Below are positions 1 to 39,940 of a DNA stretch of 39,940 bases, piece after piece (positions within the stretch are counted from its first letter, which is position 1; every line of letters begins with the position of its first letter). The stretch comes from a virus, in IMG/VR virus record IMGVR_UViG_3300010397_000033, positions 1 to 39,940 of that record; one strand, written 5' to 3'. The notes beneath the pieces were generated by a model. That model ran no database searches. It had not been told where the DNA came from and saw only the letters and a program-made list of their open reading frames with translations. A program made the translations under genes and the position numbers.

Positions 1-123
1 AAGTACCTACCAGGGATGCACCCTCGCGCGTTCGAGTGGTGGAACCCGGTGCACTCGGCACGGTTGGGATGCGCGATGCTGGCGGGGCTGACTAAGAGGT
101 TTGGAACTTGGGCCGCTGTATGC
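1..123. repeat. Terminal redundancy, left copy
   Basis: These 123 bases are identical to 39818-39940. The transglycosylase reading frame runs through the repeat without a break, so joining the ends gives an intact gene and a circular map of 39,817 bp. P22-type phages package by headful and are circularly permuted, so this is more likely the overlap left when a circular contig was linearised than a true short terminal repeat. Confidence 0.95.
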
Positions 124-222
124 ACGTTCAATTGCGGAGATGGGCGGTTGCTACAGCTTTTGAAATATGGGCGACGGCTCCCGAAAGAGACTGAAGACTA
201 TTGGAAGAAGGTGCTGCAATGA
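1..222 (+). CDS. Lytic transglycosylase (SLT fold), C-terminal part of gene split by the map ends
   Basis: This is the 3' part of the gene that begins at 39524. The frame is open from base 1 (KYLPGMHPRAFEWW...) to the TGA at 220-222. After joining the ends, the protein is 171 aa. The C-terminal part contains aromatic and small residues typical of the second half of a compact SLT domain. The stop overlaps the next start at 219 (ATGA), so the two are translationally coupled. The function is described under the N-terminal part. Confidence 0.85.
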   Translation, partial: KYLPGMHPRAFEWWNPVHSARLGCAMLAGLTKRFGTWAAVCTFNCGDGRLLQLLKYGRRLPKETEDYWKKVLQ

Positions 223-398
223 CCTACAAACTAGACTCCGCGATAGCCGGGACCAAGATCACCGCCGCACCCCTCAGCCCCGTCAAGCCAGTCGGCTATG
301 AGCCTAACGACTTCGGGAGCAGGACGCCCGTTGTCGAGCCTGACCCCGAGTGGCGCGGGTTCTCGATACCGGAGACATTGAGAGTGACGCCGCTGTAG
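219..398 (+). CDS. Small hypothetical protein, 59 aa
   Basis: Not recognised. The ATG overlaps the stop of the transglycosylase gene (ATGA at 219-222), so it is coupled to it. The protein is proline-rich (PLSPVKPVGYEPND, VVEPDPEW) with no membrane segment. A strong bidirectional terminator follows nine bases after the stop, so this is the last gene of the rightward transcript that begins in the lysis region. Confidence 0.6.
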   Translation: MTYKLDSAIAGTKITAAPLSPVKPVGYEPNDFGSRTPVVEPDPEWRGFSIPETLRVTPL

Positions 399-406
399 AC
401 GTGAGA

Positions 407-430
407 AAGCCCTGACTTGCGCCAGGGCTT
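407..430. terminator. Bidirectional terminator between convergent operons
   Basis: Perfect 8-bp stem AAGCCCTG / CAGGGCTT with an 8-nt loop. It lies between the end of the rightward gene at 398 and the end of the leftward operon at 484. On the minus strand the stem is followed by a short pyrimidine run (TTTCTC); on the plus strand the T-run is weak. Confidence 0.7.
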
Positions 431-449
431 CCAAGGTGTCCAGATGGCG

Positions 450-469
450 GGACGGCGGTTAGGCCGTCC
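450..469. other. Second hairpin in the convergent intergenic region
   Basis: Perfect 7-bp stem GGACGGC / GCCGTCC with a 6-nt loop, 14 bases before the end of the leftward gene at 484. It has no clear T-run, so it may protect the 3' end of the leftward transcript or assist the terminator at 407-430. Confidence 0.5.
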
Positions 470-483
470 GCGCGGGGGTTAGG

Positions 484-750
484 CTATGAATACTTTCGCA
501 TCTGAGCTAGTGCGCGAGTAAGTTCCATGCTTGACCTACGAACGGCCCCCCTGTGCTTGGGTGAATCATAGTAATATTCACCCTGGGCACTCTTCCTATT
601 CTTTTCCTCTGTTCGCATAGCGTCAACGCGCTTCATGAACTCTTTAGCTGCTTCATAGGCGTCACCTGGTCCGGTAGCGAACGGCACCAGCCAGAACATG
701 ACGGCGTAGACTGCTGTGGCGATAAGCCAGCGTTTCACGTTCTTACTCAT
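484..750 (-). CDS. Small membrane-anchored protein, 88 aa
   Basis: Not recognised. It begins MSKNVKRWLIATAVYAVMFW, so residues 8-25 form one hydrophobic N-terminal segment after a positively charged start, a type II anchor or uncleaved signal. The rest is hydrophilic and rich in charged residues with a helical look (AYEAAKEFMKRVDAMRTEEK). The start at 750 is chosen over upstream ATGs because it has a close GGAGGTGAGAGG site. It is the last gene of the leftward operon, downstream of the structured non-coding stretch 751-1193. Confidence 0.65.
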   Translation of the reverse strand: MSKNVKRWLIATAVYAVMFWLVPFATGPGDAYEAAKEFMKRVDAMRTEEKNRKSAQGEYYYDSPKHRGAVRRSSMELTRALAQMRKYS

Positions 751-805
751 CCTCTCACCTCCGCCGGGGTCTCGCACCCGAGTATCACTTGTACCCCTTC
801 CCACA

Positions 806-944
806 TGGAGACTGCACGACTCGAACGTGCCCCCGCGCATCATTTGCGCTTACCGACAGCGTAGATGGATCGTCACCCTTCCCGTGTCATCGGCGGTGCT
901 TTCCGCTAAGAAAGCCTCAGGACTATCCACTATCCCAAGTCCCC
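806..944 (-). ncRNA. tRNA(Ala)-like RNA, 139 nt, with giant insert between anticodon-like arm and T-arm
   Basis: Read on the minus strand from 944 to 806. A 7-bp acceptor stem GGGGACU (944-938) pairs with AGUCUCC (813-807) through one wobble, G3-U70, followed by A73: these are the alanine identity features. T8, then a D-arm GGAU / GUCC (935-932, 923-920) with loop AGUGGAUA. Next a hairpin GCUUUC / GAAAGC (915-910, 903-898) whose loop contains AGC, an alanine anticodon, but the loop size (6, or 8 with a shorter stem) is not the usual 7. The T-arm is canonical: GCACG UUCGAGU CGUGC (830-814). Between the anticodon-like arm and T-arm lie about 67 nt, including a hairpin GCGCA / UGCGC (849-835); a normal variable region is 4-21 nt. 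No CCA is encoded. It may be a tRNA with an intron or giant variable arm, a tRNA mimic, or a decayed gene. Confidence 0.5.
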
Positions 945-1193
945 TAGTTGAGACGCTGGCTCTAGCCTACGGACAAGCGGGCTGGACGTTCTTAGCATCC
1001 ACGCTTTCCGACGTCTCGGGGTTCGGGGTATCGTCGCCCCCCGAGTGCTAGACTATTTCTCCGCTCTGTCGGCAACTTAATGCAAATCAGTCGGTAGGCC
1101 CCAACTTGCAGGATCGTCACTTCCTGGTGTACCGGAGCCTTTGGGACACGCTCGACCGCGTTGCTCACCAGCCGGTTTACGTTCGGCAACGGG
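945..1193 (-). ncRNA. Gene-free, hairpin-rich stretch upstream of the tRNA-like RNA
   Basis: No convincing gene on either strand. Perfect stems include CTCGGGG / CCCCGAG (1015-1021 with 1039-1045) and GACGT / ACGTC (minus strand, about 1014-985). The 10-mer GGATCGTCAC at 1111-1120 recurs at 868-877 inside the tRNA-like RNA. It is flanked by leftward genes, so it is probably transcribed leftward together with 806-944; whether it is a separate RNA, a 5' extension of the tRNA-like RNA or a long structured spacer cannot be told by eye. Confidence 0.35.
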
Positions 1194-1358
1194 TTATTTA
1201 CTCGCTGCTTCCTTGGCACCGCTCACGATCTTTCCAAACCATGAGCCGATGGCTTCAGGGTGAGTTAGAGCGTCACCAAGAGCAATGCCAACGACCACGA
1301 TACCAGCTATTGTCAATACTATGACAATAATGCTGACAGCAAGAATCACCTTATCCAT
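1194..1358 (-). CDS. Single-span membrane micro-protein, 54 aa
   Basis: Not recognised. Begins MDKVILAVSIIVIVLTIAGI: a strongly hydrophobic segment from about residue 4 to 27, followed by a short soluble tail ending GAKEAASK. The start at 1358 has a good AAGGAG site eight bases upstream. It is followed by the non-coding structured stretch. It could be a small inner-membrane effector, but nothing in the sequence names a function. Confidence 0.6.
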   Translation of the reverse strand: MDKVILAVSIIVIVLTIAGIVVVGIALGDALTHPEAIGSWFGKIVSGAKEAASK

Positions 1359-1414
1359 GTTCACTCTCCTTTGCCCCACGACTCTGGGGCCGAGTCTCCC
1401 AGTTTAGGAGGTTG

Positions 1415-1861
1415 CTACTTACGTTTGCGGAAATCGCTTTCCCACCATTCCTTGATCTTTGCTCCGGCAAGTACGAACCAGTTCACCCAGCGGTTCCTGA
1501 GGCTGTAGAGCTGATCTGCCAGCTTCTCGCACTGATCGGCGACCCGCTCGATGGGCCAATCAGCGATCTTGTCCATGTAGTGCCCGCAGTCAAAACCAAA
1601 GAACCACCGTTGTGAATCCTCTAGCCCTGCCACTCTGCTGAGGCGATCAGCATAGGTGAGTCCGCCGTGGACATCAGCGTCAACATGGCTATAGTCTCTG
1701 CCATGCAATGCGTGAGAAGGGAGGAGGCCGACATATCCGCAACGATGACCACCTTCCAAGAACTCTGACTTCAGGTGCTCAGGAAGTCCAAAATCCAGAT
1801 GGATAACTACCAACTCCATGCCCCTGTAAATCCAGCGCTTCTCGACAGTCGCTTTGCTCAT
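1415..1861 (-). CDS. Conserved phage protein of unknown function, 148 aa
   Basis: The pattern VHGGLTYADR ... WFFGFDCGHYMD, with a C-terminal helical stretch (IERVADQCEKLADQLYSLR), resembles a protein widespread in phage early regions whose role is unknown to me. It is soluble, with several conserved-looking His, Cys and Asp residues (CGYVGLLPSH, FDCGHYMD) that could bind metal, although this is inference. The ATG at 1861 has a GAGGAG site with good spacing; a GTG six bases upstream is too close to that site. It overlaps the stop of the gene upstream (1858) and is co-transcribed leftward. Confidence 0.65.
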   Translation of the reverse strand: MSKATVEKRWIYRGMELVVIHLDFGLPEHLKSEFLEGGHRCGYVGLLPSHALHGRDYSHVDADVHGGLTYADRLSRVAGLEDSQRWFFGFDCGHYMDKIADWPIERVADQCEKLADQLYSLRNRWVNWFVLAGAKIKEWWESDFRKRK

Positions 1862-2169
1862 TTCCACTCTCCTCTCACCTTCGCATAGTCCCGTCTCAGC
1901 CAGTAGTCGGAAAATTCGGTAGCGATGCGCATACCTGACCGCCTAGCCATGTCCTCGTGCCATTCTTCTAACCACTCCTGAGGAACCTCCAGAGGCTTGC
2001 AACACGCCATCGTCATGTCGCTGACCACCCAGTTGCGCAATGGGTCGCGGTGTAGTCCGATGGGGAGGCGACGACGGCGGGAGGTGGGCCAAGTGGGGAA
2101 TATCGGGAACCACTTTCCCGAAGAATGCTCAAACATAGCCCCGATCCAGACATTAGCAATCGCCATCAT
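1858..2169 (-). CDS. Hypothetical protein, 103 aa
   Basis: Not recognised. It begins MMAIANVWIGAMFEHSSGKW and contains RRRRLPIGLHRDPLRNWVV in the middle and a charged, Trp-rich C-terminal half (WLEEWHEDMARRSG). The start at 2169 overlaps the upstream stop (ATGA) and has GGAGG seven bases before it. It belongs to the leftward operon, with 4-bp overlaps on both sides. Confidence 0.6.
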   Translation of the reverse strand: MMAIANVWIGAMFEHSSGKWFPIFPTWPTSRRRRLPIGLHRDPLRNWVVSDMTMACCKPLEVPQEWLEEWHEDMARRSGMRIATEFSDYWLRRDYAKVRGEWK

Positions 2170-2447
2170 CTGCAAACCTCCGTCGTCTCTACGCCGATCT
2201 TCGTCAGCAACGCGCGAAGCACTCTGTCGGGCAGTTCGCCAACCTCGGACCCGTCACCCACGTCAAGATCGTAGCGCATCACCACCTCGGCCACTAGTTC
2301 ACCGTGTGGAATGTCGCGGCGCTTGACTTCGGCTTGGGGGGCGGCGCGGAGTTCCTTCTCCCAAAGCATCCAGCCCTTATCTCTTGACTCATCTGCCAGA
2401 ATATCGCGGAATGCCTCGGTGATCGCTACATACTTTACTTCGATCAT
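2166..2447 (-). CDS. Hypothetical protein, 93 aa
   Basis: Not recognised. It begins MIEVKYVAITEAFRDILADE and ends with a helical region (PDRVLRALLTKIGVETTEVC). The start at 2447 is supported by GGAGG five bases upstream; in-frame ATGs further up lack a site. The gene begins downstream of the terminator at 2496-2518, so it depends either on read-through or on a weak promoter in 2448-2495, where I see no good -35/-10 pair. Confidence 0.55.
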   Translation of the reverse strand: MIEVKYVAITEAFRDILADESRDKGWMLWEKELRAAPQAEVKRRDIPHGELVAEVVMRYDLDVGDGSEVGELPDRVLRALLTKIGVETTEVCR

Positions 2448-2495
2448 CACACCCTCCATTAACTTCGTCATCCAGACACACCTTGATGGGCCTGG

Positions 2496-2518
2496 AAAAC
2501 GCTCCTCCGAAGAGGAGC
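2496..2518 (-). terminator. Intrinsic terminator after the first leftward gene
   Basis: On the minus strand, GCTCCTC-TTCG-GAGGAGC: a perfect 7-bp stem with a UUCG tetraloop, immediately followed by GTTTT. It lies just downstream of the gene ending at 2525. It probably attenuates, rather than fully stops, transcription into the rest of the leftward operon. Confidence 0.8.
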
Positions 2519-2524
2519 TTGCGG

Positions 2525-2860
2525 TCAGTTCTCGTTGACGAAGGTATCCTCTTCGTCCATAACACCGAGCGCAACGCCAAACCTCTTGATCTCTGAGGTG
2601 CTTACGTCAGTGAGGCTTACTGGTAGCTTGCCTGTGAACGCTTCGACCCATCGAGCATGGCCCAGGGTGGCTTCTTCCTTGTCGTCGTACAATTCGACAA
2701 TGACCCACTCGTGCCCGTTGAAGTTGGGATGCTTCACGGCGGTCTCAAAAGGCTTAGTCGAGTCGTTCACTCTCGCCGTGTCGATAGTAGCCCCGTTGAT
2801 TACCGTGTTCTCAACCTTGCGCTGTTCGTAGTCGAAACCCATATCCATGAATCCAAACAT
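2525..2860 (-). CDS. First gene of the leftward operon, hypothetical, 111 aa
   Basis: Not recognised. It begins MFGFMDMGFDYEQRKVENTV, followed by a beta-rich middle (HEWVIVELYDDKEEATLGHARWVE) and a mixed C-terminal part. The start at 2860 has a GGAG site; a consensus-like promoter lies at 2881-2909. It is transcribed alone if the terminator at 2496-2518 is efficient. As the first product of the leftward side of a divergent control region it could be a regulator, but I see no DNA-binding motif in it. Confidence 0.65.
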   Translation of the reverse strand: MFGFMDMGFDYEQRKVENTVINGATIDTARVNDSTKPFETAVKHPNFNGHEWVIVELYDDKEEATLGHARWVEAFTGKLPVSLTDVSTSEIKRFGVALGVMDEEDTFVNEN

Positions 2861-2880
2861 CTTCGTCTCTCCTTCCCGCC

Positions 2881-2909
2881 ATACTAAAGGCACCGCGCCA
2901 ACATGTCAA
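2881..2909 (-). promoter_or_regulatory. Leftward sigma70-like promoter
   Basis: Minus strand TTGACA (2909-2904), 17-bp spacer, TAGTAT (2886-2881). It would start transcription about 15 bases before the gene that begins at 2860. Confidence 0.75.
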
Positions 2910-2938
2910 GTAGTTTCTCGCACCGATTGGTACTTGAC
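2905..2938. promoter_or_regulatory. Inverted repeat joining the two divergent -35 elements (candidate operator)
   Basis: GTCAAGTA (2905-2912) and TACTTGAC (2931-2938) are a perfect 8-bp inverted repeat separated by 18 bp. Each arm contains the -35 element of one of the divergent promoters, so a dimeric protein bound here would affect both directions at once. Confidence 0.5.
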
Positions 2939-2962
2939 GTTTCAACCGACCTATAGGATACT
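2934..2962 (+). promoter_or_regulatory. Rightward early sigma70-like promoter
   Basis: TTGACG (2934-2939), 17-bp spacer, GATACT (2957-2962). It lies upstream of the first gene of the long rightward operon (ATG 2981). Confidence 0.6.
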
Positions 2963-2980
2963 CACTTAGCGGAGGGCTAC

Positions 2981-3160
2981 ATGGCCAAGCCTAGAAAGAA
3001 GTACAAGGCGTCACCTGACGCGCACAAACCTACGATTACATGGAGACCTGGCGAGCTGGCAAGGTTCCGCGCATTCTGTGACGCGAGGGCTGCGGGCATG
3101 GGTCCGATGCTACGGTTAGCGGCTGTCGAGAAGATGGACCGCGAGGAGGGGAAAGCGTGA
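2981..3160 (+). CDS. Small basic protein, possible ribbon-helix-helix regulator, 59 aa
   Basis: First gene of the long rightward early operon. The N-terminus is basic (MAKPRKKYKASPDAHKP), followed by a short strand ITWRPGE and two predicted helices (ELARFRAFCDARAAG, GPMLRLAAVEKMDRE). Strand-helix-helix in this length is the layout of Arc/CopG-type DNA-binding proteins, so it might bind the adjacent inverted repeat; this is inference from shape only. GGAGGG precedes the ATG. Its TGA overlaps the GTG start of the next gene. Confidence 0.55.
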   Translation: MAKPRKKYKASPDAHKPTITWRPGELARFRAFCDARAAGMGPMLRLAAVEKMDREEGKA

Positions 3161-3396
3161 CCATTAAGCAGGCGAGCGATATTCTGGACGCGTTCAACGA
3201 GTGCGGATGTAACAACCCGTCCCATTTGGCCGACCTCATCAACGCTTACATGGGCTCAGAATCAAAACAGAAACTGGACTTGAGAGGAGTCTATGGTGAT
3301 TTTGAGGCGCGCTGGAGTCTGGTGATTCAGGGTCTTCTTGAGTCCGTAGCGGCCAAGATTAATTCTCAGCTTCCTGACATAGAGGTGACGCTTTGA
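3157..3396 (+). CDS. Hypothetical protein, 79 aa (GTG start)
   Basis: Not recognised. GTG at 3157 overlaps the upstream TGA and has GAGGAGGGG upstream. It begins MTIKQASDILDAFNECGCNN and is mostly helical, ending INSQLPDIEVTL. Coupled to both neighbours in the early operon. Confidence 0.6.
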   Translation: MTIKQASDILDAFNECGCNNPSHLADLINAYMGSESKQKLDLRGVYGDFEARWSLVIQGLLESVAAKINSQLPDIEVTL

Positions 3397-3662
3397 CCCC
3401 CGCCATCGGCTCAGACGACGACATCCCCGACCCGCTGGAACACAAGCCGATGGGGCGGTGTCCGTGGTGCGACAGAAAGCTGTTCCCATATAGTACGGCT
3501 GATAGATTCCCACTTTGCACTACTACGGATTGTGACTATGACAACATGGAATCGCAGGAATCCAACCGCACCCGCTACGCCGAAGAGGTACTAGACGACG
3601 CCTACACCGAGGGGCGCATCATCGGGGATCAGCGCAAGTATGGCGCGGGGAGGGAAGTGTGA
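3393..3662 (+). CDS. Zinc-ribbon micro-protein, 89 aa (TTG start), paralog of 7581-7847
   Basis: A CPWC motif (about residues 24-27) and a later C....C pair (CTTTDC) form a probable four-cysteine zinc ribbon. The C-terminal part reads NRTRYAEEVLDDAY. The gene at 7581 has the same plan: RGCCPWCGSGLF, later cysteines, then ENRIRYAAERLED. They are therefore paralogs. The TTG start at 3393 overlaps the previous TGA and has GAGGTG nearby. Function unknown; a nucleic-acid-binding accessory role is possible. Confidence 0.65.
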   Translation: MTPAIGSDDDIPDPLEHKPMGRCPWCDRKLFPYSTADRFPLCTTTDCDYDNMESQESNRTRYAEEVLDDAYTEGRIIGDQRKYGAGREV

Positions 3663-4069
3663 AGTATGTCTATTCTGGCAATGTCCGAGCCTGTCAAGTT
3701 GGGTTACCCACGCCTTACGTGGACGTCTATGAGAAGCCGATTTTCACCGGCGACATCATTGCCGTCTACCATGAAGGATACGATGGACGCTGGGAGATTG
3801 GGTCGGATCATTTCGTCGTCGCCCTAGCTTTCCATTATGAGAACTTTCATGGACGCGATCCGGTCGAGAAGCTGGAGAAGGAAACTCCGTTCATCATGGG
3901 TTATGGCGGATGCACGCCCAGGAAGGAACCGGAGAACAGCGAGACGGCCATGGTCTCTAGCACGTCCGATCTGGTCTGGCACTTGGTTAAGGTCAAGGGC
4001 TATCAGGACGTGGTGCATGGTGAGCACTGGAAAGAGTTCGGATTCAACTACCGCGAGATTGAATCATGA
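3659..4069 (+). CDS. Hypothetical protein, possibly YopX-like, 136 aa (GTG start)
   Basis: The phrase KPIFTGDIIAVYHEGYDGRW resembles the strand-turn-strand 'GDI' segment of YopX-type phage proteins, but the match is short and uncertain. The rest is mixed alpha/beta with no membrane segment. The GTG at 3659 overlaps the upstream TGA. Early-operon member. Confidence 0.55.
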   Translation: MKYVYSGNVRACQVGLPTPYVDVYEKPIFTGDIIAVYHEGYDGRWEIGSDHFVVALAFHYENFHGRDPVEKLEKETPFIMGYGGCTPRKEPENSETAMVSSTSDLVWHLVKVKGYQDVVHGEHWKEFGFNYREIES

Positions 4070-4263
4070 CCCTCACCACCGGAGCACTTCACCTACGCCT
4101 AGCCCAGCTACTAGCCGACGACACCGCGCGACCGCCTAACCGCGTGTACGTTCGCATGGCTGACGGCACCTACGGACTGATAACGGCTATCGAGGTAATC
4201 GGGCTTGTGCCTGATGACGAGATTGTAAGCAGAGTGACCCTAGCGGTCGGGGAGGGGAGATAG
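4066..4263 (+). CDS. Hypothetical protein, 65 aa
   Basis: Not recognised. ATGA overlap with the previous stop. It has a helical N-terminal half (LHLRLAQLLADD) and a short beta-like C-terminal half with GTYGLITAIEVIGLVP. No cysteine motifs or membrane segment. Confidence 0.5.
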   Translation: MTLTTGALHLRLAQLLADDTARPPNRVYVRMADGTYGLITAIEVIGLVPDDEIVSRVTLAVGEGR

Positions 4264-4264
4264 C

Positions 4265-4408
4265 ATGGAAGGGATGATTTATTCTGTTGCACTAATAGCA
4301 ACGCTTGGACTGACATTATCAATATCAGCCCTGGTTGATAACCACCAACTCAGAAAAGAGGTTAGGCGTCTTAGGCGTTTGGTTACCCCCTTGGATACCG
4401 AAGAATGA
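4265..4408 (+). CDS. Single-span membrane micro-protein, 47 aa, paralog of 11345-11503
   Basis: Translated directly from the sequence: a hydrophobic span in residues 4-22 (MIYSVALIATLGLTLSISA), then a basic helix ending RRLRRLVTPLDTEE. The 52-aa product at 11345 ends RRIRALVTPLDTQE after a similar membrane span, so the two are clearly related. Its stop overlaps the next start (ATGA at 4405). A conserved basic tail behind one membrane span suggests a cytoplasmic tail that contacts something specific; the partner is unknown. Confidence 0.65.
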   Translation: MEGMIYSVALIATLGLTLSISALVDNHQLRKEVRRLRRLVTPLDTEE

Positions 4409-4671
4409 CCTACACCCACTGCCAGAACTGCGGGGGCGACATGGTGAGCGCCGACACGCAAGTGTGCATCATCTGCGGGTGGACCCCCGGGCTCAACTGG
4501 CACCGCGACCAACCTAGCGGCTGGACCCCTGAACGCGCCAAGGCTTGCTACGATGCCTGTCAGGACGTCCCTACCGAGTTCCTTACGCAGGGCTACGTGA
4601 AGCGACTGTTGGACGCCTATGATGCGCTTCAACTGAAAGTCGACGTGAGGGAACGGCGCGAGATTCGCTGA
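4405..4671 (+). CDS. Zinc-ribbon protein, 88 aa
   Basis: Two CxxC knuckles (CQNCGGDM at about 6-13 and CIICGW at about 21-26) form a classical N-terminal zinc ribbon. The remainder is helical (PERAKACYDACQDVP, VKRLLDAYDALQL). Coupled to the preceding micro-protein by ATGA. It probably binds nucleic acid or protein; the family is not recognised. Confidence 0.6.
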   Translation: MTYTHCQNCGGDMVSADTQVCIICGWTPGLNWHRDQPSGWTPERAKACYDACQDVPTEFLTQGYVKRLLDAYDALQLKVDVRERREIR

Positions 4672-4686
4672 CACGGGCGATTATGC

Positions 4687-4715
4687 TTGACCATCTGTAT
4701 ACACTGGCTTACAAT
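4687..4715 (+). promoter_or_regulatory. Sigma70-like promoter upstream of the recombination block
   Basis: TTGACC (4687-4692), 17-bp spacer, TACAAT (4710-4715). It lies in the first real gap of the rightward operon (4672-4733) and would drive the genes from 4734 on, including the Rad52-like gene. Confidence 0.7.
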
Positions 4716-4733
4716 GTTTACCGGAGGAAGGAA

Positions 4734-4964
4734 ATGAAGACTTTCAGAATTGGTGATGAGTCGGTGGTTATCAGAAACATCGTCTCGATTGGAGATGTGA
4801 AGGCTGTCAGGGTGAACAGCGGCAAGGGCAAGGATCTGGTCGAGCGAACGGTCTATAACTTCCTTGTCAAAGCCGGGTTTCATGTTTTCAAAACTGATGA
4901 TTTTGAAACTGAGCAGGCCGCCAGGGGTCAGCGCGATTGGCTTATCGAGGGGTTGCCCGAATGA
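4734..4964 (+). CDS. Hypothetical protein, 76 aa
   Basis: Not recognised. The start at 4734 is chosen because GGAGGAAGG precedes it; the upstream ATG at 4683 lies in the promoter. Beta-rich N-terminal half (FRIGDESVVIRNIVSIGDVKAVRV) followed by a more helical half. First gene behind the promoter at 4687-4715. Confidence 0.6.
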   Translation: MKTFRIGDESVVIRNIVSIGDVKAVRVNSGKGKDLVERTVYNFLVKAGFHVFKTDDFETEQAARGQRDWLIEGLPE

Positions 4965-5134
4965 AACAACTGATGAGCATTCGCATCAAGCCCGAGGACC
5001 ACGACGTCGTAGAGAGCATACGACTGCGCTGGAAACGTTCCAAGTCCGAAACTGCGGCCATGCTGATAGCCGATTCGCCAGAGTTCCTGGCCGAGCGTGA
5101 ACGCATGGAATCTGCCACCGTCAAGACAGAGTAA
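4961..5134 (+). CDS. Probable ribbon-helix-helix DNA-binding protein, 57 aa
   Basis: MKQLMSIRIKPEDHDVVESI: a short strand (LMSIRIK) is followed by a helix (PEDHDVVESIRLRW) and, after KRSKS, a second helix (ETAAMLIADSPEF). This is the layout of CopG/MetJ-Arc-type repressors, which bind operators as dimers through the strand. It sits directly before the recombination genes and could autoregulate that block. ATGA overlap with the upstream gene. Confidence 0.6.
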   Translation: MKQLMSIRIKPEDHDVVESIRLRWKRSKSETAAMLIADSPEFLAERERMESATVKTE

Positions 5135-5144
5135 GGAGAGAGAG

Positions 5145-5738
5145 ATGAGCGACAATACCGACGCCCTTGAGGCGCTGCGGGAGCCTTTCGAGGCATACCT
5201 GAAAGAGATTTCCGCCGTGACGGTCGAGACCGCCGAGCAGTACGAAGACGCGGCCTTCGGGCTTAAGAAGCTCAAAACGTGGGAGGCGGACATCACCGTC
5301 CACTTTGAGCCGGAACGCAAGCGGACCTATGACGCCTACAACGCCGTCACTACCGCCAAGTCGTCCTACCTGTCCAAGGTGACTGCCACTGAGAAGATCA
5401 TCAAGGCCAAGATGGGAGACTACCTCAAGGCCGAGGCTGACCGAATCCGCATCGCCGAGGCCGAGGAGCGCCGCCAGTTGGCTGCCGCCCCGACCCCTGA
5501 AAACCCCGCTGTCGTTTCTGACGTGATCGTACCAACGGCCACCAAGGTCTCAGGTATCAGCGCGACGAAGACTTGGGGCTACAAGGTTGTGGACGTGAAC
5601 GCCATCCGAAAGGAGTTCTGGATTCTTGACGAGGCCCTGATCCTCAAGACGGTCAAGGCGCTCGGCCCTGACGCTGTACGGTCTGTCGGTGGTATCGAGG
5701 TATTCCCTGACGTGGTCGTTGGGTCGAGGAGGGGTTGA
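5145..5738 (+). CDS. Coiled-coil protein linked to the recombination block, 197 aa
   Basis: Largely helical and charged (residues about 30-110: TVETAEQYEDAAFGLKKLK, then HFEPERKRTYDAYNAVTTA, then IIKAKMGDYLKAEADRIRI), with a C-terminal alpha/beta part that includes TWGYKVVDVNAI. Proteins of this kind, with a coiled-coil followed by a small domain, often precede single-strand annealing proteins in phage recombination operons; a Gam-like or annealing-accessory role is an inference. GGAGAGAGAG precedes the ATG. It is coupled to the Rad52-like gene. Confidence 0.55.
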   Translation: MSDNTDALEALREPFEAYLKEISAVTVETAEQYEDAAFGLKKLKTWEADITVHFEPERKRTYDAYNAVTTAKSSYLSKVTATEKIIKAKMGDYLKAEADRIRIAEAEERRQLAAAPTPENPAVVSDVIVPTATKVSGISATKTWGYKVVDVNAIRKEFWILDEALILKTVKALGPDAVRSVGGIEVFPDVVVGSRRG

Positions 5739-6430
5739 TGGACCTATCGAAGCTCAAGGAACCGTTCTTCCCCGATGAACTCGAATGGAAACCCCAGTCT
5801 GTCGGCAAGACTGGCGCGAGGTTCTGGGTCCGCGCCCTGGCCTACGTCACCAACCGCGCTATCATGGACAGGCTTGACGCCATCGTGAGTCCGCAGCTTT
5901 GGAAGAACGAATATGCACCCGCGCCCCTTGGGGGGATTCTCTGCGGAATCTCTATCAAGATCGGCGACGAGTGGGTGACCAAGTGGGACGGCGCGGAGAA
6001 CACCGATATTGAAGCTGTCAAGGGCGGGCTCTCGGGAGCCATGAAACGCGCCGGGGTTCAGTGGGGCATCGGGCGCTATCTGTACGACCTGGAAGAAAAC
6101 TTCGGGGACGTGCGCGAGGATGGCATTTACGCCGCGAAAACCAAGGAAGGTGAGAAGTTCCGATGGAGTCCGCCTAGCTTGCCGAAGTGGGCCGTCCCTG
6201 GTACTTCCGAGTCGAAACAGCGTAGCAGTGCACCTCCCCCTGAGGAGCCGTTGGAGAACCAGGAATTGGACTCTCTGAAGGACTTCCTCAACGCCAATCA
6301 CGATTCGTTCACCAAGGAACAGAGGCTGAAATTGCGCGAGGCGTTGTCCCTGGCGGGCGTTGACGGGCCGTCTCTGAAGGCTGTCCGAGAAGTTGCCGAA
6401 GGCTACTTGAAGGTTAACACCGCGTCATGA
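5738..6430 (+). CDS. Rad52/Sak-like single-strand annealing protein, 230 aa
   Basis: It anneals complementary single strands during phage recombination and replication. The N-terminal 150 residues fit the Rad52/22 family: LKEPFFPDELEWKPQSVG, then ALAYVTNRAIMDRLDAIV, then LGGILCGISIKIGDEWVTKW, then the conserved SGAMKRAGVQWGIGRYLYDL. This last segment (about 105-125) is the family's most typical signature. The C-terminal 70 residues are a low-complexity linker and a helical tail, the usual site of SSB or partner binding. GAGGAGGGG precedes the ATG. No partner exonuclease is recognised nearby. Confidence 0.85.
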   Translation: MDLSKLKEPFFPDELEWKPQSVGKTGARFWVRALAYVTNRAIMDRLDAIVSPQLWKNEYAPAPLGGILCGISIKIGDEWVTKWDGAENTDIEAVKGGLSGAMKRAGVQWGIGRYLYDLEENFGDVREDGIYAAKTKEGEKFRWSPPSLPKWAVPGTSESKQRSSAPPPEEPLENQELDSLKDFLNANHDSFTKEQRLKLREALSLAGVDGPSLKAVREVAEGYLKVNTAS

Positions 6431-6852
6431 TCCGCTTCCCCGCCGTCGAAATCCGCGATGACCGCCTCATGCTGTCCGACGCGCAGAAACTACAGGTGCG
6501 CAATCTGCTCTCGAAGCAGAAAGCGCCGTTCCTGCAAGTGACGTTTCAGCCACCGTTCCGCCCTCGGAGCACGGGGAAGGGCAGCCAGTCGGCGCGGTTT
6601 CATGGGTTCGTGGCGCAGATATGCGTGGCGACTCAGGACAGTTTCGACCGGCTTAAAATGGAACTGAAACAGAAAGCTATTTCCAGGGGCTATCCATTCG
6701 AGGTCATACACTACCAGACGCCAGATGGTGTGTACGTGGACCTGTCTATCGCGCAGAGCGAATCACGGGCAAGCGTGGAACAGGAGTCTATCTTGATTGA
6801 AGTAACCGAACAGGACGCCGCCGAGAAGGGCGTCACCTTGAGGGAGGAATGA
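6427..6852 (+). CDS. NinB-like recombination accessory protein, 141 aa
   Basis: The segment FRPRSTGKGSQSARFHGFVA (about 38-57), followed by a helical part with AISRGYPFEV and a C-terminal QSESRASVEQESILIE, matches a common phage protein found next to recombination genes and often called NinB-like; lambda NinB (Orf) is 146 aa and helps load recombinase on SSB-coated DNA. The length and the location immediately after the Rad52-like gene agree. ATGA overlaps on both sides. The assignment rests on pattern and context. Confidence 0.55.
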   Translation: MIRFPAVEIRDDRLMLSDAQKLQVRNLLSKQKAPFLQVTFQPPFRPRSTGKGSQSARFHGFVAQICVATQDSFDRLKMELKQKAISRGYPFEVIHYQTPDGVYVDLSIAQSESRASVEQESILIEVTEQDAAEKGVTLREE

Positions 6853-7214
6853 TGAATCAGCTAGCCAAGTTCCGCGCAAACGAACGCCGTGACGAACTTT
6901 TCGCCGCCGCAGACTGGCGCAGCGTCGTGTCAGGCGAACCGCTCCGCAGCGGCGTTCCGCAGCTAGCCCATCGTGTAGCCCGCACTCGCAACCATCTCGA
7001 CAAGTACGGAACTGAAGTAATCGACCATGACCTTAACTTGGTCCCCGTGCGCAACCTGACCGAGAACGACCGTTGCAACATCGGCAACCGTCCCGTGGAA
7101 GCAAACGAGCTACTACAACGAATTATCAGAATCAACACCGGCAGGGAGGCTATGCCCTCGCTGAGAGAATACTACGCCTCCCTACGCAGGGAGTTTATGG
7201 AGGGAGAGAAATGA
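6849..7214 (+). CDS. HNH-nuclease-like small protein, 121 aa
   Basis: The central pattern ...SGEPLRSGVPQLAHRVARTR, then KYGTEVIDHDLNLVPV and a following N-rich stretch (NLTENDRCNIGN), resembles the beta-beta-alpha core of degenerate HNH proteins found in phage recombination regions: AHR and DHDLNLVPV replace the usual H/N ligands. Whether it is catalytic is uncertain. There are two adjacent ATGs (6849, 6852); the first overlaps the previous stop. Coupled to the recombination block. Confidence 0.5.
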   Translation: MMNQLAKFRANERRDELFAAADWRSVVSGEPLRSGVPQLAHRVARTRNHLDKYGTEVIDHDLNLVPVRNLTENDRCNIGNRPVEANELLQRIIRINTGREAMPSLREYYASLRREFMEGEK

Positions 7215-7393
7215 GCACCGACAACTGGCCAGACTGGGCTAACTACCGGTCGACCGATGCAAACGGCGCAGTGTACTTCTGGGCCGAGAAACCCGAGGCG
7301 TGGGGCGTCACGTGGAACCGTACCAATGCGCGTCATGAACAGGACGTGGACGCTTGCCCCGACTGGCGCGAGACCCTGGAAGAGAGAGCATGA
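7211..7393 (+). CDS. Hypothetical protein, 60 aa
   Basis: Not recognised. ATGA overlap with the previous gene and with the next. Trp-rich (WPDWANYR, YFWAEKPEAWGVTWN) and acidic, with no membrane segment. Small soluble early protein. Confidence 0.55.
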   Translation: MSTDNWPDWANYRSTDANGAVYFWAEKPEAWGVTWNRTNARHEQDVDACPDWRETLEERA

Positions 7394-7584
7394 AGCCCGA
7401 CCCAACGAATGCAGAAAGACAGCGCCGATGGTACTGGAACCACCGAGATCATAAGTTATCCTTAACACGCGATAGGTACTATGCCGCAAAAAAGGCTGGG
7501 ATGTGCGTGAAATGTCAAACGAAACCGGCAATTCATGGTAGAGTTAGGTGTCAGGATTGTAGAGAAGCAAGGAGGAAGCCATGA
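7390..7584 (+). CDS. Small basic zinc-knuckle protein, 64 aa
   Basis: N-terminal basic helix (AERQRRWYWNHRDH) followed by CVKC (about 39-42) and CQDC (about 55-58), a four-cysteine zinc site of the kind seen in minimal HNH-associated proteins, but no H-N-H residues are visible. Very basic overall, so nucleic-acid binding is likely. ATGA overlaps on both sides. Confidence 0.6.
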   Translation: MKPDPTNAERQRRWYWNHRDHKLSLTRDRYYAAKKAGMCVKCQTKPAIHGRVRCQDCREARRKP

Positions 7585-7847
7585 GCGCCTACCGTGGTCA
7601 CCTTATTAACCAGTCACGTCACCCCAGTGACCCCGCATACGAACCACCACCGGATCCGGAGTATTTCCTTGTGGGGAAGCCTAGGGGTTGCTGTCCATGG
7701 TGTGGTAGTGGGTTGTTCACTTTCGGAGATAACCAACATGACTGCATTCGAGGTTGCATGGAATACGACCCTGATGCCAGTGTTGACGAAAACCGCATCC
7801 GCTACGCCGCTGAACGGTTGGAGGATATGCAGAATGACAGAACGTGA
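7581..7847 (+). CDS. Zinc-ribbon micro-protein, 88 aa, paralog of 3393-3662
   Basis: Contains GCCPWCGSGLF (about 36-46), a second cysteine pair CIRGC (about 55-59) and the tail ENRIRYAAERLED. The same order and spacing occur in the 89-aa product at 3393. The two genes lie 4 kb apart in one operon, pointing to an old duplication. Function unknown. Confidence 0.65.
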   Translation: MSAYRGHLINQSRHPSDPAYEPPPDPEYFLVGKPRGCCPWCGSGLFTFGDNQHDCIRGCMEYDPDASVDENRIRYAAERLEDMQNDRT

Positions 7848-7992
7848 AGAAATCAGGATCGAGATTCGTAGAGAACTAGACGCCCATAGCCAGTATCTCG
7901 GATCTGACGACCAGGCCGAGTTCATCATGAGAAGGCTTGAAGAGAAATGGCAATTCAAACGCCTAGAGGACGCTATGGGGAGTCAGCCGTGA
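7834..7992 (+). CDS. Charged helical micro-protein, 52 aa
   Basis: Not recognised. The ATG at 7834 lies within the end of the previous gene (14-bp overlap). The whole product is predicted helix: MTEREEIRIEIRRELDAHSQ, then AEFIMRRLEEKWQFKRLED. It may dimerise as a coiled coil. Confidence 0.5.
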   Translation: MTEREEIRIEIRRELDAHSQYLGSDDQAEFIMRRLEEKWQFKRLEDAMGSQP

Positions 7993-8006
7993 ACAAGGAG
8001 AATGAC

Positions 8007-8636
8007 ATGGACGACAGCCAAGCAATCCTGGCCGAGCTTGAGGCGGCGTGGTATGAACGTGCGACGGATGCCGATACTCCACTGGCTAGCAGAGTTGCAA
8101 ACGGTAGCTCAGATGTTCGGAACTTCGTCTATGGCTACCTGTCGCACAAACGTCGCTACCAGAAAGCTCCCGAGCCCGTGAAGACGCGGATGACGGCGGA
8201 CGAATGGTGGGATTCACTTCCTGGTGCAGACGATCCCGAACAGAGATATTCGGCAATCATGGGCTGGAACGCCGCCCTAGCCAACGTGCAGCCGGGTGGA
8301 CGGTTTGAGATTGGTCAGCCGGTCTATTTCTCTACCCCTGACAGGCCCGTAGAGAGAATGGGGTCTATCGCTGTCGCCTACGGTGCTTCGTATTTCCTGC
8401 CTGATCCCGCCGATGTCCGCCCCGCGCCCAAAACCGTGGACCTGACGGATGACGAGAAGCTGACGGCGTTGGTGAACAAAGTGTTCGACTCGGTTTCCAA
8501 AAATCGCATGTTGCCTCATGAAACATTGCTTGCTGATACATGGGCGACCATAGCTCGCGCTACTACAACCGGGGGCAAAACCCTAGATGAACTCTGCGCC
8601 CAGTACGGCGTGGCCATCACAAAGGAAGTGTCATGA
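8007..8636 (+). CDS. Hypothetical protein, 209 aa
   Basis: Not recognised. The start at 8007 is chosen for the AAGGAG site seven bases upstream; an in-frame GTG at 7989 that overlaps the previous stop is the alternative. The N-terminal half is helical and Trp-rich (AELEAAWYERATD, ADEWWDSLPGADDPEQ). The middle has a short beta segment (GRFEIGQPVYFSTPD) and the C-terminus is helical. Early operon. Confidence 0.6.
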   Translation: MDDSQAILAELEAAWYERATDADTPLASRVANGSSDVRNFVYGYLSHKRRYQKAPEPVKTRMTADEWWDSLPGADDPEQRYSAIMGWNAALANVQPGGRFEIGQPVYFSTPDRPVERMGSIAVAYGASYFLPDPADVRPAPKTVDLTDDEKLTALVNKVFDSVSKNRMLPHETLLADTWATIARATTTGGKTLDELCAQYGVAITKEVS

Positions 8637-8869
8637 GTTCTGAAAAATGCAACGCTTCAGTTTATCGGCATGGTGAAAATGTCGGAATATTCGCTTGGAC
8701 TAGAGTGCAGGCAGAGATTTACAGAAAGGAAGCTACAGATTCGGAATATCTTTACGACTGGTATTTCGCTGCTGGACGCGTCGTTATGCTCCGTATTCGT
8801 CGCGGATTCTGGCCTGCCATTGGCCGATTCTTGAACGACGTCGGTCGTATCCTTGGAGCCAGACCATGA
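8633..8869 (+). CDS. Hypothetical protein, 78 aa
   Basis: Not recognised. ATGA overlap with both neighbours. The C-terminal third (VVMLRIRRGFWPAIGRFLND) is amphipathic and basic and may lie on the membrane. Confidence 0.5.
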   Translation: MSSEKCNASVYRHGENVGIFAWTRVQAEIYRKEATDSEYLYDWYFAAGRVVMLRIRRGFWPAIGRFLNDVGRILGARP

Positions 8870-9285
8870 CCCTATACACTCCCAGCCTTTGGAGCCAAGC
8901 GCCTGAGGGGGCGACTCATTGGGGCATACTCAAGGGTGCAAATTGGGTGAGCGGCCATTTCTTGCAGAAGCGTCATGGCGAGTTCTTCATTGACTTTGCT
9001 GGTGGCTGGGGCTGGTCACTTGAGCCGCCATCAGCTTTCACCGACCTCCACGAACGCCCATCCGCCTACCAGTCCCCCGCCCAACTCATCGAGGCGTACC
9101 GCAAGGAACATGGGGCAGAAGCCGAGGCCGACGCCCAGACCTTCCTCGACGGCCTGAAGGAAGACCCGCAGACGGGCAAGGACGTGCTTCAGCTTGACCA
9201 TCTGCTCTATGACGCGCTGTTCCATCTGACGTTGCTCGAGAAGCTCCTCGCCGCCGAACGGGCGCGGGTTGAGGGCCAGTCATGA
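8866..9285 (+). CDS. Hypothetical protein, 139 aa
   Basis: Not recognised. The N-terminal 50 residues are Trp/Gly-rich and beta-like (EGATHWGILKGANWVSGHF, GGWGWSLEPPSAF). The C-terminal part is helical and acidic (AQLIEAYRKEHGAEAEAD, LLYDALFHLTLLEKLLAAE). Coupled on both sides by ATGA overlaps. Confidence 0.55.
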   Translation: MTLYTPSLWSQAPEGATHWGILKGANWVSGHFLQKRHGEFFIDFAGGWGWSLEPPSAFTDLHERPSAYQSPAQLIEAYRKEHGAEAEADAQTFLDGLKEDPQTGKDVLQLDHLLYDALFHLTLLEKLLAAERARVEGQS

Positions 9286-9467
9286 GCCTCGCAAAACAGA
9301 ATCGTATTCGTCGAGCTAAGGCCGGAGATATTGACGGGCGGCGATGGTGGATCAAGTTTATTCGCGGGTCGTTTCCGTTTGCCTCAGTGAAGCGTGGACT
9401 TAGGAAGATGTTCAAAGACCCGACCCCCGCCCGCGAGAAGACCGAAGGAGTGAACCATGCTGACTGA
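9282..9467 (+). CDS. Small basic protein, 61 aa
   Basis: Not recognised. Strongly basic (SLAKQNRIRRAKAGDIDGRR, VKRGLRKMFKD), so it probably binds nucleic acid. ATGA overlap with the upstream gene and an 11-bp overlap with the downstream gene. Confidence 0.5.
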   Translation: MSLAKQNRIRRAKAGDIDGRRWWIKFIRGSFPFASVKRGLRKMFKDPTPAREKTEGVNHAD

Positions 9468-9861
9468 TGAGGAAATGAAGGGCGCGCTTGACGGATGGTT
9501 GCTTGAGTTTGACCGCGACCCCGCCGACAGAGAAGAGGTTGATAAGTTCGTGGCCATCATCCGCGAGGCCGAGCGTGGCAAGGGGGAAGCTCGTGGATTC
9601 ACGCCCGAGGAAGCACAAGCGCACTCTGACGCGCTCAAGGCTACCATGACCCCGACTGGTCGCGGCCTGTTCTCTACCCCCTACGCCGACAAGGTGCTGG
9701 AGGTGGCGACAGCGTTGGAGGCTCCTTTGATGGTGGCAGAGTGGGCTGAGGCCCAAGACTTGATCCGTCGTCCAACCATGGAAGAATTCGTAACGAAGAA
9801 GGCCCAAGCCCTCATCACCGCCGCCAACGACGCCGCTATGAAGCGGGAGGAGAAATCATGA
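9457..9861 (+). CDS. Helical hypothetical protein, 134 aa
   Basis: Not recognised. Predicted helical throughout (EEMKGALDGWLLEFDRD, EEVDKFVAIIREAERG, YADKVLEVATALEAPLMVAE, MEEFVTKKAQALITAAND). Soluble and acidic. A GAAGGAG site precedes the ATG at 9457. Confidence 0.55.
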   Translation: MLTDEEMKGALDGWLLEFDRDPADREEVDKFVAIIREAERGKGEARGFTPEEAQAHSDALKATMTPTGRGLFSTPYADKVLEVATALEAPLMVAEWAEAQDLIRRPTMEEFVTKKAQALITAANDAAMKREEKS

Positions 9862-10367
9862 GCTATTTTTGCCATGATTGCGGAACCGTGATTGAGGAAG
9901 ACGATACGAACTTGTGCGGCAAATGTGCCAAGAAACAGCACCCCACCCCCATGACTAACCCCGCTGTCGAGGCGCTGAAGCCGTGCGCTCATTGTGGTTC
10001 GTCGCATGTTCGGCCAGTGAAAGTCGACATCAAATATGAACGCAATTCCTGCTTTCGCGTTAAATGCGACTCCTGTGGAGCATATGGGCCACCGGCATCT
10101 ATTATGGCAAAAAACGATTCCATGGACTACGACGGAGCTAAAGAACGAGCTATTTCAGCCTGGAACCGTCGAGCCCAAGCCGAGCAAACGCCGGTTGATG
10201 GACGGGTGGTGAGCGAGGAACTGTTCAGCAGGATAGACGACTTCCTTACGGATTGTGAAGTTGGTTTCCATGGCTACGGTCCAGAAGAGCCCAAGACGTT
10301 AGCCACGGCCATTCTCAAAGAACTCCGCGCCCAGCCATCGGAGACCGTTCGGAGGGAGGGGGAATGA
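9858..10367 (+). CDS. Lar-like restriction alleviation protein with extra N-terminal zinc ribbon, 169 aa
   Basis: Residues about 40-100 show the Lar-family zinc ribbon: KPCAHCGSSHV, then VKCDSCGAYGP, followed by the typical AKERAISAWNRRA tail. Rac-prophage Lar alleviates type I restriction of incoming DNA. In front of it lies a second ribbon CHDCG...CGKC (residues about 5-23), and a C-terminal 60-residue acidic extension follows, so the protein is about twice the usual length. Antirestriction is the family-level role; here it is inferred. ATGA overlaps on both sides. Confidence 0.7.
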   Translation: MSYFCHDCGTVIEEDDTNLCGKCAKKQHPTPMTNPAVEALKPCAHCGSSHVRPVKVDIKYERNSCFRVKCDSCGAYGPPASIMAKNDSMDYDGAKERAISAWNRRAQAEQTPVDGRVVSEELFSRIDDFLTDCEVGFHGYGPEEPKTLATAILKELRAQPSETVRREGE

Positions 10368-10564
10368 AAACGCTATCGAACGGTCATTGGCAGTCAGAGA
10401 ATTTCTCTGAGCGCATGACAACGAAAGAATGGCGCGAGGTTCTTTTAGACCACGGGGACAAATTGATTTTCCGTGGCCACCTCCGTCAATTGAAGGCCAC
10501 AAGTTTAGGGGCTGGCGTTTACGAAATATCAAAGAAACCTATGCCCAAGGAGCAATCGAAATGA
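10364..10564 (+). CDS. Hypothetical protein, 66 aa
   Basis: Not recognised. Soluble, mixed alpha/beta (TTKEWREVLLDHGDKLIFRG, GAGVYEISKKP). ATGA overlap with both neighbours. Confidence 0.5.
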   Translation: MKTLSNGHWQSENFSERMTTKEWREVLLDHGDKLIFRGHLRQLKATSLGAGVYEISKKPMPKEQSK

Positions 10565-11070
10565 CGACACCGATAGAGAAGGCGCTTGAGTGGATTGAAC
10601 TTGCCCAAGCGGGGGCCGAGGTTGGGATTGCCGATCCAGCCATGAGGATTGCTGTTCTACAGAACTTGACCCAAGCCATAGAACTACTCCAGCCTCCCGC
10701 TTCCGGCAACCCTGCTTCTGAAGCTAAAGATAGCGCCGCGACAGATGGGGCGGTGGAACCAATCGGCTGGACATGGACATATTTCGGTGATCGTCACTTC
10801 ACTGTCAACAAGCCTGACTTCTCTCATGTCCAGAACCTTCCAAATGTCCCTGAGGCAGTGCCAGTCTACCTGGCCCCTTCCACGCCATCGAGCAGCTGGG
10901 TTGAGGAAGCGGTGAAGGCGCTTGAATTTGTTTCCGTTGCATATGGCGAGTTTTCAGAGGAACTTATCGAGGCGTGTGAGGAGATTTTCTTCTTTCGGAG
11001 TTACAAGTATCTAGGCGATTGCATTGATAGAGCAGAAGAATGTCTCGCCAAACTCCAAGGAGCCCGCTAA
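10561..11070 (+). CDS. Hypothetical protein, 169 aa
   Basis: Not recognised. The start at 10561 overlaps the upstream TGA; an earlier in-frame ATG (10429) lies inside the upstream gene. N-terminal helices (IEKALEWIELAQAGAEVGIA, LQNLTQAIELLQP), a central Trp-rich segment (IGWTWTYFGDRHF) and a helical acidic C-terminus (SEELIEACEEIFFFRSYKYL). Confidence 0.55.
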   Translation: MTTPIEKALEWIELAQAGAEVGIADPAMRIAVLQNLTQAIELLQPPASGNPASEAKDSAATDGAVEPIGWTWTYFGDRHFTVNKPDFSHVQNLPNVPEAVPVYLAPSTPSSSWVEEAVKALEFVSVAYGEFSEELIEACEEIFFFRSYKYLGDCIDRAEECLAKLQGAR

Positions 11071-11345
11071 TGCCCAACGAAGAAAACCATGTCTTCAAGT
11101 CTGAATTGACACTTTCCGATGGGTTCTACGCTTCCATAGGCGCAAAAACGAAGGAGTCACGAGTAGATCGCGAAGAAAACTTCGACGACTTGCTGAAGCG
11201 GCTGAATGGGCTAGAGCATCGGTTCGATCTGAATGCTGGGTTTGCCGGTCTGGAAATTGTCCAGCGTCCAGCAGGAACCTTTGTGGACTTCGAGCAAGTC
11301 AAAACAGTAGTCGGCCAGTGGATCGCCGATCAAAGGGGGAAGTGA
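11070..11345 (+). CDS. Hypothetical protein, 91 aa
   Basis: Not recognised. ATG at 11070 shares one base with the upstream TAA, with AAGGAG upstream. Charged and soluble (AKTKESRVDREENFDDLLKR). Ends WIADQRGK and couples to the membrane micro-protein that follows. Confidence 0.55.
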   Translation: MPNEENHVFKSELTLSDGFYASIGAKTKESRVDREENFDDLLKRLNGLEHRFDLNAGFAGLEIVQRPAGTFVDFEQVKTVVGQWIADQRGK

Positions 11346-11503
11346 TGAACGACGGAATAATCATGGTCGTAGCGATTATAGCATCCGTTGGATTGGCGGT
11401 TGCGATCTCGGCGCTTGCATATGCTCGTGACAGAGTGAATGAGCTTCGCAAGGAACTTAGGCGTATTCGCGCCCTAGTGACTCCGCTGGATACTCAAGAA
11501 TGA
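11345..11503 (+). CDS. Single-span membrane micro-protein, 52 aa, paralog of 4265-4408
   Basis: Hydrophobic span at residues about 5-25 (IIMVVAIIASVGLAVAISAL), then a basic helix (RDRVNELRKELRRIRALV) ending TPLDTQE. The C-terminus almost repeats that of the 47-aa product at 4265 (VTPLDTEE). Both paralogs stop in an ATGA overlap with the following gene. Function unknown. Confidence 0.65.
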   Translation: MNDGIIMVVAIIASVGLAVAISALAYARDRVNELRKELRRIRALVTPLDTQE

Positions 11504-11763
11504 CCCCGCATGACCGCCTCACCGCCACGATCAAGAAGCGCCTCCCGAGGTTGCAGGACTGGGAGGTAGCCGCGCTTGTGAAGGACATCGAGTCCGAGGG
11601 GCTGCTGGCGCAAGGCTACATTGGCGAGATTGACTCCGGAGATTGGGAACTGGCCACGATCCGTCTGGATATCGACCGGCAGATGTTTAAGGATGGACAG
11701 GTAAAGATAGGTGCGCAAGTACTCATCGTTCCCCAACCGCCCAAAGCCGATACCGGGGCATGA
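11500..11763 (+). CDS. Hypothetical protein, 87 aa, last gene of the early operon
   Basis: Not recognised. Begins MTPHDRLTATIKKRLPRLQD; helical first half, beta-like second half ending LIVPQPPKADTGA. ATGA overlap upstream. After its stop the gene chain is broken for the first time since 4671, by the promoter and structured leader at 11816-11989. Confidence 0.55.
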   Translation: MTPHDRLTATIKKRLPRLQDWEVAALVKDIESEGLLAQGYIGEIDSGDWELATIRLDIDRQMFKDGQVKIGAQVLIVPQPPKADTGA

Positions 11764-11815
11764 CTAGCATTTTGCTCCACCCCACGCCGTCAGAAAGTCC
11801 AGATGACGATTCCGC

Positions 11816-11845
11816 TTGCCAGTTTCGCGGGGGTCGTGGTATAAT
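11816..11845 (+). promoter_or_regulatory. Strong sigma70-like promoter of the replication block
   Basis: TTGCCA (11816-11821), 18-bp spacer, TATAAT (11840-11845), a perfect -10. It lies in the 240-bp gene-free gap 11764-12003 and would start about 60 bases before the structured RNA at 11906-11989. Confidence 0.8.
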
Positions 11846-11905
11846 TCTTGTGGCTGGCAACGGCCTGTCGAGACTAACCAACTTGACGTCATCACTGTAG
11901 ATTAT

Positions 11906-11989
11906 GAGAACCCTTGAGGGTACTCGCTTCCCGTTTACAGTGCGGGATTGCTTCTGTGGTGGAAGCGGCGGGTGACCTCAAGGGTTTTC
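11906..11989 (+). ncRNA. Three-way-junction RNA (orphan riboswitch-like leader or small RNA)
   Basis: A closing stem of 14 pairs (one G-U) joins GAGAACCCTTGAGG (11906-11919) to CCTCAAGGGTTTTC (11976-11989). It encloses two hairpins: TCCCG / CGGGA (11929-11933, 11943-11947; loop TTTACAGTG) and GCTTC / GAAGC (11950-11954, 11962-11966; loop TGTGGTG). The first loop's ACAG can pair with CTGT at 11954-11957, a possible loop-loop contact. The ribosome-binding site of the next gene (GGAG at 11994-11997) lies right after the closing stem. ACCC in the 5' strand can also pair locally with GGGT (11918-11921), giving a second conformation. The sequence does not match a riboswitch class I know. Confidence 0.6.
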
Positions 11990-12003
11990 TATTTGGAGTT
12001 GCT

Positions 12004-12129
12004 ATGAGCATTAGGAAGCAGAATAGACGTAGGCGATGGAAGATGGGCATTTCGTTTCCTCGATCTACCAAAGAATCGCTAAGATACCTCAGGGGAATCT
12101 TGAATGGCAAAACCAGTAGCAATAATTGA
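12004..12129 (+). CDS. Small basic protein behind the structured leader, 41 aa
   Basis: Not recognised. MSIRKQNRRRRWKMGISFPR: very basic, so likely nucleic-acid binding. GGAG seven bases upstream, immediately behind the three-way-junction RNA, makes it the first gene controlled by that element. Its 3' end overlaps the next gene by 26 bp. Confidence 0.6.
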   Translation: MSIRKQNRRRRWKMGISFPRSTKESLRYLRGILNGKTSSNN

Positions 12130-12313
12130 CCACTGCGCCCTTGGCTATGGCTTTCAACCTCAATGCGGCTATTCAGATGGCACGATTTTATTCAGCAAGA
12201 GAGCCGACTTGCTTCTGAACCGTGACTATTACAAACACGATCCCGACAATCTCGCTGCATGGCCGATTGATCCGGCTACCGGGGAGAAGTTGCCCCCCAA
12301 GGAGACCCCATGA
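12104..12313 (+). CDS. Hypothetical protein, 69 aa
   Basis: Not recognised. Begins MAKPVAIIDHCALGYGFQPQ; soluble, with DYYKHDPDNLAAWPIDPATG in the second half. GGGGAATC precedes the ATG. ATGA overlap with the next gene. Confidence 0.5.
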   Translation: MAKPVAIIDHCALGYGFQPQCGYSDGTILFSKRADLLLNRDYYKHDPDNLAAWPIDPATGEKLPPKETP

Positions 12314-12540
12314 GCATCTGCAAAGACTTTGAGGAACGCCGAGCCTTTCCCGTACCTAACGGCCCAGCTATGTTCTACTGGGATGATGTGGGTCACCTAC
12401 TGAGACACGCCCGCGCTCTTGAGGCGATGCTCAAAAAGCATGAGTGGAGCCATGGATGGTGCGTCGAGTGTGGTAATGATAGGCCATTTGGCCACGCCCC
12501 CGACTGCGAACTAGCCAAGCTGCTAAAGGACGTGGAATGA
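12310..12540 (+). CDS. Hypothetical protein with possible metal site, 76 aa
   Basis: Not recognised as a family. A helix (VGHLLRHARALEAMLKKHEW) is followed by CVECGNDRPFGHAPDCELAK, where C-x2-C-x5-H-x3-C is a plausible zinc site. ATGA overlaps on both sides. Small phage proteins with this 'helix plus GHxxDC' ending are common in gene-dense operons; the role is unknown. Confidence 0.55.
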   Translation: MSICKDFEERRAFPVPNGPAMFYWDDVGHLLRHARALEAMLKKHEWSHGWCVECGNDRPFGHAPDCELAKLLKDVE

Positions 12541-12788
12541 CAAAGACGCATTGTGATCTCTGTGACGAAGTTATAGAGTTCGGTAAGGTTGATAGGATTA
12601 GGCTGGATAACTACACTGGCCCATATGCTGATGTCTGTGGGGACTGTAAGGGGAAGTACGCGGCCATCATTCAACCGATTGAAGATGAGTACATGGCTAC
12701 CCTCAGGCGCGGGACTCAAGAGAAACTGCGGAAGATCAAGGAACTATTCCCGAACACGACCTTGGGTGGTGCGGAGGCTAGCGACTGA
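12537..12788 (+). CDS. Zinc-knuckle protein, 83 aa
   Basis: Two cysteine pairs, CDLCDEVIEFG (about 6-16) and CGDC (about 33-36), form a four-cysteine zinc site around a beta hairpin. The rest is a charged helix (EDEYMATLRRGTQEKLRKIK). It sits directly before the replication initiator. ATGA overlap upstream; its last base is the A of the next ATG. Confidence 0.6.
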   Translation: MTKTHCDLCDEVIEFGKVDRIRLDNYTGPYADVCGDCKGKYAAIIQPIEDEYMATLRRGTQEKLRKIKELFPNTTLGGAEASD

Positions 12789-13537
12789 TGTCACGAATAC
12801 GAACCATCAAACCCGAGTTCTTTACATCCGAAGACATCACTTCATTGACGCCACTTTCACGCCTCTTTTACGCGTCGTTATGGTGCGAATGTGACCGGGA
12901 GGGTCGCTTCGAGTACAAGCCGGGGACCTTGAAAAACCGCTATTTCCCCGCTGACAAGCTCGATATCGAGGACTTGATGGATGAGCTAGTCGCTAGGAGG
13001 ATGGTTAGGCTCTACCAACCAGACGGATTCCCCGTTTTGGGCTTCGTGGTATCCTTCAAAAAGCATCAGGTTATCAATAATCGGGAGGGAGAGTCCCTTC
13101 TACCACCATTTTCTGATGACGCGTGCTTCACGCGTGAAAGCCGTGTGAAAGCGGAAGGAAGGAAGGAAGGAAGGGGAAAGGAAGGAAGGAATAAGACTCC
13201 TACGGAGGTTGCCGTCACCGACAACTTGCTCCGACCCATCCTCGACTCATTCCTGAGTGAAGGAAACTTCGCCAACTACCAGAAGGAAACCGTGTGTGCA
13301 AAGGCCATCATCAAGGCGGTGCGCAATCTATCGCCTGACAACCCCGAGAAGGCGGCTGAGTTGCTGCTCGTAACCTTCCGCCAGCTTGTCCACGGTACTG
13401 ACAAGTTTTGGGCCGGTCAGCCGTTCCTACCCTCCGGCCTATCGCCACTGGTCGAGCGCGTATGGGCAGAGGCAATCAAGACGCACCGAGGCCAAGACAC
13501 AACGTGGCTAGAGCGTGTCAGGAATGGCCAGTCATGA
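12788..13537 (+). CDS. O-like replication initiator, 249 aa
   Basis: Expected to bind the phage origin and recruit host replication proteins. The N-terminal 115 residues match the winged-helix domain of phage replication proteins: SRIRTIKPEFFTSEDITSLT, then LFYASLWCECDREGRF, KPGTLKNRYFPADK, and VSFKKHQVINNREGESLLPP. A charged linker (about 117-138) is encoded by the repeats and purine tract described separately. The C-terminal 110 residues are helical and would bind the helicase loader or helicase. The gene order initiator then small partner (13534) mirrors lambda O-P. Length fits the family (lambda O is 299 aa). Confidence 0.75.
   Translation: MSRIRTIKPEFFTSEDITSLTPLSRLFYASLWCECDREGRFEYKPGTLKNRYFPADKLDIEDLMDELVARRMVRLYQPDGFPVLGFVVSFKKHQVINNREGESLLPPFSDDACFTRESRVKAEGRKEGRGKEGRNKTPTEVAVTDNLLRPILDSFLSEGNFANYQKETVCAKAIIKAVRNLSPDNPEKAAELLLVTFRQLVHGTDKFWAGQPFLPSGLSPLVERVWAEAIKTHRGQDTTWLERVRNGQS
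13120..13191 (+). other. Candidate replication origin inside the initiator gene: phased repeats plus purine tract
   Basis: Three repeats lie exactly 11 bp apart: CGCGTGCTTCA (13120), CGCGTGAAAGC (13131) and CGTGTGAAAGC (13142). They are followed at once by 39 uninterrupted purines (13153-13191), mostly GGAA units (five, then GGGGAAA, then three). Iterons followed by a strand-biased tract inside the initiator gene is the arrangement of the lambda origin. Direct evidence is only the sequence pattern. Confidence 0.55.
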
Positions 13538-13959
13538 AAGGCACCGACCTGATGATAGCTAAGCTCCAAGAGTACTACGGCATGGCCTACAGCGAGGGGA
13601 TGGGCAAGATCATCGTTTCGTACCTGGACAACTTCGACGACAGCTTCAAGCCCTACCTGATGGCTGAAACCTTCAAGGCTCAGTCAGCTTCGTTCAAGGC
13701 GCTTCCTGACGTGGCCGTGTTTGAGTCCGTGATGAAGTCAGCTAGGTCGTCATGGGAAGAGGCGCTAGGCAAGTACATGGCGCTTGGTGTGCCGCGACCG
13801 GCCCCCGAGGAGCTAGTGACCGACCAGCAGCTAGATGAGTTCGCCAGCGACATCAAGAGCCTAGTAGAAGCCAAACTACACGGCCAGATGGACGAACTAG
13901 TGGAGCGGTGGAAGAATCGAGTAAAGACGGCTCGTCGTGAGCCCTACAGCGATAGGTAA
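13534..13959 (+). CDS. Replication partner protein in the P position, 141 aa
   Basis: Not recognised by family. Helical throughout (DLMIAKLQEYYGMAYSEGMG, AVFESVMKSARSSWEEALGK, DEFASDIKSLVEAKLHGQMD). It is coupled to the initiator by ATGA, the place taken by the helicase loader P in lambdoid phages. No Walker motif, so it is not a DnaC-type ATPase. A loader or primosome adaptor role is inferred from position. Confidence 0.5.
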   Translation: MKGTDLMIAKLQEYYGMAYSEGMGKIIVSYLDNFDDSFKPYLMAETFKAQSASFKALPDVAVFESVMKSARSSWEEALGKYMALGVPRPAPEELVTDQQLDEFASDIKSLVEAKLHGQMDELVERWKNRVKTARREPYSDR

Positions 13960-13969
13960 GGAGGGAGAG

Positions 13970-14332
13970 ATGGGTAAGGTTTTTGAAGACGCGCAACTGG
14001 TCGTGAATCATGTTCGGTTTATAACACCAGAGGCGCGTAGATTCTTTCGAGTTGGTATGATTTATACCGTGAACACATCTAGATCGGGGTATGACAAAAA
14101 ACCAGATGGCCGGTTTGAAGCTGATGGATCGGGGTGGGTATCGATTGTGGGGGTTCCTGATTCGATTGGCGATAGCAGGAGTTGCTGGGACTCTGATAAG
14201 TTCCGCCCCCTCAACGAAGACGACTACAAGCGCATCAGGGAGAAGCATGGCGACTCAGCGCCTAGCAAGATTCTAGGCTACTCATGGCCCGTGGGATCAT
14301 ACTACATCGTCAAGCCGGAAGGGCAGTCATGA
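13970..14332 (+). CDS. Hypothetical protein, 120 aa
   Basis: Not recognised. The start at 13970 has AAGGAGGGAG immediately upstream. Beta-rich middle (GMIYTVNTSRSGYDKKPDGR, GSGWVSIVGVPDSIGDS), soluble, ending YYIVKPEGQS. ATGA overlap with the following gene. Confidence 0.55.
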   Translation: MGKVFEDAQLVVNHVRFITPEARRFFRVGMIYTVNTSRSGYDKKPDGRFEADGSGWVSIVGVPDSIGDSRSCWDSDKFRPLNEDDYKRIREKHGDSAPSKILGYSWPVGSYYIVKPEGQS

Positions 14333-14478
14333 CCCCCGAAGACCGCGCCACCCTCGACGAATGCCTAGCGATCATCCGCGCGCTCATCACCTCAGCGACT
14401 CCGCGAGAACACAACGCGGCGCTTGTCCGGGCTCACGCGATGCTGGCTAAGATGGGGGTGGAAACCGATGGACACTAA
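14329..14478 (+). CDS. Helical micro-protein, 49 aa
   Basis: Not recognised. MTPEDRATLDECLAIIRALI followed by a second helix (HNAALVRAHAMLAKMG). The start at 14329 overlaps the previous stop; it ends inside the next gene (11-bp overlap). Confidence 0.5.
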   Translation: MTPEDRATLDECLAIIRALITSATPREHNAALVRAHAMLAKMGVETDGH

Positions 14479-14686
14479 CCCCGAGAACTTCCGTCGGGAC
14501 GCGGGATGGCCTTGTGTTGTCTGTGGAGCCATGGTCCACTCGGTAGAGATGTTAGGCATTCACTACAACGCCCACACCGAAGAAGAGAAGGAAGAGGCTT
14601 GGTCTAGAACACACCAGGCATTCGAGAAGACCTTGCAGGAACGCAGGCACGTGTTCGCGCTGGTGCCGGTGAGGGAGGGGAGATGA
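14468..14686 (+). CDS. C2H2-type zinc-finger protein, 72 aa
   Basis: CVVCGAMVHSVEMLGIHYNAH (about 17-37) fits C-x2-C-x12-H-x4-H, a classical single zinc finger, which is rare in phages. It is followed by an acidic helix (TEEEKEEAWSRTHQAFEKTL). The finger is preceded by RRDAGWP, a basic patch. It probably contacts DNA or a host protein. ATGA overlap with the HNH gene. Confidence 0.6.
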   Translation: MDTNPENFRRDAGWPCVVCGAMVHSVEMLGIHYNAHTEEEKEEAWSRTHQAFEKTLQERRHVFALVPVREGR

Positions 14687-15162
14687 GACAACTCATGATT
14701 CAGGGCCAAGTATGTTTAGTTGATGACGATTTCTACGAGCATGCATCCAAATACAAATGGCGGTTGATCCATGGATATGCTACCAGGCACACAACGAAAG
14801 ACGGCATCCAATACGACTTCAAGATGCATCGGGAAATCATGAATCCACCGAAGCACTTGGACATCGACCATATTGATGGCAACCGGCTTAATAACCAAAG
14901 GTCAAATCTACGCGTTGTCACTCGCCAACAGAACCTATGGAACAATAGGGTAAGATCGGACAGCCGAACTGGATTCAAAGGAGTGTCCTATCATCCGACC
15001 AAGAGAAGGAAATACCGGACGATCATTACCCTAAATGGCAAGCGCATTCCACTTGGATATTACATGACGCCTGAGGAAGCTCACCGCGCATACTGCATGA
15101 AGGCCAAGGAGCTGTTCGGCGATTTCGCCAACTCTGGCATCCCCACGGAGGTAGACGAATGA
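14683..15162 (+). CDS. HNH endonuclease with AP2 DNA-binding domain (homing type), 159 aa
   Basis: The HNH core lies at about 48-85: MHREIMNPPKHLDIDHIDGN, then NNQRSNLRVVT, with the catalytic His in DIDHIDGN. An AP2-type domain follows at about 97-152 (GFKGVSYHPTKRRKYR, IPLGYYMTPEEAHRAYCMKA). Free-standing HNH-AP2 proteins are mobile nucleases that cut cognate DNA lacking the gene. Here the gene has 4-bp ATGA overlaps on both sides, so it is seamlessly built into the operon, suggesting a resident rather than a fresh insertion. Confidence 0.85.
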   Translation: MRQLMIQGQVCLVDDDFYEHASKYKWRLIHGYATRHTTKDGIQYDFKMHREIMNPPKHLDIDHIDGNRLNNQRSNLRVVTRQQNLWNNRVRSDSRTGFKGVSYHPTKRRKYRTIITLNGKRIPLGYYMTPEEAHRAYCMKAKELFGDFANSGIPTEVDE

Positions 15163-15275
15163 AGCTCACTGCAATCCTGCTAGTCATGCTGCTGGCAAGC
15201 TCGTGCCTAGTCGCGCAATGGACACTTCATGTTCCTGGCGGCTACTATGTGACGACGTGGAGGATGGGGGAGTGA
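15159..15275 (+). CDS. Small lipoprotein, 38 aa
   Basis: Translated directly from the sequence: MKLTAILLVMLLASSC, a short signal with a lipobox LASS/C at residues 12-16, followed by 22 residues ending WRMGE. This would be a lipid-anchored envelope micro-protein. Candidates are a superinfection-exclusion lipoprotein (as in Cor- or Llp-like systems) or an Rz1-like spanin, although it is far from the lysis genes and lacks the proline-rich Rz1 tail. ATGA overlap upstream and GTGA overlap downstream. Confidence 0.65.
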   Translation: MKLTAILLVMLLASSCLVAQWTLHVPGGYYVTTWRMGE

Positions 15276-15520
15276 GCGACTGGAATAGCGTGAAGATCGA
15301 TAGACCAGGATATATGATCCTCAATCCTCCGATGTCAAAAGAGCAACGAATTCTGCGCGATCTTGAATTGGAGGCCGAGGAAACGGGGGACAGAACGGAA
15401 CTCATACGATTCAAGCGCCAGATGGTTCAGGAGCATAGACGACCGAAGACGCAAGAGGAGATCGACTACGCCGAAGCTATGAAGGAACTCGACGAGATCG
15501 CTCCGGGATGGAAGGAATGA
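15272..15520 (+). CDS. Hypothetical protein, 82 aa (GTG start)
   Basis: Not recognised. The GTG at 15272 overlaps the lipoprotein stop (GTGA) and has GGGGGA upstream. N-terminal extended segment (GYMILNPPMSKEQRIL) followed by long charged helices (RDLELEAEETGDRTELIRFK, EEIDYAEAMKELDEIA). ATGA overlap with the next gene. Confidence 0.55.
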   Translation: MSDWNSVKIDRPGYMILNPPMSKEQRILRDLELEAEETGDRTELIRFKRQMVQEHRRPKTQEEIDYAEAMKELDEIAPGWKE

Positions 15521-15693
15521 ATCAAGAGCGCTTCGATAAACTAGAGAAAGCATTTGCTCAGATGATGATTGATGTCCTTTTTGTCCGAGCGCTCCAACCC
15601 GAACTGGGAAAGCGCATGAAGAAGAACCTAGACTCGATGGAACGAGAAGTCTTATGCCTCATCAGGCTTGACTCACCCGGTATGACAAAGTAA
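15517..15693 (+). CDS. Helical micro-protein, 58 aa
   Basis: Not recognised. MNQERFDKLEKAFAQMMIDV and a second helix (LGKRMKKNLDSMEREVLCLI). Soluble. Last gene before the terminase pair, ATGA-coupled to the gene upstream. Confidence 0.5.
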   Translation: MNQERFDKLEKAFAQMMIDVLFVRALQPELGKRMKKNLDSMEREVLCLIRLDSPGMTK

Positions 15694-15702
15694 CATCTAG
15701 GC

Positions 15703-16152
15703 ATGGGACTACGCGGACCGAAGAAGGGTGAGGGCGGAAGGCCGCCGAAGTTTTCTACGCCCGAGGAGCTTGAAGCGGCCATAGAAAGCTACTTCGAATC
15801 CTGTCAACCAAAGCCTATATTTTTCGATGCGCCCGATGGTGAAACTGTCATGGTGAAAGATGCCAGGGGCAATCCGGTCATGACTAACGCTACGCCGACA
15901 ACTGCTGGTCTCGCGCTTCATTTAGGATTCGCTGAGCGTCAATCGCTATATGACCAGAAGGATCGTGGCGAAAACTTCTCTGTCGTTTTTAAAAGGGCCA
16001 TCAGCCGAATCTTTGCCCATCATGAAGGGCGGTTGAGCGAGAACAATCCTACTGGGTCAATCTTCTGGCTGAAGAACCACGGAATGAGTGATAGGACAGA
16101 AGTGGAGCATTCCGGCTCCGTACGCATCTCGGATGACGTTCCCACGAGCTAA
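15703..16152 (+). CDS. Terminase small subunit, 149 aa
   Basis: Recognises the packaging site and loads the large subunit. MGLRGPKKGEGGRPPKFSTP is a typical basic N-terminus. It is followed by a helix with EELEAAIESYFESC and by the helix-turn-helix-like PTTAGLALHLGFAERQSLYD, a strong signature of P22 gp3-like small terminases. The C-terminal region (NPTGSIFWLKNHGMSDRTEV) is also typical. The length is close to P22 gp3 (162 aa). It overlaps the large subunit by 20 bp. Confidence 0.85.
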   Translation: MGLRGPKKGEGGRPPKFSTPEELEAAIESYFESCQPKPIFFDAPDGETVMVKDARGNPVMTNATPTTAGLALHLGFAERQSLYDQKDRGENFSVVFKRAISRIFAHHEGRLSENNPTGSIFWLKNHGMSDRTEVEHSGSVRISDDVPTS

Positions 16153-17437
16153 CGAGACAGTCGTCTCCGTCCGCGAACTCATCGCGCCGTCGTTCTATGC
16201 GCTCCACCATCAGATCAAGTCAGGCGATGTCCGCGAGGTTTGGGCTAAGGGCGGTCGCGGCTCCACTAAGTCGAGCTTCGTCTCTATTGAGATCATGTTA
16301 GGGCTCATCGCCGATCCGCAGGCCCATGCATTCATTTCCCGGCGCTACGACAACGAGCTACGCGACTCGGTGTTCGGTCAGCTTAAATGGGCTGCTAAGA
16401 AGCTTCATATTGACCACCTTTGGGACTTCATCACGTCGCCCTATGAAGCGACCAATAAGCATACTAAGCAGAAGATCGTATTCCGTGGCCTCGACGATCC
16501 TGACAAGGCGCGGTCGTTCAACCCCGGATTCGGCTATGTGAAATACTTTTGGGCCGAGGAAGTCAACCAGTTCGGTGGCATGGAAGACGTGCGCAACATC
16601 CTGCAATCGCTGTTCCGTGGTGAGGGCGACGGTCAGGTAGCTTTCTTCACGTTCAACCCGCCGAAGTCTGCGCGGTCATGGGTGAATGCCGAGGTAAAGA
16701 TATCCAAGCCTGGGCGCATCGTTCATCATTCCACCTACCTTGACGTCAATCCATCATGGCTTGGTGAAGTGTTCCTTGCCAACGCTGAACACTCGAAGAA
16801 GACGACGCCAGATGCCTACCGCCACGAGTATATGGGCGAAGAGATTGGCACTGGCCTTGAAGTGTTCAACAATATCGAACTACGGAATCTGGACGACGAG
16901 GAGTGCGCCGCGCTCATCAACATCCGGCAGGGCCTAGACTGGGGCTATGCGGCTGACCCGCTCTGGTTTGGCCGAATGAGCTATGACCGCAAGCGCCGTC
17001 ATCTGACGATCTTCGGAGAGATATCAGGGATCGGTATTTCTAACCGCAGGCTGAACGAGATGGCCCCTGAGGATTGGAAGCGACAACAGACGCGACCAGA
17101 TAGCTCTGAGCCTAAGAGCATCGATGACATGAAAAATGAGTATGGGTGGAACATGCTGGCCGCGACCAAGGGTCCTGGTAGTGTTGAGACTGGGATGAAA
17201 TGGCTTGCCGACCTGGAGAGGATCACGATTGACCCGACACGGTGCCCATTGGCTGCTTTTGAGTTCGTGAACTATGCGCTTGAGATTGGCCGCGACGGTC
17301 AGGTGAAAGAAGGGTATCCCGACAAGAACAACCACAGCATTGATGGAACTAGGTATGGCCTTGAGGACGTCATGAAGCCAGAGCCTAAGGTTGTCCGCGC
17401 CGCCGAACCTCAGCCCATGGCGAACCACTGGCGATAA
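16133..17437 (+). CDS. Terminase large subunit, 434 aa
   Basis: ATPase and nuclease that drives DNA into the prohead and cuts the headful. Walker A is GGRGSTKSS (about residues 40-48), with threonine where glycine is usual before the lysine. WAEEVNQFGGMEDV follows at the Walker B region and the nuclease domain starts with GLDWGYAADPLWFG. The PBSX/phage terminase large family signature YRHEYMGEEIGTGLEVFNNI is clear. The start at 16133 (MTFPRANETVV) is chosen; an upstream ATG lies deeper in the small-subunit gene. Followed by a promoter at 17449. Confidence 0.9.
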   Translation: MTFPRANETVVSVRELIAPSFYALHHQIKSGDVREVWAKGGRGSTKSSFVSIEIMLGLIADPQAHAFISRRYDNELRDSVFGQLKWAAKKLHIDHLWDFITSPYEATNKHTKQKIVFRGLDDPDKARSFNPGFGYVKYFWAEEVNQFGGMEDVRNILQSLFRGEGDGQVAFFTFNPPKSARSWVNAEVKISKPGRIVHHSTYLDVNPSWLGEVFLANAEHSKKTTPDAYRHEYMGEEIGTGLEVFNNIELRNLDDEECAALINIRQGLDWGYAADPLWFGRMSYDRKRRHLTIFGEISGIGISNRRLNEMAPEDWKRQQTRPDSSEPKSIDDMKNEYGWNMLAATKGPGSVETGMKWLADLERITIDPTRCPLAAFEFVNYALEIGRDGQVKEGYPDKNNHSIDGTRYGLEDVMKPEPKVVRAAEPQPMANHWR

Positions 17438-17448
17438 TGACCCACCAC

Positions 17449-17476
17449 TTGACAATCTGACTCACATGGGTAGAAA
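17449..17476 (+). promoter_or_regulatory. Sigma70-like promoter before the head genes
   Basis: TTGACA (17449-17454), 16-bp spacer, TAGAAA (17471-17476). It lies in the 76-bp gap between the terminase and the next gene. The -35 is perfect; the -10 is weak. Confidence 0.5.
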
Positions 17477-17513
17477 CTACGCGCATGAGTCACTTTGATA
17501 CGGAGGTGCGTTG

Positions 17514-17621
17514 ATGGGCCTTGAAGATATCGAAGACGTGGTTGAGGTTGTCGTCAATCTTCCCGGCACAATCATTGAGTCAGTTTCTGATGCCATCGAG
17601 GGCTTGTTTGATGGCGAATGA
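17514..17621 (+). CDS. Acidic micro-protein, 35 aa
   Basis: Not recognised. MGLEDIEDVVEVVVNLPGTI then ESVSDAIEGLFDGE: very acidic, with an amphipathic character. CGGAGGTG precedes the ATG at good spacing. Overlaps the next gene by 11 bp. First product behind the promoter at 17449. Confidence 0.55.
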   Translation: MGLEDIEDVVEVVVNLPGTIIESVSDAIEGLFDGE

Positions 17622-17808
17622 GTTCTCCGCCAAAGAGAGAGACGCTTTCGAATCTCTGCTTAAGAGCTTCGCCGAACACTGCCCTCCATCTGATCGCAAA
17701 GGACCGCGCCCGTCGATTATTACTACGATTCAATATTGGCTTGGGGTTAGTCGCCGGAAACTCGGTAGCTGGATTGCTGGCGTCAGGCTTGATGAGGACG
17801 ACGAATGA
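17611..17808 (+). CDS. Hypothetical protein, 65 aa
   Basis: Not recognised. MANEFSAKERDAFESLLKSF, then a basic C-terminal half (VSRRKLGSWIAGVRLDED). The start at 17611 lies inside the preceding gene. ATGA overlap with the next. Confidence 0.5.
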   Translation: MANEFSAKERDAFESLLKSFAEHCPPSDRKGPRPSIITTIQYWLGVSRRKLGSWIAGVRLDEDDE

Positions 17809-18155
17809 CCCCAATTCACGAACATGGCTGGAAGGGTGAACGCGACCGCGCGAAGCTCCTTGGGATGTACTATGAGCTTGCGGCCAGCTTCTTCTTCAAA
17901 CCCCTGGCCGACTGGCAGCTTGCCAAGATGACCAACCACCAGCTTGACCGCCTGTGCCGCGACACGTGGGACCGACAGCCGAGCAAGGAACAGCGCTGGT
18001 ATGCAGAGAAACACAAGATGCGCGTCCGGTCCGGTGAGTTCGCTTGGCGCTGGTTCTGGCATGACCTATTTCATCCCCCGAAGAAACCTAAGGTCATCCC
18101 GACGTTGACGCCTGCTCCCGAGTCGTCCATCCCCTTTGTAGGAGCGGCTGACTGA
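17805..18155 (+). CDS. Hypothetical protein, 116 aa
   Basis: Not recognised. Rich in Trp, Phe and basic residues (SFFFKPLADWQLAKMTNHQL, FAWRWFWHDLFHPPKKPK). It ends in a proline-rich tail. Lies between terminase and portal, where P22-like phages of environmental origin often carry accessory genes. Shares one base with the next gene. Confidence 0.55.
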   Translation: MTPIHEHGWKGERDRAKLLGMYYELAASFFFKPLADWQLAKMTNHQLDRLCRDTWDRQPSKEQRWYAEKHKMRVRSGEFAWRWFWHDLFHPPKKPKVIPTLTPAPESSIPFVGAAD

Positions 18156-18619
18156 TGGCTAACTACCGCTCATTCCAGGGCTGCCGCATCAAGCAGTCAG
18201 CCGATAAACCAAAGCGCTTCTGGATTGTCAATGAGGCGACGGGCAAACCCACTGAAACTGGCCGAGACCGAAAAGATGAGCCCATCATGTGGCTTGAGCC
18301 CTCGACATTTGACGAGGCTGAGAAGTGGATTGCGGACAACTTGGCTCCTGTAACGGTATCAGAGACAACTGCCGTTGACGCTCTTGAAGTGGCGGTTCTA
18401 CCCGCGATGCACCTTGAGTTCGACGGACCAATTGAGTCCAATATGCCAACGTGGGCGCAGGATCATATCGACGCGCTTTTTGCCGATGCGCCAGAAGCTA
18501 ATAAGAATGAGTGGACTCACTCGGGGATGGCTTGGGCGTTCGCCGAGAAAATGAACGCTACTGACCTGGAAGAGTTCGTCTACTTCCTGAATCAAGAAAT
18601 CAAGAGGCGGTCAGAATGA
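18155..18619 (+). CDS. Hypothetical protein, 154 aa
   Basis: Not recognised. N-terminal 60 residues are beta-like with RFWIVNEATGKPTETGRDR. The middle is acidic, and the C-terminal part (MAWAFAEKMNATDLEEFVYF) is helical. ATGA overlap with the portal gene, so it is coupled to it. Confidence 0.55.
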   Translation: MANYRSFQGCRIKQSADKPKRFWIVNEATGKPTETGRDRKDEPIMWLEPSTFDEAEKWIADNLAPVTVSETTAVDALEVAVLPAMHLEFDGPIESNMPTWAQDHIDALFADAPEANKNEWTHSGMAWAFAEKMNATDLEEFVYFLNQEIKRRSE

Positions 18620-20748
18620 GCGACACAACCTACGTTGATCCCGATCCTGAAACCATGGCCGATCCGAACGACGAAGCCCTGCGCAAGATTCACGCCGAGG
18701 CCATGAAGCGCTTCGACAATATCCAGTCCACCGTCTACGATGAGCGCATGCTTTGCCTGTCCGATCGGCGCTTCGTCTCGATTGCCGGTGCTCAGTGGGA
18801 AGGCGCGTTGCAGCTCCAATTCGAGAACAAGCCCCGCATGGAAGTGAACAAGGTCCTGCTTGGTGTTATGCGCATCATCAACGAGAAGCGTAACAACCCG
18901 GTAACGGTGGAGTTCCTGGCTAAAGACGATGCTGACGCCGATCAAGCCGACTTTGTGAACGGGCTATTTCGCGCTGACGAACAGGACTCTAACGCCGAGG
19001 AAGCCTATAACAACGCTTTCGAGGAAGCCGTCACCGGTGGCTTTGGCGCATGGCGATTGCGGGCTGATTATGAGGACAAGGAATCTGAGGATAACGACTA
19101 TCAGCGCATTTGCATTGAGCCGATCTATGACGCCGATTCCTGCGTGTTCTTTGACTTGTCGTCGCAGAGACAGGACAAGTCAGACGCCAAGTTTGCCTTT
19201 GTCCTGATCGCCAAGACTCATGAGGATTTGCTTGAGGAGTGGGGCGAGGACCCCGCCGGATTCGACAAGTCCATCACGCAATGTTACTTCGACTGGGTGA
19301 CTGACAACCAAGCCTACATTGCTGAGTACTATGTTGCCGAAGAAGTCAAAGAGATGGTCCAGGTCTGGCGCGACGTGCTAGGCGAAGAGAAGAAATACTA
19401 TAAAGCCGACTTCCAGAACGACCCCGGTTTGCTTGAGCGCCTGCCTATCACTGGGAATACCTTTGTCCGCAAGAAAGCGACGGTACGCACCAAGATTCAT
19501 AAATACCTCTTGAGCGGACAGTCCGTGCTTGAGGACTGCGGATATATCGCCGGTACGCAGATTCCCATTGTTCCTGTCTACGGTCGGCGGTTCTATATCG
19601 ACGGAGTGGAACGGTGCGTTGGGCATGTTCGCCCTGGCAAAGACCCTCAGCGGATTCTCAACGTGGAAGTTTCTAAGATGGTCGAGCTAGCGGCCACCTC
19701 TTCGCCGAGCATTCCCATTCTCATGCCGGAACAAATTGCTGGTCATGAATCGAGCTGGAACCGCAGGAACATTGATCTCCCCGGATACTTACTCACCAAC
19801 CCGATCACCGACGCGCAGGGCAATATGCTCCCCGCTGGACCTATTGGGTACATCGCCCCCCCCGAAATTCCGCAGGCATGGGCCGCACTCATTCAGCTTG
19901 CCAATCAGGACATCGAGCAGATTCTCGGCAACCGCCAGAACACCGACAAGATCGTAGCAAACATCAGCGAAGAGACGGTAGCGTCCGTGCAGTCCAGCGT
20001 GGATATGCAGACCTATACGTTCATTTCCAACTTTGCCTTGGCCATGAAACGGAGCGGAGAAATCTACCTCCCGATGGGCAAGGAAATCTATGTTGACGAG
20101 GGCCGGAAGGTCAAAACCATCACCGAACAGGGTGATGCTCAAGTAGCGGAAATCAAGGCCCCCGCGATGAGCGACAACGGGGCGACCACGGCCAACGACT
20201 TGTCCAAGGCTTCCTTTGACGTCATTACCGACGTCGGGCCCTCTTCTAAGTCCCGACGCGATGCGACCGTGAAGAAGCTCATGCAGATGATTGCCGTCCC
20301 TGGTCTCGACCCCCAAACCATGCAGATTCTGCAATACCTCATCCTTCTGAACACCGAAGGCGAAGGCATTCAAGATGCGCGTGAGTATGCCCGCAAGAAC
20401 CTCGTAAAGAACGGAGTACTCAAGCCCACCGACGAGGAAGCCAAGGCCATGCAGCTGGAATCGGCCAAGCCAGACCCGAATGCCGAGCTTCTAAAAGCCG
20501 CTGCTAACGAAGCTAACGCCAATGCGCAGAGAGCGCAGGCGGACGTCGTGAAGACCATGGCCGAGATTGAGCAGATCAACGCTAAGACTATCGAGACCCT
20601 GGCCACGGTCGAAGCTAAGACGAACGGCATGGCGATACAACTTGCGGAACTCGCGGGCTATCTGATGCCTAAGGGGTCGCCCGGTCAGGAGCCACAGCCG
20701 TTGCCCGCAGGAACTACAATTCCCCAACTGAACCAACCGGCTCCCTAG
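18616..20748 (+). CDS. Portal protein, P22 gp1-like, 710 aa
   Basis: Dodecameric ring at the capsid vertex through which DNA is packaged and ejected. It matches P22-type portals in length (P22: 725 aa), position and motifs: LSDRRFVSIAGAQWEG near residue 40, NKVLLGVMRIINEKRNNPV (about 77-95), GGFGAWRLRADYED (about 141-154), and VAELAATSSPSI- and ILGNRQNTDKIVANISEETV-type segments in the middle. The C-terminal 100 residues are Ala-rich helix (ANEANANAQRAQADVVKTMA), corresponding to the barrel-forming region of P22 gp1. ATGA start overlap with the previous gene. Confidence 0.9.
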   Translation: MSDTTYVDPDPETMADPNDEALRKIHAEAMKRFDNIQSTVYDERMLCLSDRRFVSIAGAQWEGALQLQFENKPRMEVNKVLLGVMRIINEKRNNPVTVEFLAKDDADADQADFVNGLFRADEQDSNAEEAYNNAFEEAVTGGFGAWRLRADYEDKESEDNDYQRICIEPIYDADSCVFFDLSSQRQDKSDAKFAFVLIAKTHEDLLEEWGEDPAGFDKSITQCYFDWVTDNQAYIAEYYVAEEVKEMVQVWRDVLGEEKKYYKADFQNDPGLLERLPITGNTFVRKKATVRTKIHKYLLSGQSVLEDCGYIAGTQIPIVPVYGRRFYIDGVERCVGHVRPGKDPQRILNVEVSKMVELAATSSPSIPILMPEQIAGHESSWNRRNIDLPGYLLTNPITDAQGNMLPAGPIGYIAPPEIPQAWAALIQLANQDIEQILGNRQNTDKIVANISEETVASVQSSVDMQTYTFISNFALAMKRSGEIYLPMGKEIYVDEGRKVKTITEQGDAQVAEIKAPAMSDNGATTANDLSKASFDVITDVGPSSKSRRDATVKKLMQMIAVPGLDPQTMQILQYLILLNTEGEGIQDAREYARKNLVKNGVLKPTDEEAKAMQLESAKPDPNAELLKAAANEANANAQRAQADVVKTMAEIEQINAKTIETLATVEAKTNGMAIQLAELAGYLMPKGSPGQEPQPLPAGTTIPQLNQPAP

Positions 20749-20766
20749 CCGTAAAAAGGAGAGAAG

Positions 20767-21621
20767 ATGCCCGAAGATACTGAAGTGATCGATAGCCCCG
20801 AACTTGAGGTTCCGGTCGAGACGCCGGAAGAAGAGATTGCCGCCGTCACGCTTGGCGAAGTAGCTGAGCCTAAGGACGGTGAGGAAGCCCCTGAGGCAAC
20901 CAACGGCCATAAGAGTTTGCCGGGGCAGTTGCGCGACCTCTATAAAGGTGCCAAGAGAGAACTTGCTGAGGAGCGAAAGAAGCGCCTTGAACTTGAGGCT
21001 AAGTTGAACGGCGCCCAGGCCCAGGAGGTGTTGCCACCCAAGCCCAAGTTTGAGGATAGCTACGATTCCGATAAGTTCGCTACCGATCTACTCGCATGGG
21101 AAGACAAGCGCCGCGCCCATGAGGCCAAACAGAATCAGGCTATGGAACAGCAGAAGGCCCTTGAAACAGATTATCAGTCCAGGCTGGCGCGGTATGAGGA
21201 GAACAAAGTCCTGCTCCCCTTCGATGACTTTGATGTAGCCGAGGCGGCTGTCATGGAAGCGCTGGACGAGACCCAGCGGGCGCTTATCATTAAGGGCGCA
21301 GTTAATCCTGATGTTCTGGTCTATGGGCTGGGCATGAATCCTGACAAGCTCAAGGCGCTTGCCCAGTTTAAAGACCCGGTAGACTTTGTTCGTAACCTTG
21401 CATGGCTTGAAGCCAGGGAGTTGAAAGTGGAAAAGAGAACCGCGACCAAGACGGAGCCGGAACGCACGGTTAGAGGCACCGCGCCTATTTCCGCGCAGAC
21501 TGTTGACAAAAAGCTTCAAGCACTCGAAAATGAAGCTGAGCAGACTGGCGATTGGACTAAGGTCATTCGGCATAAGCGCGAAATGAAGCAAAGGGAAGCC
21601 CAGCTTCTATCGCGCCGCTAG
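20767..21621 (+). CDS. Scaffolding protein, P22 gp8-like, 284 aa
   Basis: Directs coat assembly into proheads and exits before packaging. Acidic N-terminus, a long charged coiled coil (LYKGAKRELAEERKKRLELE), a middle domain with YGLGMNPDKLKALAQFKDPV, and a basic C-terminal helix pair (DWTKVIRHKREMKQREAQLL) like the coat-binding helix-turn-helix of P22 gp8 (303 aa). It sits between portal and coat exactly as in P22. AAAAGGAGAG precedes the ATG. Confidence 0.85.
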   Translation: MPEDTEVIDSPELEVPVETPEEEIAAVTLGEVAEPKDGEEAPEATNGHKSLPGQLRDLYKGAKRELAEERKKRLELEAKLNGAQAQEVLPPKPKFEDSYDSDKFATDLLAWEDKRRAHEAKQNQAMEQQKALETDYQSRLARYEENKVLLPFDDFDVAEAAVMEALDETQRALIIKGAVNPDVLVYGLGMNPDKLKALAQFKDPVDFVRNLAWLEARELKVEKRTATKTEPERTVRGTAPISAQTVDKKLQALENEAEQTGDWTKVIRHKREMKQREAQLLSRR

Positions 21622-21684
21622 TTTGTTTGGGTATCGCTAGCCCTTAAATAGCAGCCGTTCGCATGGTAGCCGTCCGACCGAAAC

Positions 21685-21740
21685 CGGATGAGTCAGGTAT
21701 TTTGGCGACCCGTTGGGATTGCCTAATCACGATTCATCCG
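21685..21740 (+). promoter_or_regulatory. Structured leader before the coat gene
   Basis: A 7-bp stem CGGATGA / TCATCCG (21685-21691, 21734-21740) encloses a hairpin GGCGACCC-GTT-GGGATTGCC (21704-21723, one bulged A). It lies in the 136-bp gap between scaffold and coat, and AGGAGG of the coat gene starts four bases after it. A role in mRNA stability or translation of the most abundant protein is likely; no T-run follows, so it is not a terminator. Confidence 0.5.
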
Positions 21741-21757
21741 TTTCAGGAGGACATACT

Positions 21758-23041
21758 ATGTCCGCTAACGTTTTCCCCAAGGAAATCCGTATCGCGTTTG
21801 AGGACGCGCTCGAAGGTTTCCAGGATGCGCTGGTCATGTCGGGCACCGTCTCGACTTACCAGACCAATCCCCAGGCTATGGAGCGGTCGAGCGACGTCAT
21901 CTGGCGTCCTCAGCCCTATATCATGCAGTCGTTCGAGGGTCAGGACCAGACCGCGAACTTCGTACCTCAGAACCAGCTTGTCATCCCTGCCGCCATCAAC
22001 CGCCGCAGGGTTGTGCCGTTCACTCTGACGGATACCGAACTCCGAGACCTTCAGCAGAACAACCTTCTGGCTGATGCCGCTAAGCAGAAACTCGCGTCTG
22101 ATATCAACATCTCGCTTTTGAACAACGCGGCTCTGCAAGGCACCCTCGTGGTCAAGCGTACTGTCGCGGCTACCGGCTTCGATGACGTTGCCTTGTGCGA
22201 TGCCATCATGAATGAGCAGGGTATCCCGTTCGAGAACCGTTCGCTGGGCCTCACGACCCGCGACTACAACGGCATGGCGTCCAACCTTCAGGTTGCCTCC
22301 CGGTCGTTCGATGGTGCCAAGACGGTCAACGCCTATGAGCGAGCCTATGTTGGCCAAGTGGCTAGTTTCTCCACCTACAAGTTTGACTATCCCTACCGGC
22401 TTCAGGCGGCTGGCGGTGGCGGCGGCATCACGATCAACACCACGGATACGGCTTCGGGGCAGTATTACATTCCCAAGCCCTTGTCGGTTGCGACCAGCAC
22501 GGAAATGTCGCCCGTGGATAACCGCTTCCAGACGGTCACGGTGTCGAGCACTACCGGCGTAGTTGCTGGCGATGCGTTCACGATTGCCGCCCTCAACGCG
22601 GTGCATCACATCACCAAGCAGGACACCGGCCAGCTCAAGACGTTCCGGGTCATCTCGGTTCTGACTTCGACCACCATGGTTATCTCGCCTCCGATCATCA
22701 CCAACCAGCTTGGCACTTCGGATGCGGCGGCTCAGTACCAGAACTGCGTGATTAACACCAAGGCTTCGAACTCGGCGATTGTGTTCCTGAATACCGTGGC
22801 CGCTGGCGTCAACGCTTTCTGGCAGAAGAATGCTATCGAGATTCTTCCTGGCACCATCGTGATTCAGCCCGGTTCCGGCGTGGACTTCATGCAGGCTTCG
22901 ACCGACCAGGGCGTACAGCTCACCATGACCCGTCAATGGGATATCAAGACTTCTCAGATGCTCTACCGTTGGGACGTCCGTTGGGGCGTCGTGAACAAGC
23001 AGCCTGAAATGACGGGCATTATGCTCTTCAACCAGACCTAA
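21758..23041 (+). CDS. Major capsid protein, P22 coat (gp5)-like, 427 aa
   Basis: Forms the icosahedral shell. The N-terminus MSANVFPKEIRIAFEDALEG followed by MERSSDVIWRPQPYIMQSFE is the P22 coat protein pattern, and the length (P22: 430 aa) agrees. An Ig-like insertion domain probably corresponds to the beta-rich stretch from about 230 to 330 (SPVDNRFQTVTVSSTTGVVA, TFRVISVLTSTTMVISPPII). The start at 21758 has a perfect AGGAGG; an upstream in-frame ATG (21713) lies in the structured leader. Confidence 0.9.
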   Translation: MSANVFPKEIRIAFEDALEGFQDALVMSGTVSTYQTNPQAMERSSDVIWRPQPYIMQSFEGQDQTANFVPQNQLVIPAAINRRRVVPFTLTDTELRDLQQNNLLADAAKQKLASDINISLLNNAALQGTLVVKRTVAATGFDDVALCDAIMNEQGIPFENRSLGLTTRDYNGMASNLQVASRSFDGAKTVNAYERAYVGQVASFSTYKFDYPYRLQAAGGGGGITINTTDTASGQYYIPKPLSVATSTEMSPVDNRFQTVTVSSTTGVVAGDAFTIAALNAVHHITKQDTGQLKTFRVISVLTSTTMVISPPIITNQLGTSDAAAQYQNCVINTKASNSAIVFLNTVAAGVNAFWQKNAIEILPGTIVIQPGSGVDFMQASTDQGVQLTMTRQWDIKTSQMLYRWDVRWGVVNKQPEMTGIMLFNQT

Positions 23042-23053
23042 GGAGGCAGGAAA

Positions 23054-23668
23054 ATGGCTGATACTACTGTTTTTCGGCAGGGTAAGTACGTTGTCAACGT
23101 TCCTGCCAACAGCAAGATTGCGGTGGCCACTAACGGCAAAGCGATCATTTCGACGTTGGGCGGATCGGCTCAGGCTCAGATTCAGGAACCCGTGTTCCTG
23201 GCTGTAGCCGCCGCTGGCGTGCCCTATCTCTCGGCGGTGTTCTCTACTTCGATTGTTACTACGGTCGTGGTCGAGAACGTCCAGGAATCTCCCACCTTTG
23301 TCCAGGTTGGCGTGAGCCCCAACCCGATCACTTGGTCGGATGGGCTCTACCAGCCCACTCCGGGCACCCTGAACGCGACCGGCGCTCTCACGCTGGCCCT
23401 GCTCCAGACTAGGATTGTGACCTCGACCACCGGCGCGGCTGTTGTCGCAACCCTGGACACGGGCACCGTCATGGATGCGGCTCAGACTTGGGCTGTGGGC
23501 GACTCGATTGACTGGAACGTCATCAACACGGGCGGCAACGCCTTTACGGTGACGGCTGCGGCTGGACATACCATCGTGGGCGTGGCGGCTGTCGCTACGG
23601 TCACCTCGGCATACTTCCGTACCCTGAAGACGGCGGCCAACACCTTCGTCACATACCGCATTTCATAA
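23054..23668 (+). CDS. Probable head decoration or minor structural protein, 204 aa
   Basis: Beta-rich throughout. The C-terminal half (AQTWAVGDSIDWNVINTGGN, FTVTAAAGHTIVG) resembles domains seen in virion surface proteins of environmental phages. It follows the coat gene by 12 bp with AGGAGGCAGG in between and is followed by a terminator, the place of decoration proteins in many phages. P22 itself has no gene here. No membrane segment or enzyme motif. Confidence 0.55.
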   Translation: MADTTVFRQGKYVVNVPANSKIAVATNGKAIISTLGGSAQAQIQEPVFLAVAAAGVPYLSAVFSTSIVTTVVVENVQESPTFVQVGVSPNPITWSDGLYQPTPGTLNATGALTLALLQTRIVTSTTGAAVVATLDTGTVMDAAQTWAVGDSIDWNVINTGGNAFTVTAAAGHTIVGVAAVATVTSAYFRTLKTAANTFVTYRIS

Positions 23669-23673
23669 TTGAT

Positions 23674-23701
23674 GGGGCCGGGAAAACTCGGCCCCTCTTT
23701 C
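23674..23701 (+). terminator. Intrinsic terminator after coat and decoration genes
   Basis: Perfect 7-bp stem GGGGCCG / CGGCCCC (23674-23680, 23689-23695), followed by TCTTTC. It would keep coat and decoration mRNA in excess over the tail genes downstream. Confidence 0.8.
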
Positions 23702-23714
23702 AAAGGAGTGAACT

Positions 23715-23933
23715 ATGGATTTCCCGATCAATGTCTACCATAGCCCTGGACCGAATCAGGTTCCCGGCGGCAAGAGTTTTGCGCTGCTGTCAATTTCTGA
23801 TGAGCCCACCTACAAAGCGGCTATCAAGGCTGGTTGGTATGCCACCGTTCCCGAATCTGTCGAGAACACCGGCAAGCCCCTGGCTGAAATCGTCATCGAA
23901 GAGCCCAAGCCTGCGAGGGCTAAGGCTGAATAA
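23715..23933 (+). CDS. Hypothetical protein, 72 aa
   Basis: Not recognised. MDFPINVYHSPGPNQVPGGK, then a helix (EPTYKAAIKAGWYATVPESV) and a lysine/alanine-rich tail (EEPKPARAKAE). Small proteins of this type often sit between coat and head-completion genes. AAAGGAG precedes the ATG; the stop shares its last base with the gp4-like start. Confidence 0.55.
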   Translation: MDFPINVYHSPGPNQVPGGKSFALLSISDEPTYKAAIKAGWYATVPESVENTGKPLAEIVIEEPKPARAKAE

Positions 23934-24424
23934 TGGGCTGGTCCAAGCGCCAATTCGTGACCGCTGCTTTTGAAGAACTCGGCATGGCTGACTACGTGTT
24001 CGACCTCGGACCCGAAGAGCTTCAAGGCGCTGTCAGGCGTTTGGACACGCTCATCTCTGAATGGAGCGGATTAGGAATCCAGCTTGGGTACCCGCTTGTT
24101 TCTAACCCCGACAATTCAGACTTAGACACCGACACCCAAGTGCCGATTTCATCGAATAGCGCGGTATTCCTGAACTTGGCCATCCGCATCGCTCCCAGCT
24201 ACGGCAAGACTCCCCAGCCTGAAACTAAGCTAGCGGCCAAGAAAGGCTATGATATCTTATTCGCCCGTGCCGCTCAACCTTCGGTGATGCAACTGACCGC
24301 CAACACGCCTCTGGGTGCTGGTAATAAGATGTGGCGCGGGGTGCCTCAGCCCTTCGTCATCCCCCCGACCGATTCTGACATCGGTGAGCCCCAACCTGAC
24401 GTGGTTCTGCCACAAGGAATCTGA
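23933..24424 (+). CDS. Head-tail adaptor, P22 gp4-like, 163 aa
   Basis: Binds below the portal ring after packaging and starts tail assembly. GWSKRQFVTAAFEELGMADY and LGPEELQGAVRRLDTLISEW are the N-terminal signature of P22 gp4/tail accessory proteins, and LGYPLVSNPDNSDLDTDTQV follows. Length agrees with P22 gp4 (166 aa). It is followed after two small genes by the gp10-like plug, as in P22. Confidence 0.85.
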   Translation: MGWSKRQFVTAAFEELGMADYVFDLGPEELQGAVRRLDTLISEWSGLGIQLGYPLVSNPDNSDLDTDTQVPISSNSAVFLNLAIRIAPSYGKTPQPETKLAAKKGYDILFARAAQPSVMQLTANTPLGAGNKMWRGVPQPFVIPPTDSDIGEPQPDVVLPQGI

Positions 24425-24425
24425 C

Positions 24426-24887
24426 ATGTCTGGCACCTTGAATACGACTGACACGGTAAGCTCAGGTGACAAGTTTGTCATCTGGTCGGCGAATGATGGA
24501 CAGTATGAGGGCGCGACACTTCAAACCGTAGCCGATGCTATTGAGCCTCTTCTCACCTCTCCTGGCGAATACTCGACCCAATATTCCGCACCTTCCGCCA
24601 CGGGGTTTACCACTACGGTGGTGGCTGGTAGCCTCGGGCAGACCGATATCAGGCTCATCATCACTCCCGCCGCTGGCTATGCGAATGGGACCATTGTTCT
24701 GCCTCTTGCTTCGACTTGTATTGACCATCAGCGCCTTCTGGTGACCTGTACCCAGTCCGTAACCACCCTTGCAACTACGCTCAACGGTGCTGTCGCTGCT
24801 CCCGGCGTTCCCACCACTCTCGCGGCCAACGCTTTCTTCATGCTCATGTTCGATATGCCCACCCTGAACTGGTATCGGGTCGGCTAA
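24426..24887 (+). CDS. Beta-rich structural protein, 153 aa
   Basis: Not recognised by family. Begins MSGTLNTTDTVSSGDKFVIW; the rest is beta-rich, hydrophobic-polar alternating, ending NWYRVG, a common ending of phage fibre or receptor-contact domains. ATG at 24426, overlapping the region of the previous stop. Inserted between the gp4- and gp10-like genes, a place with no gene in P22, so it may be an accessory tail or capsid component. Confidence 0.5.
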   Translation: MSGTLNTTDTVSSGDKFVIWSANDGQYEGATLQTVADAIEPLLTSPGEYSTQYSAPSATGFTTTVVAGSLGQTDIRLIITPAAGYANGTIVLPLASTCIDHQRLLVTCTQSVTTLATTLNGAVAAPGVPTTLAANAFFMLMFDMPTLNWYRVG

Positions 24888-24896
24888 GGAGTTTCT

Positions 24897-25196
24897 ATGA
24901 TCGTCAATCCTTTCACGCCTGATATCGGGGCTGGTCAAAGCGTCTCGACAGGTGCCGGTTCGGCCAGCATAAGTCTCAACGCCAACTCCAAATGTGTGCG
25001 AGTCGTGAACTATGGCGCTACAAATGGTGCCTATGTGCGGGTTGGCAAGGGTGCGCAGACTGCCACGGCGGGAGATACCTTTATCCGGGCCAATAGTGAA
25101 CTGGTCATTTACAAAAACGATCAGGACACGCTGGCATATATCCAGCTCACTGGCGCTACTACGCTTCATGTCCAGACGGGCGACGGCGGGAGCTAG
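24897..25196 (+). CDS. Beta-rich small structural protein, 99 aa
   Basis: Not recognised. GAGQSVSTGAGSASISLNAN, then VRVVNYGATNGAYVRVGKG and ELVIYKNDQDTLAYIQLTGA: an all-beta domain of a kind found in many phage virions. AAGGAG precedes the ATG. Together with the gene before it, it separates the gp4- and gp10-like genes. Confidence 0.5.
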   Translation: MIVNPFTPDIGAGQSVSTGAGSASISLNANSKCVRVVNYGATNGAYVRVGKGAQTATAGDTFIRANSELVIYKNDQDTLAYIQLTGATTLHVQTGDGGS

Positions 25197-25198
25197 CC

Positions 25199-26602
25199 TT
25201 GAGTGCCATCCCGATCCTTTCGGGCGTCTACACTTCCGAGGCCGGGGACTTTCGCGCTTCCTACCCGGTCAACCTCGTACCTTTGCCTGTCGCTACCGGG
25301 ATCAGCGGGGCCTATCTTCGGCCTGCTGATGGAGTTGTTAGCCAAGGGAATGGACCAGGAATAACTCGCGGTGGAATCAACTGGAACGGCATTTGTTATC
25401 GTGTGATGGGCTCAAGCCTAGTATCAATTGATGCCAGCGGGAATCTCACTACTATTGGAGATGTTGGATTTGGCGGTCAGTGCTCCATGGATTATTCTTT
25501 TGATCGACTAGCAATTGCTTCCAACAACAATCTCTTCTATTGGGATGGCGTCACCTTATCTCAGGTCACTGATCCTGATCTTGGGGTTGTTCTAGACGTG
25601 GTATGGGTGGATGGATATTTTATGACAACCGATGGCGAGCATTTGATTGTTACAGAACTCACCGACCCATTCTCCGTTAACCCCCTCAAATATGGATCAT
25701 CGGAGGCTGACCCCGATCCTATTGTAGCGGTCCTGAAGTTGCGAGATGAGATTTATGCAGTCAATCGCTATACCATCGAGCTATTCAATGATGTTGGCGG
25801 GTCGCTATTCCCATTTTCCAGAAACTCAGGCGGACAGATTCAGCGCGGGGCGGTTGGAACTCATGCCTGCTGTGTATTCTCGGAAGCAATTGCCTTTGTT
25901 GGCAGCGGACGGAATGAGGCCCCATCCGTCTATATTGGCCAGAATGGCACAACGAGCAAAATCAGTACTAGAGAAATTGATCTGCTGCTAGCCACCTATA
26001 GCGAGTACCACTTATCAGTTTCAGTGCTTGAGTCAAAGGTTTCGGGGAATCAAAACCAACTCTGGTTCAGGTTGCCTGACCGGACGCTTGTTTTTGATCT
26101 AGCCGCTACTTCTGCGGTTGGAGAACCGGTATGGTTCATACTCACCAGTGCCATGAATGGGTTCTCCGCATATCGAGCTAAGGATTTGGTCTGGTGCTAT
26201 GATAGGTGGCTTGTTGGTGATGGAACCGATATTGGATATGGGTATCTCGATACCTCGACCTCGACCCAATGGGGAACTGCATATCGCTGGGAGTTCGGCA
26301 CCGGTATTGCCTACAACTCCTCGATGGGGGCGATCTTCAACCGCCTTGAACTTGTGGCACTGACTGGTCGGATTGCGCTTGGGACTGATCCTTTGATTAC
26401 AACCTCCTATTCCGATGATGGCGAAACCTGGAGCCAAGATCATCCCATCCATGCCGGAAAACAGGGCGCCCGAGCCAAGCGCCTCGTTTGGTATCGTCAG
26501 GGCAAGATGCGCAATTGGCGGGTACAGCGGTTCCGGGGGGACGCTCGGGCGTTTATCTCATTTGCACGGCTTGAGGTTCAAGTTGAACCTCTGGCGGTCT
26601 AA
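25199..26602 (+). CDS. Packaged-DNA stabilisation protein, P22 gp10-like, 467 aa (TTG start)
   Basis: Plugs the head-tail channel below the gp4 ring. MSAIPILSGVYTSEAGDFRA followed by YPVNLVPLPVATGISGAYLR and a beta-propeller-like repeat pattern (GQCSMDYSFDRLAIASNNNL, VVWVDGYFMTTDGEHLIVTE) match P22 gp10 proteins, and the length equals the P22 one (472 aa). TTG is used at 25199; GGGAGC precedes it and no ATG lies nearby in frame. Confidence 0.85.
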   Translation: MSAIPILSGVYTSEAGDFRASYPVNLVPLPVATGISGAYLRPADGVVSQGNGPGITRGGINWNGICYRVMGSSLVSIDASGNLTTIGDVGFGGQCSMDYSFDRLAIASNNNLFYWDGVTLSQVTDPDLGVVLDVVWVDGYFMTTDGEHLIVTELTDPFSVNPLKYGSSEADPDPIVAVLKLRDEIYAVNRYTIELFNDVGGSLFPFSRNSGGQIQRGAVGTHACCVFSEAIAFVGSGRNEAPSVYIGQNGTTSKISTREIDLLLATYSEYHLSVSVLESKVSGNQNQLWFRLPDRTLVFDLAATSAVGEPVWFILTSAMNGFSAYRAKDLVWCYDRWLVGDGTDIGYGYLDTSTSTQWGTAYRWEFGTGIAYNSSMGAIFNRLELVALTGRIALGTDPLITTSYSDDGETWSQDHPIHAGKQGARAKRLVWYRQGKMRNWRVQRFRGDARAFISFARLEVQVEPLAV

Positions 26603-27415
26603 ATGGCTGGAGGAACTCTAGTACCAACCAGGGATCAACTCAAACGCTGGTGTACGGATAACGACGGAACCGACGAGGATTTGCTCAGGAAAATAGAACA
26701 AGTGTTTTTCGGGGTCGATGATATACCGGCGCTTCAGGATGGTGTTGATGATAATACCCTAAGCATAGCTACTCTGTCAGACTTGGTTCGGCCCATTACT
26801 GTTGATCTTATCCGGCCGCTATCCTCAACCGTCGCTTCTAACACAACCTATAATCTGACTCCGGCACAGTCTACAGAAGGTATGAAAACGATATTTATAC
26901 CGTCGGCCTTTCTCATTGCGGCTGCTGGCGGACCGTTCACGCTGACAATTACGACAGGGGCTGGAACAACGGCGATAGTCGCTATTGCCGCCTCATCGGA
27001 TGCTATCAATAGCGGTGATCTTATGTTCGATGTCCATGTTGACGCCACTGGTAACGTCGTGGCAAAAGACTGGTCATTCATTGGGTCAAACTCTAATGGA
27101 ACCTATGAAATACGTTCGGATGGTCTGTCGCAACAATTCGGCAAGACTACCAATGATACGGCATCGGCTGGCGTAGCTAATTATTTTGGGTCCACTTCAG
27201 GAAATATGGCATTTGATGATACCCCTATCACGTTCCCATTCCCATTTATCGGAGGTTCTCTTCCGTCAGTGGCAGTAGGCCAGATGAGCAATATAACGCA
27301 TTGTTCACCGCTCACAATTAATGCCACTGGGTTCACGCTCAGATTTCTGGATACAGCGGCCTTTCTCATCAATTCAAAGACGGCTACATGGCAAGCAGTC
27401 GGCCCATGGAGATAA
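26603..27415 (+). CDS. Tail needle, gp26 position, with tip knob, 270 aa
   Basis: In P22 the gene after gp10 encodes the needle that seals the channel and pierces the outer membrane. Here the N-terminal 60 residues are helical (DEDLLRKIEQVFFGVDDIPA, DNTLSIATLSDLV). The middle is beta-rich. The C-terminus (NGTYEIRSDGLSQQFGKTTN, then ITFPFPFIGGSLPSVAVGQM and ATGFTLRFLD) is the phage-fibre tip domain with 'FPxPF...PSV' pattern. Needles of Sf6-like phages likewise carry a tip knob (Sf6: 282 aa). Assignment rests on gene order plus domain layout; homology to gp26 itself is not evident. Confidence 0.6.
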   Translation: MAGGTLVPTRDQLKRWCTDNDGTDEDLLRKIEQVFFGVDDIPALQDGVDDNTLSIATLSDLVRPITVDLIRPLSSTVASNTTYNLTPAQSTEGMKTIFIPSAFLIAAAGGPFTLTITTGAGTTAIVAIAASSDAINSGDLMFDVHVDATGNVVAKDWSFIGSNSNGTYEIRSDGLSQQFGKTTNDTASAGVANYFGSTSGNMAFDDTPITFPFPFIGGSLPSVAVGQMSNITHCSPLTINATGFTLRFLDTAAFLINSKTATWQAVGPWR

Positions 27416-27492
27416 TCTTGTCCGATATCAATATGCATGCTAATATTAATTCAGCCGAGGTATCGAGTTCCGGCGCTCAATCAGGGGAGTCT

Positions 27493-27921
27493 ATGACTAC
27501 TGAATTGGCACCGCAAGTTGAACTCGCCTACCGTGTTGAGCGCGAACTGCTCAAAATGCCTCAGGCTGACCATTCCACCGAGCATGCCTTTGTTGACGGA
27601 GTTTATGCTAGGACGTTTAGCGTACCGGCTAATATCCTACTCACTGGCGCGATGCATCGTCATCCCTCATTCTTCGTTGTTCGGTCAGGGCTATTTCTAG
27701 TCACTACCGATGCGGGGGACAAGATTCTAGGCCCTGGCGCAATGATTCCTACCAAACCCGGTACTAAGCGCATTCTATTCACAATAACTCCCACGGTCAT
27801 TACAACCTTTCATGCCAATCCGACTAATGAAACAGACCCCAATAAACTTTGGGAAATGTTCACGATACCGGAACCCGAGGACTTGAATTTGCTATTGGGT
27901 AAAGCGGAGGCGCTATCATGA
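27493..27921 (+). CDS. Cupin-fold protein in the gp14 position, 142 aa
   Basis: ANILLTGAMHRHPSFFVVRS, then GDKILGPGAMIPTKPGTKRI and a following strand with VITTFHANPTNE fit a small cupin barrel: HRH for the first metal motif and the PGTKR turn typical of phage cupins. In P22 the gene between gp26 and gp7 is gp14, needed for head assembly. A shorter start at 27493 is chosen because GGGGAG lies upstream; an upstream ATG at 27406 overlaps the needle gene and has no site. Substrate or binding partner unknown. Confidence 0.6.
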   Translation: MTTELAPQVELAYRVERELLKMPQADHSTEHAFVDGVYARTFSVPANILLTGAMHRHPSFFVVRSGLFLVTTDAGDKILGPGAMIPTKPGTKRILFTITPTVITTFHANPTNETDPNKLWEMFTIPEPEDLNLLLGKAEALS

Positions 27922-28637
27922 GTTTTTGGGTTGCTGGTGCAGCCGTAGTGGGAGCCGCAGCTACTGCCGGGGCCACCATCTATACCGCCAATTCTCAGGC
28001 GGAAGCCGCTAAGAAAGCTTCAGAAAGCCAATCTGATGCGGCGCAGGCTGGTATCGCAGAACAGCGGCGACAGTTCGACCAGATTCAATCATTGCTTGCG
28101 CCCTATGTCCAGTCTGGTAACGCGGCCATGAGCGCTCAGAACGATCTGAATGGAATCAACGGTCCTCAGGCCCAACAGGCGGCTATCCAGCAGCTTCAGA
28201 ACAGCCCGCAGTTTGCATCCCTAGTCGGGGCCGGTGAAAACTCTATCCTCCAGAACGCGGCGGCTACTGGAGGATTGCGTGGCGGCAATACTCAAGCAGC
28301 TCTTGCGCAGTTTCGCCCCGCGGTGCTATCCCAACTCATCAACGATCAATATTCCCGTCTCGGTTCTCAAGCGGCGCTTGGCCAAGCCTCGGCGGCAGGG
28401 CAGGCGGCGGCTGGACAGCAGAATGCCAACAGCGTTGCCGCGTTGCTTCAGCAACAGGGGGCCGCTCAGGCTGGTGGAGCACTCGCTCAGGGCGCTCAGC
28501 AAGGACAGATAGCGTCGGCGCTTGCGGGGGGAATTGGAACATTGAGCGGAATTAATTGGGGCAATCTCTTTGGCGGCACCCCATCACCCACACAGGGCGG
28601 ACAAACTGTCTCGCCGACGACTACTCCTCAAGGATAG
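27918..28637 (+). CDS. DNA ejection protein, P22 gp7-like, 239 aa
   Basis: One of three internal proteins ejected before DNA to form the trans-envelope channel. Hydrophobic Ala/Gly-rich N-terminus (VAGAAVVGAAATAGATIY), then SQAEAAKKASESQSDAAQAG, LLAPYVQSGNAAMSAQNDLN, and GENSILQNAAATGGLRGGNT, which are typical of gp7-type phage proteins. The Ala/Gln-rich C-terminal half agrees. Length matches P22 gp7 (229 aa). ATGA overlap with the cupin gene. Confidence 0.8.
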   Translation: MSFWVAGAAVVGAAATAGATIYTANSQAEAAKKASESQSDAAQAGIAEQRRQFDQIQSLLAPYVQSGNAAMSAQNDLNGINGPQAQQAAIQQLQNSPQFASLVGAGENSILQNAAATGGLRGGNTQAALAQFRPAVLSQLINDQYSRLGSQAALGQASAAGQAAAGQQNANSVAALLQQQGAAQAGGALAQGAQQGQIASALAGGIGTLSGINWGNLFGGTPSPTQGGQTVSPTTTPQG

Positions 28638-28644
28638 GTGAGAT

Positions 28645-29880
28645 ATGAGTGACGGACCAATCAACTATACTTCTCAGTTCGCTCCTGCTGTGCCTCCTAC
28701 CGTTGCCTTTGCTCAGGGGCTTGGAATCGCTGACCGAGCTAATCAGCAGATTGCCGCGCAACAGGCGGCGCAAGCTCAGGCCCAGGCCGAGGCGCAACGG
28801 AAACAACAAGTTCAGGCGCTCATTGCCAAGATCAACAGCCCTCAGGGAACGGCGGCAGATAGGATGATGCTGACGACTATCGTCGCCCCTGAACAAGCCA
28901 AGATTCTGGAAGATCATGCGAATACCCTCGATGCCGATAAGCTCAATGGAAGCATCCGGGATGCAATGGGCATTTTCTCGGCGCTTGACCAGGGAGCAAC
29001 TGATACCGCTATAGACCTGATGGGTCAGATTCGAGATGCCAGAAAGGAAGCTGGCGATACTGACGGCGCGAAACTCATGGACACCTGGATTCAGAGCGCG
29101 GACATTAACCCGAACTTTGCCAAGGACAATATTGCTACTCTCATTGTAACGAGCCAGCCAGGGCGCGACGCCTTAGATGCCTATAAAAAACTCCACCCCA
29201 CCCCTGAAGCGCCGAAGCTTTCAAACCAGGGCGAAACCACCGTCAACAAAGCGGTTGAGGATCAATCTGATTTACTTTCTCAGGCCGCACAATATGGCGA
29301 TATCGCCGAGGCTATTGATAGGGCAAAGCCTAGCAGTGGATGGGCTGGCAAGGGCTGGGAAGAGATCAAGAAGGCCGTGGGAAGCCAGGACGTTATTACC
29401 ACTCTCAAGCAGGAATGGTTGCGGCTTAAGAATCCCGAAGTTCTCAAAACCCTCCCCCCTGGCGCGGCTTCTGACCTTGATATCAAGACCGCACAGGCCG
29501 CCTTTCCTGATGAGAACGCCAATCCGAATCAGATTGCTTCCTTTGCTAGAGGAATTGCCAAACTCAAGAACTATCAGGCTTCAGTGAGCGGCCTGAAAGC
29601 TGACTGGGTGAGCGCTAACGGAGACCTTGGCACCGCTAAAAATAGCTTCTCCATGACCATCCCTGGTCAGCCCGAGCCAATAGAGGTCGCTAAGGGCGAT
29701 ACCTTTAGAAAGGTCCTGGGGAAACTGCCGGTCCCTAAAATCGCTACAAGCCAGCTCAATGCCTTCCCCGCATCGGGCAAGCCAGTTCTCAATGGCCTCA
29801 CTGTCACCGACCAAGATGGGATTGTGCATACCTTCCCCGATGCGGCCAAAGCTAAGAAGTTCTATGAGATGATCCAATGA
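28645..29880 (+). CDS. DNA ejection protein in the gp20 position, 411 aa
   Basis: Second internal virion protein by gene order (P22 gp20 is 471 aa). Gln/Ala-rich helical N-terminus (ANQQIAAQQAAQAQAQAEAQ), a central helical part (DQGATDTAIDLMGQIRDARK, LDAYKKLHPTPEAPKLSNQG), and a C-terminal part ending FPDAAKAKKFYEMIQ. No enzyme motif. ATGA overlap with the next ejection protein gene. Position and composition support the role; the sequence is not recognisably P22 gp20. Confidence 0.65.
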   Translation: MSDGPINYTSQFAPAVPPTVAFAQGLGIADRANQQIAAQQAAQAQAQAEAQRKQQVQALIAKINSPQGTAADRMMLTTIVAPEQAKILEDHANTLDADKLNGSIRDAMGIFSALDQGATDTAIDLMGQIRDARKEAGDTDGAKLMDTWIQSADINPNFAKDNIATLIVTSQPGRDALDAYKKLHPTPEAPKLSNQGETTVNKAVEDQSDLLSQAAQYGDIAEAIDRAKPSSGWAGKGWEEIKKAVGSQDVITTLKQEWLRLKNPEVLKTLPPGAASDLDIKTAQAAFPDENANPNQIASFARGIAKLKNYQASVSGLKADWVSANGDLGTAKNSFSMTIPGQPEPIEVAKGDTFRKVLGKLPVPKIATSQLNAFPASGKPVLNGLTVTDQDGIVHTFPDAAKAKKFYEMIQ

Positions 29881-32240
29881 CGGCAGAAGAGCGCAGGAAG
29901 CTAGCTGAATCTCTTGGCGGTACCACTTCGGAAGCGCCAAAGAAAGCCAAGAAGAGCAATTCGGAACTCGCGGCTGAACTTGGGGGCACTACTTCTATGC
30001 CCACGGGAAAGTCCGCTATGGAAATGTCTTCGGCAGCTCGTGACAATCTCACTACCGAACAGCGTGGGCAACTCGCCCAGGAAGCCATGGCCGCGCTCAA
30101 TGGACTACCATCTGCACAAGCTGCTCAGCAGGCGGCTCAAGGAACTACTGCCGAAGGATTGGCCGGAGCGATTGACCGTGGCGCATGGCAGGGAGCTTCG
30201 GCGATTCCTGGAATGGTCGTGGACCCTATTGTTTCTCTCGTCAACACTGTCCTCCCTGAGAACATGAAAGGCGCTTCGATTCATGACAGCATCGACTGGA
30301 TTCTGACCAAGCTTGGCGTTCCTGAACCCAAGAGCGCAACAGAGCGGATTCTTCAATCCGGGGTTGCTGGCGCTACCGGAGCCTCAACTATTGCTAGGCT
30401 TGGCGGCGCTATGGCTGGTGGCCCTATGCAGGCCCCTAGCACTCTAACTCGAGTCGGCGAGGCTATGGCCGCTGATCCTGATCAGCAAGTCGCGGGTGGT
30501 CTCGGCGGAGGCATCGCTCAACAGACGGCTGCTGAGATGGGCGCTGGACCTGTCGGACAGCTTGGGGCCAATCTCGCTGGAACTATGATTGGTGGCACTA
30601 TTGCTGGCAAGCCTGGAATGCGCCCGGCTCCGGCTGAACCCGCGCCGCTGAAAACCATGGACCTGAAAACGCTCCTCAGGAAGTCAGGAAGCAACGCCGT
30701 CAAACAGCAACTTGCCCAGCGGCTTGACGTCAATCCCGATGAGATGGCCGCTTCCCAGCGCCTTGGCATGAACTTACCCCCCGACATTTTCTCGCAGAAC
30801 ACGCAGATGAAAGAGCTTGCCGGGGTGGCTCGTGGCGTCCGTGGGAGTGAGGCTAGCCAAGACTGGGCTAATGTTCTCGCTGATTCGCTCGACAAGGCCG
30901 ATGAGACCCTGAAGAACATCGGGGTTGTTTACGAGAATGGCAAGCCGTCTCTTCCGGTAGTTTCCGCCAATGTCCTGCATGATCTCACTTCTGCCCGTGA
31001 TGCGAATATTAACGCAGCCAAGGACGTTTTTAAGCGCGTGGATGAGGTTGTCCCGAAGTCAACGCCAGTAACACTTCCTAATACCGTGAAGGCTTTGAAA
31101 GCGATCCAAGATGAGGTTGGGGACCAGATTTACCCGCAGGAGAAAGCATTGCTCGATACATTGCAGAAAGGCAATCTAACCTATGGCGGGTTCATCCGCA
31201 TCAAGAATGGAATAGGCGAAGCTCTGAGCGGGCAAGGCCCATATGCTGACCTCAAGGGGGCATCTGCTTCCAGGTTATATGATGCGCTTAAGGAAGATCA
31301 GCGCTTCAATGTCGGCAAGCTCGGAAGCCCTGCGCTAGTCGAGGAGCTAGACGCGGCCAACTCTGCATACCGTCAGGGCAAAGACTTGCAGGACCTGGTT
31401 GTCCGGGGATTCGGCGAGAACGAGACTGGCGGTATCGGTTCCAAGCTTGTCGCGGCTCTTGACCCTTCCAGCCTCAAGAAAGATTCTTCCCAGTTTAACA
31501 AGGCCATGGAGTTTGTGCCCGAAGACTTGAAGGGTCAGGCCATCGCTACCGCCATCGCCTCGAAATCCCGCGCTACCTCGGGCGATAAGTCGGTGTTCAG
31601 CCCGAACAGCTATGCCGACGTCTATGAAGGGATCGTTGGAAATAAGGACGTTGCTAAGGAAGTCTTCAAGAATCTGCCTGAGGGCTCCTATCAGTTCATG
31701 ACTGATCTCTATACGGTTTCAAAGGCCGTCCGCAATGCTCAAAACTCTATCTCTCGAACCGGCGCTTCCATGCAGGCATTCAAGGACACTCTTGGCGCTG
31801 ATAGCGTCATTGACAGCGTGATGAATGCGGCGACCCGTACCGGTGCTGGCGTCCTCGGTGGCGCGGTTGGTACTGCGGTCGCTGGCCCTGGGGTCGGCAC
31901 TGCTGCCGGTGCCGCTGGTGCGTATGCTCTCGGCGATAGTCTCATTAAATCCCGCCCCTCAGCTCTAGTGAAAGCAGGCAAACTATTGCGTAGCGAGAAG
32001 TTCCAGCAGATGGCCATCGACGCCGCGACTAAGAAATCCCCTCCCGAGGTTGCGCCAGTCGTTAACTCCACCGAGTTTAAGGCATTCGCCGATTCTGTTG
32101 GCATTCCTAAAAGTGAGCGTTATAACTGGCTCGTCGGGGCCCTAACTGGGTCTGCGCCTCAGTCATCGCTAGAAGCTAGCAGGAACAAGCCCAAGCCCAT
32201 GTCAGCTCTCGAAACCAACCGCGCTAAAGGAGCCCGATAA
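29877..32240 (+). CDS. DNA ejection protein in the gp16 position, 787 aa
   Basis: Third internal virion protein by order, longer than P22 gp16 (609 aa). The N-terminus holds two similar motifs, AEELGG-like SLGGTTSEAPKKAKKS and ELGGTTSMPTGKSAMEM. A Gly/Ala-rich, membrane-active-looking segment lies near residues 150-260 (AGATGASTIARLGGAMAGGP, GGGIAQQTAAEMGAGPVGQL), and a second near 650-700 (GAGVLGGAVGTAVAGPGVGT). These would insert into or span the host membrane during ejection. No lytic domain is visible. ATGA overlap upstream; its last base is the A of the tailspike ATG. Confidence 0.65.
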   Translation: MTAEERRKLAESLGGTTSEAPKKAKKSNSELAAELGGTTSMPTGKSAMEMSSAARDNLTTEQRGQLAQEAMAALNGLPSAQAAQQAAQGTTAEGLAGAIDRGAWQGASAIPGMVVDPIVSLVNTVLPENMKGASIHDSIDWILTKLGVPEPKSATERILQSGVAGATGASTIARLGGAMAGGPMQAPSTLTRVGEAMAADPDQQVAGGLGGGIAQQTAAEMGAGPVGQLGANLAGTMIGGTIAGKPGMRPAPAEPAPLKTMDLKTLLRKSGSNAVKQQLAQRLDVNPDEMAASQRLGMNLPPDIFSQNTQMKELAGVARGVRGSEASQDWANVLADSLDKADETLKNIGVVYENGKPSLPVVSANVLHDLTSARDANINAAKDVFKRVDEVVPKSTPVTLPNTVKALKAIQDEVGDQIYPQEKALLDTLQKGNLTYGGFIRIKNGIGEALSGQGPYADLKGASASRLYDALKEDQRFNVGKLGSPALVEELDAANSAYRQGKDLQDLVVRGFGENETGGIGSKLVAALDPSSLKKDSSQFNKAMEFVPEDLKGQAIATAIASKSRATSGDKSVFSPNSYADVYEGIVGNKDVAKEVFKNLPEGSYQFMTDLYTVSKAVRNAQNSISRTGASMQAFKDTLGADSVIDSVMNAATRTGAGVLGGAVGTAVAGPGVGTAAGAAGAYALGDSLIKSRPSALVKAGKLLRSEKFQQMAIDAATKKSPPEVAPVVNSTEFKAFADSVGIPKSERYNWLVGALTGSAPQSSLEASRNKPKPMSALETNRAKGAR

Positions 32241-33661
32241 TGTCGTCACTGATCCAATCGCCATTTGAAATATTTCTAGACCAGAGAGGCGAACCGCTTC
32301 AAAATGGGCAGATTTTCATAGGGACGGTCAATCAGAACCCCGAGACCAACCCCATCACCGTATACTGGGACGCTGGGTTAACCATACCAGCCGTCCAGCC
32401 TATCAGGACCAATGGAGGCTACCCCTGGAGGTCTGGCACCGCTGCCCGTGTTTTTGTGACAGATGATTATTCCATCACTGTGAAGGACAAAAATGGAGTA
32501 TTGGTTTTCTCAGACTTTACTGGATCGCCGTTCTCAGCATCATCTCTTTTGACCAAATTGAAATCCGTTGATGGCTCAGGGTCTGGCCTCATCGCTGAGG
32601 GATTGCAATCTATCCAAATTACTGACCTCAACTTTGACCCATCATTGCTTGGGCTTGCAGTTAGAGAGATTCGGACTTATACCACATCTTCGGGACCAGC
32701 CAACCCTCCCGCTGGTTCATCGACTACTTACTGGACTCTCATATTGAGTTTCCCAGCAACCGGAGAATTCAGGCTTGTTGCTATCCCCAATGGGGCTACT
32801 CAGAATATCTATACTCGTACCTGGATTGCCGGATGGTCAGCTTGGCAAACGGGCGGCGGCGCTAGCATTTCATTAACGAGTGGCAGCCCCTATTCCCTGG
32901 TCGCAGGAACTACACCGGAATTGCTCATCAATGCCACGACTAACCCCTATGTTGTCAACCTACCTGCCGCGACGGGATCGGGCTATCGTATACGAATCGT
33001 CAACACTAGCAATGTGATAACTGGAATAGTTAAAATTGCTCCCGCGACAGGAGAAAGAATCCAGCCCCTGGTCGGAGATGTTGCCGCATATATTCAGAAT
33101 ATTGACCAGTCCGGGACAGGATTCCTTCGTGGAAGTCTGGAACTTGTTGATGTGTTCTCAGGTAGATGGGCCGTTGTTGGGGGGCAGTTCATGCCCGAGC
33201 CTGGATCGGTGGATGCGGCTGGGACTCAATATTTTCTTGGTAAGCTTAGACATTTGCCGCTAGGGAATACCTCATCAAGATCAATTATAACAGGGTCGGC
33301 CCCAGGCATTGGTACCTTCTCTGCGTCTATCCAGGCAACGGGAGTAGTTGGTGTACCAAATGGGGCTAAGGCTGTAAGGGTCAAGGTTATCTATTCAATC
33401 TTTGCAACCGGGGCTGGCGATATATCACACGCAGTCTTATTCAGCGATAATAACTCGTCAGTACCGACCGCAAACACTGCGCACCCATCGCTGAGGATAG
33501 GTTCTATTGCAGTGGCAATTAATAATACGTTCTCCACGATATGTGAGGTAGATATTCCTCTTGATTCTACGGGTAAATTTTATACATATACACTGTCATC
33601 AACAAATGTTGGTAGCACATCATTATCAATAAACGCTGTGGGATATTATATGGGAGACTGA
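32240..33661 (+). CDS. Tailspike with P22-type head-binding domain, 473 aa
   Basis: The N-terminal 110 residues fit the P22 gp9 head-binding fold: SPFEIFLDQRGEPLQNGQIF, IGTVNQNPETNPITVYWDAG, IRTNGGYPWRSGTAARVFVT, and DYSITVKDKNGVLVFSDFTG. The remaining 360 residues are beta-rich, with a WIAGWSAWQTGG segment of the type seen in phage receptor-binding proteins. They do not resemble the P22 endorhamnosidase, and I see no catalytic motif. P22 gp9 has 667 aa, so the receptor domain is shorter and different, as expected for host-range modules. Shares one base with the upstream gene. Confidence 0.85.
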   Translation: MSSLIQSPFEIFLDQRGEPLQNGQIFIGTVNQNPETNPITVYWDAGLTIPAVQPIRTNGGYPWRSGTAARVFVTDDYSITVKDKNGVLVFSDFTGSPFSASSLLTKLKSVDGSGSGLIAEGLQSIQITDLNFDPSLLGLAVREIRTYTTSSGPANPPAGSSTTYWTLILSFPATGEFRLVAIPNGATQNIYTRTWIAGWSAWQTGGGASISLTSGSPYSLVAGTTPELLINATTNPYVVNLPAATGSGYRIRIVNTSNVITGIVKIAPATGERIQPLVGDVAAYIQNIDQSGTGFLRGSLELVDVFSGRWAVVGGQFMPEPGSVDAAGTQYFLGKLRHLPLGNTSSRSIITGSAPGIGTFSASIQATGVVGVPNGAKAVRVKVIYSIFATGAGDISHAVLFSDNNSSVPTANTAHPSLRIGSIAVAINNTFSTICEVDIPLDSTGKFYTYTLSSTNVGSTSLSINAVGYYMGD

Positions 33662-33679
33662 ATAGAGAAGAATGTGCGG

Positions 33680-34093
33680 CTATATTTTTCCGGTCACCTT
33701 GATAAAAACTCTATCAATGCCACCAATAAGACGTTGCGTGACCAGATTCCCCTGGATAAAGTTGTCGGTCGAATGAGTACATGCATGATCAAATCCAATC
33801 GTCAACTCTTTCCAACGGATACCGCCAGAAAAAGTGTAGGTGTCTTGAATGGGAGCCATGTGGAAACCCTCACCTTTCTTGAACTCGTTACGCAATGACG
33901 TTCCAAGATAGATGCCGCTGGCATCGTCCTTCTGGCCCGAAAAAACGGGGTAGCTGAGTTCAAAACCATATTCGGCGTAAAGGACCGGGCCGACATGAAA
34001 GACATCTTGCACGGTATCGGTAGCGTCCGTGTCAGGCAGCACCCCCCCCTGCAGTGACCAAGCTAGGGTTAGAACTTGAAATATTGAATCCAT
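33680..34093 (-). CDS. Leftward lone gene, beta-rich, 137 aa
   Basis: Not recognised by family. The only minus-strand gene in the late half. The start at 34093 has GGAGG close by. Begins MDSIFQVLTLAWSLQGGVLP; repeated beta-like segments (VGPVLYAEYGFELSYPVFSG, YTFSGGIRWKELTIGFDHAC) are compatible with a small barrel, and FDHACTHSTDNF contains clustered His/Cys/Ser. An outer-membrane or exclusion role is only a guess. Convergent with the tailspike and divergent from the promoter at 34131. Such orientation is typical of 'moron'-type cargo genes. Confidence 0.6.
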   Translation of the reverse strand: MDSIFQVLTLAWSLQGGVLPDTDATDTVQDVFHVGPVLYAEYGFELSYPVFSGQKDDASGIYLGTSLRNEFKKGEGFHMAPIQDTYTFSGGIRWKELTIGFDHACTHSTDNFIQGNLVTQRLIGGIDRVFIKVTGKI

Positions 34094-34130
34094 GATAGCC
34101 TCCAATACAAGGCTATATCAGTTTCTGGAT

Positions 34131-34160
34131 TTGACAATAGGACTTTGCACCAGGTATAAC
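34131..34160 (+). promoter_or_regulatory. Strong sigma70-like promoter of the gene at 34190
   Basis: TTGACA (34131-34136), 18-bp spacer, TATAAC (34155-34160). It lies in the 96-bp divergent gap between the leftward gene (start 34093) and the rightward gene at 34190. Confidence 0.8.
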
Positions 34161-34189
34161 TGGTAGTAAAATGCTATAAGGAGTAACAG

Positions 34190-34741
34190 ATGGCTTCAGC
34201 ACGCGCTCTAGTAGGAACCTCCGGCTCTGGCCTGAACCCATCCATCAGGACCGACGAGCTTGGAAATATCCTATTCTCCGACGTCCTCAATGATCGGTTG
34301 GATCGTGGCAAGCTCTACTACGTCTTCGACCGCGCAACGCTGGCTATAGCCAAGACATTTCTCATCCGCGTGGGAGCCAATCCAGTCGACTTCAAATGGA
34401 ATGTGAAGTGCGGGCTTTCGGCTCCTGTCGACCTTACAGAGGGCGTCAGCGTGAGCGCCACCGGATCAGCGGTTACAATCTTCAACTACACGCGAAGCGT
34501 GGTTACAGCTCCGGCGTTTACTGTGTTTTCAGGTCCCACCACTTCTAACGGCACCGTCATCTTCCAGACGCAGGCGGGATTTGGTGTCGGACTCACTCCG
34601 GTAGCCGGTGACTCACTGACATCACTCGCGGAGCCTGACATTCCATGGCGCTTGAAACCAAACACCGATTACACGTTTGCCTATACCCCTGTCGCGTCCA
34701 TTGTGGCGCTATTCCATGGGGTGTTCTACGAAGTGGTCTAA
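34190..34741 (+). CDS. Beta-rich protein with its own promoter, 183 aa
   Basis: Not recognised by family. ASARALVGTSGSGLNPSIRT, then YYVFDRATLAIAKTFLIRVG, KWNVKCGLSAPVDLTEGVSV and FNYTRSVVTAPAFTVFSGPT: an all-beta surface-type protein, ending YEVV. TATAAGGAG precedes the ATG. Its own strong promoter indicates a product needed in quantity, for example a capsid decoration protein, or early after infection. It lies between tailspike and lysis genes. Confidence 0.55.
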   Translation: MASARALVGTSGSGLNPSIRTDELGNILFSDVLNDRLDRGKLYYVFDRATLAIAKTFLIRVGANPVDFKWNVKCGLSAPVDLTEGVSVSATGSAVTIFNYTRSVVTAPAFTVFSGPTTSNGTVIFQTQAGFGVGLTPVAGDSLTSLAEPDIPWRLKPNTDYTFAYTPVASIVALFHGVFYEVV

Positions 34742-34752
34742 AGGAGGATCAT

Positions 34753-34953
34753 ATGGCTAAATTGACTACGAAGGCACGGAAGAAGTTGCCCAAGAAAGAT
34801 TTCGCATTGCCCACGACGAAGGACTATCCAATCGAAGACAAAAATCACGCTAGGGCGGCGCTGTCTCGATCTTCGGGTAAGCCTGTCGCCGCAAAGGTGC
34901 GGAAGGCCGTACAGAAGAAATATCCTTCGATGGGCAAGAAGAAGGGTAAATAA
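34753..34953 (+). CDS. Basic micro-protein of a conserved phage family, 66 aa
   Basis: MAKLTTKARKKLPKKDFALP followed by YPIEDKNHARAALSRSSGKP and a lysine-rich tail is a recurring small phage protein (the DUF6582-like pattern 'LPxxxFALPxxRxYPIxDxxHARxAL'). Function unknown; very basic, so DNA or RNA binding is likely. AAAGGAGG lies upstream. Next to a second basic family. Confidence 0.7.
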   Translation: MAKLTTKARKKLPKKDFALPTTKDYPIEDKNHARAALSRSSGKPVAAKVRKAVQKKYPSMGKKKGK

Positions 34954-35094
34954 ATGCCGTTCAAGAAAGGATCGTCGCGCAAGACGGTTTCTGAGAACAT
35001 CAAGCGAGAGATTGCCAGTGGCAAGAGCCAAAAGCAGGCGGTGGCAATCTCTCTGGCTAAGGCTGGGAAGAAAAGGAGAGGAGCTAAGAAATGA
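34954..35094 (+). CDS. Basic micro-protein of a second conserved phage family, 46 aa
   Basis: Translated directly from the sequence: MPFKKGSSRKTVSENIKREI, then SGKSQKQAVAISLAKAGKKR, the DUF6496-like pattern 'SGKPQKQAVAIAL'. Follows the previous gene after its TAA and overlaps the next start by ATGA. Function unknown; basic and helical. Confidence 0.7.
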   Translation: MPFKKGSSRKTVSENIKREIASGKSQKQAVAISLAKAGKKRRGAKK

Positions 35095-35480
35095 GCATCG
35101 TTCGTGATTTCGTGACCAAATTACCCCAGGCTTGCGGGGCCAAATCTCCCGCTTGGGGCAAGATGAATCAGCTAGCTTTTGACCATGAGGTAGCCCATCC
35201 CGTCAGCGAGTTTTCGCATGCAGAGGGCCAGTCGGTCGAGGAACGCTTAGCGCCGGGGTTTGGCTTCACTGTTGACCCACTAGTGGACCAGATGGCAGCC
35301 AACTATGGCAGGCGGTTGCTTGAGCTTGCGGCGGTTGCATATGCCGCGAGTAAAGGCGAGGTTCCATCGGAACTCGTCAGCAGCTTGAGGTCGAAACTTG
35401 CTTCTCGTGAAGCGGATTTCCCGAACGTATCGGCTCTGATGACCGTGGAACAGGCTTCGACCTTGGGAAGCTGGGCATGA
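35091..35480 (+). CDS. Hypothetical protein, 129 aa
   Basis: Not recognised. Soluble; first half mixed with AFDHEVAHPVSEFSHAEGQS, second half helical (QMAANYGRRLLELAAVAYAA, ELVSSLRSKLASREADFPNV). ATGA overlaps on both sides, linking it to the basic micro-proteins and to the membrane protein downstream. Confidence 0.55.
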   Translation: MSIVRDFVTKLPQACGAKSPAWGKMNQLAFDHEVAHPVSEFSHAEGQSVEERLAPGFGFTVDPLVDQMAANYGRRLLELAAVAYAASKGEVPSELVSSLRSKLASREADFPNVSALMTVEQASTLGSWA

Positions 35481-36055
35481 GACTGGAACGGCGCATGGCA
35501 TGGATTCTTACAGCATTCTCGTGCCTTGTGCTGGGCTACAACTTCGTCACGCCTGACAATCCCGACCACGTTATGAACCTCGTGGAGCAAATCATCTCCA
35601 CAGGTCTGTTCGGGGCAACCATCTTTCTGCCCATCAAAGCGTCTCAGACCATTCACATTATCGCGCTCATCGGGATCACCCTTGTGACGGTGTTTACTGA
35701 CACTGGGTTTTTTCCTTCTGCGGTTCTCATGGTATTCATCTTTGTTCTCACCTATGCCTATGGAGGATTCCGCACTTTTGCGGCCTGGAAAATCCCCATA
35801 AGCGCGATCCTGGCCTTTGTGCTCTGTCTCGCCGGGTCTAGCCATTTTCAAGCGCCGGGTGCGGGAGTCTGGAGCCGCGCCGCTATGTGGACACTTTTTG
35901 TCGCCCTTTTCCTTGGGCTCCTGTGGCTCGTGCTTCAGGAAGTGCGCCGTCAATTCTTTGCCGACTTCGCCCATGAACTCACCCAGCAAAATCATGATCT
36001 GTTGGGAGTAATTAGAGATTTGGAAAAAGGATGCAAAGATGGCGACGATGCCTGA
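35477..36055 (+). CDS. Polytopic membrane protein, 192 aa
   Basis: About five hydrophobic segments: residues 8-25, 41-55, 57-75, 77-92 and 106-122, with another near 140-158. A soluble helical tail (QQNHDLLGVIRDLEKGCKDG) ends the protein. Too many spans for a classical holin, and no transporter motif is visible. It lies at the head of a run of membrane proteins and could be a lysis, exclusion or host-membrane remodelling factor. It overlaps the next gene by 17 bp. Confidence 0.6.
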   Translation: MRLERRMAWILTAFSCLVLGYNFVTPDNPDHVMNLVEQIISTGLFGATIFLPIKASQTIHIIALIGITLVTVFTDTGFFPSAVLMVFIFVLTYAYGGFRTFAAWKIPISAILAFVLCLAGSSHFQAPGAGVWSRAAMWTLFVALFLGLLWLVLQEVRRQFFADFAHELTQQNHDLLGVIRDLEKGCKDGDDA

Positions 36056-36386
36056 ACGAATAGCGCGTCTAGAGGAGCGGCAATTGGCCCTGGACGAGGA
36101 GAGGGAACAGATGATGGCCAACCTCAGCGTCAGGATAGATAAGGCCCATGAGACGGCTACGGAGGCCAAAGAAATAGCCACTCAGGTCGCCAGCTCAATG
36201 GAAGCGATGCCGGGAAAGATTATCGAGGCCATGGAAAGTCGAAGAAAAAGCACCCGGCTAGAGGTCAAAGAATGGATCATGCTAGCGCTCGTGCTGCTTA
36301 GCCCGTTCGCCGCATCGTGGGCCAATGACATCATGCATCCCACGAAACCCACAGTCCAAATCATGGATAGCAGAACAGGAAGATAA
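36039..36386 (+). CDS. Coiled-coil protein with one membrane span, 115 aa
   Basis: Residues 1-80 form a charged coiled coil (ERIARLEERQLALDEEREQM, DKAHETATEAKEIATQVASS). One hydrophobic segment follows at about 86-98 (WIMLALVLLSPFAASW) and a short tail. This is the reverse of an Rz layout (span first); it may be an antiholin-like or membrane-tethered adaptor. It is followed by the holin candidate after 9 bp. Confidence 0.55.
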   Translation: MATMPERIARLEERQLALDEEREQMMANLSVRIDKAHETATEAKEIATQVASSMEAMPGKIIEAMESRRKSTRLEVKEWIMLALVLLSPFAASWANDIMHPTKPTVQIMDSRTGR

Positions 36387-36395
36387 GGAGGCAAT

Positions 36396-36626
36396 ATGCA
36401 ACCGACGAAATGGTATGAGGAATCGCCCGGTATGATGTCCTCGAAACGAATATGGGGCGCTGGCGTTCTCGCGCTGGGGGTCGCTATGAAGTTGGTCATT
36501 TTCATCAAGGCGCTGTTCGGCCCCTTGGGTGACGCGCAGACCGACCTGTCAATCTCTGACGGCATGGTCTATGCTGGCGCTTCTTTGCTAGGTCTGACGG
36601 CGCTCGACGCTTTCAAGAGGCAGTGA
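36396..36626 (+). CDS. Probable holin, 76 aa
   Basis: Starts with YEESPGMMSSKRIWGAGVLA, a beginning common to a family of small phage holin-like proteins. Two hydrophobic segments lie at about 20-41 (WGAGVLALGVAMKLVIFIKA) and 54-70 (GMVYAGASLLGLTALD). This would be a class II-type holin with both ends in the cytoplasm. AAGGAGGC precedes the ATG. Its stop overlaps the start of the overlapping pair that follows. Confidence 0.65.
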   Translation: MQPTKWYEESPGMMSSKRIWGAGVLALGVAMKLVIFIKALFGPLGDAQTDLSISDGMVYAGASLLGLTALDAFKRQ

Positions 36627-36997
36627 TGTGCTTAAGTTCATCCTCAAACACTGGCTGGCGTTTGGCCTTCTTGTCCTTGGCATTGTTCTCCTGGTGTTCA
36701 ACGTCGGCAACTTCACTACCGGAGGACTTGCCATCGGATGCGCCATCCTCAGTTTCTTCGAGCGACTTCTTGCAGGCAGTACAGGAGCTGTCGGACAGCC
36801 TAACACCGACCCAGCGAGACAAGTTGACGACGATCTTGACGTACTACGCCGACAGGGAGAAGAAGCAGAACGAGTCGATCAAGAGGCTATCCGCATCGTG
36901 GCAAGTCGAAAAAGACAAGATACGCACTGACCAGTTATGGGGCGCGTTCTGGTCTGGACTGGGCGGATTTCTGGCCTCATTCATCCTCATTCACTAG
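36623..36997 (+). CDS. Secreted coiled-coil protein with C-terminal membrane span, 124 aa (GTG start), overlapping the next entry out of frame
   Basis: GTG at 36623 overlaps the holin-candidate stop. N-terminal signal-like segment (WRLAFLSLALFSWCSTSA, about 12-29), then a Ser-rich stretch, a charged helical part (TYYADREKKQNESIKRLSAS) and a C-terminal hydrophobic segment (WGAFWSGLGGFLASFILI, about 106-123). Signal, periplasmic coil and membrane span would suit a spanin-type role; this is inference. The C-terminal span lies beyond the end of the overlapping frame, which argues that this frame is real. Confidence 0.5.
   Translation: MMCLSSSSNTGWRLAFLSLALFSWCSTSATSLPEDLPSDAPSSVSSSDFLQAVQELSDSLTPTQRDKLTTILTYYADREKKQNESIKRLSASWQVEKDKIRTDQLWGAFWSGLGGFLASFILIH
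36628..36930 (+). CDS. Two-span membrane protein, 100 aa (GTG start), fully nested in another frame
   Basis: GTG at 36628. Two hydrophobic segments at about 8-26 (HWLAFGLLVLGIVLLVFNVG) and 30-45 (TTGGLAIGCAILSFFERL), then a charged tail (DDDLDVLRRQGEEAERVDQE). This is a holin- or antiholin-like layout. It is nested, +2 shifted, inside the 36623-36997 gene for its whole length. Either frame could be the only real one; both have coherent membrane topology. Confidence 0.5.
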   Translation: MLKFILKHWLAFGLLVLGIVLLVFNVGNFTTGGLAIGCAILSFFERLLAGSTGAVGQPNTDPARQVDDDLDVLRRQGEEAERVDQEAIRIVASRKRQDTH

Positions 36998-37089
36998 CAC
37001 TTTCCTCCCGCTAACTGTCCGAAGAATCCTATAGACATACTCCAATCCAGTGGTAGACTTACCTCAGGTGGAAACGCCTAGGAGGAAGA

Positions 37090-37530
37090 ATGAGCGAGTT
37101 TAGAACGGAACTCGATGGCGCGATAGGGAAGAAGCTCGGCGGTCTGGCCATGTTTGGCCTTGGGGCCATCATCCTGTATATCGCGTTGGCTCTGGTCTTT
37201 AGCTTCTGGCCTTTCAGCGTAGTCGCTGGAGTCGTCAGCAAAGTCACGTCGCCGAATGCAATCATCACGAACTATGAATGGTTCTATGATGAATACCATC
37301 AGATCGGCGCTTACGATTCCAATATCTCGGTCGCTGAACGCGCTTGGGAGAAGGCATCTGAGGCGTCCAAGGATCAGCGGTTCCTTGAGTATACCGGGCT
37401 CATCATGGTCCGCAATTCTCAAGCTCAGGAATACAACGCACGATCTAAGGAAATCACGAGAAACCTTTGGAAGGCTCATGACATTCCTTACCAGATCGCG
37501 CCCTACGAGCCCAAGGAGGGTTCCAAGTGA
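37090..37530 (+). CDS. Membrane-anchored hypothetical protein, 146 aa
   Basis: One long hydrophobic segment (about 17-45: GLAMFGLGAIILYIALALVF ...), then a periplasmic-looking helical domain with ITNYEWFYDEYHQIGAYDSN, a pattern shared by a family of phage and prophage membrane-anchored proteins of unknown role. AGGAGGAAG precedes the ATG. Coupled to the next gene by ATGA-type overlap (GTGA). Confidence 0.6.
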   Translation: MSEFRTELDGAIGKKLGGLAMFGLGAIILYIALALVFSFWPFSVVAGVVSKVTSPNAIITNYEWFYDEYHQIGAYDSNISVAERAWEKASEASKDQRFLEYTGLIMVRNSQAQEYNARSKEITRNLWKAHDIPYQIAPYEPKEGSK

Positions 37531-38045
37531 AGAAAGTCTTCGGGATTATTCTGGCCATTGCTTCGGTCGGTATCATGATGTTAGCCACGGATTGCACGGT
37601 ATCAAGCCGAAATCAGACGGAGGCCATTGTTGAGAATACGGCCCAGCAGGCGCTGGATACCAGCCCCGTTCCTCAGGTTACATATTTCCAGGAACGCCGC
37701 ACCATCAAGAAGTTCACGGAGTATTATGACCGCGCCGCCGTAGCTACCTACGTCTACCTGTTCACCTTCGGACAACCGGTGGGATACTTTGTCGCTGATG
37801 GCAAGCCTGCTTCAATCCGGTCCTATCTTGTACCGGAAGACAGCGTTCAATACACGGGTCACGGAAGCTATGAATTGATGCAGGCTCAGGCTCTTGACGG
37901 TACATATGGCGAAGACAACCCTGGCATTCGGTTTTTTACTGCGGCTGGTATCCCCGTCGAGTTCGGCGGGACTGGCATCAGCTATCTATACAGCCCTCAG
38001 CCGTTGGCGTTGAATGTGCCAAGGTTGTATACCGACAAGAAATAA
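37527..38045 (+). CDS. Exported or membrane-anchored protein, 172 aa
   Basis: GTG at 37527 overlaps the upstream stop. MKKVFGIILAIASVGIMMLA is an export signal; LATDC around residue 23 is an imperfect lipobox (Asp before Cys is unusual). The mature part is alpha/beta with YFQERRTIKKFTEYYDRAAV and ends NVPRLYTDKK. Similar proteins occur next to the preceding membrane protein in other phages as far as I recall; the role is unknown. The promoter of the downstream RNA lies within its last codons. Confidence 0.55.
   Translation: MKKVFGIILAIASVGIMMLATDCTVSSRNQTEAIVENTAQQALDTSPVPQVTYFQERRTIKKFTEYYDRAAVATYVYLFTFGQPVGYFVADGKPASIRSYLVPEDSVQYTGHGSYELMQAQALDGTYGEDNPGIRFFTAAGIPVEFGGTGISYLYSPQPLALNVPRLYTDKK
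38004..38033 (+). promoter_or_regulatory. Candidate promoter of the large non-coding RNA
   Basis: TTGGCG (38004-38009), 18-bp spacer, TATACC (38028-38033), each 4 of 6 to consensus. Transcription would start near 38040, just as the upstream gene ends and the structured RNA begins. Confidence 0.4.
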
Positions 38046-38639
38046 TCCCCGTCCAAACAGGGAGCGTGGCCCGCGTCGGGCTTGGTCGGCTACCGACTCA
38101 GTGAAATAGTAGCTGGTGAGCCCCCGGTCGAGGGTGGCCCTTGGGACAGAGTTCGGGAGCCGGGATGCGCTGAAAAACCTTCGGGAGCGCTTCACGTCCT
38201 GGGGAAAAGCGGGCTAGCTAGCAAGCTGTCGCCCCGTCACGATTCCTTGTGCTTCGTGGCCTGTCCTTTTTTGCTAGTAGATCAGCATGGTCCAAGCTGA
38301 TGACGCGGACCTAAGCGGGGTAAGGCCCGATACTAAAGGTTGATAGTGAACCTCGAAACTATCATCATCGAGGCGTCGGACCACACTGGAAATACAAAGA
38401 CGTCCAGCGGTATGGTGCCGTAGATGCGAAGTCAACGCCTCGACTCTATCCCCGACACTGGCAAGAAGTCCCGCGAAAACGCGGCTGAGCCTAGGGGAAG
38501 CCACCTGTTAGTGTCAAAGGTGGACGGGGAGCGATGGCCCTTGTAGACTGCGGCGGCTGACATGATCCTTGCCGGGTAATCATCGTGATTAAAACTGTCT
38601 GCGTGGTCCCGGCAATACGGGGCAACTTTGGAGGTAGCG
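38046..38639 (+). ncRNA. Large ornate structured RNA candidate, about 594 nt
   Basis: No plausible gene on either strand in 594 bases, yet many perfect stems: GCCCG/CGGGC (38069-38081); GTCGG/CCGAC (38085-38097); GCGCT/AGCGC with an inner CC-UUCG-GG (38167-38190); CACGA/TCGTG (38238-38258); ATCAGC/GCTGAT (38281-38301), whose loop GGTCC matches GGACC at 38307; TGATAGT/ACTATCA (38341-38364); TCGAGGCGT/ACGCCTCGA (38368-38376 with 38435-38443); CCGCG-AAAA-CGCGG (38471-38484); CCACCT/AGGTGG (38501-38523), whose loop AGTGTC matches GACACT at 38454; and TTGCCGGG/CCCGGCAA (38569-38615) enclosing TAATCA-TCG-TGATTA. Size, density of stems and two or three pseudoknots recall the phage-borne ROOL and GOLLD RNAs; homology cannot be judged by eye. 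It ends before the ribosome-binding site of the gene at 38640. Confidence 0.75.
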
Positions 38640-38960
38640 ATGAACATCAAGCCAGTCCCCAGTTTCGAGCCCTACAAGCTAGTCTTCTACGTCATGCTAA
38701 TCCTGACCATATGCGCGGGTATTCTCCTAGCCGTCTTCCTAGACAGCGGACAACCTGGACGAGTCGACGCACTTTCAGGCGGTCCCTACGTTGTGGAGCG
38801 GTTGGACAGCGACGTGCAGCTTTTCGCCATGCCCGATGAGGATGCCTGGACTGCTGACATCGGCTTTGCCCAACGGTACGGAACCATGGCGCAGGCCCAG
38901 CGGGGACGGGACAAGATTGGAGCGGGGCATGTCGAGCCGGTGCGCGAGGTGGTGAAATGA
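38640..38960 (+). CDS. Single-span membrane protein, 106 aa
   Basis: Hydrophobic segment at about 14-34 (FYVMLILTICAGILLAVFL) and a soluble C-terminal domain (GPYVVERLDSDVQLFAMPDE, then TMAQAQRGRDKIGAGHVEPV). Orientation suggests N-in with a periplasmic domain. GGAGG precedes the ATG at 38640. First gene after the large RNA. ATGA overlap with the next gene. Family not recognised. Confidence 0.6.
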   Translation: MNIKPVPSFEPYKLVFYVMLILTICAGILLAVFLDSGQPGRVDALSGGPYVVERLDSDVQLFAMPDEDAWTADIGFAQRYGTMAQAQRGRDKIGAGHVEPVREVVK

Positions 38961-39241
38961 ATAGCGAGAAAACTGGATATGGCGAAGTTGGTTCATCGGT
39001 CGTCGGCCCATTCGCCTCTAAGGCAGTCCATGAGGGCGACCAAGCTTCCGGCCTCCGCGCCTACGTATCGCAAAACCCCGAAGTCAAGCAGACGCCTACC
39101 GAGCGTGACTATAGGGCGTTGTGGCTGGGGTTGAAGGCTGAGCTACAGTTCGAGTCTGAAAGCTTCCTTGCTGACTACTGTAGTCATGTCGTGTGGAAGC
39201 GCATGGATCAGGCCGAAAGATCGGCGAGGCTCCAATCATGA
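38957..39241 (+). CDS. Hypothetical protein, 94 aa
   Basis: Not recognised. Gly/Ser-rich N-terminal 45 residues (GYGEVGSSVVGPFASKAVHE) and a helical C-terminal half (RDYRALWLGLKAELQFESES, WKRMDQAERSARLQ). Soluble. ATGA overlaps on both sides. Confidence 0.55.
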   Translation: MNSEKTGYGEVGSSVVGPFASKAVHEGDQASGLRAYVSQNPEVKQTPTERDYRALWLGLKAELQFESESFLADYCSHVVWKRMDQAERSARLQS

Positions 39242-39339
39242 CCCGCGCCGATGCCTGTCTAACGGTGTTCGCCATCGCTGCCCTCATCGTTACCCTGTTC
39301 ATGATCGCGGTTGACCCGACGACTAGGAGGAAGCGGTGA
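39238..39339 (+). CDS. Membrane micro-protein, 33 aa
   Basis: Translated directly from the sequence: MTRADACLTVFAIAALIVTL, then FMIAVDPTTRRKR: one hydrophobic span (about 7-25) and a basic tail. ATGA overlap upstream and GTGA overlap downstream, so the frame is firmly embedded in the operon. Size resembles small lysis or inhibitor peptides. Confidence 0.6.
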   Translation: MTRADACLTVFAIAALIVTLFMIAVDPTTRRKR

Positions 39340-39527
39340 GAAATGGAATGTGGTACCCGTCACGTAAATATCTGCACGAGAAGGGGTGCTCCATGCGCAA
39401 GGGGTGTGCCTGCGGTGGGCACAATGCCTCGAATGCCAAGAAAAGCCTGACTCATCATTCCACCATGATGAAGCTCAATCGACGGATTCTTCGTCGCTTC
39501 ATTGCCTCGATTAGAGGTCGAGTCTGA
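39336..39527 (+). CDS. Cys/His-rich basic protein, 63 aa (GTG start)
   Basis: Not recognised by family. GTG at 39336 overlaps the previous TGA and has AGGAGGAAG upstream. GCSMRKGCACGGHNASNA holds four Cys/His candidates for a metal site, followed by a His-rich THHS and a basic tail (MKLNRRILRRFIASIRGRV) that could bind nucleic acid. Its TGA overlaps the proposed CTG start of the transglycosylase. Confidence 0.6.
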   Translation: MRNGMWYPSRKYLHEKGCSMRKGCACGGHNASNAKKSLTHHSTMMKLNRRILRRFIASIRGRV

Positions 39528-39940
39528 CCCGCTCCACCATCGTTCTAGCCCTCCTGCTAATCCACTCCCCCATCTCCGCACCCGCTATGCCACCTACTAG
39601 GCACGTAGACGAACCACCGCCGAGGCTGATGGTTGTACTCAGGGCGTTGCTTGCCGCTTCCCGCGAGTTCGGCGTACCGGCCAATCTGGTGTTCAATGTG
39701 GCATGGAATGAATCGAGCCTGAAGCCAACTGCCCGGTCACGCGATCCCGACACGCACGAAGTGATAGCGCGGGGGCTCATGCAGATTTCCAAGGAATACC
39801 AGGACGAGCTGGTCAAGAAGTACCTACCAGGGATGCACCCTCGCGCGTTCGAGTGGTGGAACCCGGTGCACTCGGCACGGTTGGGATGCGCGATGCTGGC
39901 GGGGCTGACTAAGAGGTTTGGAACTTGGGCCGCTGTATGC
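39524..39940 (+). CDS. Lytic transglycosylase (SLT fold), N-terminal part; probable CTG start and signal peptide
   Basis: Cleaves the glycan strands of peptidoglycan, either during DNA entry or in lysis. With the CTG at 39524 as start, residues 1-22 form a signal peptide: TRS, a hydrophobic core IVLALLLI, then a small-residue cleavage region ISAPA. The catalytic glutamate is Glu63 in WNESS, the usual E-S motif of SLT enzymes, and GLMQ follows at 84-87. CTG is chosen because the frame is closed upstream by a TAG, a GAGGT ribosome-binding site lies at 39514-39518, and the CTG overlaps the previous gene's TGA just as the ATG/GTG starts do elsewhere in this phage. The only ATG alternative (about 39587) would lose the signal peptide. 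It is the only wall hydrolase I recognise, so it may double as endolysin. The enzyme family is well supported; the start codon is inferred. Confidence 0.85.
   Translation, partial: MTRSTIVLALLLIHSPISAPAMPPTRHVDEPPPRLMVVLRALLAASREFGVPANLVFNVAWNESSLKPTARSRDPDTHEVIARGLMQISKEYQDELVKKYLPGMHPRAFEWWNPVHSARLGCAMLAGLTKRFGTWAAVC
39818..39940. repeat. Terminal redundancy, right copy
   Basis: Exact copy of bases 1-123. It lies inside the lytic transglycosylase gene, just after the codons for the GLMQ motif region. See the left copy for the interpretation as a circular-assembly overlap. Confidence 0.95.

Follow-up and report, generated by a model that had tools for sequence, protein, structure and literature searches.

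A non-coding locus of a P22-like phage as a candidate for a large pseudoknotted RNA

Near the right end of the IMG/VR virus contig IMGVR_UViG_3300010397_000033, all 39,940 bases of which were analysed (the window), lies a non-coding locus (38046-38627, plus strand) that may encode a stand-alone, large pseudoknotted non-coding RNA on that strand. We put the probability of this reading at roughly 45%, and we regard the locus as a candidate with clear boundaries rather than as an established class; a fold cannot be proved from one sequence. The RNA as proposed would be co-transcribed with the surrounding rightward genes, and would have two parts, a core (38046-38530, about 486 nt) with its own ends paired and, beyond it, a 3' module of about 95 nt. 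The RNA would fold into a compact pseudoknotted particle that combines two adjacent H-type pseudoknots, a competing 9-bp arm and, towards the 3' end, a kissing arm. Such an RNA would most likely act in trans, as a scaffold or particle, late in infection, in line with suggestions made for ROOL and GOLLD.

Genomic setting and non-coding status

The contig is that of a P22-like phage, with genes for terminase, portal, scaffold, coat, head closure and ejection proteins; 65 of its 73 called genes run rightward, and no tRNA gene was found in its 39,940 bases. The locus is bounded by two plus-strand genes that were recognised by codon score, a 172-aa gene upstream (37527-38045) and an orphan 110-aa gene downstream (38628-38960; probable start ATG 38640 behind GGAGGT). 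A relatives search placed relatives of the upstream gene in diverse phages (48 records, among them Arthrobacter, Rhizobium, Microbacterium and Xanthomonas phages), and behind these relatives no large gap was present at any of the five loci inspected. An IMG/VR search with the proteins flanking the locus as bait gave no relatives. The stretch 37090-38045 encodes a 146-aa membrane-type protein as well as the 172-aa protein; distant relatives of both occur in unrelated phages, and in Rhizobium phage RHph_I46 they lie less than 3 kb apart. The two genes are a widespread accessory pair.

In a greedy gene call by codon score, no other non-coding interval of the record is as large as 38046-38627 (582 nt). 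Codon-usage scores fall below zero in each of its six frames and in every ORF inside it, while 30 reference genes, both neighbours included, score +0.06 to +0.34. A six-frame hmmscan of the locus against Pfam and PHROGs gave nothing credible and no protein relic, so that a decayed gene was rejected, and the earlier note's description of the locus as gene-free on either strand thus holds for this interval. We count the missing coding signal, the size of the gap and the lack of a protein relic in favor of an RNA. The second-largest gap of the record (7394-7946, 553 nt) has neither a hairpin excess nor a folding signal; 39242-39586, considered as a second gap, was rejected, as it reads as small reading frames. 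A minus-strand reading frame at 38310-38390 contains LDDDSFEVHYQPLVSG, which by eye is like the start of EAL domains; searches of Pfam, PDB and phages lent this frame no support. The peptide FEVHYQPLV on that strand, which surfaced via a 33-nt genome match, gained neither profile support nor an extension, and its likeness to EAL domains is treated as coincidence.

Predicted helices and their excess over chance

The predicted core is closed by a 10-bp stem, P1 (38046-38055 with 38521-38530, plus strand, as are all elements below), which was absent from the earlier reader's list. P1 makes a closed unit of about 485 nt that begins right after the upstream stop codon, and P is 0.002 for such a stem of 10 bp or more at the ends; P1 would shrink to 7 bp if the hairpin at 38501-38523 formed fully, since the inner 3 bp compete. 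Within this unit the hairpin scan identified two adjacent 5-bp hairpins at 38069-38097 (GCCCG-CGT-CGGGC and GTCGG-CTA-CCGAC), a hairpin at 38167-38190 (GCGCT/AGCGC) with an inner CC-UUCG-GG tetraloop visible in the sequence, and a hairpin at 38238-38258 (CACGA/TCGTG) followed by T6 at 38267-38272. A pairing search gave two complete H-type pseudoknots in tandem. Pseudoknot 1 (38281-38311) joins ATCAGC/GCTGAT with GGTCC/GGACC (38289-38293/38307-38311), and pseudoknot 2 (38341-38373) joins TGATAGT/ACTATCA with CCTCGA/TCGAGG (38351-38356/38368-38373). The second helix of pseudoknot 2 competes with the 9-bp stem 38368-38376/38435-38443, which closes an arm (38368-38443) containing a hairpin at 38386-38407. 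The sequence further allows an arm at 38450-38497 (CCCC/GGGG, GGC/GCC, CCGCG-AAAA-CGCGG), whose internal loop GACACT (38454-38459) pairs with AGTGTC (38510-38515); the latter is the loop, and thus the kissing partner, in the hairpin CCACCT/AGGTGG (38501-38523) seen in both the pairing and the hairpin scans. Outside the P1-closed unit sits the 3' module (38569-38615; pairing search and sequence), an 8-bp stem TTGCCGGG/CCCGGCAA around a 6-bp hairpin at 38577-38591, where GTAGAC at 38544 can also pair with GTCTGC at 38597. The 9-bp stem, GGTCC/GGACC, CCTCGA/TCGAGG and GACACT/AGTGTC had all been listed in the earlier note, and each is present where it had placed them.

These pairings are directly seen, and so is an excess over chance of hairpins and of loops with partners. 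Perfect local hairpins with stems of 5 bp or more number 16 in the locus, where 5.8 are expected (0 of 2000 dinucleotide shuffles), and its hairpin density is the maximum among the record's 398 windows (genome mean 5.7). Six of 12 eligible hairpin loops have a 6-nt partner within 80 nt against 0.57 expected (0 of 1000 shuffles), a count in which each H-type pseudoknot figures twice, once per side. The two H-type pseudoknots compare with 0.28 expected (P about 0.045). Hairpins, loop partners, closing stem and pseudoknots thus all count in favor of an RNA; these P values are optimistic, as the choice of statistics followed inspection of the locus. Total numbers of stems of at least 6, 7, 8 and 9 bp are not above chance (P 0.46, 0.12, 0.33 and 0.10, respectively).

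The folding energy of the whole locus is likewise not above chance (z -0.46 and -0.23), and that of the 486-nt core has a z of -1.7. A genuine ROOL, that of Ligilactobacillus salivarius plasmid pMP118, reaches a z of only -1.5 on its match strand and shows no hairpin excess, so the energy test is weak for an RNA of this sort. A nested fold with P1, the hairpins and the 9-bp arm is predicted at -182.9 kcal/mol against a free minimum of -193.0 kcal/mol, a cost of only 10 kcal/mol with no pseudoknot credited yet. This small cost and the ROOL-like z of the core also speak for an RNA. The locus is non-coding and has more structure than chance, which folding energy alone does not show. The earlier description of a large ornate RNA with pseudoknots is therefore kept as the best single-sequence reading, one that passes several shuffle tests, with the qualification that its folding energy is ordinary.

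Known RNA families and searches for homologues

None of 4227 Rfam models reached its gathering score in the record, and a search of 37900-38800 alone gave no family at E <= 10; tmRNA, RNase P and the other Rfam families are covered by these two negative results. The ROOL (RF03087) and GOLLD (RF02032) models have no match in the whole record. As a positive control the ROOL model recovered the pMP118 ROOL (130 bits, E 1e-29). Membership of the locus in either family was rejected, and the earlier suggestion of a ROOL, made from size, is not borne out by the Rfam search.

ROOL RNAs are near 570-660 nt in size and assemble into an octameric RNA cage. The locus, with a 582-nt gap and a closed core of 485-486 nt, is like ROOL in size (574 model positions vs 486-582 nt here), in its phage origin, in an elaborate predicted fold with pseudoknots and kissing loops, and in its weak folding-energy signal. 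It differs in having no model match at E <= 10, in lying in a record without tRNAs, in its GC content (58% vs 40%), and in being known here from sequence alone, not as an abundant RNA or an octamer. Pseudoknots and kissing loops are part of the ROOL fold, and closeness of ROOL to tRNA islands is frequent, not universal (PMC12286853). The locus resembles GOLLD in being phage-encoded, large and, judged by position, probably late in infection; unlike GOLLD, it has no model match and no tRNA neighbourhood and is shorter than the typical 800 nt. Group I and group II introns and HEARO (omega) RNAs are of similar size and have pseudoknotted folds, but here no Rfam model for them matches, no gene is split, and no recognised nuclease is encoded right next to the locus. 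The sequence GAGCCGGGATGCG at about 38157 is reminiscent of the start of group II domain V. The locus is most likely of the same general kind as ROOL and GOLLD, and unrelated to them by sequence or model.

No homologue of the locus was found in 50,697 phage and 72,556 plasmid records, among about 50 portal relatives (38 whole records included), or, with single-sequence covariance models, in the host genomes of ten relatives. Profile and single-sequence covariance models run over 1.45-1.58 Mb of related phages found none either, and the single-sequence models gave chance scores only over 1.45 Mb. Pseudo-peptide scans of the locus in IMG/VR and GTDB had no match, nor had a pattern search for the kissing hairpin, and 754 sampled genomes from two classes held only scattered matches of 21-36 nt, at chance level. 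A degenerate pseudoknot 1 pattern matched three related phage contigs in IMG/VR, apparently inside one coding sequence; these were rejected as homologues, since nothing else in them resembles the locus. A single close relative was identified, IMGVR_UViG_3300033076_000503 (portal 86%), and it breaks off about 1 kb ahead of the locus. In the collections searched the RNA thus stands as an orphan; these searches reach close relatives best, and a diverged homologue could be missed. With no homologue there was no covariation test and the proposed fold rests on one sequence, which, with the ordinary whole-locus energy, counts against the RNA.

Strand, expression and rival readings

We infer the plus strand for the proposed RNA; it fits the direction of the neighbouring genes, the CC-UUCG-GG loop and the loop lengths of pseudoknot 1, all of which we count in favor of the RNA. 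A-rich loops were withdrawn as evidence for this strand: the A content of unpaired bases is not above chance and does not discriminate between strands, shuffles giving the same value. A consensus scan found no promoter at the left edge of the locus, where a weak one had earlier been placed exactly upstream; the sole plus-strand promoter match falls within the locus, and shuffled sequences give on average about as many matches. No recognisable plus-strand terminator was found in the scan. The lack of a promoter and of such a terminator counts against the RNA, as does the minus strand's folding signal at 38280-38399 (z about -5), locally the strongest in the region. That signal stems from the complementary segments of both pseudoknots, which pair on this strand as well.

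The missing promoter would suit a cis-acting region, that is, a long structured leader or a processing or stability element of a late mRNA that controls 38628-38960 and does nothing in trans. The locus lies directly between two co-directional genes, its 3' module ends just ahead of the ribosome-binding site, and that site could be masked by TCCAAA/TTTGGA (38052-38057 with 38627-38632) or GCTACC/GGTAGC (38089-38094 with 38633-38638). However, 6-bp long-range pairs are expected by chance, the locus is very long for a leader, and the closing stem encloses about 485 nt, to the exclusion of the 3' module. We consider such a leader or element rather unlikely, though the best of the alternatives.

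Unlikely, too, and ranked below it, is a remnant or spacer that is non-coding and does not function as RNA, in which the hairpin excess would be a chance outlier picked from many windows. Energy and total stem counts are indeed ordinary, and conservation could not be shown. Moreover, among 31,295 windows of related phages the hairpin density of the locus is only in about the top percent, and the equally hairpin-rich windows that occur there also count against the RNA. Yet a spacer would have to be the largest gap of a tightly packed record, it has left no protein relic, and several independent statistics lie beyond chance.

Finally, it is improbable that the functional molecule is transcribed from the minus strand or is a DNA element such as a recombination or binding site (with 10-bp inverted ends and palindromes): the minus strand has the strongest local z and a terminator-like hairpin exactly at 38063-38046, and the ends form a perfect 10-bp inverted repeat, but the neighbouring genes are read from the plus strand, the right side of the locus yielded no minus-strand promoter, inspection of the sequence revealed no target-site duplication flanking the inverted ends, and terminator-like sites are fewer than the shuffle mean. 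Taken together, the cis-acting, chance-outlier and other-strand readings are as live as the large pseudoknotted RNA.

If the locus does encode a large pseudoknotted RNA, it might stand for one more class of such phage RNAs, large and ornate like ROOL and GOLLD yet unrelated to them, found in a P22-like phage away from tRNA genes, folded through tandem H-type pseudoknots with a kissing arm, and perhaps able to self-assemble into an RNA particle; we hold this more specific proposal to be doubtful, if possible. To our knowledge, very large RNAs of phages fall into very few recognised classes. An unrelated large RNA in a small podovirus without tRNAs would, if real, mean that such RNAs evolved more than once in phages, and it would offer a compact system for testing the function of very large phage RNAs.
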